Origin: Saprospiraceae bacterium
Lineage (GTDB): Bacteria; Bacteroidota; Bacteroidia; Chitinophagales; Saprospiraceae
NCBI GenBank assembly: GCA_020631355.1
Contig: JAHDHL010000022.1
Span: 1-64,000, forward strand
Direction of reading: 5' to 3'
Length of the DNA: 64,000 nucleotides
Of this stretch, positions 1 to 64,000 are shown in pieces; the first letter of the stretch is position 1; each line of letters starts with the position of its first letter. Made by a program: the position numbers and the translations under genes. Below the pieces are notes generated by a model. That model worked only from the letters and a program-made list of their open reading frames with translations, was not told the DNA's origin and made no database searches.

Positions 1-38
1 AGACATCTAAGGGAGAGAACCGCGAAGCGGCATAGGTG
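1..38 (+). repeat. REP-like 38-bp repeat, copy 1
   Basis: Identical to 416-453 except for one base (A/G at offset 16). It contains the small hairpin CCGC-GAA-GCGG. The copy is cut by the window start, so the full unit may be longer. Confidence 0.75.
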
Positions 39-57
39 AAGCTAGGCTTGGCTTGCC

Positions 58-82
58 TTACTTTTTCCTGATGAAAAAGTAA
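58..82. repeat. Inverted repeat TTACTTTTTC...GAAAAAGTAA
   Basis: A perfect 10-bp inverted repeat with a 5-nt loop. A similar A/T palindrome followed by ACAAAA is common in intergenic repeats of Bacteroidota genomes (recalled, not checked). It could form a hairpin in either transcript. Confidence 0.6.
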
Positions 83-87
83 CAAAA

Positions 88-105
88 CCTGCCTGCGCAG
101 GCAGG
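88..105. repeat. 18-bp perfect palindrome CCTGCCTGCGCAGGCAGG
   Basis: Self-complementary over all 18 bases. The identical 18-mer recurs at 38604-38621, where it cleanly interrupts a tRNA-Leu copy. The flanks here (ACAAAA before, AATCAG after) read as one continuous A-rich run once the palindrome is removed, so it looks like an inserted unit here too. Confidence 0.8.
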
Positions 106-403
106 AATCAGCACCGTAAATCGTTTTAAACGTTCCAAAAGCTTGAAAATCCTAAACAAAACATAACTCGCTTTATGCGAATTGTTCCCAGGTTTATTTT
201 TAGTTATTATCTGATGTTCATTTCTTTAAATGGACATTGTTTCCTGCTCAAACAGTGTTTTGTTTTTTACGGATTTCACTACACTTTCTCCACTAAACGA
301 TTTAATGTGCAAATTGGGAAAAGATTCGAATGAAAGCATCCTCCACTTGGAGGTAAATGTCCATTACAGATAGGATTCGCGAGCGATTTCTGCGATAGCA
401 GAA

Positions 404-453
404 TAGATGTCTGGCAGACATCTAAGGGAGGGAACCGCGAAGCGGCATAGGTG
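404..453 (+). repeat. REP-like 38-bp repeat, copy 2, with leading hairpin
   Basis: Bases 416-453 repeat 1-38. The first nine bases of the repeat (AGACATCTA, 416-424) pair perfectly with TAGATGTCT (404-412) across a 3-nt loop. A second hairpin, TTCTGC-GATA-GCAGAA, lies just upstream at 388-403. The compact stacked hairpins suggest a mobile palindromic element rather than a regulatory site. Confidence 0.7.
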
Positions 454-767
454 TTAGTTATACGCTTTGGAAATAATGAAACTAGGAAAGGGATTCTCCC
501 CTATGATATCATCTCCAATGGCAAAAATCCATATCAGGGATTAAAATCAGATTGAATCAGGGCATTGAATCGAAGCCCAATTTGCAAATAATGCAACCCT
601 ATTTCTAGAAATGCTTCCAAAAAATTCATTTATGCAGCAGATTTGGCCCATCAGTCCATTAAATAAGGATAAATCATAAAAATTAATCCACTGACTATGA
701 ATTAGTGCCTTTCATTCGGCAAATAATCATCATAACATGTGCTTGTATTCAACAAAACACAATAGTT

Positions 768-1451
768 ATGAAAAAAGTATTGAGCATTGCGTTGATGATG
801 ATGAAAGGAGGATATTATGCCATCCTTTCCTTACTTCAAAAAAATGGCGGATTGGAAGCCTTATTGAAACTGGGCGCCATGATTACCCATTCCAAGGCCA
901 ATTATATTGCCTTGAACAATCTGAAAAAACATGAGGATTCCCTGCAATTGATTGAGGAAAGGTATTCCAACGGAATTCCACCAATGGAGGAATTATCCCA
1001 ATATCCCAAGGAATCCGTAGGTTATCTGTTTTACAAACAAATGACAGATGAGGGACTGGATCTTTTTCCTTATGTCGATAAGAGCGAACTCAGCGAAATC
1101 GAATACATGAGAGAAAGGAGAAGGGAAATCCATGATATTCTTCATGTGGTATTGGGATACGACACCAGTATGAAGGGAGAAGCAGCATTGAATATGTTCC
1201 TTGCTTCGCAGTCGGGTATGGTCATCAGTTACCTTGTCGTAGTGGGTGTGATACTGAAGCACATCTTCAAGCATCCCCAAGAGTTGGCTTCCTTGATGAA
1301 TCTCGTAGCGGAGGCATGGCAAAGGGCCAAGCATTCCAGGTGTGTATTCGGAATCAGGTGGGAGGAATGGCTAAAACGAGATGTATATGAGGTCAGATTA
1401 ATGATGGAACTCCCACAAACAGCGGGCATTTTGAAGTATCAAATGTCCTGA
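768..1451 (+). CDS. Coq4-family protein
   Basis: A 227-residue protein that carries the COQ4 signature HDxxHx11E: His122, Asp123, His126 and Glu138 in the segment starting HDILHVVLGYD. In mitochondria and alphaproteobacteria this motif binds a metal, and Coq4 acts in C1 oxidative decarboxylation and organisation of ubiquinone synthesis. Bacteroidota usually make menaquinone, so here the substrate is unknown and the protein may act on another lipid or quinone. The start is placed at the ATG at 768 (MKKVLSIALM); an in-frame start 63 bases upstream would add residues with no family match. No quinone gene lies nearby. Confidence 0.75.
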   Translation: MKKVLSIALMMMKGGYYAILSLLQKNGGLEALLKLGAMITHSKANYIALNNLKKHEDSLQLIEERYSNGIPPMEELSQYPKESVGYLFYKQMTDEGLDLFPYVDKSELSEIEYMRERRREIHDILHVVLGYDTSMKGEAALNMFLASQSGMVISYLVVVGVILKHIFKHPQELASLMNLVAEAWQRAKHSRCVFGIRWEEWLKRDVYEVRLMMELPQTAGILKYQMS

Positions 1452-1551
1452 GCATGCTAAATTGAACCCCAAAACACTATTGATAAGGAGAGGAATAGGT
1501 GGTAATTTACCATGGATAATGATTATTATTGAAGATATAGATACTCATAGA

Positions 1552-2022
1552 ATGAAACAACTGACCATCATATTCCTTTCCTTGTCCTTTCTTCTCCCCT
1601 ACTATTCCCAAGCACAGGATATGGATAATACCCAACTGGGAAATATCCTCACTTCCATGAGTGACAGTATCGTTGGCAGCAACGGACAATGGCAAATGGA
1701 TGTCAAGGGCGCACTAATGATTTGTCTGACAGACGAAACCCATAATAGGATGCGCATCATTTCTCCCATCAAATCCATGGAAGAAGTTTCGAAAAAGGAA
1801 ATGTATGAATGCATGGAAGCCAATTTCCATACGGCACTGGATGTCAAGTATGCCGTATCAGAGGATGTGATGTGGGCCGTTTACATCCATCCGCTTAAGG
1901 AACTGACAGCCGACCAAGCACGGGATGCCATCAAGCAGGTGTTCTTTGCAGTAATGACCTATGGCACTACATATAGCAGTACCAACCTGAGTTTCCCGGA
2001 AGCAGATTCCAAGGAGAATTAG
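1552..2022 (+). CDS. Secreted protein of unknown function
   Basis: A 156-residue protein with a clear Sec signal peptide (MKQLTIIFLSLSFLLPYYSQAQ split before about residue 23), which fixes the start at 1552. The mature part is a small mixed alpha/beta domain of about 130 residues with no cysteines in a pattern, no catalytic motif and no lipobox. It resembles in outline the YbjN/secretion-chaperone-like folds (alternating amphipathic strands and a final helix), but this is only an impression. It follows the Coq4-like gene on the same strand with a 100-bp gap. Confidence 0.55.
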   Translation: MKQLTIIFLSLSFLLPYYSQAQDMDNTQLGNILTSMSDSIVGSNGQWQMDVKGALMICLTDETHNRMRIISPIKSMEEVSKKEMYECMEANFHTALDVKYAVSEDVMWAVYIHPLKELTADQARDAIKQVFFAVMTYGTTYSSTNLSFPEADSKEN

Positions 2023-2366
2023 TATAAATCAATTTACAATCCTGCTTGCTTTCAAAAGGAGATGAAAGGTAGGAATACTATGATTCCCAAACAGATGTAA
2101 TAGATGTAATCGGACAGACTTCTTCCTACATCCTCATCGAGGACCTGATCATTAAGGGTGTCTTTCATTTTTTTCTTAGGTTTTGGTATGTTCCTCCTGC
2201 GGAACGTCATTGGGTGGATAATGATTAAGGGTACAATCATCATCAATAGTTGTCCGAAGTTAAATCAAAGCTTATAAAGGTTTTATACCTGATTGCTGAA
2301 TATAATGTTTCGGTTGCTGAAATAAAATTTCAGACAAATGAAGCCAAACAGCATTTTAAGATGGAA
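2023..2366. other. Intergenic region without clear features
   Basis: A 344-bp gap between convergent genes. A short minus-strand frame (about 2052-2168, 38 residues ending in a hydrophobic stretch) could encode a tiny membrane peptide but has no supporting evidence. No strong terminator hairpin was seen. Confidence 0.4.
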
Positions 2367-4682
2367 TCACTCCGCCATCACCTTTTCTGCATACAAGCCA
2401 AAAAACTTACATTCCTCCACTGCTTCCTCAAAAAATTCGGTATCACTATATTTTAGAATGAGGAGGTCGTAATAGTTCCTGTACTTATCCGGGAGTTGGG
2501 GAATCTGATCATCCCAGCCTCTGTATTTGGTTTCGGGATCCTGATAGAACATCACCAATTCGCACTTGGCGGCCATGAATGAAGCACGGGCTGCCTGTTC
2601 GTCATTGGTGGCCAATTCCTTGGCCTTATCAAAGAAGAACAAAGGCTTGGACACATCAGTGAATTCCCGGTTTCCAAAACCACCCCAGGATTTGTCCTTT
2701 TTGATTTCCACCTCCATTTCTTCGGGAGAGGTTCTCCAGGCATAACTTGTCCTATAATAATCCAGCACATCATATTCATGGCCGTAGTAGGACATATTGT
2801 AATAGGCCGTACCGAGATTATAATAATGCTGAGCTGCATTTTCGATGTCGGTCTTGGCATTGTATTCCAAATCCAATAGCTGTTTGGTCAAATCCAACTT
2901 ATTGACTTCCAAGTCATTGGTATCCACGGGTAATTCGCAATGGATACAATCATTGATGGACATGAAATAAGGATAGTACATCTCCTCATTCAGGCGATTG
3001 ATATTCACCCTATCGAATGCCCTTGAAGCTTCAGGGAGTTCGTATCTGGAAAGGTGGTATGTACCCTTTATCTCATACAGTTCGGACTTGTAATCCTTGC
3101 CAATCTTATTCTCCAGAAGATATTCCTCAAAACGATTCTTATCCTCGATTTCAGCTAAGGAAATAAGGTCATTGATTTCCTCGAACTTAGGATTGTGTTG
3201 CAGGTCGGACAAATGAAAATTACATAAGAATGCCTTACCCTCCTCCCCTTGCTGGGCATATAGGGACGAGACCTTATCAAACATGAAATCAGGGAGTGTT
3301 TCCACCGAACTGTAGAACTTATTATCCTGAATGATATCATACAATTCCATTTCAATCTCAGGGGTAATTCTGGTATAGGCATGGATTTTCAATACCAATT
3401 GGAACAATTCCAATTGTTCGGATAATAATGGGTGGCCTTCCACCAATGGTTCTGCCCTTTTGTAGGATTTATTCGCAGCATACAAATCCCTTGAAAGGTA
3501 TTCCAGATATCCCTCGGCGATGGTCCAGGTTGCCAAGTCCTTGATTCTCTTTTGTTTCAGGGCATTGGTCACGAATTTCAGTAGTCGAATCAGTCTATTC
3601 TTGGCTACTTGGTCAGGCTTGGCGGGATAGGATGTCCGTCTGAAATCCGCTCCGACAAATACTTTCTCAATATTGGCAATTTCCTTGACCAACATGGCAG
3701 TCAGATGTTCCGAATCCGGATCCAAACGATAGATATTCTCCATTTCTTCCACCAGTCTGCTGTTCTTATCCATTGCACGGAGGGCATACAGTGTGGTTCT
3801 TTCATCGTCGGACTGGCACATTCTCAGACAAGCTTTCCATTCGTCATCATCCTTGATATAGAAACTCCGGTAGACCTGTTCCCTTTTACTTGGACAATGT
3901 CTGAATACCTTGGAAAAAAGGTAGGACGCTTCCACATGATTACCCAATCTCTTGAGGCATCCCGCCTTGTGCGCCAACAACCACCAATTGATGATACTTG
4001 GCACCTCATCCACCTTATAATCCAGGTCCTCATACAATTCCAGTGCGTATTCGTAATCATCCGCATAATGTGCCAATCTTACAATCTGGTACATGTAGCG
4101 GAGCCTAAGGAAATGATTATCCGTCTTGAGTAGCCTCCTTTTTCCCATATCAATCAACTCCTGTACATCCGAATCAAATTCCCTCTCCGCATCCCACTTG
4201 GAACCTGCCACAGCATATGGTTCGCAGTACTTGGCATAAACCAAATAATCAAATGTTTCGGTACACTTGCTATTGACGAGGCCTTTGGCAAATTCATTGG
4301 ACCTCCATTTGGCGGGTGTATTCCGTCCCTTGATGGCTGCTGAACGCAATGCTTCCAAATCACTGGTAGATGAAGTATAGATTACCTTGTCTATGTCTTC
4401 CAATTCATCCACCTCACAAGAGTAATCAGACCATTCCTGAAGATTGGCCATTCTTTGGTTATTCCTAGCTGACATATCATCCAGATGATATTCCTCAAAT
4501 GTCAGGATATAGGGAGAGAATTCCGTTTCGTGCTCAGCTAGGGTAAAACTGAGGAAATGATATCCGAAGTCACTTTCCTCCCATCCGTAACCACATCCGA
4601 CGGACACCTTGACCGGTAAGAAGATGATAGCACTAGTAATGAGTAAAATGCTGACTGAGACTTTCCAAATATTCATATTCAT
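2367..4682 (-). CDS. Large exported helical-repeat (TPR-like) protein
   Basis: About 771 residues with an N-terminal signal sequence (MNMNIWKVSVSILLITSAII) followed by a mature start CGYGWEESDFGYHFLSF. The rest is rich in paired amphipathic helices with Tyr/Leu/Ala spacing typical of TPR or Sel1-like repeats, for example around residues 190-330 and 560-640. Large exported proteins starting with C-G-Y/W motifs followed by helical repeats are known as uncharacterised Bacteroidota proteins. The start overlaps the end of the upstream lipoprotein gene by 50 bases, so the two are translationally coupled. Role unknown; a periplasmic scaffold or surface protein is plausible. Confidence 0.65.
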   Translation of the reverse strand: MNMNIWKVSVSILLITSAIIFLPVKVSVGCGYGWEESDFGYHFLSFTLAEHETEFSPYILTFEEYHLDDMSARNNQRMANLQEWSDYSCEVDELEDIDKVIYTSSTSDLEALRSAAIKGRNTPAKWRSNEFAKGLVNSKCTETFDYLVYAKYCEPYAVAGSKWDAEREFDSDVQELIDMGKRRLLKTDNHFLRLRYMYQIVRLAHYADDYEYALELYEDLDYKVDEVPSIINWWLLAHKAGCLKRLGNHVEASYLFSKVFRHCPSKREQVYRSFYIKDDDEWKACLRMCQSDDERTTLYALRAMDKNSRLVEEMENIYRLDPDSEHLTAMLVKEIANIEKVFVGADFRRTSYPAKPDQVAKNRLIRLLKFVTNALKQKRIKDLATWTIAEGYLEYLSRDLYAANKSYKRAEPLVEGHPLLSEQLELFQLVLKIHAYTRITPEIEMELYDIIQDNKFYSSVETLPDFMFDKVSSLYAQQGEEGKAFLCNFHLSDLQHNPKFEEINDLISLAEIEDKNRFEEYLLENKIGKDYKSELYEIKGTYHLSRYELPEASRAFDRVNINRLNEEMYYPYFMSINDCIHCELPVDTNDLEVNKLDLTKQLLDLEYNAKTDIENAAQHYYNLGTAYYNMSYYGHEYDVLDYYRTSYAWRTSPEEMEVEIKKDKSWGGFGNREFTDVSKPLFFFDKAKELATNDEQAARASFMAAKCELVMFYQDPETKYRGWDDQIPQLPDKYRNYYDLLILKYSDTEFFEEAVEECKFFGLYAEKVMAE

Positions 4683-5634
4683 ATTGCTTGATAACAGTAC
4701 TATCCAAATGGTAAAAAATGATGTTTTCAGGATGTAGGAAATCATTGAGATACCTCACGGTCTTATCCAGTTCTGTTCGCTCACTTGTCTCCAATCTCAA
4801 CCGATCTCCCTGATAAAGATAATAACCATTCAGATAAGTACTTTCCAAAACTTCCACCCACTGCTTTCCTAAGCTATATTTAGGATTATCCTTGAATGTA
4901 GCCATATCTGTCTGACGAATCAATTTGATGAGTTGGCCATCCCTATACACCACTGCCCATGAGAATAGGGGTAATGCCACATCCAATTCATATGGATAAT
5001 CCGAATTGCGAATATATTGCTTGACAACTTCTGTTTCCAGTATGGAATTCCCCTCTTTCATATCACCAACCTTTCCCGTGTTGTAACACATCAATACAAA
5101 ATGGTCCGCAGGTGGGATGCCTGTTCTTTCATCGTATTTCACCTGATGCAATCTGATGGTAACTGAGATATTCCAATCCGTTTTTTCCTTGATTTCCTTT
5201 AGGAAAGCGAAATAGGCTTCCCTTGTCGTTGCCGACCAATCACAATCGAATTGTACCCTTGATATGGATTGGGAAGATACATCCTGATGCATCTTCTGAA
5301 TCAACTGCGCTGTTCTTCCCGCCAAGGTTTTCCGTTCATCATCGGATATGGAGCTGAATGTTTCATTCGTAATGAATATGGTAGGAATGATATTCAATGA
5401 TTCGGGTAATTGGATTTTTTTCACCATTTTTCCCATGGGTACTCTTTCTCCATTTTCAATTCCAACATCAAAATACCTCAGGTATAATGTTTCGGAATGG
5501 AGCTGTTCGAGATAATTGAATTCCTGCGGTGTGATATCCAGGTAGGATTGCCAATGATAGAATTGGATGGAAGATTGTTTTCCTTTTTTACAACCAAGGA
5601 AAAGCATTATAAAAATGAGCCATAAAAACCCCAT
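4633..5634 (-). CDS. Lipoprotein, glycosidase-like TIM-barrel candidate
   Basis: About 333 residues starting MGFLWLIFIMLFLGCKKG, with a type II lipobox (LFLGC) that fixes the start at 5634. The central part has alternating strand/helix segments and the motif VQFDCDWS, followed by an Ile-Ser-Val-Thr strand and a later VLMCYNTG strand. This order resembles DUF3142 and other glycosidase-like TIM barrels, where an acidic residue after the fourth strand sits in the active site. That family assignment is tentative. It is transcribed just before, and overlaps, the exported repeat protein, which suggests they work at the same envelope site. Confidence 0.6.
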   Translation of the reverse strand: MGFLWLIFIMLFLGCKKGKQSSIQFYHWQSYLDITPQEFNYLEQLHSETLYLRYFDVGIENGERVPMGKMVKKIQLPESLNIIPTIFITNETFSSISDDERKTLAGRTAQLIQKMHQDVSSQSISRVQFDCDWSATTREAYFAFLKEIKEKTDWNISVTIRLHQVKYDERTGIPPADHFVLMCYNTGKVGDMKEGNSILETEVVKQYIRNSDYPYELDVALPLFSWAVVYRDGQLIKLIRQTDMATFKDNPKYSLGKQWVEVLESTYLNGYYLYQGDRLRLETSERTELDKTVRYLNDFLHPENIIFYHLDSTVIKQYEYEYLESLSQHFTHY

Positions 5635-5683
5635 ACGGCTGACTGGGAATGTTGGATGTTTCAAATACATGGATTCGATACAA

Positions 5684-6652
5684 TTAGATGATTCCTTCCT
5701 TAATTAAGTCATGAAGATGAATCACTCCCATATACTTGTCGTCATCCTGAACAACCAACTGTGTAATGCTCTTTTCCCTCAATAATTGCAAGGCTTCCAC
5801 TGCCAAACTTTCTGAGGAAATGAAAACAGGATCTTGGGTCATGATTTCTTGTGCTTCCACATCATCCAAACTGATTTCCTGCTCCAACATTCGACGCAAG
5901 TCCCCATCTGTAATCACTCCAATGGCTTTACCATTCTCATCTACAACAACCGTAATTCCTAGTCGTCCGAAAGTCATGGATAAAATGATATTTCTTAAAT
6001 TATCCTTGGTTCCAACCGCAGGTTGGTTATTGTTTTTGTAAATATCCTTGATGCGCAAATACAGTTGCTTGCCAAGTAATCCACCCGGATGGAACCGGGA
6101 AAAATCCTTGGGACTGAATCCTTTCAGTGCCAATAATGACATTGCCATCGCATCACCGATGACCATCTGTAAGGTCGTACTTGTCGTAGGTGCGAGATTA
6201 TTCGGATCTGCCTCTTTTTCCATTGGAATATGAATGAAATAATCCGCATGCTGTGCCAGGTAACTTTCCGCATCGCAGGAAATCCCGATGGTCGGATTAC
6301 CGAACTGTTTCACCAAGGGTAACAATACTTTGATTTCAGCCGTATTCCCACTTTTGGAAAGGCACATCAAAATGTCCTTTTCGCCAATCATTCCCAAGTC
6401 ACCATGTACTGCATCGGCTGCATGCATGAACATGGATGGCGTGCCCGTGGAATTGAGTGTTGCTACAATTTTCTGGGCGACCAATGCACTTTTCCCTATA
6501 CCTGTCAACACAACTCTTCCATAAGAATTTGAAATAAGTTGTACCGCTTTCACAAAATCGCCGTCTAATGTACCGAACAAGTCATTGAGGGCCCTCATTT
6601 CGATAGAGATGGTTTGTCGGGCAATATCCTTAATCAGTTGGTCTGAAATCAC
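5684..6652 (-). CDS. kdsD: Arabinose-5-phosphate isomerase (KdsD/KpsF/GutQ family)
   Basis: A 322-residue protein of normal family length: a SIS domain (about 35-170) followed by two CBS domains (about 205-320). It has the sugar-phosphate loop GIGKSALVAQK (Lys54), the metal/catalytic segment HAADAVHGDLGM (His84) and LSKSGNT around residue 100. The enzyme converts ribulose-5-phosphate to arabinose-5-phosphate, the first step towards KDO for lipopolysaccharide. CBS domains often sense nucleotides. No other KDO gene is adjacent. It is divergent from recQ across a 225-bp spacer. Confidence 0.93.
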   Translation of the reverse strand: MISDQLIKDIARQTISIEMRALNDLFGTLDGDFVKAVQLISNSYGRVVLTGIGKSALVAQKIVATLNSTGTPSMFMHAADAVHGDLGMIGEKDILMCLSKSGNTAEIKVLLPLVKQFGNPTIGISCDAESYLAQHADYFIHIPMEKEADPNNLAPTTSTTLQMVIGDAMAMSLLALKGFSPKDFSRFHPGGLLGKQLYLRIKDIYKNNNQPAVGTKDNLRNIILSMTFGRLGITVVVDENGKAIGVITDGDLRRMLEQEISLDDVEAQEIMTQDPVFISSESLAVEALQLLREKSITQLVVQDDDKYMGVIHLHDLIKEGII

Positions 6653-6877
6653 AAATATTTTATATTTTTGGCTGCTTTTACTATAAAGCGTACTAGGCCG
6701 ATGTAAACGAATGGGATTTTTTTGTAATTTAATACAAATTCCAAATCGTTGAAACTTCTAAACATCATTCTCAAATGCACCCAACCTGAATGATTGATAT
6801 GTTAAGGAGTTGAATGTGAAGAACAATTTTTAGAAAACCGAATTTACCACAAAGTTAATTCATAAGAACATAACTTA

Positions 6878-9064
6878 ATGGAAGCAGTTACGCAAGATGT
6901 GCACAGCGCCCTTTCACACTATTTTGGGTTCGATAGTTTTAAGGGAAACCAAGAATCAATTATAAAAAGTGTTCTGGAAGGAAATGACACTTTTGTAATC
7001 ATGCCCACAGGGGGCGGCAAGTCACTTTGTTACCAATTACCGGCCCTCATGATGGAGGGTACGGCCATCATAATTTCTCCACTCATTGCACTGATGAAGA
7101 ATCAGGTGGATGCCATTCGTGGTTACAGTGAGGGAGATGAGATTGCTCACTTTCTGAATTCTTCCCTGACAAAGGGACAAGCCAAGAAAGTCAAGGAGGA
7201 TATCATCAAGGGAAAGACCAAGCTATTATACATTGCGCCTGAAACCTTGACCAAGGAAGAAAATCTAAATTTCTTCAAGGAGGTCAATGTCTCATTGATA
7301 GCCATTGATGAGGCACACTGTATTTCTGAATGGGGGCACGATTTCCGTCCGGAATACAGAAGAATCAGGGATATGATTAACATCATCGGAAGGCACATTC
7401 CTCTGATGGCCCTTACCGCTACTGCCACTCCCAAGGTGCAGCAGGATATCCTAAAGAACCTTAGTATGGGAACGGATAACATTTTCGTTTCCTCATTCAA
7501 TAGGGATAATCTCTATTATGAAATCCGACCCAAGGGTAAGAAGGAGAATACCATTCGTCAGATGGTCCAGATCATCAAGGGAATGGAGGGCAAATCAGGT
7601 ATCATTTACGTTCAGAGTCGTAAGGCTACGGAAGAAATTGCCCAGTTGCTCAATGTCAATGGCATCAAGGCTTCTCCCTATCATGCCGGCTTGGATGCCA
7701 AAACCCGAAGTAAGTCACAGGATGATTTCCTAATGGAAAGAGTGGATGTCATTGTGGCTACCATCGCATTCGGAATGGGTATAGACAAACCTGATGTAAG
7801 ATTCGTCATCCATTATAATATTCCTAAGAGTATTGAGAATTACTATCAGGAAACCGGACGAGCTGGTCGTGACGGACTTGAGGGTAAGTGTGTCGCATTC
7901 TATTCTCCGAAGGATATTCTAAAATTGGAAAAATTCCTGAGGGACAAACCATTGGCTGAAAGAGAAATGGGTTCCTTGCTCATGCAGGAAATCACCGCTT
8001 ATGCGGAAACGACTTCTTGTCGCAGAAGATTCCTCCTACATTATTTTGGTGAGCACTATGATGATAGTAAGTGCAATGATATGTGCGACAACTGTCGTCA
8101 TCCCAAGGAAAAGATAGAGGTCAAGGATGAGATGTTCAGGGCGCTGAATGTCATCAACGAACTGAAAACCCACTATACATCCAAGGTATTGGTTGACTTC
8201 ATAGTGGGTGATAAGAATCAGGAGTTTGGACACCTGAAGCATCCGCTTATGGGTAGCGGAAAGGATAAGGATAAGAATTTCTGGAATTCCATCTTCAGGC
8301 ATGCATTACTTGAGGGATTTGTGGATAAGGATATAGAAAAATATGGACTGCTTAAGCTCAATGATAAGGGACGTGCATTCCTTACCCATCCTACCTCGTT
8401 CAAATTGGCATTGAACCATGATTATGAGAATTTCGTGGATACGACTGTCTCTACCGGAAAATCTGCAGCCCTTGATCCTACCCTACTCAAAATGCTAATG
8501 GCCCTGAGACAAAAGGAGGCCTTAAGATTGGACTTACCTCCCTATGTCATTTTCAAGGAGAATTCATTGAATGAAATGGCTACCAATTATCCTATCACAA
8601 TGGATGAGATGGCTAATATTTCAGGAGTGAGCAAGGGTAAAGCCATGCGATACGCAAGTCCTTTCATCAGTCTGATTGAGGAGTATGTAGAAAACAATGA
8701 TATCGACCGTCCGATGGATTTTGTCATGAAGCAAGTGGCGAATAAATCCAAGACCAAGGTTGCGATTATTCAGGGTATTGATAAGAAGATGCCCTTGTAT
8801 GATATCGCATCACAGAATAGTCTTAAGATGGATGAGTTACTGGATGAATTGGATATGATTGTGGATTCAGGAACCAAGGTGAATATCAATTATTATATCG
8901 AAGAAAATGTGGATGAATATTCACAAGATGATATTTACGATTATTTCAGTGAAGCTGAAACGGATGATATCGATGTTGCCGTAAAGGAATTAGACGATGA
9001 GGATATTACTTATGAAGAAGTGAGATTGGTCCGAATCAAATTCATGTCTGAGAAAGCGAACTAG
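6878..9064 (+). CDS. recQ: ATP-dependent DNA helicase RecQ
   Basis: A 728-residue superfamily 2 helicase. Walker A is MPTGGGKS (residues 42-49), the DEAH box is at 144-147 within AIDEAHCISEWGHDFR (the RecQ aromatic loop), and motif VI is QETGRAGRDG. Four zinc-binding cysteines lie in the RQC part (TSCRRRF...KCNDMCDNCRHP), an HRDC-like helical domain follows at about 500-590, and an extra acidic helical tail of about 120 residues closes the protein. RecQ unwinds duplex DNA 3' to 5' during recombination repair and fork restart. The gene stands alone and ends at a strong terminator. Confidence 0.96.
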   Translation: MEAVTQDVHSALSHYFGFDSFKGNQESIIKSVLEGNDTFVIMPTGGGKSLCYQLPALMMEGTAIIISPLIALMKNQVDAIRGYSEGDEIAHFLNSSLTKGQAKKVKEDIIKGKTKLLYIAPETLTKEENLNFFKEVNVSLIAIDEAHCISEWGHDFRPEYRRIRDMINIIGRHIPLMALTATATPKVQQDILKNLSMGTDNIFVSSFNRDNLYYEIRPKGKKENTIRQMVQIIKGMEGKSGIIYVQSRKATEEIAQLLNVNGIKASPYHAGLDAKTRSKSQDDFLMERVDVIVATIAFGMGIDKPDVRFVIHYNIPKSIENYYQETGRAGRDGLEGKCVAFYSPKDILKLEKFLRDKPLAEREMGSLLMQEITAYAETTSCRRRFLLHYFGEHYDDSKCNDMCDNCRHPKEKIEVKDEMFRALNVINELKTHYTSKVLVDFIVGDKNQEFGHLKHPLMGSGKDKDKNFWNSIFRHALLEGFVDKDIEKYGLLKLNDKGRAFLTHPTSFKLALNHDYENFVDTTVSTGKSAALDPTLLKMLMALRQKEALRLDLPPYVIFKENSLNEMATNYPITMDEMANISGVSKGKAMRYASPFISLIEEYVENNDIDRPMDFVMKQVANKSKTKVAIIQGIDKKMPLYDIASQNSLKMDELLDELDMIVDSGTKVNINYYIEENVDEYSQDDIYDYFSEAETDDIDVAVKELDDEDITYEEVRLVRIKFMSEKAN

Positions 9065-9090
9065 ATATTTAATTGTTTAGGATAAAATGG

Positions 9091-9132
9091 TCCCGGATTT
9101 TAGTCTGATCTAAAATCCGGGATTTCTTTTTC
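9091..9132 (+). terminator. Intrinsic terminator after recQ
   Basis: A perfect 13-bp stem TCCCGGATTTTAG/CTAAAATCCGGGA (9091-9103/9110-9122) with a 6-nt loop, followed by TTTCTTTTTC. Confidence 0.93.
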
Positions 9133-9202
9133 CATATCCTCCTATTCATAACAGCAGCAATTCCCTCATGGTGGTTTACACACATCGTATTTGAATATCT
9201 CT

Positions 9203-9210
9203 TATTTTTG
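9203..9210 (+). promoter_or_regulatory. -7 promoter element TATTTTTG
   Basis: Matches the Bacteroidota TAnnTTTG box, directly after the recQ terminator and 26 bases before the esterase ATG. No TTG was found at normal spacing, so the call rests on the -7 box and context. Confidence 0.45.
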
Positions 9211-9236
9211 TGCTAGAAAGATTAAAATACCAATTC

Positions 9237-9905
9237 ATGGCATCCCATCATTTTCAAGTTCAAAAAACTGCTCATTATTATACGATTGGCGAAATAGGTA
9301 AGCATATCCGAAGGGTGGTTTTTGCCCTGCATGGTTATGGTCAGGCCGGAGACCGATTCAGTAGCAAATTTGATGGAATGGATGACGGGGAAACACTCAT
9401 AGTTTGTCCAGAGGGGCTCAATCGATTTTACTGGAAAGACTTTACCGGCGAAGTTGTTGCTTCCTGGATGACCCGTAAGAACAGGGATACGGATATTGCC
9501 GATAATATGAGTTATCTCAATCAGTTATATGATTATATTATCCCTCAACTAAGCGATGATGTTATCGTGACTGTATTTGGGTTTTCACAAGGATGTCCTA
9601 CTGCAAGCAGATGGGTTTCCTCTCAGAAAAAGCCATTCCATCATCTTGTTTTATGGGCCGGACAATTGGCGCATGATGAGGATTATGCCACATCACAATC
9701 CTTCTTCCAAAACAAGCGACTCTTATTCGTATATGGTAATGAGGATGAGTTCCTGATATATGGCTACAAGGAGAAACTATTGGAAAAAGCAGCTGAATCA
9801 GGACTTGAATTCGAAGTAAGGGAATTTGATGGAAAGCATCGTATTGACCGTCAGGTATTAGCGGATATATTCAATGATTTGAAAACAGTCAAAAAACTAT
9901 TCTGA
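9237..9905 (+). CDS. Alpha/beta hydrolase (phospholipase/carboxylesterase type)
   Basis: A 222-residue serine hydrolase. The nucleophile elbow is GFSQG (Ser117), the likely acid is Asp170 in VYGNEDE, and the catalytic His is 201 in GKHRID. The oxyanion strand ALHGYGQAGD comes at residues 30-39. It resembles the YpfH/carboxylesterase 2 group that cleaves short-chain or lysophospholipid esters. The start at 9237 is preferred; an upstream TTG would add nine poorly fitting residues. The 4HBT thioesterase starts one base after its stop, so the two form a tight operon of ester/thioester hydrolases. Confidence 0.85.
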   Translation: MASHHFQVQKTAHYYTIGEIGKHIRRVVFALHGYGQAGDRFSSKFDGMDDGETLIVCPEGLNRFYWKDFTGEVVASWMTRKNRDTDIADNMSYLNQLYDYIIPQLSDDVIVTVFGFSQGCPTASRWVSSQKKPFHHLVLWAGQLAHDEDYATSQSFFQNKRLLFVYGNEDEFLIYGYKEKLLEKAAESGLEFEVREFDGKHRIDRQVLADIFNDLKTVKKLF

Positions 9906-9906
9906 T

Positions 9907-10335
9907 ATGGAATTCAATCCGGAAGACTGGACTGTAGTGGAAGCAGTGGATGTAAGATGGGGTGATATGGATGCATTCAATCATGTCAATAATACCATTT
10001 ATTTCAGGTATTTCGAATCGGCTAGAATCGCCTATTTCAAAAAAGTATTATGGGGAATTGACCAGGATAATCCTGTGGGGCCGATACTGGCACATACCTC
10101 TTGTAGATTCATGCTTCCCGTCACCTATCCCGATCAATTACAAATCGGGATAAGAGCCACCAAGATTGGAAATTCATCCTTGGTACAGGAATACATCGTT
10201 TTTTCGGAAAAACTGGGTGTTGCAGCTACAGGTGATAGTGTGGTAGTTTGTTTTGATTACAACTCGAAACAGAAAATAAATATCCCTGATGACCTTAGAA
10301 AAAGAATCAGGGATGTAGAGATTCTAGAAATCTGA
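9907..10335 (+). CDS. Acyl-CoA thioesterase, 4HBT/YbgC hot-dog family
   Basis: A 142-residue single hot-dog domain. The catalytic segment WGDMDAFNHVNNTIYFRYFE has the Asp/Asn-His-Val-Asn-Asn pattern of the 4-hydroxybenzoyl-CoA thioesterase/YbgC group, followed by the long central helix (ESARIAYFKKV). These enzymes hydrolyse acyl-CoA esters in the cytoplasm. It is cotranscribed with the esterase upstream (1-base gap). Its end overlaps the end of the convergent membrane-protein gene by 12 bases. Confidence 0.9.
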   Translation: MEFNPEDWTVVEAVDVRWGDMDAFNHVNNTIYFRYFESARIAYFKKVLWGIDQDNPVGPILAHTSCRFMLPVTYPDQLQIGIRATKIGNSSLVQEYIVFSEKLGVAATGDSVVVCFDYNSKQKINIPDDLRKRIRDVEILEI

Positions 10336-10995
10336 ATCCAATAACTTCAGCTTCTGATTGGCTTTCCTTGCAGAATTGTACTGTTCCTGTTCAGAAATTG
10401 CTTCCAAAACTTCCTTGGCGAGTAAGATCTCCCCATTCCTTAGATGTGCATTGGCCAGCCACCATTCCGCTAGTTCCTTTGTCGCCAAAACCGTATCCTT
10501 ATCCACGAACTGACTGAGTGTCAGCACCATTGCTTTGGGTGTTTGTTCATCAAATTGTAGGAGTATGGCTTTCAGTCTCTCCTCTCCAGGGGTGAGTACC
10601 CTAGTCGTTTCCCCTCTTAGGATATCCTCAGACATAAAACGGGCATAATTATCCACTGCTGCAAATATCCTTGGTTCCTCCTGTTGTATGATTTGTTCCT
10701 CCTGCTTGGTGAATGTCATGGCAAACAATACAAAGAGAACCATTGCGGCAACTCCCAACATCCATCTCAATCTAGGTATGGCTGTTTTCTGGTTGGCTTG
10801 CCCATCCGTTTTCCGATTCCCCACCATCCAAGTATCCAGAACATGCTCTGTTAATTCATGCTGCCGATATTTCCTGCCGAAAGCAGTATCATTTTCCAGC
10901 TTGTATTGGAACTGTTCCAATTCTTCCGGACTAAGATCGAAGTTTAAGTAACGTTTAATCAATTGCTCTGAGTTGTCGTTTGAAATTCTTGCCAT
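10324..10995 (-). CDS. Single-pass membrane protein, anti-sigma-factor-like
   Basis: About 223 residues. The N-terminal half reads like a Bacteroidota anti-sigma protein without zinc ligands (SEQLIKRYLNFDLSPEELEQF, a short 'L...FE' helix). One membrane span lies at about 78-97 (WMLGVAAMVLFVLFAMTF), and the periplasmic part is helical with TPR-like spacing (ATKELAEWWLANAHLRNGE). No sigma factor gene is adjacent, so the anti-sigma role is only inferred. Either of two close ATGs (10995 or 11013) could start it. Confidence 0.6.
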   Translation of the reverse strand: MARISNDNSEQLIKRYLNFDLSPEELEQFQYKLENDTAFGRKYRQHELTEHVLDTWMVGNRKTDGQANQKTAIPRLRWMLGVAAMVLFVLFAMTFTKQEEQIIQQEEPRIFAAVDNYARFMSEDILRGETTRVLTPGEERLKAILLQFDEQTPKAMVLTLSQFVDKDTVLATKELAEWWLANAHLRNGEILLAKEVLEAISEQEQYNSARKANQKLKLLDSDF

Positions 10996-11372
10996 ATCAC
11001 TGACTTTAATCACACCTAGATATCATCCAACATCAAGATGATGAACAATAGATAGGTTTTGGTTTTTCAAATTGGCAGCCCCTCCTCGGTTAAGGAGGAT
11101 ACTGCCCTGATGTAAATAGTCGTTCATTAAGGGTGGATTGCTGACCAAGTGCATATACTCGACAGCTGTCAGTGTTCGTTCCACAAAATGGAATCAACCC
11201 TTATTGGATAGGTAGCTCCAATTGTAAAGGGTTTTCAATCAAATAGAGTAGGAATTGCAATAATGTGAGTAGAATTTTCCAAAAAAATCAGAAAATTTTC
11301 CAAAAAACCTCACTTGTAGTATAATTGTTAGGAATCAGGTACTTTCTTTAAACCCGTTGGAATTCCAATCCA
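10996..11372. other. Intergenic region with a 21-bp-period direct repeat
   Basis: Contains the 14-bp direct repeat AATTTTCCAAAAAA at 11273-11286 and 11294-11307 and a CCTCCT...AGGAGG hairpin near 11085-11102. No gene is apparent. It is the upstream region of the minus-strand membrane protein and the downstream region of the zinc-ribbon protein. Confidence 0.5.
11273..11307. repeat. Direct repeat AATTTTCCAAAAAA x2, 21-bp period
   Basis: Two identical 14-mers whose starts lie exactly 21 bp (two helical turns) apart. Such spacing is typical of regulators binding one DNA face. Low complexity makes chance possible. Confidence 0.5.
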
Positions 11373-12500
11373 TTACCATAATCCAATGGATTCTTTGGCT
11401 CCATATTCAAGGAATTTTCTGATGGTAGGCCTATCTTTTTGTTCTACGGCTGATTTGATATCCAGCATCGCATTGAAATTAGATGGATCAATCATATCCA
11501 ACTTGTACAAATCAATCAGCTTAATGGCATCCTTGGCATTTTGTCCATGAAGGGAATAACGACTGGCTCCCATGAGATAATGTTGCAAGGCGATGAGCTT
11601 GTATTTCTTATATTTCTTAAAATCATCATGTGCATCCGCATAAAACCAGTACACCCTAGCCTGTTCCACATCCTGTTCATTGTTGGGGTAATGCTGTTCT
11701 ATCTGATCGATTAGTTTCTCGAATTCATTCAATTCCAGATAAGGCCTCAATTTCATGAGTCCTCCAATGATATTCTTGTATTCGGCATCACTGAAACTCG
11801 CATTCGGATGTTCGAGGGCATCAAAAAGGTACTTTTTGGCCACATTAGAATTGGCGCTGGGATTGGATGAATAATAAATTCCCAAATCGGACATCTGCTT
11901 CGGATTCAGATTCCCCTGTCCCAATTGTTCCTTGAGATTATTGATATCGGCTTCGTTCCCCGTAATGACTTTCCTCAGGCTATCAACCAAAGCTTCATTA
12001 TCGGAATTATCCGTTATCGGTGGAGGGGTATCACCATTGTTGGTATCCGTATCAGGATTTTCCTTTAAATCAGTGATGACATGTTCTAAGGAAGCAATCT
12101 TATCGTAAAGGTCTTTTTTCTCCTTGGCAATATCCTCATTCAGTTTCTTGAGTTCTTCCAGTTGTTTGCTGTTATCCGTATCCGGAGTTCCGAAATGGGA
12201 ATAGGCCCACATGGATATGGCTCCGAATGCTGCTGCGATGACACCCCTGCCTATCTTGGATATATTCTGTTGGATGGTTTGTAGGAATCCCTTTGAGATG
12301 GAAACCTTAACCACATCCTTGGAATGTAATTCGCATTCCGTATCCGAACACCAGAAATAACGGTCCTTGGAGCCATCAGGATTGAATTGCTCTGCATCAT
12401 CCCAAAGGATCAAACCATCACAAGAGGGACATCTCACCGAACCCTTCGTCAATACTTCCTGAGCCAGTTTTTCCCTGATGATTTCCTTATTGTCACTCAT
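11373..12500 (-). CDS. Zinc-ribbon, coiled-coil membrane protein of unknown function
   Basis: A 375-residue protein with a visible modular build: an N-terminal zinc ribbon (CPSC at about 24-27 and CSDTEC at about 51-56), one membrane segment (about 84-98, GRGVIAAAFGAISMWAY), a coiled coil (about 113-150), a Thr/Asp/Pro-rich linker, a second coiled coil, and a C-terminal helical repeat region of about 190 residues. The ribbon would be cytoplasmic and the repeats outside if it inserts as a type II protein. No family is recognised. It ends with a helix KFLEYGAKESIGLW. Confidence 0.6.
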   Translation of the reverse strand: MSDNKEIIREKLAQEVLTKGSVRCPSCDGLILWDDAEQFNPDGSKDRYFWCSDTECELHSKDVVKVSISKGFLQTIQQNISKIGRGVIAAAFGAISMWAYSHFGTPDTDNSKQLEELKKLNEDIAKEKKDLYDKIASLEHVITDLKENPDTDTNNGDTPPPITDNSDNEALVDSLRKVITGNEADINNLKEQLGQGNLNPKQMSDLGIYYSSNPSANSNVAKKYLFDALEHPNASFSDAEYKNIIGGLMKLRPYLELNEFEKLIDQIEQHYPNNEQDVEQARVYWFYADAHDDFKKYKKYKLIALQHYLMGASRYSLHGQNAKDAIKLIDLYKLDMIDPSNFNAMLDIKSAVEQKDRPTIRKFLEYGAKESIGLW

Positions 12501-12667
12501 CGTTTCAATTCATTTAGTTTTAAACTCCAGGGTTTTCTATATAGTATGAGGTATGAATTAAGGTTCAATATATGATTTTATATGAATATGAATGGATTAT
12601 AACGCATTTTGATACCTGAATCATGCTGCTTCAATAAACCCTAGCACGCATTTCATGTTACTTTGCT

Positions 12668-13144
12668 ATGAAAACGAAAGAAGTACTCGGTCTCATTTCC
12701 ATCATGTTCATCACATATGCCGCAGCTGCCATCGGTGGATTCGGTATGGGTGATAGTGTTGTAACTTGGTATCCCTCTTTGAATGCTCCATCATTCAAAC
12801 CGCCCAATTGGGTATTCGGTCCGGTATGGTCCATCCTTTATACCCTGATGGGAATTTCCGCTTTCATGGTCTGGAGGAAAGGCTGGAATACCTTTGGTGT
12901 GAAGATGGGTTTGATTCTCTATGGAATACAACTGGTTCTGAATTCCTTGTGGTCCATTATCTTCTTCAATTGGCATATGCTTGGATTTGCTCTTTTTGAG
13001 ATATTGGTGCTGCTTTTCACCATCATACTAACCTATGTGAATTTCAAACGTGTCAGTAACTGGGCTGCTTATCTTCTGATACCATATATCCTTTGGGTTA
13101 CCTTTGCCTCGGTACTCAATGGAGCTTTCTGGGCATTGAACTAA
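12668..13144 (+). CDS. tspO: TspO/MBR family membrane protein
   Basis: A 158-residue five-helix membrane protein. Family landmarks are WYPSLNAPSFKPPNWVFGPVW split over helices 1-2, the SILYTLMGISAFMVW segment, the LNSLWSIIFF motif of helix 3 and the final NGAFWALN. TspO proteins bind porphyrins and act in stress response, tetrapyrrole control and photo-oxidative protection. Length is normal. It converges with the Nudix gene (25-bp gap) and has its own upstream region. Confidence 0.93.
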   Translation: MKTKEVLGLISIMFITYAAAAIGGFGMGDSVVTWYPSLNAPSFKPPNWVFGPVWSILYTLMGISAFMVWRKGWNTFGVKMGLILYGIQLVLNSLWSIIFFNWHMLGFALFEILVLLFTIILTYVNFKRVSNWAAYLLIPYILWVTFASVLNGAFWALN

Positions 13145-13169
13145 TTCTTTTCCCATTCCGGTAACATTA

Positions 13170-13895
13170 TCATACATTAAAATAATCGTCTCCGCCACTC
13201 ACCGGTGGAATCGCGCAGTCTGTATAATGGAATCTGATTTCTTTTTTGAACGGATTCATGGTCATTCTATGCCTCGGTCCATCTTGCGTTATATCTTGGC
13301 TTTCATAGGCTACATCCCCCTTGTATAGCATGTAAACGGTATTCCCTATGGCTTGGGTTACAGGAAGAATACGCTGGGGTATCCGACGGGACAATCTGGT
13401 CTTGGCTTCATTCACATTGGCACAGGTTCGTATCAATTGTATGCTCATGAATGTAGGTGGCATCATTCCCAATTTTCCTTTCTTGAACAGAATCAGGGCT
13501 TCCTCCGGCTCCAACCATTCGTACTGTTTGATTTCACCATCATCAATGATGACTTCCGTCGAATTTTCTTCTACGATACCCATAAAGAACCATGTTGAGA
13601 ATCTTCTGGGTTCGATAGCTGGGGTTGTCCAATGATTGAAATATATCAATTGCTCCCTCTGCATCTGAATTTGTGTTTCCTCCATGGTCTCCCTGATGGC
13701 TGCCAGACAAGCAGCCTCATCCATATCCTGTGATTTTTCGATTTCTTCCGGCTCAACCTTACCACCCGGAAAAACCCATAGTCCACCTGCAAATGCCAGT
13801 GCGCGATTTCGCTTGAGTAGCAAGACTTCCAATTGTCCTGCATCATTATCCCTAATCAACATAATGGTTGCTGCCGGATATAAGTTATCATTCAT
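13170..13895 (-). CDS. Nudix hydrolase, NUDT19-like
   Basis: A 241-residue Nudix protein. The Nudix box is stretched: GGKVEPEE, then an acidic insert, then the helix ACLAAIRETMEETQI carrying RExxEE. An insert inside the box, with the long C-terminal part on phenylalanine- and proline-rich strands, is typical of the NUDT19/RP2 group, which cleaves CoA and acyl-CoA to phospho-pantetheine. Substrate is inferred from that resemblance; other Nudix diphosphates are possible. With the fatty-acid genes elsewhere in this window a CoA-related role fits. Confidence 0.85.
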   Translation of the reverse strand: MNDNLYPAATIMLIRDNDAGQLEVLLLKRNRALAFAGGLWVFPGGKVEPEEIEKSQDMDEAACLAAIRETMEETQIQMQREQLIYFNHWTTPAIEPRRFSTWFFMGIVEENSTEVIIDDGEIKQYEWLEPEEALILFKKGKLGMMPPTFMSIQLIRTCANVNEAKTRLSRRIPQRILPVTQAIGNTVYMLYKGDVAYESQDITQDGPRHRMTMNPFKKEIRFHYTDCAIPPVSGGDDYFNV

Positions 13896-13949
13896 CTTTT
13901 GAATTTAAGCATGATTGAGGCCTGTCCTAATGCCTAACGTAAATATACC

Positions 13950-16322
13950 TTATGAATGATTAGGAATGGTATAGGATATTATCTTATCTGAATAAGGCGT
14001 GACCAATAAAAAACGTTTTCCCAATGCATGCAAGAGAAAAGGGCCATCTCCCCGTAAAGGGAAATCATTCCATAATTCTCCTTTTTCATTCCATAAATAT
14101 ATCTGATGCTTATCATCATTTCCTCCTAAATAAAACTGTCCGTTTATTTCAACAGGAAATATATTGGTCATTCGGTCATTCAATTGAATCGAATGGATCA
14201 ATAAGAAATCATTTTCCTTGTATCCATATATCTCAATTCTGTCCTCCTTTAAAAAAACATATTCCTTTTGTTCTGCACCCATCACATCCAATAATAGGAA
14301 TTCCTTGGAAACTAAGGAATCAAATGCTTGTAAGTGAAATACTTTTCCCAAGGGATTAATTATTTTCAATCTTCCATTTTTCTGATTGAAAACATACCTT
14401 TCTTTCCCTATCACATTAGCATCAACAAAGAATTCATTCTGAAATAATGTGTCTATAAATATAGGTTCAAAAATTTCTTGCGCTTTCCTATCCAAGGCAA
14501 TGAATTCCCTATCCTTATTCAAATAAGTAATTTGCAAATCATTTTCTCCTTGGAGGATGGTTACGGGAAAATCCAAGGCGCCAACATCTATCAAAGGATT
14601 CCAACTCGGCATGGGTTTCATGCCCTTATTCACATCATATCCATATACGTTCCCGTTCTCACATGCAAGAAATGCAAAACGGGATTGGCGATTAGGAATA
14701 TCCACCAATCCTATACCAACACTAGCGGGAGAAGTCAATTCAATCGGAAAATGATGAATGGGTTCCAGTGCTCCATCAAGGATGTAAATTAGGTTTTGGG
14801 TATTGAACAAATAACGGTCATGTTGGGATTTAATATCCTTAAAATGAAATATTTCAGAAATGATTGATTCATTCAATTGGGTATACTCCAATAATTCCCC
14901 TTTCATATCAACCATGAATAATCTATGGGATGCATCCTGGAATATAAGTGCCTCAGATTTTTTAAAAGGCAATTTAAATACATTGCGATTCAATATCGTA
15001 TCAGCATGATAAATCCATGCGGACTGGGTCGTTTCTTCCTTTATTTCATAGGATTCCAATAATACATCTAATTTTGTATTATCCTGTATATCCAACCAAC
15101 CGTGCCTCAATATATTTCCTTGCTCATTTTCAGTAACGACATAATGCAAACTACCATTTAATTCTCTCTCTTTTCTTCGATTTAGCAGATTAATAAATTC
15201 AACATTATTCCCTATATGATTATTGATAATATACTGTTCAAAATATAATTCCAAAGCATTGGAATGAGAGGTGAATATCAAATAATTATTAACGTGGGTA
15301 ACATAAGGCTGTTGTAATCTGGGAACATAAGGAATAAAATCCCTTTCCCCGCACAAATCCTTTACCGGAATTCTCTTGATTGGAAAAATAGGATGTTCCA
15401 CTTCCCTTACGATACCAAATTCAGATTCGATTTGTTTGAGGACTTCCCCTGCATCAGACTGAACATCCACTATCCAAAATAAATAATCCTCTGCTACTTC
15501 ATTCTGCATTAAGAATGTGGCATAAGTATAAGAGGGCTGCTGAGGTAAGAATTGACCAATAACGGATTGCATCAAAATATCCTGCGTTTCATAACTATGG
15601 AATCCGGCATAATTAATCTGGTCAGGAATCATTTTCAACATGGATTCCCAGGTTGTATCCTTATTCGTATTGTAGCGTTTTTCCGGAAATATCCTACCAT
15701 TGAAATAAAAGTCATCAGCATCCTGAATTTCTCCTATCACTCTTGATTCCTTGATGTTCCTGATATTTAGTTTCTCAAAGAATCCAGTACTTAAGCCCCA
15801 ATTAAAATGAGATAAATCTAAATACTGTTCCTGATGTCCCATTCCCAATAGTTCGGGCAAAGCGTCAGTTTCGCCGGCTGTCTTATTGTGAAATGCGAGA
15901 ATGGATTCCTCAATGTAAAATCCCTTTGTCGATGAAATGAATACACCATTCTGATAAGTAAAAAAGACCTTTCCCTTAGCACTATCCTGCAATTCATATA
16001 AAGACCATTGTTGGAATTCCAGTTCCTTGGCTGTCGAATGAGCCAATAGACTATCGAATTGTTCGGATGTAATCCTCTCCAAAGTGATGAATCCGCCATC
16101 CTCCATCTCGGCCCAGATGCGTTCATCCGCATTCAGATGTATATCCTGTTCTTCCAAAAAATCCGATACCCCTTCCAAGGGATGATTTTCTCCATCCCAA
16201 ACGACATCGTTGAGTGTTTGGATGGTTATGCTTGGAAGGGCATCCATCATATTCCGTTCCGTATGGGTACAGGAAGTCCATAGAAAAATGACAGAAAGAG
16301 TAGATAGGAATAGTTGCTTCAT
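13950..16322 (-). CDS. Large lipoprotein, beta-propeller-like C-terminal half
   Basis: About 790 residues starting MKQLFLSTLSVIFLWTSC, a signal peptide with Cys at the expected lipidation site, which supports the start at 16322. The first 400 residues are mixed alpha/beta. The rest alternates short beta strands with motifs such as YGYDVNKG, ITYLNKD and IYLWNEKG, which suggests a beta propeller of degenerate blades. I recognise no named family beyond a general likeness to uncharacterised exported Bacteroidota proteins of the DUF3352 type. It is divergent from the DUF423 gene with only 40 bp between starts. Confidence 0.6.
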   Translation of the reverse strand: MKQLFLSTLSVIFLWTSCTHTERNMMDALPSITIQTLNDVVWDGENHPLEGVSDFLEEQDIHLNADERIWAEMEDGGFITLERITSEQFDSLLAHSTAKELEFQQWSLYELQDSAKGKVFFTYQNGVFISSTKGFYIEESILAFHNKTAGETDALPELLGMGHQEQYLDLSHFNWGLSTGFFEKLNIRNIKESRVIGEIQDADDFYFNGRIFPEKRYNTNKDTTWESMLKMIPDQINYAGFHSYETQDILMQSVIGQFLPQQPSYTYATFLMQNEVAEDYLFWIVDVQSDAGEVLKQIESEFGIVREVEHPIFPIKRIPVKDLCGERDFIPYVPRLQQPYVTHVNNYLIFTSHSNALELYFEQYIINNHIGNNVEFINLLNRRKERELNGSLHYVVTENEQGNILRHGWLDIQDNTKLDVLLESYEIKEETTQSAWIYHADTILNRNVFKLPFKKSEALIFQDASHRLFMVDMKGELLEYTQLNESIISEIFHFKDIKSQHDRYLFNTQNLIYILDGALEPIHHFPIELTSPASVGIGLVDIPNRQSRFAFLACENGNVYGYDVNKGMKPMPSWNPLIDVGALDFPVTILQGENDLQITYLNKDREFIALDRKAQEIFEPIFIDTLFQNEFFVDANVIGKERYVFNQKNGRLKIINPLGKVFHLQAFDSLVSKEFLLLDVMGAEQKEYVFLKEDRIEIYGYKENDFLLIHSIQLNDRMTNIFPVEINGQFYLGGNDDKHQIYLWNEKGELWNDFPLRGDGPFLLHALGKRFLLVTPYSDKIISYTIPNHS

Positions 16323-16345
16323 ATTATCTTGAGTCAATACTTTTG
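16314..16345 (+). promoter_or_regulatory. Promoter for the DUF423 gene
   Basis: TTG (16314-16316), 21-bp spacer, TACTTTTG (16338-16345), matching the Bacteroidota consensus. The gene starts at 16363. Confidence 0.6.
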
Positions 16346-16350
16346 GATAT

Positions 16351-16358
16351 CAAAATTA
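16351..16358 (-). promoter_or_regulatory. -7 box of the divergent lipoprotein gene
   Basis: On the minus strand it reads TAATTTTG, a full TAnnTTTG match, 29 bases before the ATG at 16322. A TTG at normal spacing was not found. It sits inside the leader of the opposite gene. Confidence 0.45.
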
Positions 16359-16362
16359 AGCT

Positions 16363-16788
16363 ATGTTTCCAACAGATAAAAGATGGCTCTTGTTGGCTTG
16401 TATAATGGGTTTTCTTGCAGTGGGCATCGGAGCCTATGGTGCCCATGGCCTGAAAGGCTTTATCCAGAGCGAGGGGCTTCCTCCCGAACGAATCGATATT
16501 TTCAAAACGGGTGTATCCTACCATTTCTACCATACATTTGCCATGTTTTGCGCCATGGTGATTCCCTTTGCGGAAGATAAGTGGAAAAGGTTAGCAGCGC
16601 TACTTTTCTTCATAGGAATCATTTTATTCTCTGGTTCATTATATTTGTTGGCGGTAAGGGAATATGTATTCATTCCGATTAAGATACTGGGTCCAGCCAC
16701 ACCCATTGGAGGATTGTTCTACATGGCTGGTTGGGCTACTCTTTTCCTAGGAATCTGGAAAGGAAAAACCAACAACTCCATCACTTAA
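16363..16788 (+). CDS. DUF423 (YgdD-like) membrane protein
   Basis: A 141-residue protein with four predicted membrane helices. It has the family signature GIGAYGAHGLKGF after helix 1, the YHFYHTFAMF segment, ILFSGSLYLL and the ending GPATPIGGLFYMAGWATLF. The function of DUF423 proteins is unknown; they are small inner-membrane proteins found across bacteria. It probably forms an operon with the M32 carboxypeptidase 33 bases downstream. Confidence 0.9.
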   Translation: MFPTDKRWLLLACIMGFLAVGIGAYGAHGLKGFIQSEGLPPERIDIFKTGVSYHFYHTFAMFCAMVIPFAEDKWKRLAALLFFIGIILFSGSLYLLAVREYVFIPIKILGPATPIGGLFYMAGWATLFLGIWKGKTNNSIT

Positions 16789-16821
16789 GCAATTAACAAA
16801 CCGACCTTAAATCGAAAAAAA

Positions 16822-18318
16822 ATGAAAGGAGACTTTAATGCCTATGTTGCTACCATGAGAAAGATTGCGGATATTTCACATGCCATTTCATTATTGAGTT
16901 GGGACAAGGAAGTCAATATGCCTCCCAATGGAGCAGCTTTCCGAACCCAACAGGTTGCCACCCTATCCGGAATGGCCCATGAAACCTTTACAGCACCTGC
17001 TTTCAAGGAAAATTTGGATGCCTTGTATGAGGTCAGGGAAGACATGGACATTAAATCCCGCAGGAATATAGAAATCACGAAGAAAAAATGGGATAGGGCC
17101 GCATGTTTTACTACGGAGTTCGTGATGAAAAAATCCAAGATTACCTCAGAGGGTTACCATGCATGGCTCAAGGCCAGGGAAGCCAATGATTATGGCTTAT
17201 TCAAGGAAGCCCTTCGTAAGTTGGTGGATATAAAGAAAGAGGAATGTGAGTTGGTCGGATATACAGACCACCCTTATGAAGCCCTCCTCGATGAATACGA
17301 ACCCGGCGCAAAGGTAGCTGATTTGGATACCCTATTCAGTGATGTCCGCAACCAGATGGTGGCATTTTGTAGAAAAATAGCTGATAGCCAACAGGTAGAT
17401 GATTCATTCTTGGTGAAACATTTTGATAAGGATAAGCAATGGGATTTTGGCTTGGACATCCTTAAGGTCATGGGATATGACTTTGATTCCGGTCGTCAGG
17501 ATATATCCCCACATCCTTTCACCACTAATTTTGCTCCTACTGATGTTAGGGTAACGACTAGAATCGACGAACAGAATTTTGGGAGTATGACCTGGAGTTG
17601 TATCCATGAGGGAGGACATGCCCTGTACGAACAAGGACTTCCGTCATCCGAATATGGATTGCCATCAGGTAATGCTGTTTCCTTGGGTATCCATGAATCC
17701 CAATCCCGCTTATGGGAAAACAATGTGGGCCGTAGTTTACCGTTCTGGAATGCACATATGGGTCTCGCCAAGGAATATTTCCCTGAGCAATTGGGTGATG
17801 TTGATTCCAATGCATTCTTCAAGGCCATCAATAAGGTAGTACCGAGTCTGATTCGTGTAGAATCCGATGAATTATATTACCATTTCCATATCCTGATTCG
17901 CTATGAAATCGAAAAGGGATTGTTGGAGGGGAATTACGATATAGATCATCTGAATGAAGTGTGGAATGCGAAGTATAAGGAATACCTAGGTATAGATGTT
18001 CCGAATGATAAGGAGGGCATTCTCCAGGACATCCACTGGGCCTATGGTAGTATCGGATATTTCCCCACTTATTCGCTGGGAAGTTTCTATGCAGCGCAAT
18101 TCTTTGCACAAGCCAAAAAGGATATTCCTGATTTGTTGAGCAAGATGGAAAAAGGAGACACTACCGAACTCCTTGCTTGGCTACGGGAAAATATACATCA
18201 GTATGGCAGTACCTATCCTGCTGAAGAATTATGTAAGAGAATCACAGGTGAGGGCTTGAATTTCAAGTACTTCATGGAGTATGCACAGGAGAAATACGGA
18301 AAGATTTACGCGGTATGA
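16822..18318 (+). CDS. Carboxypeptidase Taq (M32 metallopeptidase)
   Basis: A 498-residue zinc carboxypeptidase of normal length. The zinc motif is HEGGH at 262-266 (CIHEGGHALYEQG), followed by the M32-specific GIHESQSRLWEN. The family signature DVRVTTR lies just upstream. M32 enzymes remove C-terminal residues from peptides with broad specificity in the cytoplasm. The gene ends 21 bases before a bidirectional terminator. Confidence 0.95.
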   Translation: MKGDFNAYVATMRKIADISHAISLLSWDKEVNMPPNGAAFRTQQVATLSGMAHETFTAPAFKENLDALYEVREDMDIKSRRNIEITKKKWDRAACFTTEFVMKKSKITSEGYHAWLKAREANDYGLFKEALRKLVDIKKEECELVGYTDHPYEALLDEYEPGAKVADLDTLFSDVRNQMVAFCRKIADSQQVDDSFLVKHFDKDKQWDFGLDILKVMGYDFDSGRQDISPHPFTTNFAPTDVRVTTRIDEQNFGSMTWSCIHEGGHALYEQGLPSSEYGLPSGNAVSLGIHESQSRLWENNVGRSLPFWNAHMGLAKEYFPEQLGDVDSNAFFKAINKVVPSLIRVESDELYYHFHILIRYEIEKGLLEGNYDIDHLNEVWNAKYKEYLGIDVPNDKEGILQDIHWAYGSIGYFPTYSLGSFYAAQFFAQAKKDIPDLLSKMEKGDTTELLAWLRENIHQYGSTYPAEELCKRITGEGLNFKYFMEYAQEKYGKIYAV

Positions 18319-18339
18319 CCCTAGTGTATCCCAAAGAGA

Positions 18340-18373
18340 AAACCGCTTATTCCAAAGAGGAATAAGCGGTTTA
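18340..18373. terminator. Bidirectional terminator
   Basis: A 14-bp stem AAACCGCTTATTCC/GGAATAAGCGGTTT with a 5-nt loop, between the convergent M32 and AhpC-like genes. The A- and T-rich flanks serve both directions. Confidence 0.88.
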
Positions 18374-18397
18374 TTTATTTCTATTGAATGTTATCCA

Positions 18398-18937
18398 TTA
18401 TCCTACGCCACAACAATTGATGAGCTTGGCATAATCCGGTTTGTCCGATGCGGATTTATGGATATATTGCTCCCTTACCTCGCCATCCATAATCAGGAAG
18501 ACGCCGGGCATTTGGAAGCCGTCACCCAATTGTTTGATTCCGATGCCATGACCCTGCACCACACCTTCCTGGAATCCCTTAATCCAGACATTGAGTCCGA
18601 ATAATTGGTTGAATGATCCCTTGACCAAACCGAATGCTTCATAAAATCTGCATTCGGGATCTGCGATATGAATGGGATGGCTCAGTTTGTATCTATTGAA
18701 ATATTTCCCGGCAGTGGATTCATCTGACATGTGTACGAATACAATGGATGTACCTGTGGATTCGAATTCATCCTTTCTGGCCGAAATCTCAGCCAAAGCA
18801 GCCCTACAGAACGTACAACCAAAGTGCCTTAGAAAAACCAGCATCACTGGTTGTTCACTGGAAAGTTGAAGGAGGCTCTTGCCATTATTGGCAATCATCT
18901 CATTCATTATTTCTTTCTCTAATTGTATCGTTTGCAT
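18398..18937 (-). CDS. AhpC/TSA-like (PRXL2-type) redox protein
   Basis: A 179-residue thioredoxin-fold protein. The active-site segment FLRHFGCTFCRAALAEI has the CxxC arrangement of the AhpC-TSA_2 family (PF13911). A cis-proline-like strand MPGVFLIMDGE comes later, and two adjacent cysteines sit at the C-terminus (LINCCGVG). Members reduce peroxides or act as thiol oxidoreductases; the exact substrate is unknown. It lies downstream of the ABC permease on the same strand. Confidence 0.82.
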   Translation of the reverse strand: MQTIQLEKEIMNEMIANNGKSLLQLSSEQPVMLVFLRHFGCTFCRAALAEISARKDEFESTGTSIVFVHMSDESTAGKYFNRYKLSHPIHIADPECRFYEAFGLVKGSFNQLFGLNVWIKGFQEGVVQGHGIGIKQLGDGFQMPGVFLIMDGEVREQYIHKSASDKPDYAKLINCCGVG

Positions 18938-18961
18938 AGAAGATGGAACGTCATGTTTTTC

Positions 18962-18986
18962 AAAAAGTTCAGACTTTACAAGTCTG
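18962..18986 (-). terminator. Terminator of the ABC permease gene
   Basis: The stem CAGACTT/AAGTCTG (18970-18976/18980-18986) includes the last codons. On the minus strand it is followed by AACTTTTTG. The stem is short, so termination may be partial. Confidence 0.5.
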
Positions 18987-19836
18987 ATTTCATAAATCTA
19001 AGATAACTCAATCCAATGAAAATTATAATAAAAACCGCACTTACAATCGTCGCATCCGTTGCAGGGAGATAATACGGTATTCCTACCTGGGTCTCATATT
19101 CCGTAGCCAATTGTACCAAGCCGGCATTAATCATCGGGGATGGTGTATAGACGGGTACCAGATTCTTCATGGCACTAATCGGCAAATACATCATTGGCAC
19201 ATATGTCAGCTTGAAATAATACAACATCATGCTCAGGAAAATGTATTCGATAATCGGATAGAACAAGTAGAATATCAGGGAAAGCGCGAAGCGTCTGAAT
19301 ACCCACCCGAAGAATACGGCCAAGGACATATATCCCATGATTTGCAGGGCATATTTGGGTATGATATCAGCATGCTGGGTCACTTTAGCCCAAACAATGT
19401 AATCCGTATTGAAATAACCGATAAGTAATCCCAATAACATGTAGTACAAGGCGAATCCGCAACTCACTGCAAATACGATGAGTATCTTACCTACGAAAAA
19501 TTCCCTACGGGTAAGACCATTGATGATGCTTTGGCGTAGGGTCTTATAGTCATATTCATTCGTGATGATTAGGATACCGATGAGACCGAGAAAATAATAG
19601 TTGAACCAATTCCCCAAATAACTCAGTGCTTTCCATATGTGCGGAAAGATATACGGATCTTCCAACAAGGTCGCCATGGCCGTGGCATTCATCCCTGAAG
19701 ATTCCCCATCCAGATTCGGTAGGAACTTTCCTAGGAAGAAAATGGATGGCAGAAAAACCACATATAGGATGGACATTACGATGAATGTCCTATTGGAAGT
19801 CAATTTTTTCCATTCCAGAATCAGTAGATGGAGCAT
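18976..19836 (-). CDS. ABC-2 type transporter permease
   Basis: A 286-residue membrane protein with about six helices. It has the typical ABC-2 loop NEYDYKTLRQSIINGLTRREFF after the second helix, a likely ATPase coupling helix, and an N-terminal amphipathic segment LLILEWKKLTSNRTF. ABC-2 permeases export drugs, lipids or other substrates with a separate ATPase. None is encoded next to it here, so its ATPase must lie elsewhere or it has become an orphan. Confidence 0.82.
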   Translation of the reverse strand: MLHLLILEWKKLTSNRTFIVMSILYVVFLPSIFFLGKFLPNLDGESSGMNATAMATLLEDPYIFPHIWKALSYLGNWFNYYFLGLIGILIITNEYDYKTLRQSIINGLTRREFFVGKILIVFAVSCGFALYYMLLGLLIGYFNTDYIVWAKVTQHADIIPKYALQIMGYMSLAVFFGWVFRRFALSLIFYLFYPIIEYIFLSMMLYYFKLTYVPMMYLPISAMKNLVPVYTPSPMINAGLVQLATEYETQVGIPYYLPATDATIVSAVFIIIFIGLSYLRFMKSDL

Positions 19837-19928
19837 ATTGGTTGATTTTTTCCCAATATAGCGATTATGGCAAAAGGGATGTAACTTGTACCTTTAGTAT
19901 TCGACTAATACATCCATTTGATAGAAAG

Positions 19929-22847
19929 ATGACCCTAATCAGGCAATATATCATAATCCTAACCATACTTACAGTAGCTTTTTCCTCTTGGGGACAAGAT
20001 GTCTGGGAACCCGTTTCTTTCGAATTCAATATCAAGGATGGCCTCCCCTCCAATACCGTCTATGATATCATACAGGACAGCAGGGGTTATATCTGGATAG
20101 GAACGGAAAATGGGATAGCAAAATTCGATGGAAGGGAATTCGAAACCCTGAACGACCAACATTTGGATGTAAATGAAATCAGCTATCTGTACGAAGTACC
20201 GGACGGCAGTATCTGGGCCGTTACGTTCGGGAATCGTATCATCAGGATTGAGAATGATTCCATACATATTGTAAAGGCATTCGAACCCTTTCACAATGAT
20301 CGGAAATATTTCTCAATGATACATCCTAGGGACTCTCTCCTATTCGTGAAATCCAAGGACAATCTGATCAAATATAATTTATTGACAGAGGATATTCATC
20401 CTATTCCCCACATTGTTAAACCTGGTTTCATCAATCATATTACACACAATCAGGATTCTGTTATCATCCTAGTTCATTCAAAAGGGGCAGATAAGAGAAA
20501 AAAAAGTATAATCCATACCTATGACATTGACTCTGGCACATTGGGAATTATTGATGTTAAACTCCCAGCTTTGGTAACTAATGTTTACCAACATCAAGAC
20601 CAAACGCTCTTGATGGGTATTAAAATGGGGATAAATATGATTCAGGATGGACAATCTGCCCTTTGGGATCGTATTCCTGAAATGGATGCCACAGATCGCC
20701 TGCTCAACCTCAGTGATATTGATGAGGATATTTGGGTCAATACCTTTAAGGGCAGCATTCGTTTGAGTGACCGTCAAAGAATACTCAGCAAAAAAACAAG
20801 TACCAAGGTCATAAAGGATTTCGAGGGTAGCCATTGGGTCAGTACATACAATTCAGGTATCTTTCACATTCCCAATTTCCATTTGGTACAACACAAGGAA
20901 TTCAGCCAAGCCATCAATAGAATCGTAAGTTCTGACCAATTCCTGTTCCTAGGCATGTCTGATGGCCAACTCGTCCATTACGACCCGACCCATGATAGTA
21001 TAGTCAAGCAACTAAACATGGAGAACTTCAAGGATATCAAGGATATGAATTACAATCCTCACCTACAGAGGATTTTCATTAATAACCGCCATACATTCCA
21101 ATATGATATCCGTGATAAGAAAATAAGTAAACTACCCCTGACTAGTAGTGCAACGCTGGGTCTATCCTCCAATCAAAATTTTCTACTGGACTTGAATAAT
21201 GTCGTAATCTTAGTTCATTTTTTCGATGAACCCGGCAATCCATCTTCCACAATAAGCGAAGAATGGAAAAAGAATATTTCTGAATCCTTCTCATTCAATA
21301 ACAAAGAAATCATTTATAACACCGAAAATATATTAGCGCATACTGACAATAATATCTGGTTTTTAATGAATGATAAGATTCTTGTTAAAAAAGAATTCGG
21401 ATTGGATTCCATTCTTTATCAAGGTAAAAATCTCATTGGTCTCGATGCATGTCAAATGTCAGATGATTCTGTAGTCATCAGTAACCATGATTACGGTCTG
21501 AGTTTCATTGTTGATTACAAGGCACACAAACCCATTCAAAATCCGGATATCAACAGATTTGGTAGGATAGATAAAATTAAATACAAGAATGATTATATCG
21601 TAGGTTTGACCCGATTCGGAATGCTAATCATGGATAGGAATGGCAAAATACTGAAGACCATTGACGAATCCGATGGTTTGGATGCTTCCATTGTTAATGA
21701 TTTCGCTATCTGGAATCATTATCTTTTCGCCGCTACGACCCAAGGTTTATACAAGATCGATCTCAAACTCTTTTCTGATAATGAGACGGCCAGTAAAACC
21801 TATATCAATGAAATCCGCATGAATGGGGAAGTCGTATCCGAATCCCATTCATTCAAAAATGGTTCGAATGTGGAAATTTCATTCAACCATACGGGTATGA
21901 AAGGCCGAAAGAATTCAAGGATACAATTCAGAATGAATGAAAATGAGGCATGGAAACCTGTTTCTAATAACTCTATCAATTTACCCAATCTCTCTCCCGG
22001 TTCGTACAATTTTCAAGTCAGAACCATCAATGAGGAAGGAATCATTGGGGAACCCACATCTTATGCATTCTACATTCGTCCTCCCATATGGCAGAGATGG
22101 TGGTTCATACTCGGTGCCTGTTTCCTATTGGCCTTGGTATTGTTCATTTTCTACAAGCGCAGGCTGAGTGCCATTGAAAAGGAGAACCAATATGAGCAAG
22201 AAATCCGCTCAAATAAGCTCTCTGCACTGCGATCTAGGATGAATCCCCATTTCATTTTTAATTCCCTGAATTCCATACAGGATTTCATCATTAAGATGGA
22301 TAAGCTGGGAGCCAATGAATACTTGGGTATCTTTTCGGATTTGATGAGGATTTACCTCCGCCACTCAGAACTGAATCGGGTAGAACTCCATGAGGAAATA
22401 GAAGCATTGGAACTGTATCTCAAATTAGAGGAACTCCGTTTTGGTGATATAGAAACCCATTTCCATATAGATCCAAAGTTGGAACAAATGGACTTGTTCA
22501 TTCCGCCATTGTTCATACAACCCTATATCGAGAATGCATTCAAACATGGATTGCTACATAAGAGAGAGGGAGATAAGAAACTGGAAATCATTTTCAGATA
22601 TCTTGAAAATGATAAAACCCTACTCATCGAAATTACGGATAATGGTATCGGGCAGGAAGAATCCCTTAGGATAAAGCAACGTTCGAATGTCAAAGGATTG
22701 TCATTCTCAACCAAGGCCAATCAGACCCGACTGGAACTACTCAACCATAACAGAATCCAGAAAATTAGTGTTGAGTTCACCGATTTGAATGAGAATGGAA
22801 AGGCATCCGGTACCAAAGTGACCATCCTTGTCCCGGATACAGTATGA
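19929..22847 (+). CDS. LytS-type sensor kinase with propeller input (first of tandem pair)
   Basis: A 972-residue hybrid membrane kinase. It begins with a signal peptide (MTLIRQYIIILTILTVAFSS), then two-component propeller repeats (first: DGLPSNTVYDIIQD, YIWIGTENGI), a Y_Y_Y domain before the membrane, one membrane span (WWFILGACFLLALVLFIFY), and a LytS-type kinase: phospho-acceptor His774 in MNPHFIFNSL, N-box ENAFKHGL, G-box ITDNGIGQE. The start at 19929 is chosen because the signal peptide begins there. Its stop overlaps the next kinase's start (ATGA), so the pair is translated together and likely reports to the LytTR regulator downstream. Confidence 0.92.
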   Translation: MTLIRQYIIILTILTVAFSSWGQDVWEPVSFEFNIKDGLPSNTVYDIIQDSRGYIWIGTENGIAKFDGREFETLNDQHLDVNEISYLYEVPDGSIWAVTFGNRIIRIENDSIHIVKAFEPFHNDRKYFSMIHPRDSLLFVKSKDNLIKYNLLTEDIHPIPHIVKPGFINHITHNQDSVIILVHSKGADKRKKSIIHTYDIDSGTLGIIDVKLPALVTNVYQHQDQTLLMGIKMGINMIQDGQSALWDRIPEMDATDRLLNLSDIDEDIWVNTFKGSIRLSDRQRILSKKTSTKVIKDFEGSHWVSTYNSGIFHIPNFHLVQHKEFSQAINRIVSSDQFLFLGMSDGQLVHYDPTHDSIVKQLNMENFKDIKDMNYNPHLQRIFINNRHTFQYDIRDKKISKLPLTSSATLGLSSNQNFLLDLNNVVILVHFFDEPGNPSSTISEEWKKNISESFSFNNKEIIYNTENILAHTDNNIWFLMNDKILVKKEFGLDSILYQGKNLIGLDACQMSDDSVVISNHDYGLSFIVDYKAHKPIQNPDINRFGRIDKIKYKNDYIVGLTRFGMLIMDRNGKILKTIDESDGLDASIVNDFAIWNHYLFAATTQGLYKIDLKLFSDNETASKTYINEIRMNGEVVSESHSFKNGSNVEISFNHTGMKGRKNSRIQFRMNENEAWKPVSNNSINLPNLSPGSYNFQVRTINEEGIIGEPTSYAFYIRPPIWQRWWFILGACFLLALVLFIFYKRRLSAIEKENQYEQEIRSNKLSALRSRMNPHFIFNSLNSIQDFIIKMDKLGANEYLGIFSDLMRIYLRHSELNRVELHEEIEALELYLKLEELRFGDIETHFHIDPKLEQMDLFIPPLFIQPYIENAFKHGLLHKREGDKKLEIIFRYLENDKTLLIEITDNGIGQEESLRIKQRSNVKGLSFSTKANQTRLELLNHNRIQKISVEFTDLNENGKASGTKVTILVPDTV

Positions 22848-25789
22848 AGAATCTGATTAGAAATATCATCTATCCCATTATTCTCCTAATCTGTGGTGTT
22901 TCATTGCTGCATTCACAAACAGACCCCTTGCACGTCCAATTCTCTACCGAGGATGGCCTCCCCTCCAATACGGTCTACGACATTATCCAAGACAAGAACG
23001 GATACATTTGGGCGGGAACAGAAAATGGTATTTGTAAATTCAATGGAAAGACATTCAAAACCCTGAATGATGACCATCTCATTAATAATGAAATCAGCTA
23101 TCTACACGAACTGAAAGATGGAAGCATATGGGCTGTCACCTTTGGTAACCAAGTGGTTAGAATCATTGATGACTCTATCCATGTCCTTGATATTTTCAAT
23201 CCTTATCTGAATGATTTCAAGTACTTTGAAATGGCACAGGCCAATGATAGTACCCTGATTGTGAAGAATAGCAATAGAATCCTATCCGTGAATCCTTTCA
23301 GGGTATCCGTCAAAGAACTATACGAGACCCAAATCATTAATGTCCGTAGTCGTGACCTTATCGTACCTTTCAGTACTGATGGGAATGAGATTTTCTATCA
23401 AATCATCAAAGGTCAGAAAGTAATCAATCTCCATTACCACCTCCTTACTGACAACATCAAAAAAGATACTTTCCTGAATCGTGAATATGGGTTTGACGGA
23501 GCATTCTTCAGTCACGGAAAAACCTTCAAATGGAATAATTCCCTGGTCCAAATATCAGATGACTCAACGAATGTGAAATACGATACCAATGATTGGTTTC
23601 CTAATGATAGGATACTCACTTGCAACGGTATCAGTGAGCATGAACACTGGATCAATACAACTGACGGGTCAATCAGATTACAGGATAAAAGACGTATCAT
23701 GAGTTCATATGGTACGACTAAGGTCATCAAGGACATGGAAGGAAATTATTGGGTATCTACCCATGAATTCGGTTTATTCCTAATTCCCAATATGGAAATT
23801 GGCATTTGGTTGGAAATGGATACGGAACTGGATCGTATCACACATATGAAAAATCATCTGTTCGTTTCAGACAATACCCAATTCCTCAAGTCCCTCCATG
23901 TAGAGCATCCGGAAGAACTACAATCATACCCTCTCAATTATCCCAATGTCAAATTCTTATTTTCAGATACCCTGAATGAAAGAATCATTGTTAATGATGG
24001 ATCCACGACCATGATAAGATATGAGGATGGTCAATTCAACAGCTTCTTACCTCCCAATATTAAATCCTGGTACAATGGACTAAGACTGGGGTATTTTTCT
24101 GATGACTCATTTATCCGAGTGTATAAGAGTAACATCTGTGTAGTGAGGAGTGATACCCTTACTTCGGATTATGACAGTTTACTGAATCATCATTGGAGTA
24201 GGGTCAAAACACAGTATTGCATTGAGTTTGGAGTACTTACCTCAGCTATAAAGGATGGATATTATGATTCGGTAAACAATACATTCTGGTTGGTATTGGC
24301 TAATCAAGTCCTAATAAGTGAATCAGATAGTATCAGGGAATTCAAGTACAATGACAAATCCATTCGTGGCAACCGGATAGAGAGTGACCCATCAGGGAAT
24401 GTGTATATATTCTTGGATGATGATGGTTTTCTGAAAATCAATAGGAACCACGAAATCCAGCAATACAAATCCACCCAACTCAAAACCCTGGGTACCATCA
24501 GAAAAGCCATCTATAGGGATAACCAAGTTTTTTGCCTGAGCAATCAGGGATTCCTCATATACAACCTCATCACCAATGAGCAGATTACCCTGGACCGTAC
24601 AGATGGTGTATTCGGTGCCAAAATCAATGATTTTGACATCATGGATGACCATGTCTTCCTCACTTTTCAGAACAAGCTCATCAAAGCGCATATCCCTAGT
24701 ATCAAGGATAACAAACATCCGCCCAAAACTTTCCTAAACCACCTCATCGTGAACGGAAAAATGCAGGCTATTCCCACATCATCCGTATCATTCCCTTACC
24801 AATCAGATATAGAGGTACAATTTGATGCGCCATCATTCAAAGGAGGCCAACACAGTAAGCATCTATACCGACTCAACGATTATACGACTTGGGTCGAGGT
24901 TTCCGGTAATACACAAAGCATACGGCAACTGAACCTATCAGCGGGTAGCTATAACTTCAGTATCAAAACCATTAATGAGGATGGCCTCGAGGGGCCCATT
25001 TCCTCATTTAATTTCAGTATCCAATCCCCTTTCTGGCTTAGGTGGTGGTTTATTCTGGGCATATTATCCATTATCGGGCTTTCCTTATTTGCCTACTATA
25101 GGAATACCATTAAAAGATTGGAAAAGGAAAATCAGCTCGAACAGGAAATTCGTTCCAATCAGTTATCTGCCCTACAATCCAGAATGAATCCCCATTTCAT
25201 TTTCAATGCCCTCAATTCCATACAGGATTTCATCATCCGAATGGATAAGGAAGGAGCCAATGAATATCTGGGTATCTTTTCGAATCTGATCAGAATCTAT
25301 CTCCGACATTCCGAACATCCTATGATAGAATTGCAGGAAGAGATAGAGGTATTGGAGTTATATCTCAAATTAGAACAATTGAGGTTCGAGGATATTGAAA
25401 TCGAAATCAACATAGATCCTAATCTCCGAAGATATGATATCATGATTCCTCCTCTTTTCATCCAACCCTATGTGGAAAATGCATTCAAGCATGGCCTGCT
25501 GCATAAGAAGCACAATAAAAAACTGAATATCAGTTTCAGCTTGGACAAATCCAACGAAATACTTGATATCAGGATAAATGATAATGGAATCGGTAGGAAA
25601 AGATGTCTGGAAATCAACAAGAAAACACCTCATTCGGGCCTATCCTATTCTACAAAGGCCAATAAAAGAAGGTTACAACTCATCAACCATAACAGAACTG
25701 ATAAAATCAGGGTTGAATTCCGTGATTTGTACCCTGACGAATATGACCAAGGGACAAGTGTTTCCATCCGTATCCCCATTATTATTTAA
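22844..25789 (+). CDS. LytS-type sensor kinase with propeller input (second of tandem pair)
   Basis: A 981-residue paralogue of the upstream kinase with the same order: signal peptide, propeller repeats (DGLPSNTVYDIIQD is identical), Y_Y_Y domain, membrane span (WWFILGILSIIGLSLFAYY), then LytS kinase with His784 in MNPHFIFNAL, N-box ENAFKHGL and G-box INDNGIGRK. The first 80 mature residues and the kinase parts are much alike, while the middle propeller blades differ. This implies duplication followed by change of ligand specificity, or a heterodimeric sensor. Starts with a 4-base overlap. Confidence 0.92.
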   Translation: MKNLIRNIIYPIILLICGVSLLHSQTDPLHVQFSTEDGLPSNTVYDIIQDKNGYIWAGTENGICKFNGKTFKTLNDDHLINNEISYLHELKDGSIWAVTFGNQVVRIIDDSIHVLDIFNPYLNDFKYFEMAQANDSTLIVKNSNRILSVNPFRVSVKELYETQIINVRSRDLIVPFSTDGNEIFYQIIKGQKVINLHYHLLTDNIKKDTFLNREYGFDGAFFSHGKTFKWNNSLVQISDDSTNVKYDTNDWFPNDRILTCNGISEHEHWINTTDGSIRLQDKRRIMSSYGTTKVIKDMEGNYWVSTHEFGLFLIPNMEIGIWLEMDTELDRITHMKNHLFVSDNTQFLKSLHVEHPEELQSYPLNYPNVKFLFSDTLNERIIVNDGSTTMIRYEDGQFNSFLPPNIKSWYNGLRLGYFSDDSFIRVYKSNICVVRSDTLTSDYDSLLNHHWSRVKTQYCIEFGVLTSAIKDGYYDSVNNTFWLVLANQVLISESDSIREFKYNDKSIRGNRIESDPSGNVYIFLDDDGFLKINRNHEIQQYKSTQLKTLGTIRKAIYRDNQVFCLSNQGFLIYNLITNEQITLDRTDGVFGAKINDFDIMDDHVFLTFQNKLIKAHIPSIKDNKHPPKTFLNHLIVNGKMQAIPTSSVSFPYQSDIEVQFDAPSFKGGQHSKHLYRLNDYTTWVEVSGNTQSIRQLNLSAGSYNFSIKTINEDGLEGPISSFNFSIQSPFWLRWWFILGILSIIGLSLFAYYRNTIKRLEKENQLEQEIRSNQLSALQSRMNPHFIFNALNSIQDFIIRMDKEGANEYLGIFSNLIRIYLRHSEHPMIELQEEIEVLELYLKLEQLRFEDIEIEINIDPNLRRYDIMIPPLFIQPYVENAFKHGLLHKKHNKKLNISFSLDKSNEILDIRINDNGIGRKRCLEINKKTPHSGLSYSTKANKRRLQLINHNRTDKIRVEFRDLYPDEYDQGTSVSIRIPIII

Positions 25790-25852
25790 GTAAGGATATG
25801 TTTTGGTGAATAAATCCAAGAATCCTTGCCGTTAACAACAGTTTCAGTTAGT

Positions 25853-25862
25853 CTTCATGGGT
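25853..25862 (+). promoter_or_regulatory. Possible single LytTR half-site
   Basis: CTTCATGGGT shares TTCATGGGT with the tandem repeats at 26735-26771. Only one copy is present and no partner lies 21 bp away, so autoregulation is speculative. Confidence 0.2.
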
Positions 25863-25953
25863 AAAATAGTGTTAAAAGTATTAGTTTTATAATGAGAGAA
25901 TTGCTACAAAAAACCCAAATCCAATATCACCCCTGATACATTAAATAAACAGA

Positions 25954-26709
25954 ATGAATCAGAAACTAAGGGCTCTTGTTGTAGATGATGAGGAAAGATC
26001 AAGGAATGTACTTACCAATTACCTTGATGATTACTGCGTTGATGTACAAATCATAGGCTATGCCACCAATGTACTTGATGCTGTAAAAATCATCAATAAG
26101 GAGAAGCCTAATATCATCTTCTTGGATATCGAAATGCCCGGCGGCAATGGATTTGAATTGTTCGACTACTTCGAACAACCTGATTTTCTTGTGGTGTTCG
26201 TCACTGCCTATGAAAACTTTGCCATCAAGGCATTCGAGGTTTCTGCATTGGATTATCTGACCAAACCCATTGTTATCAAGCAATTGGTCAAGACCGTCAA
26301 TAAAGCCAAGGAGCAAATCAATCTCAAGTTATACGCAGAACAGATAGAGAATCTCAAGAATAGTCTCGTTAATGATTCCATTACGAAAAGATTGGCCCTA
26401 CCACATTCCAGTGGCGTACAATTCCTGAATGTGGAAGACATCTGTTTTATCGAAGCAGACGGCTCCTACTGTAAAATCAGATACAACGAGAATGAGACTT
26501 TGGCATCCAAGAAACTCAGCGAATTGGAAAAAGCCATCAATCATCCGAAACTATTCAAGCCTCATCGTTCCTACCTTATCAATCTATCCTTTGTCAAGGA
26601 ATTCAATAAAAAAGATGGGGATATCATTGTTATGAAATGTGGTTCTGAAATCCCGCTTTCCCGTTATAGAAAGGAAGAATTCTTTGAAAGAATCAAGAAT
26701 CTAGACTGA
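25954..26709 (+). CDS. LytTR response regulator
   Basis: A 251-residue regulator: receiver domain (1-120) with acidic pocket Asp11/Asp12, phospho-acceptor Asp58 (FLDIEMPG), and Lys104 in LTKPI, then a LytTR DNA-binding domain (about 150-250) with the signature FIEADGSYCKI and FKPHRSYLINL. LytTR domains bind direct repeats in DNA about two helical turns apart. It is the probable partner of the two kinases upstream. A matching direct repeat lies only 26 bases after its stop. Confidence 0.95.
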   Translation: MNQKLRALVVDDEERSRNVLTNYLDDYCVDVQIIGYATNVLDAVKIINKEKPNIIFLDIEMPGGNGFELFDYFEQPDFLVVFVTAYENFAIKAFEVSALDYLTKPIVIKQLVKTVNKAKEQINLKLYAEQIENLKNSLVNDSITKRLALPHSSGVQFLNVEDICFIEADGSYCKIRYNENETLASKKLSELEKAINHPKLFKPHRSYLINLSFVKEFNKKDGDIIVMKCGSEIPLSRYRKEEFFERIKNLD

Positions 26710-26734
26710 TTTCGGGGCATTATTCCCTACTTCT

Positions 26735-26771
26735 TACCATTCATGGGTTGAATCCTACCATTCATGGGTTG
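26735..26771 (+). promoter_or_regulatory. Tandem operator TACCATTCATGGGTTG x2 (probable LytTR site)
   Basis: Two identical 16-mers at 26735-26750 and 26756-26771, exactly 21 bp apart. This is the geometry known for LytTR regulators such as AgrA, VirR and ComE, and it sits directly after a LytTR gene. Identification is by geometry and position, not by a known consensus of this organism. Confidence 0.6.
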
Positions 26772-26798
26772 TGTGCCTCGGCATCCTCTACACTGACG

Positions 26799-26806
26799 TA
26801 TCTTTA
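26799..26806 (+). promoter_or_regulatory. Candidate -7 box TATCTTTA
   Basis: Fits TAnnTTT with A in place of the final G, placed 27 bp downstream of the tandem operator as expected for an activated promoter. Confidence 0.35.
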
Positions 26807-26812
26807 CAGTAA

Positions 26813-26934
26813 GAGATGAAACATGGATAATATTCATTCAATAATGAAAACAATGATTATCCTCAAACACGCATGAAATGTAACATCTCCCAACAACAAC
26901 TACTTCCACATCCGGACAACCCATCCGGATGTGG
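26813..26934 (+). ncRNA. Candidate short transcript under LytTR control
   Basis: A stretch of about 120 bases between the candidate -7 box and a hairpin (26906-26934). It contains only a 17-codon frame, 26823-26876, starting MDNIHSIMKT, without any ribosome-binding signal. It could be a small RNA, a peptide leader, or merely the 3' tail of the regulator mRNA. The call depends on the operator and hairpin flanking it. Confidence 0.3.
26906..26934 (+). terminator. Hairpin terminator
   Basis: A perfect 11-bp stem CCACATCCGGA/TCCGGATGTGG with a 7-nt loop, followed by only ATTTTG. It likely ends the regulator mRNA or the short downstream transcript. Confidence 0.65.
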
Positions 26935-26938
26935 ATTT

Positions 26939-27138
26939 TGAGAGCATTCACTTTGTATTAATAAGGATATAACCCTAAACTCAGACTCAGAATCACCCCC
27001 GAATTACAACAACCCAATCAACAACAACCCCATTTACGGCTGACTCATTGAGCAACTGGATGAGTTAACCCCATTTTCAACAGTCTCCAAAATTCAACTG
27101 TAAAGCAATCCCCAAAAACTGGATTGCTTTCTTTTTTT
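26939..27138 (+). other. Gene-free region ending in a canonical terminator
   Basis: No frame of useful length occurs (the only ATG opens a two-codon frame). It holds a weak hairpin ACTCAT/ATGAGT (27043-27048/27060-27065) and ends in a strong terminator (27102-27138). This layout fits a small RNA of about 150-180 nt, but no convincing promoter was found. Confidence 0.3.
27102..27138 (+). terminator. Canonical intrinsic terminator
   Basis: A perfect 10-bp stem AAAGCAATCC/GGATTGCTTT with a 9-nt loop and the tail CTTTTTTT. It is 390 bases after the last gene and needs an upstream transcript to explain it. Confidence 0.9.
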
Positions 27139-27260
27139 ACCCTTTTCTAGCTTATGTAAGGTGTGCTTGGATTTTGATTGATTTTTCTTGAATGATTATC
27201 AAAATCCGAGCATACCCATATCTACAAGTATCATTACCTTGCATCCAAAATGATTACAAT

Positions 27261-27611
27261 ATGAACAAGGTAGAAGAATTCAATAGTTATAGGAAACAGA
27301 TGAATGAGAAACTGATGGCATCAGATAACAAGGTGCTAAAGCGTTTCTTCAACTTGGATACGAATGCTTACAAGGATGGGGCACTGGATAAAAGAACCAA
27401 GGAATTACTCGGTTTGGTGGCATCTATGGTCCTCAGGTGTGACGATTGTATCGCCTATCATCTAGGTACCTGCTATGAACTGGGCATCTCAAAAGAAGAA
27501 GTATTCGAGGTGTTTTCCATTGCCAATCTTGTGGGAGGTTCCATCTGTATTCCGCATACCCGTAGGGCATTGGAATACTGGGAAGCCTTGGAGGAAAATG
27601 ATGCAGCCTAG
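27261..27611 (+). CDS. AhpD-like carboxymuconolactone decarboxylase family protein
   Basis: A 116-residue all-helical protein with the CMD/AhpD redox motif RCDDCIAYHLGTCYE (CxxC then His). It is a small cytoplasmic protein of the alkylhydroperoxidase-like fold, which acts as a thiol-dependent peroxidase or a gamma-carboxymuconolactone decarboxylase. The paired cysteines favour the redox role. The start is placed at 27261 (MNKVEEFNSYR); upstream codons do not resemble the family. Its end overlaps the DUF4105 gene by 4 bases, tail to tail. Confidence 0.88.
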   Translation: MNKVEEFNSYRKQMNEKLMASDNKVLKRFFNLDTNAYKDGALDKRTKELLGLVASMVLRCDDCIAYHLGTCYELGISKEEVFEVFSIANLVGGSICIPHTRRALEYWEALEENDAA

Positions 27612-28798
27612 GCTTTCTTCCTTTTCAATGCCAAGAAAACGGAACCACTCCTTACCAACATCATCAATATGATAGGTAGGATACCAGAATGGTAATCCTG
27701 AGGGAAGTCCATGCCCCAGCCCAGGAGTATGATGACTCCAGAAAGGAAAGCCATGCCATATCCTATCTTCATGTACCTTTCCTTGCGTTTTCCTATCATC
27801 GGAAATAGGAACAAGTAACATGGGTTGGCCCAAAGAATATTCAAATTCCACTGGGTTGCATCATGGTCTGTACCTAACCACATAAAAAGGAGGAATATTC
27901 CCACGAAGCCAAGTAGGAAGAATAATATGGCATCCAGAATCGCCAACAACCTGTTGTGGGTATACAATATCGTGAGTACGAGCATGAGTAGGCACAGGAT
28001 ACCAAAAGCCACGAATGGAGTCAGGAAAGAGGGTTGATTCATATAATTCTCACCATCCAATACCAGTATCTTATCTCCCATCAGTGCTTCCTTTGTCTCA
28101 TTGGATAAGGAATCCCTGCGGGTCAATTCTATTCCCTCTTGGAGATTAATGGACAAATATCCGGGTAGGAACATCTGTTCCTGATAAGTAGCTTCTTCGT
28201 CAGCCGGTAATCCCAACAGCAAATCCATACCAAAATCATCCCAGGGTCGGGATGCCACATGAACATCCAATAATTCCCTGAGTGTCAGACCGGTTTTCAA
28301 ATCGGACTTGTAACGCATATCTGCTCCTATTGCTTCCTGAAGGATATCCCTGATTCTGGTCGCACAATTATCAAAGAAAAAATCATAGAGGTATTTCCTA
28401 TTCTCCGGCTTGTAATTATCCTCCAAATATTTAAAAACCCGGGATTTTTCCGTTTGTGTAAGATTGAATTCTTGTTCCCATATCTGTCGGTTACCCTTGC
28501 TGCCATAATAATGAAAAACCCTTTGGGTACTTTCCTTTCCGAGCTGGTATTCTAATTTTCCCCTAAGAAACTTCCATACAAAATTAGGTTCCCCAAAATC
28601 AAAGATTCCATAATTATAAATAACATCTGTCCGATTCTGATAATCCTGAATCCGAATAGCACTATGCCCGAATGCACCATAAATGGCAGGAAGGGGAGAA
28701 TAGGTCAAGAGGCTGATCCTAACAGAATCCACTTGGGAATGGGAAGTCGTTATTAACGCACTACAACAAAGTAGAAGTAGAATGAATCGTTTCAGCAT
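27608..28798 (-). CDS. DUF4105 (Lnb N-terminal-like) membrane protein
   Basis: A 396-residue protein with a signal peptide (MLKRFILLLLCCSALITTSH), a DUF4105 domain (about 25-190), and four or five C-terminal membrane helices (about 255-390). Domain markers are YGAFGHSAIRI, NYGIFDFGEPNF and the strictly placed DNCATRIRDIL. DUF4105 has an NlpC/P60-like cysteine-histidine arrangement, with the Cys in NCATR and a His in GHSAI, and is thought to act on envelope substrates. Substrate unknown. Length and architecture match known Bacteroidota members. Confidence 0.87.
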   Translation of the reverse strand: MLKRFILLLLCCSALITTSHSQVDSVRISLLTYSPLPAIYGAFGHSAIRIQDYQNRTDVIYNYGIFDFGEPNFVWKFLRGKLEYQLGKESTQRVFHYYGSKGNRQIWEQEFNLTQTEKSRVFKYLEDNYKPENRKYLYDFFFDNCATRIRDILQEAIGADMRYKSDLKTGLTLRELLDVHVASRPWDDFGMDLLLGLPADEEATYQEQMFLPGYLSINLQEGIELTRRDSLSNETKEALMGDKILVLDGENYMNQPSFLTPFVAFGILCLLMLVLTILYTHNRLLAILDAILFFLLGFVGIFLLFMWLGTDHDATQWNLNILWANPCYLFLFPMIGKRKERYMKIGYGMAFLSGVIILLGWGMDFPQDYHSGILPIILMMLVRSGSVFLALKRKKA

Positions 28799-28950
28799 CA
28801 GTAATTATTATCAGTTTGACTACAATTAGAACGAAAGTTAGCATCCAAATGCTTAACCTGCGACCTAAGATTCTTTAGTATCGCTAAAGATGCGGCATTA
28901 TGATAATTTAAGGTATCAAAAATTTTATTTTCATCTAAATCAGAACAAAC

Positions 28951-30027
28951 ATGAAGAACATTTACCTTTCAATTGCCCTTTTTTTATTCTCTTTTTGTGC
29001 CTTGGTAGGCCAGAGTTATACCAATATTGAAAGTGTGGAATATGATGCAGGAGAAAATAGATTCCTTGTTTCCAATTCCAATTCCATCATACAACGAGCC
29101 AGTGACGGAACACTCTCCTATTTCGGAAGTGGGTCTGCCAGTCATGGTATGGAAGTCATGAATGGCTACTTATTTGCCTGTAGCTCAGGAACCCGACTCA
29201 AGGCATTCGAACTAGATAGTGAAGATGAGGTAATGAATCTCAATATTCCCAGTGCTGGATTCCTGAACGGACTTACCAATGATGGTAATAATAAGTTATG
29301 GGCAACGGATTTCAGTAATGATAGAATCTATGAGTTCGATGTGACGGATGTGGATAATCCTACATACAACATAGTCGTCTATGATACAGAGGGAACACCC
29401 AATGGAATCGTTTATGATGGTTCCAATAACAGGCTCATTTATGTCACATGGGGAAGCAATGCATCCATCAAGGCTGTGGATTTGGATGATTATTCCGTAA
29501 CAACCCTTACCAATACGCCTTATGGCAGTATCGACGGTATTGATGAGGATAATAATGGTGATTATTACATTGCATATTGGCAACCTGCCGGAGTGAGTAA
29601 GTATGACTCCGACTTTTCAGGTTCGCCTACGACCATCAGTGTTCCGGGCATCAATTCTCCGGCTGACATTTGCTATGCCAAGGAAATTGATAGTCTGGCC
29701 ATTCCGAGTGGTGGGAATCAAGTATTATTCGTTGGATTTGAGACCACTCCTGTCGGGAATATCGTCAATGAGGAATATCAGTTTTCCATGGGTCCCAATC
29801 CGATGCAGGATAAGACCTGTATCCAATTCCATCTGGAACAAAGTGAGGTATTGGAACTTCATATATTCGATCTGAATGGCCAATTGGTCAGGACCCTGAT
29901 TCAGCAGGAAATGCAATCCGGTTGGCATAAGGTCATGCTTACAGGTATTGAATTATCACAAGGCATGTATCTCATTCATATGGAAACTCCTAAGGGTATC
30001 ATTACGGAGAAACTTCAGGTACACTAA
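28951..30027 (+). CDS. T9SS-exported SMP-30-like beta-propeller protein
   Basis: A 358-residue secreted protein: signal peptide (MKNIYLSIALFLFSFCALVG), a six-bladed propeller part (25-270) with blades such as NGLTNDGNNKLWATDFSN and NGIVYDGSNNRLIYVTW, resembling SMP-30/strictosidine-synthase proteins, then a T9SS type A sorting domain (about 280-358) with MGPNPMQDKTCIQF, VLELHIFDLNGQLV and GMYLIHMETPKG. The sorting domain directs passage through the type IX system and attachment or release at the surface. Ligand or enzyme activity is unknown. It ends at a long hairpin terminator. Confidence 0.88.
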   Translation: MKNIYLSIALFLFSFCALVGQSYTNIESVEYDAGENRFLVSNSNSIIQRASDGTLSYFGSGSASHGMEVMNGYLFACSSGTRLKAFELDSEDEVMNLNIPSAGFLNGLTNDGNNKLWATDFSNDRIYEFDVTDVDNPTYNIVVYDTEGTPNGIVYDGSNNRLIYVTWGSNASIKAVDLDDYSVTTLTNTPYGSIDGIDEDNNGDYYIAYWQPAGVSKYDSDFSGSPTTISVPGINSPADICYAKEIDSLAIPSGGNQVLFVGFETTPVGNIVNEEYQFSMGPNPMQDKTCIQFHLEQSEVLELHIFDLNGQLVRTLIQQEMQSGWHKVMLTGIELSQGMYLIHMETPKGIITEKLQVH

Positions 30028-30048
30028 GGATATTTTATATAGGTGATG

Positions 30049-30091
30049 AATAACGTGTTGGTTATAATGATAATCAGCATGTTATTTTTTT
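30049..30091 (+). terminator. Strong intrinsic terminator
   Basis: A 17-bp stem (30049-30065/30070-30086) with a few G-U pairs and a 4-nt loop AATG, followed by TTTTT. Confidence 0.9.
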
Positions 30092-30204
30092 GTAGCGGAG
30101 TGAAATCCTAAACTCTAGTTAAAGCCCATGCTTTTCATATCATAGTTGTATATATTGCAGTATTGTGAAAATGAATACTCAGCAGGTATTCTAATCTTTC
30201 GTTT

Positions 30205-31983
30205 ATGAAACTGTTTTATCTACTACTTTTCTCACTCCTGACCACTTGCCAACAATCATTAATCCAAACCCAAAACATAAGTTTCCCTAACTTGTCCGAA
30301 TTGGTTGAGGCCGACGATGATAATAATGGGGACTATATCATCATTGATCCAAATACCAGTTTCCAATGTTATGATTGCAATGCTTGTGAGGAACATGTGC
30401 GTCCGATTGACCATGACAATATACCCTCCAGTAATAATGATACCAGACCCGAATGCCCGACATTGAGTTGGAATGAGTTGATCAACAAAAGGGTTAGTGG
30501 AACAAATATCAAATACGTATTACTAAAACCCGGGGATTATCGTTGTCTGGGTCGTTTCTTTGTGAATGGAAAATCCTTTCCATCTGTCGATGGCAATCAG
30601 CAACCCAAGGAAATCAATATCCTGTATTATAATGACAAGGCCCAAGGGGATAATCGTTTCTTACCAGAAAGGAATCCCTCAGATCAACAAGTCATCATGG
30701 AGGGAATTTACCTCAATAGAGGAAGTAATAATTGGAGATTCCACGGCCTTGTATTTGATGGAATTGGTAGGTCCGATGATGTTCCGACCCGTTCTGCCTC
30801 CATTCCGACACAATACTGCAATGAGAATCTCCCTTATCCCAGCCAGGCAGGTTTTGGTTCGGTGATAGACCGGTCCCACAAGATTCAAATCATCAATTGT
30901 GTATTCCAAAACCATCTTTCGGGCGGTATCCGATTGGTTAATTCGAACAATAACATCATCCATGATTGTGTCATTCGGAACCAAATCAATCCCATTGCTT
31001 CAGACAGGGCCGGAATCTATCTAACGGCCATTAATAAGGGAAGCAAAACGACTACGAACAATATCATTTCCAATAATATCATTTATAATTTCAATGATGG
31101 AATCCAGATAGGTAAAATAGAGGGAGAGCATGCAGGAGGAACATTAATCCAGGATAATATCATATTCGTTGATGAAACATATTGGACCAAGAACACCCAA
31201 TGCGGACAAGTCTATCGATCATCATTCGAGAATGCTATTGATATCAAGCTCGGTGGTGCTGCCGATAATCCCATCAAGATTACCGGAAATAAAATATATG
31301 GTTTTAGGCCTGCACTCAACTCAAAATGTAAGGAAAAGGCATTCGGACAGGGTATTACCATCCATCGGAAATCGAGACATATCCATATAACGGATAATAC
31401 CATCTTCGATTGTAATGTCGGGCTTCAACTTACCAGTGGAGGATTCAAGGGTGCAGTAAATTATGATTATGATGGCATCCTGATTGAGAATAATCTTTTT
31501 CAGGATATCAAGAATGATAATAGTATCAATGAATGCAATAAGACACAATATGTCAAGGCTGGTTCAGCCATGGTCACCATTCTAAACATAGACCCCTCAT
31601 CCGCAACCCAAGACCCTGACAATATCAAACTGAGGATTAGGAATAATGTATTCCAAAATGTGGATAAGACCATTCATGTCAAAAAATTCAACCCTGCTCT
31701 CCCCTTGCAATTCAGTATCACGGATAATAGTTACAAACTCAATCAGGCTCACACCAAACAAATGAAGCACAAGGGTTCCATACACTATGGTATTGTGGAT
31801 TCTGAATTCCCTTGTAAGAACAAGGTCATCCAGGACCTTGAATGCAAGGGGAAGAAAGCTTCTTGCTCCAATAATACCGAAGATAGCAACCTGAACTACC
31901 CTTACCCATCCAAGTGGCAGAATGACTTGAATATATTAGAACAATACCCATATACTAGGAAAGCTAAAAGATGTCCGAAGTAA
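30205..31983 (+). CDS. Right-handed beta-helix lipoprotein
   Basis: A 592-residue exported protein with the lipobox LLTTC near residue 15. Residues 150-500 hold a parallel beta-helix (PbH1/NosD-like) with turns such as NNWRFHGLVFDGIG, HKIQIINCVF, NNIIHDCVIRNQ and TNNIISNNIIYNFNDGIQIG. Such folds bind or cleave surface polysaccharides (pectate-lyase-like) but no catalytic lysine or aspartate set could be assigned. A cysteine-rich tail KGKKASCSN ends the protein. It follows the T9SS protein, separated by a terminator, so it is its own unit. Confidence 0.8.
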   Translation: MKLFYLLLFSLLTTCQQSLIQTQNISFPNLSELVEADDDNNGDYIIIDPNTSFQCYDCNACEEHVRPIDHDNIPSSNNDTRPECPTLSWNELINKRVSGTNIKYVLLKPGDYRCLGRFFVNGKSFPSVDGNQQPKEINILYYNDKAQGDNRFLPERNPSDQQVIMEGIYLNRGSNNWRFHGLVFDGIGRSDDVPTRSASIPTQYCNENLPYPSQAGFGSVIDRSHKIQIINCVFQNHLSGGIRLVNSNNNIIHDCVIRNQINPIASDRAGIYLTAINKGSKTTTNNIISNNIIYNFNDGIQIGKIEGEHAGGTLIQDNIIFVDETYWTKNTQCGQVYRSSFENAIDIKLGGAADNPIKITGNKIYGFRPALNSKCKEKAFGQGITIHRKSRHIHITDNTIFDCNVGLQLTSGGFKGAVNYDYDGILIENNLFQDIKNDNSINECNKTQYVKAGSAMVTILNIDPSSATQDPDNIKLRIRNNVFQNVDKTIHVKKFNPALPLQFSITDNSYKLNQAHTKQMKHKGSIHYGIVDSEFPCKNKVIQDLECKGKKASCSNNTEDSNLNYPYPSKWQNDLNILEQYPYTRKAKRCPK

Positions 31984-32014
31984 AGGGCAAGCTATAACCT
32001 AAGCCATAAATCAC

Positions 32015-32046
32015 GAAAGGCTGCACAGGAATCTGTGCAGCCTTTC
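32015..32046. terminator. Bidirectional terminator
   Basis: A perfect 14-bp stem GAAAGGCTGCACAG/CTGTGCAGCCTTTC with a 4-nt loop between the convergent beta-helix and kbp genes. The T-run is short. Confidence 0.78.
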
Positions 32047-32069
32047 ACATTATTATGATGATTCGAATC

Positions 32070-32549
32070 TTATGCCTGAAGATTTGGAATCCTCAAATTC
32101 TGACCCGGGTAGATCAGACTTGGGTCCTTAAGCATTGGCTTATTCGCTTCAAAGATAACAGGGTATTTCATCGCATCTCCATAGAATTGCTTGGCAATCT
32201 TGGAAAGAGAATCTCCTTTCTCAACAGTATAGAACTGAGAAGTTACAGGAGGTACCTCTACATTGATACGGTCGTCAACGGTAGCAATACCGTGAACATT
32301 TCCCAATGCAAGAATAACTTTCTCGCGAATCTCGTGTGATGTTGTGGTTCCGTATACGGTAACGACATCATCATTCAGGTCAATTTCCAGATTATCCACT
32401 TCCAATCCTGTACCCTTAACGATGTTATGGAATACAGCAATCTTGGCTTTCTTTGCAATTTCCTTAGCTACTGAGCTTTCAGCAGTTTTCTTTTCTTCCT
32501 CAACTAGGGCTTTTGAACCTGCTTTTTTAAAAAATGAAAACAATCCCAT
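32070..32549 (-). CDS. kbp: BON-LysM protein Kbp (YgaU-like potassium-binding protein)
   Basis: A 159-residue protein: a short N-terminal region (MGLFSFFKKAGSKAL), a BON domain (about 45-100, VDNLEIDLNDDVVTVYG) and a C-terminal LysM domain (about 105-155, YTVEKGDSLSKIAKQFYG...NPMLKDPSLIYPGQNLRIP in split form). This order and size match YgaU/Kbp, a cytoplasmic potassium sensor. No signal peptide is seen, which supports a cytoplasmic role despite the LysM. Starts at 32549. A candidate -7 box lies at 32643-32650. Confidence 0.9.
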   Translation of the reverse strand: MGLFSFFKKAGSKALVEEEKKTAESSVAKEIAKKAKIAVFHNIVKGTGLEVDNLEIDLNDDVVTVYGTTTSHEIREKVILALGNVHGIATVDDRINVEVPPVTSQFYTVEKGDSLSKIAKQFYGDAMKYPVIFEANKPMLKDPSLIYPGQNLRIPNLQA

Positions 32550-32642
32550 TAGTAATGTATGGTTTTTTGTTATGTAAAATTGAATATGTATGATTGAAGT
32601 GGAATGGTGCATTCTATCAACCAAGCAACTTCATTGTTATGA

Positions 32643-32650
32643 CAAAAATA
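32643..32650 (-). promoter_or_regulatory. -7 box TATTTTTG for kbp
   Basis: Full TAnnTTTG match on the minus strand, in the gap between dusB and kbp, about 95 bases before the kbp ATG. No TTG at standard spacing. Confidence 0.4.
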
Positions 32651-32667
32651 AGATTAAAAGTCACACA

Positions 32668-33666
32668 TTAGATACTATGGTATTCCATTTTACCATAAAC
32701 TTCCCTTATTTCTTCCAGGATACCATAAATTTCCTTGGGATCATGGGTTGTAACCAGACGACCACGATATGGCTTGATGTTCCTGAATCCTCTGAAATAA
32801 TTGGTATAATGCCTCCTCATTTCCAATACACCCAATTTCTCTCCTTTCCATTCCAATGAAAATTCAAGATGCTTCCGGGCTGCATCTACCCTTTCGTCTA
32901 TCGTGGGAGGAGCCAATAATTCACCGGTCTTGAAATAGTGCTTGATTTCCCTGAAAATCCAAGGATTACCAATACTCGCCCGTCCTATCATAATCCCTTG
33001 TACACCATACTTTTCACGGTACAACTTTGCTTTCTGCGGACTATCAATATCACCATTCCCGAATATGGGTATATGAATCTTAGGATTCTTTGCAATATTC
33101 CCTATCAAGGTCCAATCAGCCTCACCCTTATACATCTGCTTCCGGGTTCGTCCATGTATGGACAAGGCCTTGATACCCACATCCTGCAATCGCTCAGCTA
33201 CTTCCTCGATGAATTTCGTATTCTCATCCCAACCCAAACGAGTCTTGACCGTTACGGGTTTATTGGTGGACCTGACCATCAGATCCGTAAGACGAACCAT
33301 TCGGTCTATGTCCTGAAGAATACCCGCACCTGCCATCTTACAAACCACTTTCTTCACCGGACAACCAAAGTTGATGTCAATGACCTCAGGGTCTGCTTTC
33401 TCTACGATTTTCATGGCTTTCGTCATGGAATCCTCATTGGAACCGAAAATCTGAATCCCTATGGGGCGTTCATAATCGTAAATATCCATTTTCTGGACAC
33501 TCTTGTAAGCATCCCTGATGAGTCCTTCCACGGAAATGAATTCCGTATACATCATATCACATCCCTGTTCCTTGCACAAGGCACGGAATGGTGGATCACT
33601 CACATCCTCCATGGGAGCCAATAATAAGGGGAATTCCCCCAATTCTATATCTCCAATCTTTACCAT
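32668..33666 (-). CDS. dusB: tRNA-dihydrouridine synthase B
   Basis: A 332-residue FMN-dependent TIM-barrel enzyme of the DusB subgroup. It has the N-terminal APMEDVSDPPFRALC, the catalytic-cysteine loop DINFGCPVKKVVCKMAGAG, the FMN/substrate segments TVKTRLGWD and LSIHGRTRKQMYKGEADW, and the phosphate loop GNGDIDSP. The enzyme reduces uridine at position 17 of tRNA. The start at 33666 gives the normal family length; a minus-strand TATTTTTG lies only 9 bases upstream, so the mRNA may be nearly leaderless if that start is correct. Confidence 0.94.
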   Translation of the reverse strand: MVKIGDIELGEFPLLLAPMEDVSDPPFRALCKEQGCDMMYTEFISVEGLIRDAYKSVQKMDIYDYERPIGIQIFGSNEDSMTKAMKIVEKADPEVIDINFGCPVKKVVCKMAGAGILQDIDRMVRLTDLMVRSTNKPVTVKTRLGWDENTKFIEEVAERLQDVGIKALSIHGRTRKQMYKGEADWTLIGNIAKNPKIHIPIFGNGDIDSPQKAKLYREKYGVQGIMIGRASIGNPWIFREIKHYFKTGELLAPPTIDERVDAARKHLEFSLEWKGEKLGVLEMRRHYTNYFRGFRNIKPYRGRLVTTHDPKEIYGILEEIREVYGKMEYHSI

Positions 33667-33955
33667 AATGATTACAAAAATACGATTTTTTGTTGCTTTT
33701 ATCATTCCTTCCATTCGGAACAATCATAAAACTACACTGTTACAGATACCTTAGGTGTACTTTCTCCTACAACATTATCTAGGAGTATAGTTCCCAATTG
33801 TATCCAAATTTGTAATTTGCGCCTGCTTTAGGAAAGGATACCATGATTATGGATGGTTGGATACCCTTTTATTTAAATTGGTGTGTGACCGAAATCCAAT
33901 TCCATTTCTATCTATTAGAAGTCGTAAACACATACGAATCAAATTATCAGCAACC

Positions 33956-35425
33956 ATGCTTAAATATTTTCTTGGCAATAGCCCCTCTTGGTTCAAAAAC
34001 ACCATTATCGGATTCCTTGTCTTGAATGTGATCCTTTACTTTGTTATTCCACACAATGTATTATCCTGGTTATTCATAGCGGAATTCATATTCACATTGG
34101 CTATGGCACTGAAGTGCTACCCCTTACAATCCGGTGGACTTCTGGCCATTCAGGTATTATTGCTGAATCTGACCACACCCAAACATGCCTATCAGGAAAT
34201 CCAAGCCAATCTGGAGGTTATCCTGCTTTTGGTCTTCATGGTGGCTGGAATCTATTTCATGAAACCCTTATTGATGTATATTTTCAGTAAGGCATTCACG
34301 AAAATCAAGTCGAAAATGGTACTATCACTGCTGTTTGTCTTTTTGGCAGCAGTACTTTCCGCTTTCCTTGATGCATTGACAGTTACCGCCGTACTCATTA
34401 GTGTATCCGTAGGATTCTATGGGGTATATCACAAGATTTCCTCCAGTGATATGGATTTGGATAAGAGTGGTGTACTCGATAGGGAAGAACTCAAGGAAGA
34501 ACTGGAGAATTTCAGAAGTTTCCTAAGGAGTTTGGTCATGCATGGTGTGGTTGGTACCGCATTGGGAGGAGTTTGTACCTTAGTGGGAGAACCCCAAAAC
34601 CTATTGATTGGAGAACGTTTGGAATGGGATTTCATTGATTTCTTCCTACAAATGGCACCTATTACCATTCCCGTTTTCTTTTGTGGTCTACTTACCACTG
34701 TCCTTTTGGAAACCACGGGATGGTTCGGATATGGTACGAAGTTACCTGAAGTTGCAAGAAAGATTATTGAGAATTATACCGAAGAAGCTGATAGGAACAG
34801 AACGGATAAGGAAAAGTACGGCTTGATCGTACAAGCTGTTTCCGCAATATTGTTAATCATTGGTTTGGCCCTCCACCTTGCACCTGTGGGTATGATCGGT
34901 TTGGGACTCATCATTGTGCAGACGGCATTCATGGGCATTACCGAGGAACATTCCTTGGGTAAGGCTTTTGAGGAAGCACTTCCATTTACTGGTTTATTGG
35001 TTGTTTTCTTTGTCATTGTGGCTATGATCCATGACCAACACCTATTCAAACCTATTATCGAATGGGCCTTGGAAATGGCCCCATCCACACAACCTGCTAT
35101 CTTCTATGTTGCCAATGGTGTCCTATCCGCCATCAGTGATAATGTATTCGTAGCAACGGTATATATCGGTGAGGTTCAACAGGCATTCCTCAATAATGAG
35201 ATTACAAGGGACCAATATGAGAAATTGGCAGTAGCCATCAATACAGGGACCAATCTACCAAGTGTGGCGACACCCAATGGTCAGGCTGCATTCCTATTCC
35301 TATTGACATCAGCATTGGCACCAAAAATCAATCTGTCTTATGGCAAAATGGTAATCATGGCCCTACCCTACACTATTGTACTGGGTATCATGGGACTTGT
35401 TGGTGTAATGTATTTCCTTGGATAA
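33956..35425 (+). CDS. nhaB: Na+/H+ antiporter NhaB
   Basis: A 489-residue polytopic membrane protein with about 11-12 helices. It carries NhaB-type segments: AEFIFTLAMALKCYPLQSGG near the start, LLLVFMVAGIYFMK, LSAFLDALTVTAVLISV, GGVCTLVGEPQNL and the late ATPNGQAAFLFLLTSALAP. NhaB expels sodium in exchange for protons. It is best known from gammaproteobacteria but does occur in Bacteroidota. Starting at 33956 gives MLKYFLGNSPSWF, the typical N-terminus. A terminator follows closely. Confidence 0.93.
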   Translation: MLKYFLGNSPSWFKNTIIGFLVLNVILYFVIPHNVLSWLFIAEFIFTLAMALKCYPLQSGGLLAIQVLLLNLTTPKHAYQEIQANLEVILLLVFMVAGIYFMKPLLMYIFSKAFTKIKSKMVLSLLFVFLAAVLSAFLDALTVTAVLISVSVGFYGVYHKISSSDMDLDKSGVLDREELKEELENFRSFLRSLVMHGVVGTALGGVCTLVGEPQNLLIGERLEWDFIDFFLQMAPITIPVFFCGLLTTVLLETTGWFGYGTKLPEVARKIIENYTEEADRNRTDKEKYGLIVQAVSAILLIIGLALHLAPVGMIGLGLIIVQTAFMGITEEHSLGKAFEEALPFTGLLVVFFVIVAMIHDQHLFKPIIEWALEMAPSTQPAIFYVANGVLSAISDNVFVATVYIGEVQQAFLNNEITRDQYEKLAVAINTGTNLPSVATPNGQAAFLFLLTSALAPKINLSYGKMVIMALPYTIVLGIMGLVGVMYFLG

Positions 35426-35447
35426 TATCCTTATTCATCCATCTTCA

Positions 35448-35490
35448 AACGCTGGCTCCAATCATTGATTGGAACCAGCGTTTGTTTTTG
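35448..35490 (+). terminator. Terminator after nhaB
   Basis: A long stem, AAACGCTGG...CCAGCGTTT (35448-35484), continued inside by CCAATCA/TGATTGG, with the tail GTTTTTG. Confidence 0.9.
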
Positions 35491-35531
35491 TAACCAAAAA
35501 CACTTCTTTCGTTATTCTAAAAAGAACATTT

Positions 35532-35900
35532 ATGAAATATTTGAATTACGTCCTCATTGCCATTTTCACACTTACCTTTTTCTCCTGTCATAAGGATCTG
35601 ATAGAAGAAGCAGAAATGGTTGGTACTTGGAAATGTGTTGAAATCGAGGAAAAGGGCGAGATACCACCCTTACAGGATATCGTCTTTGATTTCAAGGCGG
35701 ATAGTACTTATCATTTGCATGATAATGATTTGAATGCCGGACAAAAAGGACAATGGTATACAATGGAAGACAAGCTATATACCCATCCCGAGGGGGGCAA
35801 GCTAATGGCTGTCAAACTAGGCAGAAGTGGGAATGATACCCTTAGATTCTATCAGAACAGAGGTGGTTTCCCCGTAGTATGGACTATGGTGAGACAATAG
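35532..35900 (+). CDS. Small lipocalin-like lipoprotein
   Basis: A 122-residue lipoprotein starting MKYLNYVLIAIFTLTFFSC (lipobox FFSC), which fixes the start at 35532. The mature domain begins with MVGTWKCVEIEEKGE and has strands FDFKADSTYHLH, GQWYTMEDKLY and FPVVWTMVR, the pattern of the Bacteroidota lipocalin-like family (a single eight-stranded barrel starting with a GxW motif). Such proteins bind small hydrophobic ligands; the ligand is unknown. Its 3' end overlaps the convergent DinB-like gene by 17 bases. Confidence 0.8.
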   Translation: MKYLNYVLIAIFTLTFFSCHKDLIEEAEMVGTWKCVEIEEKGEIPPLQDIVFDFKADSTYHLHDNDLNAGQKGQWYTMEDKLYTHPEGGKLMAVKLGRSGNDTLRFYQNRGGFPVVWTMVRQ

Positions 35901-36366
35901 TCGAATCCTCCTCCTTCAATCCAAATTGCATCAAATGATAAAGGATGTGTCGGGCATGGAATTCAGTCCACTCATCCTTTGTCAACTTCCCCATTACCGG
36001 ATGGTTGTAAACCGCTTCCGTATTTTCCTCATAGTTGCTTTTGAATAATTGATAGGCTCCCAGCAATTTGGCTTTGGCCACTTCAAAACTGGGAAATCTC
36101 AAATCCTCCAATTTGGATTTCTTGGACGGGTCGAAGTTTTTTCTAAAAGGTGTCTTCTTCTCAAAGAAGTATTGCTTATTGATGGCCTGCCTTTCTTCGG
36201 GATAAAAGCTCGGAGCCTCAAACCTACCATTGGAGATCAGAAAAAGCATACTGAAATGTTCCAATAGATGTTGGGCTGTCATTAAACCCCACTTAGGCTG
36301 GGCCTCGGGTAGGATATGTTCCATTTCATGCTCAAAATCCTCGTATAAAAACTGCTTATGGTCCAT
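35884..36366 (-). CDS. DinB/DUF1569-like four-helix protein
   Basis: A 160-residue cytoplasmic protein with the DinB-superfamily four-helix metal-binding layout: His residues in LMTAQHLLEHFS and in FHARHILYHLMQF, with no membrane segments. DUF1569/DinB-like proteins often act as thiol-dependent metalloenzymes; substrate unknown. The start at 36366 gives MDHKQFLYEDFEHEME. It overlaps the lipocalin-like gene tail to tail. Confidence 0.78.
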   Translation of the reverse strand: MDHKQFLYEDFEHEMEHILPEAQPKWGLMTAQHLLEHFSMLFLISNGRFEAPSFYPEERQAINKQYFFEKKTPFRKNFDPSKKSKLEDLRFPSFEVAKAKLLGAYQLFKSNYEENTEAVYNHPVMGKLTKDEWTEFHARHILYHLMQFGLKEEDSTIVSP

Positions 36367-36493
36367 TTCCAATAAGAATTCAATCAATAGTCAGATAATC
36401 CAACGGGTCACCGATAATGGGCCTACCCTGTCATTCACATCATAAAATTATCCAAAATTTTGAACTTAGGGGGCGCATACCTCATATAATGAT

Positions 36494-36501
36494 TACATTT
36501 G
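36494..36501 (+). promoter_or_regulatory. Candidate -7 box TACATTTG upstream of rseP
   Basis: Full TAnnTTTG match 156 bases before the rseP start; no TTG at standard spacing was found. The implied leader is about 150 nt. Confidence 0.35.
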
Positions 36502-36657
36502 CGGATTGAAAACGGGCCCTACATGTACTTATTGGAAATCATATTCAATTGATACCCATTCTAATGAAACATGTTGAGTTGTTTTCTTCTTAATCAAATC
36601 CGATTCCTAGGATGGCCTAATCCTATCCTACCGGATACTAACATAGTTTTTGAATCA

Positions 36658-38028
36658 ATGGCTACAATAAGCATCATCGCTCAATTCTTCCTTTGTCTTT
36701 CCATCCTGATTGTATTACATGAGGGAGGGCATTACCTAGCTGCTAGAATGACGGGCACCAGAGTGGATAAGTTCTATCTCTTTTTTGATTTCTTATTCCC
36801 ATTCCCGGATAAGATGAATTTTTCGTTGTGGAAGAAGAAAATAGGTGATACGGAATATGGTATCGGTTGGTTCCCTATGGGAGGTTATGTTGCCATTGCA
36901 GGGATGCAGGATGAAACCCAGGATGCTCCCGACCCTAATAGAGAACCCCTCCCTGATGAATACATGGCCAAGTCCAAACTCCAGAAGTTATTCATCATGC
37001 TTGGGGGTGTCATTGTCAATTTCATTCTTGGTTTCCTGATATATGCCATGGTTCTTTGGGTATGGGGAGAAGAAAAACTCCCGACGGATAATGCAAAATA
37101 TGGAATCTACGCGGATGAATTGGGTCAGGAATTAGGATTCAAGGATGGGGATACGGTCCTTAAGGTAGGTAATGTCACAATGGATTATCTCGACAGAGGT
37201 GTCCTGAAAAGACAATTGACTGTTAAGCAACAGGATGAAATCACTGTTAAGAGGGATGGAAAAACCATGACATTCAAGGTGGATGAAACTGCCAAGAAAA
37301 AAATCATGACCTATAAGGCCAGAAAATCACAATTGATTGGCCCTAGATTCCCTTTCGTACTTCATGAAATAACTGCCAAGTCCCCTGCTGATGAATCAGA
37401 TTTGATGGTAGGTGACCGTATCGTAAGTGTGAATGATACGTCTACGGTCTATTTTCAGGATTTTGCTAGAAAAGCTAAACATTACAAGGATACAGAAATC
37501 ACCATCGGTTACCAACGTGGTGAGCAGGATACCGTATTATTCACAAAGGTAACGCTTGATAAGGATGGTAAGATGGGTGTGGTTTCAGTTGCAGCTAATG
37601 AGATTCTTGAATTCGAGACCATTGAATATGGTTTGGGCGAAGCCATGCCAGCCGGTTTCCATGATGGTATGGAGTTCATCAAGGATCAGTTTGCAGCATT
37701 CGGAATGATGTTCTCAGGAGATCTTAAGGTTACGGAAAGTCTGGGTGGATTCGGGTCCATCGGCGGTTTGTTCGACCCTAAATGGGATTGGCATAAGTTC
37801 TGGATCATCACAGGAATGTTATCCCTTATCCTTGCCATCATGAACCTATTACCTATTCCTCTTTTGGATGGAGGTTATGTCATGTTCCTATTGATTGAAA
37901 TGGTAACGGGCAGGGAAATTCCGGAAAGAATCATGAATGTCCTTTTGAATATCGGTCTTTATCTCATTTTGGGATTGATGATATTTGCAAATGGTATGGA
38001 TATCCTCAGATTTATCGGATTGGCTTAA
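36658..38028 (+). CDS. rseP: Site-2 protease RseP (M50)
   Basis: A 456-residue integral membrane zinc protease. The active site is HEGGH at residues 21-25 on the first helix. The PDZ-containing middle follows, and the third motif NLLPIPLLDGGYVMF (LDG, with the Asp ligand) is near the C-terminus. The start at 36658 places HEGGH at the usual position; the longer frame would bury it. RseP cleaves anti-sigma factors within the membrane after DegS-like action. The hscB gene follows after 3 bases, so the two are cotranscribed. Confidence 0.94.
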   Translation: MATISIIAQFFLCLSILIVLHEGGHYLAARMTGTRVDKFYLFFDFLFPFPDKMNFSLWKKKIGDTEYGIGWFPMGGYVAIAGMQDETQDAPDPNREPLPDEYMAKSKLQKLFIMLGGVIVNFILGFLIYAMVLWVWGEEKLPTDNAKYGIYADELGQELGFKDGDTVLKVGNVTMDYLDRGVLKRQLTVKQQDEITVKRDGKTMTFKVDETAKKKIMTYKARKSQLIGPRFPFVLHEITAKSPADESDLMVGDRIVSVNDTSTVYFQDFARKAKHYKDTEITIGYQRGEQDTVLFTKVTLDKDGKMGVVSVAANEILEFETIEYGLGEAMPAGFHDGMEFIKDQFAAFGMMFSGDLKVTESLGGFGSIGGLFDPKWDWHKFWIITGMLSLILAIMNLLPIPLLDGGYVMFLLIEMVTGREIPERIMNVLLNIGLYLILGLMIFANGMDILRFIGLA

Positions 38029-38031
38029 TCA

Positions 38032-38553
38032 ATGGAATACTTCAAACTATATGATATTCCTGTAGGGTTCAAGGTCAATGAAAGGGCTCTGAAAAAGAAA
38101 TACTTTGCATTAAGCAAACAATACCATCCCGATTTCCATACGGATAAGAATGAGGCGGAACAGGCCCTAATGCTTGAAAAATCCGGGATGGTGAATAAGG
38201 CGTATGAGGTTCTCAAGGATTTTGATCTGCGCATGAAGTACATTCTGGACGCCAAAGGAATGCTTCAGGAAGGCAAGGATAAACTCCCTCAGATGTTCCT
38301 TATGGAAATGATGGACATTAATGAGCAATTAATGGAGTTGGAGTTCGATTTTGATGCACAAAGACTAGAACAGGTTCAAAATGGCATCAACACATTGAAA
38401 TCCAACCTATTAAATGAAATACAACCCATTATAGAAGACTATAATGACGAATCGACAACAGACGAGGAACTATTTTTTTTAAAAAACTATTACTTAAAAC
38501 ACAGATACATTTTGCGGATTCAAGATAATTTGAATAAATTTGCATCCGCTTAG
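38032..38553 (+). CDS. hscB: Fe-S cluster co-chaperone HscB
   Basis: A 173-residue J-protein: J domain (1-75) with the HPD tripeptide at 32-34 (KQYHPDFHTDKN), then the C-terminal HscB helical bundle with the IscU-binding segment MFLMEMMDINEQL. It delivers IscU to HscA for iron-sulfur cluster transfer. It is cotranscribed with rseP; no other isc gene is near. Its 3' end lies 22 bases before the partial tRNA repeat. Confidence 0.92.
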   Translation: MEYFKLYDIPVGFKVNERALKKKYFALSKQYHPDFHTDKNEAEQALMLEKSGMVNKAYEVLKDFDLRMKYILDAKGMLQEGKDKLPQMFLMEMMDINEQLMELEFDFDAQRLEQVQNGINTLKSNLLNEIQPIIEDYNDESTTDEELFFLKNYYLKHRYILRIQDNLNKFASA

Positions 38554-38580
38554 TAAGAGAAGCCTTACTTCATACAAAAT

Positions 38581-38636
38581 GCCGATGTGGCGGAACTGGT
38601 AGACCTGCCTGCGCAGGCAGGCGCGCTGGATTCAAA
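38581..38636 (+). pseudogene. Truncated tRNA-Leu copy interrupted by a palindrome
   Basis: Repeats the first part of the downstream tRNA-Leu, from base 1 through TTCAAA of the anticodon loop. It stops there and has no variable or T arm. The 18-bp palindrome CCTGCCTGCGCAGGCAGG (38604-38621) sits precisely between AGA and CGCGCTGG, at the D-loop/D-stem boundary, so the D arm cannot form. Not functional as tRNA. Confidence 0.85.
38604..38621. repeat. 18-bp palindrome, second copy
   Basis: Identical to 88-105. Compared with the intact tRNA 320 bases downstream, these 18 bases are a clean insertion with no target duplication. Confidence 0.85.
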
Positions 38637-38679
38637 GCATCAAGACATATTCAACTGCAATAAACAACAACCTTGACAT

Positions 38680-38946
38680 ATGCATTTTGTCTATGCAATT
38701 TCTTCTACTATCAGAAACTACACCTACATAGGTCTTACATCTGATATTAAAAAGAGGCTTTTTCGCCATAATAATGGCAGAGAAAAAACTACTAGAAGTT
38801 ATGCACCATTCATTCTCATCTATTTTGAAGTACTTGAGGATAGAGAAAAAGCAAGAGTTAGAGAAAAGTATCTCAAAACAAGTCAAGGTAGACAATATTT
38901 AAAGGATTTACCATCCTCTAAAATGCCGATGTGGCGGAACTGGTAG
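38680..38946 (+). CDS. Small GIY-YIG nuclease-domain protein
   Basis: An 88-residue single-domain protein. GIY-YIG markers are FVYAISSTIRNYTYIGLTSD, the Arg in KKRLFRHN, and the catalytic-Glu region LEDREKARVREKYLKTSQG. This matches the UvrC-N/YhbQ-like GIY-YIG group of DNA endonucleases. The last seven residues (MPMWRNW) are encoded by the first 22 bases of the intact tRNA-Leu and the stop TAG lies in its D loop, so the reading frame invades the tRNA gene. A role in mobility or in maintaining the insertion is inferred. Confidence 0.87.
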   Translation: MHFVYAISSTIRNYTYIGLTSDIKKRLFRHNNGREKTTRSYAPFILIYFEVLEDREKARVREKYLKTSQGRQYLKDLPSSKMPMWRNW

Positions 38947-39008
38947 ACGCGCTGGATTCAAAATCCAGTTCCTGCAAGGGAGTGGGGGTTCGATTCCCCC
39001 CGTCGGTA
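38925..39008 (+). tRNA. tRNA-Leu (anticodon CAA)
   Basis: An 84-nt class II tRNA. Acceptor GCCGATG pairs with CGTCGGT (two G-U), discriminator A at 39008, anticodon stem CTGGA/TCCAG with loop TTCAAAA (anticodon CAA, codon UUG), a long variable arm TTCCTGCAAGGGAGT, and T arm GGGGG-TTCGATT-CCCCC. The 3' CCA is not encoded. A terminator follows immediately. Confidence 0.97.
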
Positions 39009-39010
39009 CT

Positions 39011-39048
39011 AAAAAGTCTTGTAATCCTAAGGATTACAGGACTTTTTT
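39011..39048 (+). terminator. Terminator after tRNA-Leu
   Basis: Stem AAAAAGTCTTGTAATCC/GGATTACAGGACTTTTTT with a 3-nt loop TAA and a T-run inside the right arm. Confidence 0.9.
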
Positions 39049-39274
39049 CATTTACAATTACTACCACCTCTCCAGATAGTTTCCTAATTCCTCTTTCTTG
39101 ATAAACAAGTTCGGCAAAGCTCATTTCGACAAGGGTTTCATGGACTCCCCATACATCTCTTGAGTAGGATGTCCCAAATTTTCAAATCCTCTTGTAATTT
39201 CAAATATCAAAAAACAAAGTTTCCACAATTACTGTTATCTTATTAGAGATTATTGTAAAAGAAAACCTTCCAAT

Positions 39275-41599
39275 ATGACCACTCATCCTTTGCCTACCAG
39301 TTATTCTCCCGGTATATTAAGTGTTATTCCATTATTTTATGTCGGTTGGGCGGATAGTATCCTGAGCCCCAGCGAAATCAAGCTGATTCATAAGAAGATG
39401 GCTACCCTACCCTATCTGACTGATGATGATAGAAAAATCATTCAGAAATGGAGTAATCCCAGTCAGCCTCCCTCTGATGCGCTTTACAAACAATGGGTCA
39501 AATTGATGCATCAGGCAGCACTCAATATGGAAAGTGGCAAACGTCAATCCCTGATTGATTTGGGACTGGAAATGGCCAAACAGAATGCGGAAGCGGATGA
39601 ACAAAAAGCATGGTTCACTCAACCCGAAACCAAGGATGCCTTGGAGGAAATCCAAACGGCCTTGGGTATTGTCAGCATAGAGAGTTACAGGAATATATTC
39701 ACGACCGAACAGCTTGAGGCTGCGGCCCTAGTCATGAATTCCCAATCCAGTTTTAATGTCAATTGCATGAAGGATATACTGGATGGACCCTACAAAACCA
39801 TGCGGGATAGAATGCGGACGTTACTATCAGATCCCGTTTTTAATTACCAAACACTTCGGGATAAGGATGATTATCGAAACCAGGTCTTGGAATGGTGTCG
39901 CTTACTGGCAGACCAGGGTCTGGGAGCTATTTCCTATCCACCTGAACAAGGAGGAAAGGGAAGTATGGAGGATTATACGGCCGTATTTGAAATGTTAGGC
40001 TATCATGATATCAGTCTGGCCATCAAATTCGGTGTACAATTCGGATTGTTTGGCGGCAGTATCCTGTTTTTGGGAACGGAATACCATCATCAGAAATACC
40101 TCAAGGAAACGGGTACATTGGAATTGGCGGGATGTTTTGCCATGACTGAGACAGGGCATGGTTCGAATGTCCGGGAACTACAAACCACAGCCACCTATGA
40201 TTCAGAAACCCAGGAATTCATCATACATACTCCAACGGAGGCCGATGGCAAAGAATATATCGGAAATGCATTACACAGTACAATGGCTAGTGTTTTCTGC
40301 CAATTGATTGTCAATGGTGAACATCATGGTGTACATGCAATTCTCGTTCCCTTAAGGGATCAATCAACACACGAAACCCTTGAGGGAGTACGGGTAGAGG
40401 ATAATGGTTACAAATTGGGATTGAATGGTGTGGATAATGGTAGGATTTGGTTCAATCAGGTACGGGTTCCAAGGGAGAATCTCCTGAACCGATACGGAAA
40501 CGTATCACCTGATGGAGTATATAGTAGTCCGATTGAAAACCCTGCCAAACGGTTCTTTACCATGCTAGGAACTTTAGTAGGCGGTAGGGTAAGCGTACCT
40601 CGTGCAGGATTGAGTGCGGCTAAGTCCGGTTTAGCCATTGCTATCAAGCATGCACTGAAAAGAAGACAATTCGCTCCCAAATTAGGGGAAAAGGAAACCT
40701 TACTCCTTGACTACCCAAGTCATCAGGCCCGCTTGATGCCCCTACTGGCCAAAACTTATGCCCTACATTTCGGATTGGAATACCTTACCGATCGTTTTGT
40801 CAACCGAAACGAGGATGATATCCGTGAAATCGAAACCCTTGCCGCCGGGATGAAATCCTATGCGACTTGGTTCACCACGGAGGCCTTGCAGGAATGCCGT
40901 GAGGCTTGTGGCGGGAAGGGTTACCTAGCTGAGAATCGATTTGCGGATCTGAAAGCAGATACGGATATATTCACCACTTTCGAGGGCGACAACACGGTAT
41001 TATACCAATTGGTGGCCAAAGGGCTTTTGTCCGATTTGAAAAAGGAATTCCATGACGAGGGTTACAGAGCAGTATTGCGCTATATCGTAGCACAAGCGTC
41101 GGATACCATGATGGAATACAATCCATTCTTTACAAGGAATACGGATTCAGAACACCTTTTGGATATGGATTTCCATCTGGAAACTTTCCGATTCAGGGAA
41201 AGACAAATGCTGTACTCCATCAGTAATTGGATTCGTTCGCTTATCAAGAAACAGATGTCTTCCTATGATGCTTTCCTAAGGGTACAGACCCATATACTTG
41301 ATTTGGCGGAAGCCTATACGGAGAGAGTCGTACTGGAACAATTTGCTGCCAAGGTAAGGGAGGTCGAAACGCCTGACTGTAAGAAGATGCTCACCAAATT
41401 ATTCCAACTTTATGCGCTTTCCACCATAGAACGGCATAAGGGATGGTATTTGGAAAACGACTATATGACAGGTAGTAAAACCAAGGCCATCAATAAGGTG
41501 ATTTATGCCCTGAATCAGGAAATCAGGTCTGATGCACTTTTCCTTGTGGATGCTTTTGCCATACCTGATAGTTTGTTGGCCGCTAAGATTGCCGTATAA
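39275..41599 (+). CDS. Acyl-CoA oxidase/dehydrogenase-like flavoenzyme with N-terminal extension
   Basis: A 774-residue flavoenzyme. Residues about 180-600 carry the acyl-CoA oxidase layout: substrate-binding loop CFAMTETGHGSNVRELQTT, FAD segments, the catalytic Glu570 in TFEGDNTVLYQ, and the oxidase-type C-terminal helical domain. The first 130 residues are unusual: a helical segment (FYVGWADSILSPSEIKLI) resembling TerB/EF-hand-like modules sits before the dehydrogenase. The enzyme would catalyse the first step of fatty-acyl-CoA oxidation. It stands alone between two terminators. Confidence 0.85.
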   Translation: MTTHPLPTSYSPGILSVIPLFYVGWADSILSPSEIKLIHKKMATLPYLTDDDRKIIQKWSNPSQPPSDALYKQWVKLMHQAALNMESGKRQSLIDLGLEMAKQNAEADEQKAWFTQPETKDALEEIQTALGIVSIESYRNIFTTEQLEAAALVMNSQSSFNVNCMKDILDGPYKTMRDRMRTLLSDPVFNYQTLRDKDDYRNQVLEWCRLLADQGLGAISYPPEQGGKGSMEDYTAVFEMLGYHDISLAIKFGVQFGLFGGSILFLGTEYHHQKYLKETGTLELAGCFAMTETGHGSNVRELQTTATYDSETQEFIIHTPTEADGKEYIGNALHSTMASVFCQLIVNGEHHGVHAILVPLRDQSTHETLEGVRVEDNGYKLGLNGVDNGRIWFNQVRVPRENLLNRYGNVSPDGVYSSPIENPAKRFFTMLGTLVGGRVSVPRAGLSAAKSGLAIAIKHALKRRQFAPKLGEKETLLLDYPSHQARLMPLLAKTYALHFGLEYLTDRFVNRNEDDIREIETLAAGMKSYATWFTTEALQECREACGGKGYLAENRFADLKADTDIFTTFEGDNTVLYQLVAKGLLSDLKKEFHDEGYRAVLRYIVAQASDTMMEYNPFFTRNTDSEHLLDMDFHLETFRFRERQMLYSISNWIRSLIKKQMSSYDAFLRVQTHILDLAEAYTERVVLEQFAAKVREVETPDCKKMLTKLFQLYALSTIERHKGWYLENDYMTGSKTKAINKVIYALNQEIRSDALFLVDAFAIPDSLLAAKIAV

Positions 41600-41625
41600 T
41601 CCTATAAAGATGGTCCTTAATAAGC

Positions 41626-41660
41626 ATGAGGCATTCTGTTTATAGTACAGAATGCCTCAT
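41626..41660. terminator. Bidirectional terminator
   Basis: A perfect 14-bp stem ATGAGGCATTCTGT/ACAGAATGCCTCAT with a 7-nt loop, between convergent genes. Confidence 0.85.
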
Positions 41661-41686
41661 CTCATTATTCTCTATATAACTAGAAA

Positions 41687-44600
41687 TCAAAACAAAACAA
41701 CCTTTTCAAAGATCATTTCTTCCTCGCCCTTGACTTGAATCCAATATGTCCCCTTGGGTAAATGTCCCATATCCAAATCATACTGTACCAGATTATTGGA
41801 TGCAGCAGGTAATTCTTTTATTGAAAGCATCTTCCCTGAAGTACTGAATACCCTAACGCTATACTCTCCGGATTTATCAGTCTCGAATGATATCCTTACC
41901 CTATCCTTAGTCGGATTTGGCAGAACGGTGAGTTGGGAAGATTCAGAACCGATATCCGAATTGCTTACTGATGTACAGGCTTCCTGATCGAATAGGATAT
42001 CCATCGAGGGGGCAGTCCCTCCAATGTTGATTTCAATCGTATCAGAGGAAGTGAATCCCCTATCGTCCGTAATCTTGAGAATTACCTGATGCGTACCTGC
42101 GGTATTGAACGTCACCTGTTCCATCCAGGTACTGCCTGTGGCAGGGGTCGCCCCCTCGAATGTCCATTCCCATTGTGCTCCTGAATGTTTGAGTATGGAA
42201 TAATCCACAAAAGTGAAAGTGCTTCCCACTTCTGCACAGGTTTCTATACGATCCACCATGATTTGAGCGAATGGTTGGTCGGGTCGTTCAAAAAGAACAG
42301 ACTCCCACATTCCCTTGGTGGATGAAATCCTTAGCTTATTGTCCCTGTAAAAGGGCTTGGATTTCTGGGCTGTGGAAACGGCCGGTAATCCATCAGAAAA
42401 ATCCATCCAATCCGTCATGTTATCGTTCTTATAATACATTCCCAAATTGGTTCCTAGGTACAAACCACCATTGGTTCCGGGTATGAAGTCTAATGTCTTC
42501 ATGTATTCATTACCCAAGGTAGGTGTAGCAATATTTGACCATGACTCTCCGGCATCATTGGATTGGTAAATGACAACGGGATCATTAAAATCACTTGAAG
42601 CAAGATAAATCCTAGATGGATCATAAGGATGCACCTGAAGTATCATGAATTTGGATAAATCGGACGGAATGGAGACCTCATTCCATGTCTCCCCTGCATC
42701 AGAAGAAAACCATAGTTTGGCTTTGTTTACTGCCTCCTCCCTTTGACATAGGTACATGATGTCCGGATTGGTGCGGGAAATATGTATATAGCTAACGAAA
42801 TTCTCCTCAACATTTCCGAAAGTACGGATCTTTTGGAAACTGAGTCCCTTATCGATTGTCCTCCACAATTCATTCAGTTTACCTGTAAAGGCAACAGAAT
42901 AACATTCGGGATGAAATACCAAATCGCTATATCCCTCCTGTAATGGATCGAAAGATTCGTTAGGAATGAAATCATATGCGAATTCCTCCACGGGGCCAAT
43001 AACATCAGGGAGTATCACACCAGCTACATCCGTAGAATATATCAGGTTATTCTCTCCCGGATTCACATAACCACTAGAAGGTTCCCCTCCGCCAAGAACC
43101 ATGTATTCACCATCACCAAAATTCTCATTATAGGCCAATACCCCATTGTGGTACACTCCTCCTACGAGTACATCCTTATTCCAGCCACTTCCGAATCCCC
43201 AAAAATCCGTACTGTGTACGCCCTTGTTCTTTTTTTCAAAGCTGATATCCGAAAAGAAATTATTGGATTTATAGATTCCGCCATCGGTTGTAATCCATGT
43301 GGTATTTCCAATGGTCTTGAATTCCTGCATATCCACATGAAAACTCCCATCATGGATAGCATCATTGAAAGGAGCATCAATGTAACCTCCAAGCGGCTGA
43401 AAAGTCACCCCGCCATCATCAGATTTCCACAAATTCAATCCTCCCAATAGAATCTTATCGGGGTCATTATGGGATGCCGTAAGTGCACAGAATGATATAT
43501 CCGCAAATATATTATCAGAATTTTCTCCTTCTCCGTCCGCAGAATTGATGTTGAAATGATTCTCATCATATGGACTACCTACTTGTCCGCTCGGCAGGGT
43601 CCAAGTCGTACCTCCATCATCACTTCTGTAAACACCTATATAACCATAATCCCCGGGTTTGGATTGGCCGATAAGATAAGCGTAGACCCTGTTGGCATCT
43701 GCTTCTGTAACAGCAATCCGACCACCATCGGATTCCCTATTGGGGTTGGTTGAATTATACCAGCCATTACTCTGAATGGAGAATGTGGCACCATAATCAT
43801 CAGACATTAGGAATTCCGGAATTTCAGTATTCGCATTCCTCCTGAGTGCATATATGGTATTGTCATCAGCGGTATTCATTTCGATATCATAGGTCCTATC
43901 ATCGAAAAGCGTAGTCCAAGTGGCACCGCCATCCGTAGAACGAACCAAGCCAGCCATAGACGCAACCATAATGATATTATTCTGATTCGGATGAATGAAA
44001 ATCTTTTCTATCATTCCCACTTCATCAGTAGAAGGCGGAATATTATGGATGCTGTTCCAATTGACTCCTCCATCCGTTGATTTGAAAATCTCATTCCGCA
44101 TACCAAAATAAACCGTATTGGAATTCGTAGGGTCTATCGCTACCGAACGAATCCCACTACCTTCAAATGGTAGCGTTAGACCTAGGCTCATATTCACCCA
44201 GTTTTCACCACCATCCGTACTCTTATAGATTTCTCCGGGTTCAGTGCCACAAAAAAGGATACTCGGATTGGATAGGGATTGGTCTATGGAATAAACACAA
44301 GCCTGATCCGCTCCCGGATCCCCGGCCTCGGTCAAACTCTGGATGGGTCCTATGAGTGACCAATTACCCGCAGCATTCCTAGAGTTGAGTTTTTCCTTTG
44401 CCTTTGCAATTCTATCCTGATATTTCCTATCTGAAACAGGAGCTATGAATCCGTCCTTTCCTACCCTGTACCTGAATGTTCTCCTGAAGAACTTTAGATT
44501 ACGGGTGTGCAGATTCTTCTTTATGGTTTTTCCTTTGTAGTGCGACCTAAAAGCACGTTCAACTTCAAAAACATTGGGATTTTCAGAATACATGAGTTGT

Positions 44601-44710
44601 GCCCAATGTGGGGCATTCTGTACAATATCCTTGGATGGGATATTGAACTGGGACCAACCAACCGTAATAGTACAAATGGAAAATAGTAGAATGGTAAGAA
44701 TTCCTTTCAT
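41687..44710 (-). CDS. T9SS surface protein with BNR/VPS10-type propeller and PKD domain
   Basis: A 1007-residue exported protein: signal peptide (MKGILTILLFSICTITVGWS), a propregion, then a long beta-propeller with about ten BNR/Asp-box repeats (STDGGENWVNMSLG, STDGGVNWNSI, SDDGGVTFQPLG, SSDAGETWNEVS) as in VPS10/photosystem-stability-factor-like proteins, a PKD domain (about 830-915, ending ITDDRGFTSSDTIEINIG) and a T9SS sorting domain (last 80 residues, LTVLPNPTKDRVRISF). Likely binds or degrades an extracellular polymer; no catalytic residues could be assigned. Confidence 0.88.
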   Translation of the reverse strand: MKGILTILLFSICTITVGWSQFNIPSKDIVQNAPHWAQLMYSENPNVFEVERAFRSHYKGKTIKKNLHTRNLKFFRRTFRYRVGKDGFIAPVSDRKYQDRIAKAKEKLNSRNAAGNWSLIGPIQSLTEAGDPGADQACVYSIDQSLSNPSILFCGTEPGEIYKSTDGGENWVNMSLGLTLPFEGSGIRSVAIDPTNSNTVYFGMRNEIFKSTDGGVNWNSIHNIPPSTDEVGMIEKIFIHPNQNNIIMVASMAGLVRSTDGGATWTTLFDDRTYDIEMNTADDNTIYALRRNANTEIPEFLMSDDYGATFSIQSNGWYNSTNPNRESDGGRIAVTEADANRVYAYLIGQSKPGDYGYIGVYRSDDGGTTWTLPSGQVGSPYDENHFNINSADGEGENSDNIFADISFCALTASHNDPDKILLGGLNLWKSDDGGVTFQPLGGYIDAPFNDAIHDGSFHVDMQEFKTIGNTTWITTDGGIYKSNNFFSDISFEKKNKGVHSTDFWGFGSGWNKDVLVGGVYHNGVLAYNENFGDGEYMVLGGGEPSSGYVNPGENNLIYSTDVAGVILPDVIGPVEEFAYDFIPNESFDPLQEGYSDLVFHPECYSVAFTGKLNELWRTIDKGLSFQKIRTFGNVEENFVSYIHISRTNPDIMYLCQREEAVNKAKLWFSSDAGETWNEVSIPSDLSKFMILQVHPYDPSRIYLASSDFNDPVVIYQSNDAGESWSNIATPTLGNEYMKTLDFIPGTNGGLYLGTNLGMYYKNDNMTDWMDFSDGLPAVSTAQKSKPFYRDNKLRISSTKGMWESVLFERPDQPFAQIMVDRIETCAEVGSTFTFVDYSILKHSGAQWEWTFEGATPATGSTWMEQVTFNTAGTHQVILKITDDRGFTSSDTIEINIGGTAPSMDILFDQEACTSVSNSDIGSESSQLTVLPNPTKDRVRISFETDKSGEYSVRVFSTSGKMLSIKELPAASNNLVQYDLDMGHLPKGTYWIQVKGEEEMIFEKVVLF

Positions 44711-44788
44711 GGTATTAGTTTTTGTGAATTTGTATATACAGCTTATCTCCTAACAACATTATTGTAAGGCATACACTAGGCATAGCTA

Positions 44789-44817
44789 CAAAAGTATGAA
44801 AATGTCACAAAAGCCAA
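44789..44817 (-). promoter_or_regulatory. Promoter of the BNR-repeat T9SS gene
   Basis: On the minus strand TTG (44817-44815), 18-bp spacer, TACTTTTG (44796-44789): a textbook Bacteroidota promoter. The leader to the ATG at 44710 is about 70 nt. Confidence 0.65.
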
Positions 44818-44888
44818 TCCATGGATATATGAATCTACCATGTTGGGTTTAGGTTTCATTGAATGAGAAACAAAAAGATGACAGATTC

Positions 44889-45473
44889 CTAATTGATACC
44901 CATACCTACTGTCACTCCCAAGCTCTCGATATTGTAATAATTGACCGGTTCGGCTGACAACTCAAAGGTCTTGTATAGATTCTGGAATGAATAGGTCAGT
45001 TCGAAATATGAAAGGATATTCTCTTTTACTTTCACCCTTACTCCTAATCCGGCCCTGAAGACGAATCCCCGCTCTGCCAAATCTCCCAAGTGGCTACCAA
45101 AGCTCAATTTGGCAAATAAAGTACTCTTATTCTCACTGGCGACTCCAATGAAATTGGCATACATGGGAAAATATTTTATTCTGGGATGACTGACGATTTC
45201 GTATCCTCCACCTATCCCTACTCCAAAATAAGGAATGAAATAATAATTCAGTTCCCCGTTGACTCCTGTTACAACGGTTCCCAACTTCAGGTTAAATTCC
45301 TCTCCATAATCCGCAGCATAACGATTATCATATGGTAATAATGTGAGGGCCTGCACCTTAGCTGCGAAGCCTCTACGGATAGGTTCATCATCATCCTTTT
45401 GTCCAAATACAAATACGGAATGTGTGACAACTATAAATAAGATCATCAGAAGACGATGGGGTTGTTGTATCAT
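44889..45473 (-). CDS. Outer-membrane beta-barrel protein
   Basis: A 194-residue protein with a signal peptide ending ...FVFGQ and about eight amphipathic beta strands with alternating aromatic residues (YFGVGIGGGYEIV, FRAGLGVRVKVKENI, YFELTYSFQNLY, SLGVTVGMGIN). It is a small porin-like or OmpA-type barrel without the OmpA C-terminal domain. Ligand unknown. It shares strand with the large T9SS protein but has its own upstream region. Confidence 0.78.
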   Translation of the reverse strand: MIQQPHRLLMILFIVVTHSVFVFGQKDDDEPIRRGFAAKVQALTLLPYDNRYAADYGEEFNLKLGTVVTGVNGELNYYFIPYFGVGIGGGYEIVSHPRIKYFPMYANFIGVASENKSTLFAKLSFGSHLGDLAERGFVFRAGLGVRVKVKENILSYFELTYSFQNLYKTFELSAEPVNYYNIESLGVTVGMGIN

Positions 45474-45634
45474 GATTCATTGTTTTTATAGAGTTCATCT
45501 TTCAATAAACGCCCGTTTATCTATAAGAGTATGAATATGATGAAAATGAGGGTACCAATCAATGTTAATATCACATTTAACAGCTTATTTTTCTTAATTT
45601 CATTCAAAACCCAATACCTCAAAAGATAATACTG

Positions 45635-48283
45635 ATGAAATATTTCCTGATACTCCTCCTAACTTTCATTTGCGGCATATCCCATTCCCAAAACCTTACA
45701 TTCAACACACAATCGGCTCTCGACAATTACAATAGTAATACCTCTGTCGTAAATGGGAATCTTATCATCCACCAATCGACTGCAAGTTCTGATATCATCA
45801 ATGACATTACGGTCCTCTCAAATATCGATAGTGTATATGGCAACGTTAATATATTTGGTACGAATCTTCCGCATCTGAATAGCCTATCCGGTCTTCAATA
45901 CATTGGTGGGAATATATTGATATTGGATAATGATCTCCTAACGGACGTATCAGGAATGACCAGCCTTGATTATATCGGAATGGATTTATCCATATCCTCC
46001 TGTGATGCACTTCCTATTATTGAGGGATTCGACAATCTTACTTTTATCGGAGATGCCATGCTTGTCAGCAATAATCCCATGGTGACCGAAATCTCAGGTT
46101 TCAATTCACTCATTGAAGTAGTGAATTATCTTACAATTGCGAGTAATGACCTCCTTGACGAAATCAATGGTTTTGTGAATCTGGTCTCGGCAGGAAGTAT
46201 CTCATTCTCAAGCAATGAGGAACTGAGTATTGTCGATGGATTCGATAATGTCAACCATACCGGACTGAGTATTATCTATAACTATACCCTCGATACGATT
46301 CACGGATTTGAAAATCTGACCTATATTGACGGGCAATTGAGATTGAATAGCAATGCCTTTACAACCTATCCATTATTCAATCAACTAGATACCATTTCAG
46401 GTGACCTATGGCTCAGTTTCAGTAATAGCATCACCCATCTGAATGATTTCTCCAATCTGGAATACGTTGGAGGAGACCTTATCATACATGACAATCCCAA
46501 CCTGACTGACTGTTGTGGAATTCAGCACCTGATCCATCAGCCGAATGCTCTCGGAGGAGTTACGGATATTTATAACAACCCAACGGAATGCAGTTCAGCC
46601 AATGATATACTTTCTTCTGAAAACTGTCCATTACCTACCATTACCGGCCTACTCTATTGGGATGATAATGGAAATAAAATATATGATTCCGGAGAGTTAT
46701 TACTGGATGGAAGTGTATGGACAATACCAGAGCAACAAAATATTTACAGTAACAATGGACAATTCGAATTATTTCTGGATTCAGGGCAATACATACTGAG
46801 TTACGATACGATTCCTAATTGGGTACTCCATACGGATTCAACCGAATATCACTTATCCATTCAGGATTCATCGGTACTTGGGGGATATGATTTCGGATTC
46901 CATCCCAGTGATACTTTCGACATGATGGCAGCTAATATTGTTCCCGCCCTAGCTGTTTGTGATCAGTTGGTAGCGTTCAATTTCCTTTGGGAAAATACAG
47001 GTACAACCTTTTTGGATGGAACTGTTACGATAACATTGGATTCCATGATCCAAGGTGTTGATTTTGGTAATTCCACCCCTGATGTTTCCATCCATCCCTA
47101 TCAATTCCAATGGAATATCCAAGAGCTTCCACCTTTCCAAGGAGAACAGAAAACGATATACCTTCAAATTCCCGGCATTACGGAGGATTTTGGTTTGGGG
47201 GACTCCATCATGGTGAGTATGGATATCCAGTATGGTTCAGAATCGACAATAACGGATAGTACCACAGTGGATTGGGTATCACCGATACTCTGTGCATATG
47301 ACCCGAATGACAAGTTGGTATCGCCTGATAGAATCGAAGCCGGAAATCCCTTGTTTCCGGACGAACCCATAACCTATACCGTCCGATTCCAGAATACCGG
47401 CAACTATTTCGCAACCGATGTCATCATCAGGGATACATTATCCGAGTATCTGGATCTGACCGCTTTCAGATTATTAGGAAGTAGTCATCCCAATTCGCTT
47501 TCCATCTCATTTGAAAATGAACACATCATTGAATTTTCATTCATTGATATCATGCTACCGGATAGTACGATGGATTTTGAGGGAAGCCAGGGTTATGTGA
47601 GCTTTAGTATCCAACCTTATCCAGGTACCAATCCGAATACAATCATAGAAAATACAGCACATATCTATTTCGATTCGAATCCTGCCATCGTTACGAATAC
47701 GCCTATGCTGACTTATGTGGAAAGTTATGAACTACCCACCCTATTTTCACAAGGTTGTGATTCTGTCCTTTGGAATGGGGAATACCTTTATGAGCATTCA
47801 CTGGAATTAGATAGTACGGGTATCTACGGAGGATACTGGATAACACCCAATTTGATTGAGGTATACGAAAGTCAGGATACCAGTATTCTGGATACAATCC
47901 TCATTGGAGAAGAATATGTTCTTCCTGATGGTCAGATAGTGAGTATGGGGGGAACCTATACCAGTCTGTTCCAAACTTCGGAAGGATGTGATAGCATCAT
48001 CACAACCATACTGGAAGTTTCTACCAGTACGACTACGGCCAACACCTATTCCCCTGCATTGATTTATCCGAATCCTACCAAGAATCTGTTCCTTATCGAT
48101 ACCAAAAGCCAAGGGTTTGTGGATGAAGTAGTGATATACGATGCTTTGGCGAGGGTGCAATACCAGAATAAGGTCCAAGGTTCGTTACAAATCAATACGG
48201 AGAATTGGTCTACGGGTATATATCAGATAATATTACTCAAGGATGGCATTGTCCTACAACACGAACATCTGATCAGGTATTGA
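45635..48283 (+). CDS. T9SS protein with receptor-L-like repeats and conserved CAYDPNDK domain
   Basis: An 882-residue exported protein: signal peptide (MKYFLILLLTFICGISHS), leucine-rich receptor-L-type repeats (about 50-320; LSGLQYIGGNILILDND, GFDNLTFIGDAMLVSNN, FENLTYIDGQLRL), an SdrD-like beta domain (about 335-430, LLYWDDNGNKIYDSGE), a conserved Bacteroidota repeat with ILCAYDPNDKLVSP (about 550-690), and a T9SS sorting domain at the end (YPNPTKNLFLIDT). The function is adhesive or structural by inference. It converges on the tandem RNA locus, and its stop lies against that locus's terminator. Confidence 0.85.
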   Translation: MKYFLILLLTFICGISHSQNLTFNTQSALDNYNSNTSVVNGNLIIHQSTASSDIINDITVLSNIDSVYGNVNIFGTNLPHLNSLSGLQYIGGNILILDNDLLTDVSGMTSLDYIGMDLSISSCDALPIIEGFDNLTFIGDAMLVSNNPMVTEISGFNSLIEVVNYLTIASNDLLDEINGFVNLVSAGSISFSSNEELSIVDGFDNVNHTGLSIIYNYTLDTIHGFENLTYIDGQLRLNSNAFTTYPLFNQLDTISGDLWLSFSNSITHLNDFSNLEYVGGDLIIHDNPNLTDCCGIQHLIHQPNALGGVTDIYNNPTECSSANDILSSENCPLPTITGLLYWDDNGNKIYDSGELLLDGSVWTIPEQQNIYSNNGQFELFLDSGQYILSYDTIPNWVLHTDSTEYHLSIQDSSVLGGYDFGFHPSDTFDMMAANIVPALAVCDQLVAFNFLWENTGTTFLDGTVTITLDSMIQGVDFGNSTPDVSIHPYQFQWNIQELPPFQGEQKTIYLQIPGITEDFGLGDSIMVSMDIQYGSESTITDSTTVDWVSPILCAYDPNDKLVSPDRIEAGNPLFPDEPITYTVRFQNTGNYFATDVIIRDTLSEYLDLTAFRLLGSSHPNSLSISFENEHIIEFSFIDIMLPDSTMDFEGSQGYVSFSIQPYPGTNPNTIIENTAHIYFDSNPAIVTNTPMLTYVESYELPTLFSQGCDSVLWNGEYLYEHSLELDSTGIYGGYWITPNLIEVYESQDTSILDTILIGEEYVLPDGQIVSMGGTYTSLFQTSEGCDSIITTILEVSTSTTTANTYSPALIYPNPTKNLFLIDTKSQGFVDEVVIYDALARVQYQNKVQGSLQINTENWSTGIYQIILLKDGIVLQHEHLIRY

Positions 48284-48325
48284 TAAAAAATAAGGTCTAT
48301 GATATCTTATCACAGACCTTATTAT
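48284..48325 (-). terminator. Minus-strand terminator at the end of RNA unit A
   Basis: The stem AATAAGGTCT/AGACCTTATT (48289-48298/48314-48323) continues inward with ATGATA/TATCA. One A-C opposition in DNA becomes G-U in minus-strand RNA. The U-run (AAAAAA at 48284-48290 on the plus strand) follows only in the minus direction, so it stops transcripts coming from the RNA locus. Confidence 0.75.
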
Positions 48326-48330
48326 CACAT

Positions 48331-48399
48331 CAAAAACAAAAAACCAAGTCACCATCACAACAGACTGGATTTCAGCCTGACTAAGATGGTCCTCGGTTC
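48331..48399 (-). terminator. Terminator hairpin of RNA unit A
   Basis: The plus-strand arms 48341-48355 and 48386-48399 pair. On the minus strand the arm ends ACUUGGUUU and is followed by UUUGUUUUUG. Two A-C oppositions in DNA become G-U in the minus-strand RNA. Confidence 0.75.
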
Positions 48400-48819
48400 A
48401 TAGTTGCATCAGGAACCATACTTGGATTTCATTGAGATTATTTCGCATACGCACAAAATGGCATTCATCCAATGAAGAATGTGTCATTTTAAAAAAGCGA
48501 TGCTACAAAGTCATAATCCTCATATTGGAAAATTTAGTTTTTTCTCCACCAATCCCTTAGGATTGGTTCCCTAGTTATTGGGAACTATTTCGGTTATAAG
48601 AGTGTGTGTCTTATTCAAAACCCATATGACAAAGTAACATCTGAAGCAAGTAGAGTGGCTCATTGTGCGTAGGACAATTTACATCTTGAATGCTTAGCCA
48701 ACCCTTTGAGAGCTGCAATTTCTTTTGTTTCGTTTTGTTTCCTGCATCCTAGTAACAGGGATTCCATTTGTTTGCAGCCACCCTACCCGCTTCTCTGCCA
48801 TCACCTTTGTTTCAATGAC
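48341..48819 (-). ncRNA. Large structured RNA, unit A (candidate new family)
   Basis: Related to unit B by conserved blocks (for example plus-strand AATTTACATCTTGA at 48676-48689, GGGAACTATTTCGGTT at 48580-48595) and by a shared fold. Helices: long-range GTAGAGTGGCT/AGCCACCCTAC (48650-48660/48776-48786), GATGCTAC + GTCAT / ATGAC + GTAACATC (48499-48514/48626-48641), ACCAATCC/GGATTGGT (48548-48555/48560-48567), AAAATG..CATTC/GAATG..CATTTT (48455-48466/48477-48490). The few A-C mismatches become G-U on the minus strand, and the terminator hairpin has its U-run on that strand. No conserved reading frame. Ends from inferred promoter and terminator. Confidence 0.72.
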
Positions 48820-48823
48820 ATTG

Positions 48824-48861
48824 TAAAGCTAAGGCGATAGGTTAGTAAGACCATTTACAAA
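48824..48861 (-). promoter_or_regulatory. Promoter region of RNA unit A
   Basis: On the minus strand ATTTG (48862-48858), 26-bp spacer, TAGCTTTA (48831-48824), directly before the conserved GUCAUUGAAAC start. Unit B has the same elements at the same spacing. The spacer is longer than the standard 17-23, so the upstream element may be something other than a -33 box. Confidence 0.45.
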
Positions 48862-48864
48862 TAA

Positions 48865-48897
48865 ATTAATTATATCCAAAATTTGGGTATAATTAAT
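48865..48897. repeat. AT-rich inverted repeat upstream of RNA unit A
   Basis: ATTAATTATA (48865-48874) pairs with TATAATTAAT (48888-48897); CC/GG extend the stem after one unpaired position. It lies just beyond the upstream promoter element of unit A and has no counterpart upstream of unit B. Confidence 0.55.
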
Positions 48898-48974
48898 ATT
48901 ATTAAGTGCTGATTTACAATTTTTTATTTATTCTGAAATATCCAAAATATAAAACAACAGCTTCATTTTCCTAA

Positions 48975-49043
48975 AGAAAAAAATGAACCAAGTCACCATA
49001 CAACACTCTAACATTCGCCTAACAAAAATGGTACTTGGTTCAT
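48975..49043 (-). terminator. Terminator hairpin of RNA unit B
   Basis: The plus-strand arms 48983-48999 and 49028-49043 pair over 16 bp with one bulged base. On the minus strand the hairpin is followed by UUUUUUCUUU. A canonical intrinsic terminator facing unit A's upstream region. Confidence 0.85.
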
Positions 49044-49470
49044 CGTATCTTAATGGATCAGTCATATATCTTTTGGACATATTCTGCATACATGTATACA
49101 CGAAAGGGAATATCCATTGCTCGCAATGTGATATTCCAAAAAGTGATGTTACTCTATCATAATTCTCATGTCGGAATCCCTTAGTTTCTTTCCACCTGAC
49201 CTGTACGGGTCGGTCCCTAGTGACTGGGAACTATTTCGGTTCTTAGAATGTGTGTTTTGTTCATTAACCCATATGATAAAGTAACATCTGGAGTAAGTAG
49301 AGTGGCTCGGTGTGCGTATGATAATTTACATCTTGATTCAATTCTTTAAAATTTGCTCGCACCAGAGCGCTAAAATTTAATTGCTTTATTTTGTTTATTA
49401 GCTATTATGGCTTTCTTAGTTTACAGCCACTCTACATAACTCTTACGCCATTCCTGTTAGTTTCAATGAC
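48983..49470 (-). ncRNA. Large structured RNA, unit B (candidate new family)
   Basis: Tandem partner of unit A with the same fold, in more regular form: GTAGAGTGGCT/AGCCACTCTAC perfect over 11 bp (49297-49307/49425-49435); GATGTTAC + ATCAT / ATGAT + GTAACATC (49145-49160/49273-49288); ACC-GACC/GGTC-GGT with one bulge (49194-49201/49208-49214); TCCC/GGGA plus AGT/ACT (49214-49229); GGAATATC..ATTGC/GCAAT..GATATTCC (49107-49120/49123-49137). Every one of these is conserved in position with unit A while sequences differ. An extra hairpin AAATTT-GCTC/GAGC..AAATTT (49349-49378) is specific to B. Confidence 0.75.
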
Positions 49471-49474
49471 AATC

Positions 49475-49511
49475 CAAAGATATGGGCTAATCAAGTTTAA
49501 AACATTCACAA
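49475..49511 (-). promoter_or_regulatory. Promoter region of RNA unit B
   Basis: On the minus strand ATTTG (49512-49508 region), 26-bp spacer, TATCTTTG (49482-49475), a full TAnnTTTG match. The RNA would start about 49470 with GUCAUUGAAAC. Confidence 0.5.
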
Positions 49512-49600
49512 ATTCCAAAATAATATCCGTACTTTAGATACATATTTCATATCAAATACTTCATTATCAATTATTTATAAAAATTTAATATCCCATAATT

Positions 49601-51043
49601 TTGAAAAAAGCATCCTTATTACAAGAGTGGATTATTCATTTCAACACAAAAAAAGCATGGAGGCATGTATCCGAGTGTGCCCAGCTTTCCATACTGGGAG
49701 CCAGACCCATTACCAAAAGTATCATTACGGCGATATCCAAGCATACTTCCATCAGGCCCTCAATGGCAAAAGATAAAGATGTCCTGAGTAAACACCTTGG
49801 GATTGACATCTCAGAAAATGACTGGAAACGCCTACAGACCGAAATACCAAGGATTTGTTCATATGCAGTTAAAATCATGCAAATGGACGAAAACCCTATT
49901 CCCAGTGACCTGGAGCTCCAATATTATTACATGTCAAATGATATGGAGAAGCATCTCGACATGAGTAAGAAAAAGAATGAGAAGCAGATTATCCAAGCAC
50001 CAGTCGAACATCATTACTATGGCCTTTATCTTACCAGATTCAGGGAACTCGAACTGTTTGACAGGAGGAACAAGAATTACAGACAGGGGATGACCGACCT
50101 TAGCCAGTGGGAAGAAGCCATCAATATGTTCCATTATGAGAATAGGTTACGAGTATTGACTGAAATAGCCAATAGGTCCGGTTTTAGCGGCAATAATCAG
50201 ATGACAACAGAGCATCAACAATGGCAAGCATCCATTCCGAGGCAATATATCGAACAACATCCACAAGTCAGGTATTACCATTTGGTTTATGGCATGATCT
50301 CTAATGAATCGGAGCATAATTTCATGCAGTTGCTTCAGGAATTGAAAAAGCAGGATTATAGCAAAATCACTATCTCCTATTCACATGTTCTTTATCAGTA
50401 TCTCTCCGCTTTCTGTAGTAGGATGATTGGGAAAGGACATCACAAATACCATCAGTACTATGTGCAGGTCAATCAATTGATGATGGAAAAGGGATTATTA
50501 TTGGAAATGGGATATATCCCACCCTACAAATTGGAAAACATTACCAAGTCCGCACTGGAATCAGGAGACTTGGACTGGGCAGAGGAATTCTTCCAAACCC
50601 ATAAAATCAAATTAGCAAAACCAGTGGATAACCGATTGGTGACCTTTTGTAATGCCCTGATACAGTTCTATAGCAAGCAATACCAAAAAGCCAATGCTAT
50701 CCTATCCACACTTCCGCACATCAAGGATGACCTGAGTCAGATGAGTTCTCATTATATGCTTTTATTGACCTATATCATTCTTGGAGATGATGATGAAGCG
50801 GAAAGATTACATTCCAATCTTAAGACAATGGTCTACAGGAAAAAGGATAGCATATCCCCTACTTACTTCGAACACCTGAAAACCGGACTATCATATGCCT
50901 TGAGAATCATGTATCCCAAGGATTATAATTTCAGGAAACATTATGAGTCCCTACTTGAAGAACTGAAAGCCGAGGACAACTTCAAGGATAAGAATTGGCT
51001 CGTTATGACTTTGGAAAAAAAGTTGGGGAAGCATATTGCCTAA
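49601..51043 (+). CDS. Helical-repeat protein of unknown function next to the RNA locus
   Basis: A 480-residue cytoplasmic protein without signal peptide or membrane segment. The start is a TTG (MKKASLLQEWIIHF); no better ATG exists near. The C-terminal two thirds are pairs of amphipathic helices (LALESGDLDWAEEFF-like, VTFCNALIQFYSKQYQKANAI, MLLLTYIILGDDDEAERLH) typical of TPR-like repeats. The N-terminal 100 residues have a helical segment (DISENDWKRLQTEIPRICSY) of unknown type. It resembles lineage-specific repeat proteins of saprospira-like bacteria. It is divergent from RNA unit B, about 130 bp away. Confidence 0.55.
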   Translation: MKKASLLQEWIIHFNTKKAWRHVSECAQLSILGARPITKSIITAISKHTSIRPSMAKDKDVLSKHLGIDISENDWKRLQTEIPRICSYAVKIMQMDENPIPSDLELQYYYMSNDMEKHLDMSKKKNEKQIIQAPVEHHYYGLYLTRFRELELFDRRNKNYRQGMTDLSQWEEAINMFHYENRLRVLTEIANRSGFSGNNQMTTEHQQWQASIPRQYIEQHPQVRYYHLVYGMISNESEHNFMQLLQELKKQDYSKITISYSHVLYQYLSAFCSRMIGKGHHKYHQYYVQVNQLMMEKGLLLEMGYIPPYKLENITKSALESGDLDWAEEFFQTHKIKLAKPVDNRLVTFCNALIQFYSKQYQKANAILSTLPHIKDDLSQMSSHYMLLLTYIILGDDDEAERLHSNLKTMVYRKKDSISPTYFEHLKTGLSYALRIMYPKDYNFRKHYESLLEELKAEDNFKDKNWLVMTLEKKLGKHIA

Positions 51044-51057
51044 GCAATACCTTCCCC
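51025..51057 (+). terminator. Hairpin over the end of the helical-repeat gene
   Basis: GGGGAAG + TATTGC / GCAATA + CTTCCCC with a CTAA loop; includes the stop codon. There is no T-run, so it may instead protect the mRNA end. Confidence 0.45.
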
Positions 51058-51229
51058 ATATTGGACGATTAGAACTATGTAACCGGCTACCCTTCTTCTT
51101 CCTGCTCACCAAGACCAATTTTGTAGTAGGGATACACTCAGAAGCTATTGTTTCATTTGGGCCAGAGTCCCCGAGCAGGCATCTCGATAGTTACCAATCA
51201 TCCGTGTTCAAACCAATCTTATTCCAATC

Positions 51230-51565
51230 TTATCGAATGAAAACCGTGTCATTAAACCCTCCACTCGTACTGATGACCGTTGCATCGTAGCTTCCCGGTG
51301 ACAAGTGGGAAACGGTACCGCTACAAGAGGACAGGTTACATCCCTTGATGACATGTACATTGCCAGAACCACTCACAAGGATGATTTCCAGAATCTTATC
51401 CTCTAGGTCATCAGATGTGGCCGTCAGATTTTGTCCTTCCACGACGACTGTTCCTCCTCCTGAGAATGACATCGTTTCGGGTGTGTGGTTAATAGTATAT
51501 GCTCCTGCTAGGCTAAAGGATGCCAGGGTCAGCAATGCTGACCATAAAAAGTTGAGTTTCATCAC
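51230..51565 (-). CDS. Small secreted protein, paralogue 1
   Basis: A 111-residue exported protein: signal peptide (MMKLNFLWSALLTLASFSLAGA), then a small beta-sandwich-like domain. It shares a pattern with the protein at 56309-56638: an acidic strand before LEIILVSGSGN, a Cys pair in GCNLSSCSG, VSHLSPGSYDATV and the end NDTVF. The two proteins bracket the kinase/regulator module. No family is recognised; an Ig-like or calcium-binding surface module is plausible. Confidence 0.65.
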   Translation of the reverse strand: MMKLNFLWSALLTLASFSLAGAYTINHTPETMSFSGGGTVVVEGQNLTATSDDLEDKILEIILVSGSGNVHVIKGCNLSSCSGTVSHLSPGSYDATVISTSGGFNDTVFIR

Positions 51566-52132
51566 ATTTTATTTTCGAATTAGTTAATGTGTGAAGTAGG
51601 AGATCTCTTGTTTCACTTTGTCTGTTCCAAATGGGTTGTTATCATCACCCATTCTTTTGGTGCACAGGACAAATATTTGAATAAAAACAGCTTGTTTTCC
51701 GGGAAAAGGGAACGAACGGTCAAAACGAGGGAATGAACGGGAAATGCCATCCAAGGACATAAAATGACAGAGAAAACCAGTCCGCATTCGGTCAAGGCAA
51801 CCACCACAAAGCCAACCTGTGTCAGTGTACATCCACTTGGAAAAAGTGTTATATGAATCTTAAAACCAAAGCATGATGCTCTAAATTCCAAGAGTTTATC
51901 TCTATCTTCGAAACAAATAATAAGACGTATTCACAAATAAAGAAACTCAATGATTATCGCAATCCATACAATCTCCAATCCTATTCATCTTTCATGATGC
52001 ATAATCGACCGTTCGTGGTCCTTGATTGACCACTCGATACTTTTTCTGTCGTAGGATGGAGTCTTTGAGGTAATTTCGTTCTGAAGAAGTCCAAAGGACT
52101 TCGATTGGATTAAGGACGATAAATTTATAAGC
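51566..52132. other. Intergenic region
   Basis: 567 bp with minus-strand open frames of under 93 codons that lack any coding character. Two small hairpins are visible, GTGGTC/GACCAC (about 52015-52033) and GAAGTCC/GGACTTC (about 52084-52100). Nothing else supported. Confidence 0.45.
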
Positions 52133-52522
52133 ATGATGAATCAACTACAGGTACAATCCGAATGGGTCGACAACCTGCTCTCCCTCAAGGTAGGGACACA
52201 GTGCAGGGGAGCCATTCATCTTACACAAGTAGACCACGAACTCACCGTACATGCTGCCGACCCGGTAGAAGGGTATGACTATTACTGCGAAGTATTACTG
52301 AGTATTTTTTGTGATAATGAATCGCCTGATTCTAATCTACATTCCGTAGAAACGGAAATCTATAGGATTAAGGACAAAGATGTGAGAATGCAATTTTCCA
52401 TCGAGGATTTCGGAACCCAACATTGGACACTCAAATTCATTTTCAGACAAGACACCAAAGGAACACCCATCCATTTTGCGGATACCCATATCATGATATA
52501 TTCACCAAAGTCTAGCAAATAA
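52133..52522 (+). CDS. Beta-rich hypothetical protein, tandem paralogue 1
   Basis: A 129-residue cytoplasmic protein with no signal peptide. It consists of predicted beta strands and ends with a segment resembling its downstream neighbour: SIEDFGTQHWTLKFIF, then a proline, then a hydrophobic final strand. The shared pattern DFGxxxWxL...D...P...T.I.v.S in the next gene suggests an old tandem duplication. Family and function unknown. Confidence 0.5.
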   Translation: MMNQLQVQSEWVDNLLSLKVGTQCRGAIHLTQVDHELTVHAADPVEGYDYYCEVLLSIFCDNESPDSNLHSVETEIYRIKDKDVRMQFSIEDFGTQHWTLKFIFRQDTKGTPIHFADTHIMIYSPKSSK

Positions 52523-52550
52523 TCTGATTAATTCATAAAACAAAACTAAA

Positions 52551-52943
52551 ATGCAAGAAAAGAAAATGGTATCGACAGGCTACCACTGGAATGAAAAAGG
52601 AGAATTAATCCTGGAGGTCCTTGCCACCAAATCATTCGGGGATAGCGTCCTGACCCAAATGAACATCAAGCCCCCCCTGAATCTTCCTTTTGAGGAGGAT
52701 GCAAAGGAAAAGGCTGAGGTATTTTTCCAGGCAGACCACATCGCCTACAAGGCCATGGCTCCAATCAAAGGGGCATTTTACAAGAATCCATTCTCTAAGG
52801 AACCGTATCACAAGGACGATTTCGGAGCCAAGAAATGGGAACTTACCCTAACTGTACATGTGGACTTCAACGAAGACCCCGTAAGAGGTGGTGGTGATGA
52901 ACCGCGTGAGAGAACTGTCATTCTTGTTCGTTCAAGCGGATAA
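52551..52943 (+). CDS. Beta-rich hypothetical protein, tandem paralogue 2
   Basis: A 130-residue cytoplasmic protein 28 bases after the previous gene, in the same operon. Its end HKDDFGAKKWELTLTVHVD, followed by RTVILVRSS, matches the pattern of the upstream protein. A glycine-rich hairpin (RGGGDEPRE) is inserted near the end. Function unknown. A perfect hairpin follows at 52960. Confidence 0.5.
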   Translation: MQEKKMVSTGYHWNEKGELILEVLATKSFGDSVLTQMNIKPPLNLPFEEDAKEKAEVFFQADHIAYKAMAPIKGAFYKNPFSKEPYHKDDFGAKKWELTLTVHVDFNEDPVRGGGDEPRERTVILVRSSG

Positions 52944-52959
52944 GAAACATATGGGAATA

Positions 52960-52990
52960 CAAGGGAACAAGTGGGTTGCTTGTTCCCTTG
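52960..52990 (+). terminator. Hairpin after the paired hypothetical genes
   Basis: A perfect 12-bp stem CAAGGGAACAAG/CTTGTTCCCTTG with a 7-nt loop; no T-run. Confidence 0.55.
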
Positions 52991-53084
52991 CCTCCTATTA
53001 AGAAATCCCACGAAAAACATCACCCCATATGGCACAACATCCCTCTAAATGACTTTCCTCTATTCTTCATAAAAAGCATTGGCC

Positions 53085-54989
53085 ATGAGAGTTATTACGG
53101 TTCTATTCATCCTTTTATGTTGTCAATCATCAATAGCCCAGAGCATCTGTACGGATATGCAGAATGCCAGGATTCATATCGAAAAGGATTCTTTCGGCAA
53201 AATGAGAAAAATCTATTCCGACTGTCTAGTACAAAGTCCGAATGATTTATCCGTATTGAATAATTATCTCCTACTTTCCAAAATATCCAATTCCGAGGAA
53301 GAATTATCTCCTCTTTTACAAAAAGCATATGCATTATGTAGGACTCCGGAAGACAGCCTCAATGTAATGTATCGTAAAATCAGTATTCTTAGAAAAAAAG
53401 AAAATGACTTTTCAGAAGCAACCGAATTGGCTCAAAATGCTATTGAAATAGCTCAAAATGGCCAACTTGAGGATTGGAAAAAAAGGATTGAATTAGAATT
53501 GGCCATCATCCATATCAACACCAACAACCCCAAACTGGGCAAGGCATATATCCAAAAGAATATCATTACATTGGATCTGATTCAGGACCCGCATCTCAAG
53601 GCAGATTACTTGTATGACTGGGCTACATATTTATTTGCTGATGGTAAATTCCAAAATGCATTGGACACCCTGATTATTTCCAAGGAAATTTATGAAAAAG
53701 ATTCCCTTTTATTCAGTTTAGCCAAGAATATGGAACTTATAGGTTCTTGTTATACCATGATGGAAAACAATGAGAAGGCAAAGGAAAATTACAATAAAAG
53801 CAAATCCATCAGTGAGCAAATCAGAGACTCCATAGGCATGGCTTCCAGCTGGTGTAATATTGGAAATTTATATTATGAAAAACAGGAGGACAATGATGCT
53901 ACGAATGCATATAACAAGGCCATTAATTATGCCAATCCCAAGAAAAGTCTGAATGTTCTTTATAATGCATTTTATAATTTACATATTATTTACGAAGCTG
54001 CAAAAGACATTAATCAAGCACTTAACCATCTGAAAAAAGCCAATGAATACAAAGCCTCCATTGACGAAAAAACAAGGGTAAAGGACATACTTGCACTCGA
54101 TTTTAAATACCAGACTCAGCAAAAGGAACAACGCATTAAAATACTGAACCAAGAGTATGAAATTTCAGCTTTCAGGAATAAGGCAATGACTATTATTATT
54201 ATTTCCGGTTTGATTGCATTAGCTATTATCCTATTCCTTTATAATAGAACCAGAAAACTGAATAAAACCATTTCTGAAAAGAATGAGGAATTGGAAGAAG
54301 TGAATATTTTCAAGAATCAAATCTTTTCCATTATGGGACATGATATGCGTGGAAAACTCAGCAAACTGAATGCTTCCCAAAAGAAATTATTAAGGAGCAG
54401 CAAGCATGACGACACCGCTAAAATCGGAGAGGCTGTCAATAAAATGGGGGGAATGATACACGAAATCAATGGATTCAGTGAGAATACACTTTACTGGGGT
54501 ATGAGTATGTCGGACAAACTGAATCTCGATTTCAAGGAACAATCATTGAAACAATTGGTCAGGGAGGTCGTATTCAATTTTAATTACGATTTAGAATTAA
54601 AACAAATTAAAATTGATAATTTAATCGAAGATTCAACGGAGGTTTTCATTGACAAGAATTCCATAAAGGTTGTAATAAGGAACATCATTTCCAATGCCAT
54701 TAAATTCACTGAAACCAATGGTAATATCCGTATCACTGCAGAAAAAGATAATAATGCTACCCTATTGAAAATAACAGATAATGGAAAAGGAATTCCTAAA
54801 GAAATTATCCCTACATTATTCGATACGAATCCTAACAAAATCAAGGATGGTACCCAAGGAGAAAAAGGTACGGGAATGGGACTTTGGCTATGCAAGGAAA
54901 TGATGAGAAAAAACAATGGAGATATAAAAGTGGAGAGCCAAGAGAACAACGGAACTACATTCATCCTTGAAATACCTAATCACAATTAA
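53085..54989 (+). CDS. TPR sensor histidine kinase with altered H-box
   Basis: A 634-residue membrane kinase: signal peptide (MRVITVLFILLCCQSSIAQ), periplasmic TPR repeats (about 25-335; SWCNIGNLYYEKQEDNDATN), one membrane span (MTIIIISGLIALAIILFLY), a coiled coil, and a HisKA/HATPase_c kinase. The phospho-acceptor His419 lies in SIMGHDMRGKLSKLN; the usual HD(L/M)R(T/S)PL has Gly-Lys in place of the Thr/Ser-Pro. N-box SNAIKF and G-boxes DNGKGIPKE and GTGMGLWL are intact. The ATG at 53085 is preferred over an in-frame TTG at 53079. It is 14 bases from the LytTR regulator gene. Confidence 0.9.
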   Translation: MRVITVLFILLCCQSSIAQSICTDMQNARIHIEKDSFGKMRKIYSDCLVQSPNDLSVLNNYLLLSKISNSEEELSPLLQKAYALCRTPEDSLNVMYRKISILRKKENDFSEATELAQNAIEIAQNGQLEDWKKRIELELAIIHINTNNPKLGKAYIQKNIITLDLIQDPHLKADYLYDWATYLFADGKFQNALDTLIISKEIYEKDSLLFSLAKNMELIGSCYTMMENNEKAKENYNKSKSISEQIRDSIGMASSWCNIGNLYYEKQEDNDATNAYNKAINYANPKKSLNVLYNAFYNLHIIYEAAKDINQALNHLKKANEYKASIDEKTRVKDILALDFKYQTQQKEQRIKILNQEYEISAFRNKAMTIIIISGLIALAIILFLYNRTRKLNKTISEKNEELEEVNIFKNQIFSIMGHDMRGKLSKLNASQKKLLRSSKHDDTAKIGEAVNKMGGMIHEINGFSENTLYWGMSMSDKLNLDFKEQSLKQLVREVVFNFNYDLELKQIKIDNLIEDSTEVFIDKNSIKVVIRNIISNAIKFTETNGNIRITAEKDNNATLLKITDNGKGIPKEIIPTLFDTNPNKIKDGTQGEKGTGMGLWLCKEMMRKNNGDIKVESQENNGTTFILEIPNHN

Positions 54990-55003
54990 TTTATAATTAC
55001 ACT

Positions 55004-56242
55004 ATGAATAATAAAAAAATACTCATCCAATCCATCATCAATAACGACATCCTAAAAGTTGCGTATCAACTATTAGAAATGGATTTGAGTCAAGATATAA
55101 AATCGGAAATCATAAAAATCATTCCCAAAATAGAAGAAGATATATCCAATGATTTAATGGCTTTTAGGAACCACGCTATCATTATTGAATATATTATGCA
55201 AATGAATAAAAAAATCAATAAAAATGATTGCCATTTAATTATCAACACGGAATTTAATTCACCATCCCTTTCTATCATATTTCCTGTTTTAGAAAAAATA
55301 TTCCTTGAATTATTGGACATTACCATTTCAAAAAATGATTTGATAGCAGATGGGGAAAAACAATACAAGGTTCTACTCCCCTCCCATAAAGCCATTTGTC
55401 TCGTACATCTTTTCAGGATAAATAAATTAAGGGAATTAATTGATTCCATATCAAAAGATGTAACATTCGGTAATGTATATTTGGATTACTACGGACAACC
55501 CATCAAAGTAATGATTATTGAGGATGAACCTGAATTAGCAGAGGACTTGAAATATGATTTATTGGAAAGCGGATATGAAGTGACAGGAGTAGCCTCAACA
55601 CTAAGGGAAGCTCATATTATTTATGATTCCAATCCGCCGGATATTGTGGTAACGGATATTATGTTGGGTAATAAAGAACCCGGAGGAATCCAATTCGTCA
55701 ACTCCATTAATAAGAATAATGAAAAGCAAACTCCCGTTGTCTTTCTCACGGGAATGAATGATAGGGAAACCTATAAAAAAGCATTGGAAAGCGGTAATTA
55801 TGTCTACCTCATCAAACCATTCAATATCCTTGAAATCGAATCCGCCATAGAATCATCCATAGAAAAAAGCGGTATCCGTTCTGATGCACCAGAAAATAAC
55901 GAATCCCTAATCTTCCTACAAAACCATTTATTCGTTAAAAAAAGAAGCGAACTTATAAAAGTGGCATTCTCCGATATCATACGAATAGAAGCGGATAAAA
56001 AACATCAGGATATATATCTGGAAGGCGAACAAAGATTCACCATCACATCCTCACTGAAAAAATTAGAACAGATGCTTCCGGATTATTTCACAATGGTGCG
56101 TAGGGATTGTCTCCTGAATTTCAATAAGGTCACCAGGATGAATCTTAATGAGAATATCATTCATCTGGATAATGGAAAGAATGTCCATTCCAGTAGGGAA
56201 TACCAGAAACGCATACGGGACTCCATTGGTTTCCTATCCTAA
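55004..56242 (+). CDS. LytTR response regulator with an extra N-terminal domain
   Basis: A 412-residue regulator. Residues 1-165 form a helical extension (IIPKIEEDISNDLMAF, HLFRINKLRELIDSI) with no recognised family. A receiver follows (about 166-290): acidic residues IIEDE, phospho-acceptor Asp218 (VTDIMLGN) and Lys271 in LIKPF. The LytTR domain (about 305-412) has IIRIEADKKHQDIYL and MVRRDCLLNF. Its kinase partner ends 14 bases upstream. The N-terminal domain is unusual for LytTR regulators, which normally begin with the receiver. A terminator follows. Confidence 0.88.
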   Translation: MNNKKILIQSIINNDILKVAYQLLEMDLSQDIKSEIIKIIPKIEEDISNDLMAFRNHAIIIEYIMQMNKKINKNDCHLIINTEFNSPSLSIIFPVLEKIFLELLDITISKNDLIADGEKQYKVLLPSHKAICLVHLFRINKLRELIDSISKDVTFGNVYLDYYGQPIKVMIIEDEPELAEDLKYDLLESGYEVTGVASTLREAHIIYDSNPPDIVVTDIMLGNKEPGGIQFVNSINKNNEKQTPVVFLTGMNDRETYKKALESGNYVYLIKPFNILEIESAIESSIEKSGIRSDAPENNESLIFLQNHLFVKKRSELIKVAFSDIIRIEADKKHQDIYLEGEQRFTITSSLKKLEQMLPDYFTMVRRDCLLNFNKVTRMNLNENIIHLDNGKNVHSSREYQKRIRDSIGFLS

Positions 56243-56249
56243 TTATACC

Positions 56250-56290
56250 ACAAAAAAACAGGGTAACGCAACCCCGGGCTACCCTGTCCT
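56250..56290. terminator. Terminator between the LytTR regulator and the small secreted gene
   Basis: Stem ACAGGGTA/TACCCTGT (56258-56265/56280-56287). The A-run at 56252-56258 gives a strong U-run on the minus strand, so it terminates the minus-strand secreted-protein gene; it may act both ways. Confidence 0.75.
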
Positions 56291-56308
56291 AAGTTGCATT
56301 TAGGATGA

Positions 56309-56638
56309 TTAAAGCATGAATACAGTATCATTGTATGAGCATGTGCTGGTGATGACCGTAACATGGTAGGTCCCTTCGGGTATTCTGGAAACATCCGTGG
56401 AACACTGGTTACTACCACAACCATCAAACGTGTAGGTTCTCCCGTTACCATCTGTCAGGATGATTTTTTCAATAACTGAACTCGGGTCCTCGGTACTGGT
56501 GAGCATCACATCACCCTCCACAGTAATGGTTCCGCAGGAGGATGTGGACTGGCTCGCATTTCCGATAAGGGGAGAAGAAAATAGCAGGCATACTGTTAAT
56601 ACCGCCATGAAACATGACTTCAAAGAAATAGTTCTCAT
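56309..56638 (-). CDS. Small secreted protein, paralogue 2
   Basis: A 109-residue exported protein: signal peptide (MRTISLKSCFMAVLTVCLLF), then the same small domain as the protein at 51230-51565: acidic strand before IEKIILTDGNGR, Cys pair in GCGSNQCS, VSRIPEGTYHVTV and the terminal NDTVF. It carries two extra cysteines (SSCGT, STCSY). It ends at the strong minus-strand terminator, so it is its own transcript. Confidence 0.65.
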   Translation of the reverse strand: MRTISLKSCFMAVLTVCLLFSSPLIGNASQSTSSCGTITVEGDVMLTSTEDPSSVIEKIILTDGNGRTYTFDGCGSNQCSTDVSRIPEGTYHVTVITSTCSYNDTVFML

Positions 56639-56996
56639 TCTAATTGAATTTAAGATTATATAAAAAATGTTTTTTGAGTGTAGGGATTTGATCCCCCTTG
56701 GTAGTTGTTCAACAGTAATGTGTAAAAGTCATTGTCTTTCAGTATTAAATAACTTCGAATTAGTCGTAATATTTCTACAAAGAACCAGTTTTAACACTTT
56801 GAAACACAAGGAATAAATCCTATCCAGACACGCCAAATCAAAAGTCTTGCAGCTGCTAAACATACAAAAAACAAGGATTTATGTCGCAATATGATAGCGA
56901 TTTGTCGGATTGGAATACCAACAATACAAATGTAATTGGTGATATTTAACTTTCCCATATACCAAATTATTCATCCAAATTAAAGACGCTAAACGT
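56639..56996. other. Intergenic region without clear features
   Basis: A 358-bp gap between divergent genes. It should hold the promoters of the small secreted gene and the AraC gene, but no full TTG/TAnnTTTG pair was found on either strand. Confidence 0.4.
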
Positions 56997-58028
56997 ATGA
57001 ACATCAATTCCAATATTTTCTTGGCCATACACCGTGTTGGTAAGGAGAAAGGAATGTTCGATACCCAGTCCGTACACTACAAACGGGCATTCAGTTATAT
57101 TTCTGAACTGAGAAAAAAGAAAGAATACGAAAAACCCATTTCATACGAAGCTGTTTATGAATTATTGGAATCCATTCCCAAACATGAGGAGGAACATGTG
57201 GTAGGTTGGGAAATCGGACGAAGCATGAGGACTTTCGACATGGGTATGCTGGGATATTATCTGTACTCATGCAGCCATATGTTTTTCGTTCATCAGAAAC
57301 TCATACAGCACCAGTTCATCATTAGTGACACCATCAATTTCAATCTGGAATTCAAGGGTAATGAAGTCATCTGGACCCTAACGACACCCTACTCCTATAA
57401 TTTGGGCAACCAAAGAATCTTCAGGATTTTTTCCATTATTGATATCGTGTACAGACATAATATTGTCTGTAATCTGGTACATAAGAAATTCAGCCCCAAG
57501 GCCGTCGAAATGATCTATACCCTTGAAGCCAAGGATAGCAGGGAATATCTGGAAGCCAAATTGGGTTGTCCCATTAATTTTTCTCCGGCCGGTCTGAGTA
57601 CGATTACCTATCATCTGGAAGATGTGAACAAGTATGTTCCCTCCTACAATCCGATCCTGTACCATAAATTGGAACCCATCATTATTGATACCATCAATCA
57701 GCACAATGAATCCATGGGGAATTATTCCGAAATCGTGAAACGACTCATCATGTCGAATATCGGTTACTTCGACTTTTCCTTCGAACTGGTTTCCATGAAA
57801 TTGAATATGTCCCCAAGAAACCTACAACGGCAATTGAAAAAGGAGGGTACCAGCTATATCAAATTGTTGGAAGAATGCCGAAAAAGTATGGTTAAGGTTT
57901 ATATTCAAAGAGGATTGAAGAATAAGGAAATTGCTTCAAAATTGGGGTATATGGAAACCAATTCGTTCATCAGGGCTTTCAAGAACTGGTTTGGTAAGAG
58001 CATCAGTGCCTACAGAAAAGACCCTTAG
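56997..58028 (+). CDS. AraC-family transcriptional regulator
   Basis: A 343-residue regulator. The N-terminal two thirds resemble the arabinose-binding-like domain of the OruR/ArgR group (PF12625; GWEIGRSMRTFDMGMLGYYL). The AraC DNA-binding domain is at about 255-343 with two helix-turn-helix motifs: MKLNMSPRNLQRQLKKEG and NKEIASKLGYMETNSFIRAF. It faces the beta-oxidation operon tail to tail and could control it, but this is inference. Confidence 0.92.
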   Translation: MNINSNIFLAIHRVGKEKGMFDTQSVHYKRAFSYISELRKKKEYEKPISYEAVYELLESIPKHEEEHVVGWEIGRSMRTFDMGMLGYYLYSCSHMFFVHQKLIQHQFIISDTINFNLEFKGNEVIWTLTTPYSYNLGNQRIFRIFSIIDIVYRHNIVCNLVHKKFSPKAVEMIYTLEAKDSREYLEAKLGCPINFSPAGLSTITYHLEDVNKYVPSYNPILYHKLEPIIIDTINQHNESMGNYSEIVKRLIMSNIGYFDFSFELVSMKLNMSPRNLQRQLKKEGTSYIKLLEECRKSMVKVYIQRGLKNKEIASKLGYMETNSFIRAFKNWFGKSISAYRKDP

Positions 58029-58060
58029 TGCTTGGCTATCCCTAGGGACAAACCAAGCAC
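58028..58060. terminator. Hairpin between convergent AraC and fadJ-like genes
   Basis: GTGCTTGG (58028-58035) pairs with CCAAGCAC (58053-58060), with TCCC/GGGA pairing inside the loop. No T-run in either direction. Confidence 0.6.
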
Positions 58061-58070
58061 CAAGTGATTC

Positions 58071-60215
58071 TTATGCCTCTACCATTTGTTTTTTATTATC
58101 GTAGAATCTTGCTCCACTTCTTACCTTATCTCCTAGGATACCGGCTGCCTTGAATCTGGCGCCATATTGGTTTTCTAAGGATGCCAAGGTTTCATGAATG
58201 GCATCCAATCCCTTGTAATCCATATATCTGAACGGACCTCCCGTAAATGGCAGGAAACCAATTCCGAAAACCGCTCCCGTATCCCCGGTAGTCGGTGTAT
58301 CTATAATACCTTCTTCCAAACACATCAGTGCCTCATTCAACATCATGGACAATGCCCTATCCTGAATATGCTTCTCATCCATTTTTTGGGTTCCATTCCC
58401 TTTGAAGAATGAATAAACCTCCTTATTCACTCCCGTTTTCTTTCCCTTTTCATTGTAGGCGAAGAACCCTTTCCTATTCTTCTTACCATGATATCCCTTT
58501 TCGTACATATCCAATATCGAAAGGTTCACAGGGAAATCAGGACGATCTGCAGCAGCTTTCTTTCCGGTTTCCACAATATGGGCCGCAACATCCAATCCTA
58601 CCTCATCCAGTAACTTGAATGGCCCTACCGGGAATCCTTTCTTTTCCATCGCCTTATTGATATCCTCAATTGCTACTCCCTCGTCTACCATCAAGAGGCA
58701 TTCATTGATATATGGAATCAGGATACGATTAACATAGAATCCCGGACAATCATTGACTACGATGACCGTTTTCCCTTGTCTAACGCCCAAATCATAACAA
58801 GAATCAATGACCCATTGCGCAGTATGTGGTGTCTTCACAATTTCCAAGAGTGGCATCTTGGGTACAGGAGAAAAGTAATGCATTCCTATGACCTGCTCGG
58901 GTTGTTTTGCGTGTTCGGCCATTTCCGTTACGGATAATGCAGATGTGTTCGTCGCAATAATCACATCTTCCCTACCGTGTTCCTGAATATCATTGATGAT
59001 GCGCTTCTTCAAGTCCATTTTTTCCAAGACGGCCTCAATGACTATATCCGCATTCTTGAAATTATCATAGGTCAGTTCGCCATGTATCCTGGACATGATC
59101 CCCTCGGCTTCCACCAGACTCATGGTCTTATACTTGATTTTCTTCTTTAGGCCTTTCCAGATATCCTTTCTTGTTTTTTGTATCCCCTCCGGGGCAATAT
59201 CCTTAAGGTGCACATCTATTCCATTCTTCACACTGACTTCCGTAATTCCACTTCCCATGAAGCCGGCACCAATCATACCCAGGGTTTCCAATTTCACCTT
59301 GGGTTCGTCGTGTTTCTTATTTTCAGTCATGATATAGAACAAGGAACGCAAACCTGCAGATTCGGGGGTTAGCATTAGTTTCTCAAAATGCTCCAATTCC
59401 TTGGCGTAGCCTGCCTTGAGTCCTTGCTTCAATCCTGTTTCCACACAATCAATGATAGCCGGAACTGCCGGATAATTGCCCTGTGTCTGCTTTGCAGCCA
59501 TTTTTTTGGCTTGCTTGAAAACGATATTCCTACCGAATCCCGTTCCATCCAAAATCTTATCCTTGAATGCAATTTTACGCTTACGCTCAATGGGTTTCCT
59601 TATGATTTTATGAGCCAGAATCTTCGCAGCATGATACAGCTTATTCTCATCCACAACCTCGTCCGCCAAACCCATTTTCTTGGCCTGATAAGCATAGATA
59701 TTCTTTCCCGTCAGCATCATATCCAATGCTTTCTGCAAACCGACCAATCGAGGTAGTCTTTGTGTGCCGCCGCCACCGGGTAAGATTCCCAGTTTTACCT
59801 CAGGCAATGCCAATTTTGTAGCAGCAGAATTGGATACAATCCTTGCATGACAAGCCAGGGCCACTTCCAATCCCAAGCCCACACAATTACCATGAATGGC
59901 AGCAATGACCGGTTTTTGGGTCTGCTTTTCCAAATCTTCCAAAATTCGGTGTCCCTTTTCTTGGAATGGGCGGAATTCCCCTTCCTTTTCTATTTCGAAT
60001 GCCTTGATATCCGCACCTGCGATGAAGTCCTTGAGTTCGGAAATCAAAATCACGGCCTTGATGGAATCGTCCGCTAGAATCTCCCTGAACATTTCGTCCA
60101 TCATGGTAATCAAATCAGGAGATACGATATTGATTCCTGATCTCTTATTATTCATCCAAATGGTAACTATACCATCCTTGTCCTTATCTAATCTGAAGAA
60201 GTTTGATCTATTCAT
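58071..60215 (-). CDS. fadJ: Bifunctional enoyl-CoA hydratase/3-hydroxyacyl-CoA dehydrogenase
   Basis: A 714-residue two-domain enzyme of the FadJ/FadB type. The N-terminal crotonase part has GNCVGLGLEVALACHARI and LPEVKLGILPGGGGTQR; the C-terminal dehydrogenase has the NAD loop LGMIGAGFMGSGITE, HYFSPVPKMPLLEIV with the catalytic His, and the final C-domain. It carries out the second and third steps of fatty-acid beta-oxidation. Length matches FadJ. It is last of three genes; the thiolase lies 69 bases upstream. Confidence 0.94.
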   Translation of the reverse strand: MNRSNFFRLDKDKDGIVTIWMNNKRSGINIVSPDLITMMDEMFREILADDSIKAVILISELKDFIAGADIKAFEIEKEGEFRPFQEKGHRILEDLEKQTQKPVIAAIHGNCVGLGLEVALACHARIVSNSAATKLALPEVKLGILPGGGGTQRLPRLVGLQKALDMMLTGKNIYAYQAKKMGLADEVVDENKLYHAAKILAHKIIRKPIERKRKIAFKDKILDGTGFGRNIVFKQAKKMAAKQTQGNYPAVPAIIDCVETGLKQGLKAGYAKELEHFEKLMLTPESAGLRSLFYIMTENKKHDEPKVKLETLGMIGAGFMGSGITEVSVKNGIDVHLKDIAPEGIQKTRKDIWKGLKKKIKYKTMSLVEAEGIMSRIHGELTYDNFKNADIVIEAVLEKMDLKKRIINDIQEHGREDVIIATNTSALSVTEMAEHAKQPEQVIGMHYFSPVPKMPLLEIVKTPHTAQWVIDSCYDLGVRQGKTVIVVNDCPGFYVNRILIPYINECLLMVDEGVAIEDINKAMEKKGFPVGPFKLLDEVGLDVAAHIVETGKKAAADRPDFPVNLSILDMYEKGYHGKKNRKGFFAYNEKGKKTGVNKEVYSFFKGNGTQKMDEKHIQDRALSMMLNEALMCLEEGIIDTPTTGDTGAVFGIGFLPFTGGPFRYMDYKGLDAIHETLASLENQYGARFKAAGILGDKVRSGARFYDNKKQMVEA

Positions 60216-60284
60216 TTTATATGTTGTTGGGATGTTGAGTTCAATAATAAATGCTAAACATCTGATGTTTGGAATCGAACGAAA

Positions 60285-61568
60285 TCAATATTTCCTAATC
60301 AGCATTGCATGGCCATGAGCACCTGCTGCACAAGCAGCCAAGACACCCAATTTTCCATTCTCATGAATTAACCTATTGGCTGTTGTCGTTAGGAGCCTTG
60401 CACCTGTGGCTCCAAAAGGATGCCCTAGGGAAAGTGAGCCTCCCCACTTATTGAACTTATCCATCGGCACATCACCCACAGCCTTGTCCCGGCCTAAGTT
60501 ATCCTTAGCAAACTGGTCATCAGATAGGGCCTTGAGATTCGCCAATATCTGACCGGCGAATGCTTCGTGGAATTCCACCACATCCAAATCATCAAATGAG
60601 ATATTATTCCTCTTGAATAATTCGGACACGGCATAGGTAGGACCTAATAGTAATTCGTGTTCCAGACTTTGGCCGGTGAATACGAAATCTACGATTTCGG
60701 CCTTTGGAGTCAGGCCTAATTCCTTGGCCTTTTCCTCTGTCATCAAAAGAACGACACCGGCGCCATCCGAAAGGAATGAGGAATTGGCTGCAGTCAATGT
60801 TCCGAACTTCTTGTCAAAGGCAGGCCTTAGTTTGGCTACTTTTTCCAGTGTCGAGTCACCTCTTACACCATTATCCATTTCGACAGCCTTGAATTTCGGA
60901 GGTACAGCCACAGGTGTCACTTCCTTTTCCAAATGACCATCTTCCCAAGCCTTGGCAGCCAATTGATGCGAACGTACTGCGAATTCATCCTGTTCTGCTC
61001 TTTTCACTCCGAATCTAGCAGCCATGATATCACAATCCTCTCCCATAACACGATTCGTGGAATACTCCGCTACCTTGGGGCGTTCGGGTGCAAAATCAGA
61101 TGGGCGTAAGGTGGAGGCAAATTTCAGCATATCTCCAAAACCCTTGAGTTTTTGGGCCTTGAACAACTTCTTCTGCATTTTCTTCTTGAATGTAATGGGA
61201 GTATCGGAAGTATTATCCACTCCACCCGCTATGATGACATCTGCCTGGCCCGCGTATATTTCTAGGCATGCGGTAGATATCGCACGATTGGCTGATATAC
61301 AAGCCTGCGCTACCGTATGGCATGGAGCCGATTCGGGGATTCCAGCAGCAATGGCCGATTCCCTTGCTACATTACTTGTTTTCAAATTGGAAATGACCGT
61401 TCCCATTACGACTTGGTCCACTTCCTTAGGGTCCAATCCTGTACGGGCCAATAGGCCTTGGATGGCATGTTTCCCCAATTGATAGGACATCATATCCATA
61501 TATGCTCCTCCCGACTTGAGGAACGGAGTTCTATTACCGTCTATTAGGACAACTTTTCTTGCTTGCAT
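60285..61568 (-). CDS. fadI: Acetyl-CoA C-acyltransferase (thiolase)
   Basis: A 427-residue thiolase of the FadI/trifunctional-enzyme beta type. The nucleophilic Cys lies in APCHTVAQACISANRAIS, the His in EFHEAFAGQIL, and the second Cys in LAACAAGAHGHAML. It cleaves 3-ketoacyl-CoA to acetyl-CoA. Length and the insertion before the C-terminal domain match FadI rather than FadA. It lies between the dehydrogenase and fadJ-like genes, so the three act in sequence. Confidence 0.94.
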   Translation of the reverse strand: MQARKVVLIDGNRTPFLKSGGAYMDMMSYQLGKHAIQGLLARTGLDPKEVDQVVMGTVISNLKTSNVARESAIAAGIPESAPCHTVAQACISANRAISTACLEIYAGQADVIIAGGVDNTSDTPITFKKKMQKKLFKAQKLKGFGDMLKFASTLRPSDFAPERPKVAEYSTNRVMGEDCDIMAARFGVKRAEQDEFAVRSHQLAAKAWEDGHLEKEVTPVAVPPKFKAVEMDNGVRGDSTLEKVAKLRPAFDKKFGTLTAANSSFLSDGAGVVLLMTEEKAKELGLTPKAEIVDFVFTGQSLEHELLLGPTYAVSELFKRNNISFDDLDVVEFHEAFAGQILANLKALSDDQFAKDNLGRDKAVGDVPMDKFNKWGGSLSLGHPFGATGARLLTTTANRLIHENGKLGVLAACAAGAHGHAMLIRKY

Positions 61569-61623
61569 TCGATTTTGATTTGAATCTTTTTGAGATGTTA
61601 GGCAGGTTCAATATTCTAGGAAT

Positions 61624-63480
61624 CTACAAATTATAACCTCCATTCTTATATACATACTCTGCAATATCCCTTCTCATTTGCTTCACATTCACATCATATG
61701 GACGAGTCAGTATCTTGGTGATTCGCTTCAGGGTCTTTTTCTCAGAACCTGATGCAAAGCCATTGATGGATTCATCCGCAGCCTTTCTTGCGATGTCCAA
61801 TGCCTCATAAAGGTAAACTTGTAATGCTTTCCTTCTGATTTCCAAATCCTTACCCTTATGGATTCCCTTTCTCTCCAATTTCTGAACTTTCAACAGGGTG
61901 GATTCAGCAATGTATGCTTCTGCGAGGATGTCTGCAAAATTCATTACTAACTCTTGCTCGTCCACCATCTTTTCCTTGAGCTTCTGTCCCGCTTTTCCTG
62001 AAAGTGCCATGAATAATACCTTAAGGTTCTTCACGATTCTTTCTTCCTGTTTCCATCCATCATTGGATTTGAATGGTAAGGCTTGCTTGAAAATATACAT
62101 GGGGATTTTCTTACCTGCACCCACCAAATCCACTTCCTTGGTCTTGATGGCCCTCTTGGTCAATTCTGCAAGGGAAAGCATGCGATTGATTTCATTGGTT
62201 CCCTCATAAATTCTTGTGATACGAGCATCACGGTATCCCATTTCGATACCCATTTCAGCAGAGTATCCCATTCCACCATGAATCTGTAAGCATTCATCTA
62301 TACAATAGTCCAAATTTTCCGAGCATTTCACCTTGAGAATGGAACACTCAACCGCATATTCCCTGATGGCACCCAATTTGGAATCATTCTCGGATTTTCC
62401 CTCATGTAGGAATTGGTCACACTTCATGTTGATATTATGTCCTGTCCTATATACCGCTGCCTCACCTGCGAATGTCAGGACAGCCATTTGGCCAATCTTG
62501 TGTTTCATCGCTCCGAAATTAGCGATGGGTGTATTGAATTGCTCTCTTTGTAATGCGTATTCCGTTGCCTGGTTCACACTCATCTTACAACCTCCAACTG
62601 CACCTGCAGCCAATTTGATACGTCCAGTATTCAGAATATTCAAAGCAATCTTGAATCCTCCATCCCGGTCACCCAATAGATTATCCTTAGGCACCTCACA
62701 ATTCTCAAAGAACACCTGTACCGTAGAGGAACCCTTGATTCCCAATTTCTTTTCCTCAGCTCCCAGACTGATACCACCGAATTCCTTTTCCACAATAAAA
62801 GCGGACAAATTCTTATCATCATCTATCCTAGCGAATACGATGAATACATCAGCAAAACCTCCATTGGTAATCCACATTTTCTGGCCATTGATGATATAGT
62901 GTGTACCTGCATCATTCAATACCGCAGATGTCTTACCCGAATTGGCATCGGATCCGGAACGAGGTTCCGTAAGACAGTATGAAGCTTTCAATTGGCCGGA
63001 AGCAATACCTGGAAGGTACTTATCCTTTTGTTCTTGGGTTCCGTAATATACGATGGGCAAGGAACCAATGGATGTCTGGGCACCAATGGTTGTGGCGAAT
63101 GAGAATCCGGGTGCCACTGCCTCCGCAAACAGACAAGTCGTATTGAAATCCAAATCAATACCTCCATACTGCTCTCCTATACTCACTCCACATAATCCCA
63201 ATTCTGCTGCTTTTTCAAGCAATTGAATGATTTCATCCCTATCCTTGGTAATTTCGAATTCCCTACCTCTATTCTGGATGGCTTCCATGACTTCCTTTTT
63301 ACAGAAATCATAAACCATGTCATGAATCATTCTTTGTTCCTCATTGAATTCCTCAGAGATGAAGATGTTTTCCGGATTTTCTTCCTGAATAAGAAATGAG
63401 CAACCAGATTGAACAATGCGCTCGGGGGCAGGATATTTCTTAGGGGCATCTACGATTGGGGTATCGACTGTGGTGGTCAT
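61624..63480 (-). CDS. Acyl-CoA dehydrogenase (long-chain, ACADVL-like)
   Basis: A 618-residue flavoenzyme with the extended C-terminal domain typical of the very-long-chain/ACAD9 type. Substrate loop YCLTEPRSGSDANSGKTS, FAD-binding TNGGFADVFIVFAR, and the catalytic Glu in RITRIYEGTNEI are intact. It starts the beta-oxidation of fatty acids. First gene of the operon; a full promoter lies upstream at 63529-63561. Confidence 0.95.
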   Translation of the reverse strand: MTTTVDTPIVDAPKKYPAPERIVQSGCSFLIQEENPENIFISEEFNEEQRMIHDMVYDFCKKEVMEAIQNRGREFEITKDRDEIIQLLEKAAELGLCGVSIGEQYGGIDLDFNTTCLFAEAVAPGFSFATTIGAQTSIGSLPIVYYGTQEQKDKYLPGIASGQLKASYCLTEPRSGSDANSGKTSAVLNDAGTHYIINGQKMWITNGGFADVFIVFARIDDDKNLSAFIVEKEFGGISLGAEEKKLGIKGSSTVQVFFENCEVPKDNLLGDRDGGFKIALNILNTGRIKLAAGAVGGCKMSVNQATEYALQREQFNTPIANFGAMKHKIGQMAVLTFAGEAAVYRTGHNINMKCDQFLHEGKSENDSKLGAIREYAVECSILKVKCSENLDYCIDECLQIHGGMGYSAEMGIEMGYRDARITRIYEGTNEINRMLSLAELTKRAIKTKEVDLVGAGKKIPMYIFKQALPFKSNDGWKQEERIVKNLKVLFMALSGKAGQKLKEKMVDEQELVMNFADILAEAYIAESTLLKVQKLERKGIHKGKDLEIRRKALQVYLYEALDIARKAADESINGFASGSEKKTLKRITKILTRPYDVNVKQMRRDIAEYVYKNGGYNL

Positions 63481-63528
63481 GCTTTGTAATATTTAGTTCA
63501 ACACAAAAGTGGTTCAAGTTTGATACTG

Positions 63529-63561
63529 CAAATATACATCGTAAGCCAAGTCTAAAACCAA
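63529..63561 (-). promoter_or_regulatory. Promoter of the beta-oxidation operon
   Basis: On the minus strand TTG (63561-63559), 22-bp spacer, TATATTTG (63536-63529), a full Bacteroidota match, about 50 bases before the ATG at 63480. Confidence 0.65.
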
Positions 63562-63696
63562 CTTGATGCGCCATTGGATACAGATTGGCGGCTGATGATT
63601 GTTTTTAAGGTTCAAAATGAATGAAAAAACGATTCTGATACTGTCGCGTGTCTATTTATAGCATGCTGGAATGTTGTTATACATGCCTTATTACAA

Positions 63697-64000
63697 TCAC
63701 AGCATGAGCTGCCAGTATCCGACATCCACCCATTCTCCCATCTTGAATCCTACACTATGATAATGTGCTACTTTCTCATATCCCATTTTTTCATGCAGGG
63801 CCTGGCTCCCTGCATTAGGTAGGGAGATACCTCCTATGACCGTATGATATCCAGCTTTCCTAAGTATATCAATTAAATGGGTATACAATTGAGTCCCAAT
63901 GCCCTTACCTCTTGCATCGGGATGCAGGTAAATGGTCGATTCAACAGTATTGCGATAAGCAACTCTTTCATTCCATTCGGATGCATAAGCATAACCAAGG
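63697..64000 (-). CDS. GNAT acetyltransferase, N-terminus cut by the window edge
   Basis: The frame stays open to the window end; about 100 C-terminal residues are visible. Acetyl-CoA loop LHPDARGKGIGTQLYTHL, followed by ISLPNAGSQALHEKMGYEKV and HSVGFKMGEWVDVGYWQL, the pattern of the phosphinothricin/methionine sulfoximine acetyltransferase (Pat/MddA) subgroup. Such enzymes N-acetylate amino-acid analogues. The true start lies beyond 64000. Confidence 0.85.
   Translation of the reverse strand, partial: LGYAYASEWNERVAYRNTVESTIYLHPDARGKGIGTQLYTHLIDILRKAGYHTVIGGISLPNAGSQALHEKMGYEKVAHYHSVGFKMGEWVDVGYWQLML

Follow-up and report, generated by a model that had tools for sequence, protein, structure and literature searches.

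The window analysed here, a stretch of 64,000 nucleotides from a Saprospiraceae bacterium, contains a region of 1317 nt without an open reading frame (ORF) of at least 60 aa. The region lies between a surface-protein gene at 45635-48283 on the plus strand, assigned to DUF7619 by Pfam, and the gene of a 480-aa protein termed P480. Most of it is occupied by two homologous units in tandem, A and B (48341-49470; Table 1). Two homologous gene-free units of about 480 nt had been proposed here by the original prediction, and this is what we find: over the best 350-360 nt, A is 73% identical to 48986-49336 and B is 72% identical to 48333-48689, and no ORF of at least 60 aa was found inside either unit. 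Across full-length aligned positions the identity is 65-69%, varying with the alignment setting, and it is patchy, each full block of 50 columns containing 19 to 44 identical ones. Every reading frame is closed, with between 6 and 13 stops in each frame of each unit; the longest stop-free run, of 81 codons, lies in B. The presence of tandem homologous structured units is confirmed.

Table 1. Features of units A and B and of their surroundings, in window coordinates
Feature	Position	Strand	Description
Unit A	48340..48818	-	putative structured RNA of ~480 nt, ends predicted; homology with B; fold z -5.05, or -5.75 with slightly different ends
Unit B	48984..49469	-	putative structured RNA of ~485 nt, ends predicted; homology with A; fold z -4.57, or -4.03 with slightly different ends
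A P1 domain	48644..48792	-	11-bp helix 48786-48776/48660-48650; z -3.65 minus, -1.30 plus
A P1 4-bp extension	48792-48789/48647-48644	-	interior of the P1 domain variable
B P1 domain	49291..49442	-	helix 49435-49425/49307-49297; z -3.00 minus, -3.40 plus
B P1 4-bp extension	49442-49439/49294-49291	-	
A core domain	48499..48641	-	junction of P5, P6, P7 and P7b, closed by P3 (8 bp) and P4 (5 bp)
B core domain	49145..49288	-	P3, P4, P5, P6, P7 and P7b; own minimum-energy fold
A P8 hairpin	48455..48490	-	AAAATG..CATTTT, inner CATTC/GAATG
B P8 hairpin	49107..49137	-	GGAATATC..GATATTCC, inner CATTGC/GCAATG
A P9 terminal helix	48342..48398	-	p about 0.001 minus, 0.03 plus
B P9 terminal helix	48986..49040	-	p about 0.011 minus, 0.001 plus
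A P2 (tentative)	48671-48663 with 48456-48448 (span 48448..48671)	-	9 bp; would cross P1 (pseudoknot)
-7-like box before B	49475..49482 (minus 49482-49475)	-	TATCTTTG; placed relative to the unit as in A
-7-like box before A	48824..48831 (minus 48831-48824)	-	TAGCTTTA
Terminator-like hairpin	48289..48323	-	T-run on the minus side only; just beyond A, right after the DUF7619 gene
P480	49601..51043	+	divergent neighbour of 480 aa from a many-copy family; possible partner

Both units fold on the minus strand beyond dinucleotide shuffles with either choice of ends (Table 1). The corresponding plus-strand values are z -2.09 for A and -3.92 for B, and in B the single-strand folds barely separate the strands (-4.03 minus versus -3.92 plus). 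The spacer between the units folds more weakly than they do (z -1.95 minus, -2.43 plus), and the stretch upstream of B gives -0.62 and 0.56. A two-sequence consensus fold, scored against column shuffles under four alignment settings, yields z of -4.98, -7.13, -4.87 and -5.35 on the minus strand and -2.79, -1.96, -2.83 and -3.69 on the plus strand. With RIBOSUM scoring the values are -2.6 and -1.2, respectively, and the best of the 100 shuffles folded at least as well as the minus strand; default scoring was adopted after this run because, with two sequences, the RIBOSUM covariation term swamps the energy. The predicted structure of A and B is well supported.

The core domains, folded alone (A 48642-48498, B 49289-49144, about 145 nt), both give the P3/P4 stem together with P5, P6, P7 and P7b; the two folds differ in the sizes of P6 and P7b and in the interior of P5. 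The own minimum-energy fold of the A core has z -5.36 minus and -3.80 plus, and the B core, which contains a 17-nt inverted repeat of 94% (I1), has -3.49 and -3.40. The other parts of B fold about as well or better on the plus strand (plus versus minus: P1, -3.40 and -3.00; P8, -4.30 and -3.96; P9, -5.42 and -3.19). Compared alone with minus-strand shuffles, P7 reaches p of about 0.002 in A and 0.178 in B (not significant), and P8 reaches about 0.067 in A (not significant) and 0.004 in B. The tentative helix P2, and with it a pseudoknot with P1, is weak, since in B six of its eight pairs are formed and two are broken. The conserved stretches AACCGAAATAG, ACACACA and CAAGATGTAAATT are mostly unpaired in the placed helices.

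The original prediction rested largely on helices whose bases differ between the units yet stay paired. Three of the four helices are present as described, namely GTCAT/ATGAC in A with ATCAT/ATGAT in B, the re-sequenced hairpin AAAATG..CATTC with its B counterpart, and the 11-bp long-range helix; the fourth was taken up with a different B arm, GGTCAGGT with a bulged A in place of GGTC-GGT. Twelve hand-placed helices offer 69 comparable pairs, of which 56 are unchanged, four have one-sided and nine two-sided changes, and none is broken; seven further pairs exist in a single unit only. The double changes fall in P1a (2), P4 (1), P7 (2), P8a (3) and P8b (1), and the P1 of A differs from that of B by two double changes and one one-sided change. 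This count is not a test, because the helices were picked as pairing in both units. The absence of broken pairs is partly a matter of choice as well: P6 was counted with its three inner pairs, one outer P6 pair being broken in B, and P2 stands outside the total of 69.

A hand-free test, in which the minimum-energy and centroid pairs of A from single-sequence folds were mapped on B and the reverse, showed no excess of retained pairs over chance on either strand, with identical results under three MAFFT settings. For the minimum-energy pairs on the minus strand, 20 of 59 and 16 of 60 pairs are changed yet canonical (null 22.3 and 19.9), with 6 and 3 double changes (null 7.2 and 5.7). Misplacement of P7 and P8 by MAFFT and wrong pairs in the full-length minimum-energy folds may account for this result, an argument made after the fact. 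The predicted paired-yet-changed helices are therefore favourable as placed by hand but not above chance in the hand-free test, and we regard the covariation between A and B, which comes from two sequences, as moderate.

Several features bear on the strand. The A-C oppositions at 48654/48782, 48503/48637 and 48346/48394 all become U-G or G-U on the minus strand, as had been stated, and in the hand-placed helices read on this strand A has four G-U and no A-C oppositions and B has neither. The predicted terminal hairpins with U-runs are also found, both units ending in a long inverted repeat that is followed by a minus-strand U-run: P9 of A runs into 48343-48332, with one G inside, and P9 of B is separated by 2 nt from 48983-48977. 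A simple terminator scan did not list these end hairpins, probably through its loop limit of 3-8 nt; it gave one minus-strand site, 48323-48289 just beyond A, and two on the plus strand, 48564-48587 inside A and 49224-49246 inside B. The hairpin just beyond A (16-bp inverted repeat I2) may provide a second stop for read-through from A rather than the end of the DUF7619 gene. Leaving aside ORFs antisense to 45635-48283, the first minus-strand ORF found downstream of A is 44889-45473, so neither RNA leads into a gene.

At the opposite end of the units, the predicted TAnnTTT(G/A) boxes both exist, TATCTTTG before B and TAGCTTTA before A, in equivalent positions immediately ahead of the conserved start TGTCATTGAAAC. 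We take TATCTTTG to be a Bacteroidota-like -7 box. Each box is preceded by a TTTG 26 nt upstream; the usual spacing of TTTG and -7 box in Bacteroidota promoters is shorter, and the -33 spacing misfits the consensus. Boxes of this type occur in the window at about 0.48 per kb per strand. A sigma-70-type scan, which does not cover Bacteroidota promoters, reported ten sites on the plus and four on the minus strand. Taken as a whole, the minus-strand assignment is moderately supported by unit A, the consensus fold, the G-U pairs and the U-runs, which make the predicted strand the more likely one, although B folds about equally on the plus strand. A and B are very probably structured RNAs read from the minus strand.

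No known family was recognised. Over the whole window, Rfam 15 at gathering scores matched only a tRNA (38925-39008), the sole tRNA of the window, some 9 kb from the units. At E up to 10, the interval 48200-49650 gave no credible match; the best one, to the Bacteroides sRNA BTnc201 (RF04177; E 1.7), scored 19.6 bits, far below the gathering score of 105, and is attributed to chance. This agrees with the earlier statement that landmarks of tmRNA, RNase P, SRP, 6S and group II introns are lacking. For the units, tmRNA was found neither by ARAGORN nor by Rfam, and RNase P RNA and group I and group II introns had no Rfam match. The GOLLD, ROOL and OLE families are included in Rfam, and their covariance models gave no match in the Rfam 15 search.

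In the host genome (6.16 Mb) no further copy was found; apart from A and B there are three matches of 17-30 nt (E 0.23-0.8). A core covariance model (R1) was built from the two sequences, so that distant relatives could escape it, and was run on six overlapping sets of 199, 396, 395, 398, 38 and 385 genomes, own included, reaching up to phylum level and scored with stricter filters for sets above 40 genomes; it found no credible relative outside the host. Its two weak matches (E 0.062 and 0.07) overlap protein-coding frames, one over about half its length (L052) and the other wholly (L053), and were taken as chance. In DNA searches, B gave one extra match in 60 genomes (own included), 22 nt long, AT-rich and judged chance (L007), and the interval 47900-50500 gave in nine genomes of the genus one AT-rich match (58 nt, 81%, E 2e-4; L019) that falls upstream of B, lacks a core match and was rejected. 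In the eight other genomes of the genus, 72-100% complete, the searches gave only these two short AT-rich matches. Blastn of phage and plasmid records gave short weak matches (12 and 3 records, E 0.09 to 0.3), taken as chance. One narrow pattern matched once in genome-collection contigs, in Lapidilactobacillus, six others matched 0, 1, 5, 7, 2 and 72 stretches of viral contigs, and R1 scored nothing above 19.3 bits over those 88 pattern loci (7 + 81).

The covariance-model search proposed with the original prediction thus yielded, as far as genomes up to phylum level were searched, no homologues with covariation outside the host. The lack of relatives shows restriction or fast change rather than absent structure. 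Of the claim of a new RNA family, a structured pair without an Rfam match stands, but it consists of just two paralogues in one genome. The titles and abstract beginnings of the open-licence papers listed, which deal with unrelated ecology or with RNA discovery in general, mention no such RNA in these bacteria.

The neighbouring genes suggest a possible context. A search with P480 gave 16 matches in this genome, counting P480 itself, and matched 46 of 60 genomes, its own among them. A map of 33 stretches, the window plus 32 loci, with ORFs called by a simple greedy rule and counts made by hand, shows 32 flagged P480 genes. A protein ORF is divergent to P480 in 25 of the 32 cases and absent in four (the window, L051, L065 and L069); the slot is not visible for three genes at stretch ends (L055, L061 and L070). 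P480 and the divergent ORF look like a two-gene module, with no clear family match. In L042, L045, L048, L049, L057 and L074 the divergent ORF encodes a surface protein flagged as DUF7619. The 33 stretches contain eight flagged DUF7619 proteins, and the five given to Pfam (that of the window and four others) were all confirmed; among the papers listed none contains the term DUF7619. For P480 itself Pfam gave one match below cut-off, DUF4646, NCBIfam and PADLOC gave nothing for the window protein, and an AlphaFold prediction made without an alignment is all-helical with a mean pLDDT of 43 and not interpretable. The window also encodes Por_Secre_tail proteins (Pfam), which point to Bacteroidota, and has at 19785-25789 on the plus strand a pair of neighbouring histidine-kinase genes, each encoding about 1000 aa with two-component regulator propellers, that overlap by 4 nt. 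Beside a P480 paralogue of the same genome (L040, 4480-4810, plus strand), an apparent structured leader of about 300 nt (z -2.09) combines a long-range helix with a strong terminator-like hairpin close upstream of a gene; it is unrelated to A and B by R1 and blastn, and a search of 39 other genomes at E 0.01 gave nothing.

Such a setting raises the possibility that the RNAs regulate the local P480/DUF7619 module, either in cis, through divergent transcription or read-through in antisense, or in trans by acting on paralogues. RNA B occupies in the window the slot where a protein ORF sits at most P480 genes, and A ends head-on to the DUF7619 gene. However, A stops about 57 nt short of that gene, with the minus-strand terminator-like hairpin 48323-48289 between them, and the nearest P480 relative (L051) lies in a tight gene row without a comparable gap. 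R1 found nothing above 16.8 bits in 32 stretches with or near P480 genes (L040, L049, L051 and 29 others), and blastn over 12 of these stretches plus 19 shorter loci yielded a single match, 30 nt long (E 0.085). The link to the P480 genes is suggestive at best, and we consider local regulation unlikely, while giving it more weight than the three explanations that follow.

Their being seen in one genome only, and not in the searches of the eight other genomes of the genus, would fit a decayed or active selfish RNA (an intron, a retroelement RNA or a transposon guide RNA) copied in tandem. This origin is improbable given that no reverse transcriptase (a sign of retrons or DGRs), transposase or Cas protein appears among the 29 ORFs, of 50 in the window, that were run against Pfam, that the genome holds two copies only apart from the three short weak matches, that the Rfam intron families do not match, and that the neighbours resemble ordinary chromosomal genes. 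Slightly less probable still is a functional plus strand, on which A and B would form a duplicated long structured 5' leader of P480. B starts about 130 nt before P480 on that strand, inverted repeats fold on both strands, the plus strand equalling or surpassing the minus strand in the P1, core, P8 and P9 segments of B, and the two plus-strand terminator-like sites would also agree; against it, the consensus fold is weaker on the plus strand in all four alignments, the G-U pairs of the hand-placed helices of A form only on the minus strand, and the U-runs follow P9 there. That a functionless intergenic stretch was duplicated and folds by chance is very unlikely: this reading is compatible with two copies in one genome, no homologues found and the null hand-free covariation, but A and B both fold beyond shuffles, and their patchy identity is expected under uneven constraint.

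We favour, at close to an even chance, two paralogous free-standing noncoding RNAs with a scaffold role in trans. That A and B are free-standing rather than a gene leader is likely; a scaffold or ribonucleoprotein function is a tentative proposal that we hold to be somewhat doubtful. Each RNA, of about 480 nt, would be transcribed from the minus strand by its own promoter and end at an intrinsic-terminator-like helix. Its computed core would be a long P3/P4 stem closing a junction with the four hairpins P5, P6, P7 and P7b. Next to it would lie the long-range P1 domain with its variable interior, and the re-sequenced hairpin P8 and P9, the helix at the 3' end, would complete the fold. The conserved unpaired AACCGAAATAG, ACACACA and CAAGATGTAAATT could make tertiary or protein contacts. 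We speculate, as the weakest step, that the folded RNA acts in trans as a scaffold alone, as oligomers or with protein, like OLE, GOLLD and ROOL. It is far less probable that the two diverged paralogues, which share the core junction but not the outer hairpins, are produced together and join into a two-subunit RNA complex; they would then be a new class of ornate RNA, restricted to a lineage, and a natural assembly of two different RNA subunits.

The pair appears to represent real-looking, apparently lineage-restricted structured RNAs, known from one genome so far. Diverged copies in one genome reveal which parts stay constant without recourse to other species, and their tandem arrangement makes deletion tests simple. 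If the family is real, it shows that standalone RNAs can emerge or survive in very narrow lineages, which would escape comparative screens.

Among known RNAs, tmRNA and RNase P RNA resemble A and B in size range and in the possible pseudoknot, and group I and group II introns in size and multi-domain fold. The negative ARAGORN and Rfam results set tmRNA apart, and the negative Rfam result RNase P RNA and the introns. According to one report (PMC12286853), OLE, GOLLD and ROOL are, as A and B would be, large structured noncoding bacterial RNAs with branched folds, and their functions are described there as poorly understood. One ROOL example has 659 nt and many GOLLDs exceed 800 nt; both families sit in phages and prophages, often near tRNA islands (PMC12286853). 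Compared with GOLLD and ROOL as described there, A and B are shorter, at about 480 nt, are surrounded by ordinary-looking chromosomal genes and lie about 9 kb from a tRNA. Unlike all three, they are two diverged tandem copies in one genome without an Rfam match. A and B belong beside the other large standalone RNAs as a kind and would be new as a family, so far one of a single genome.
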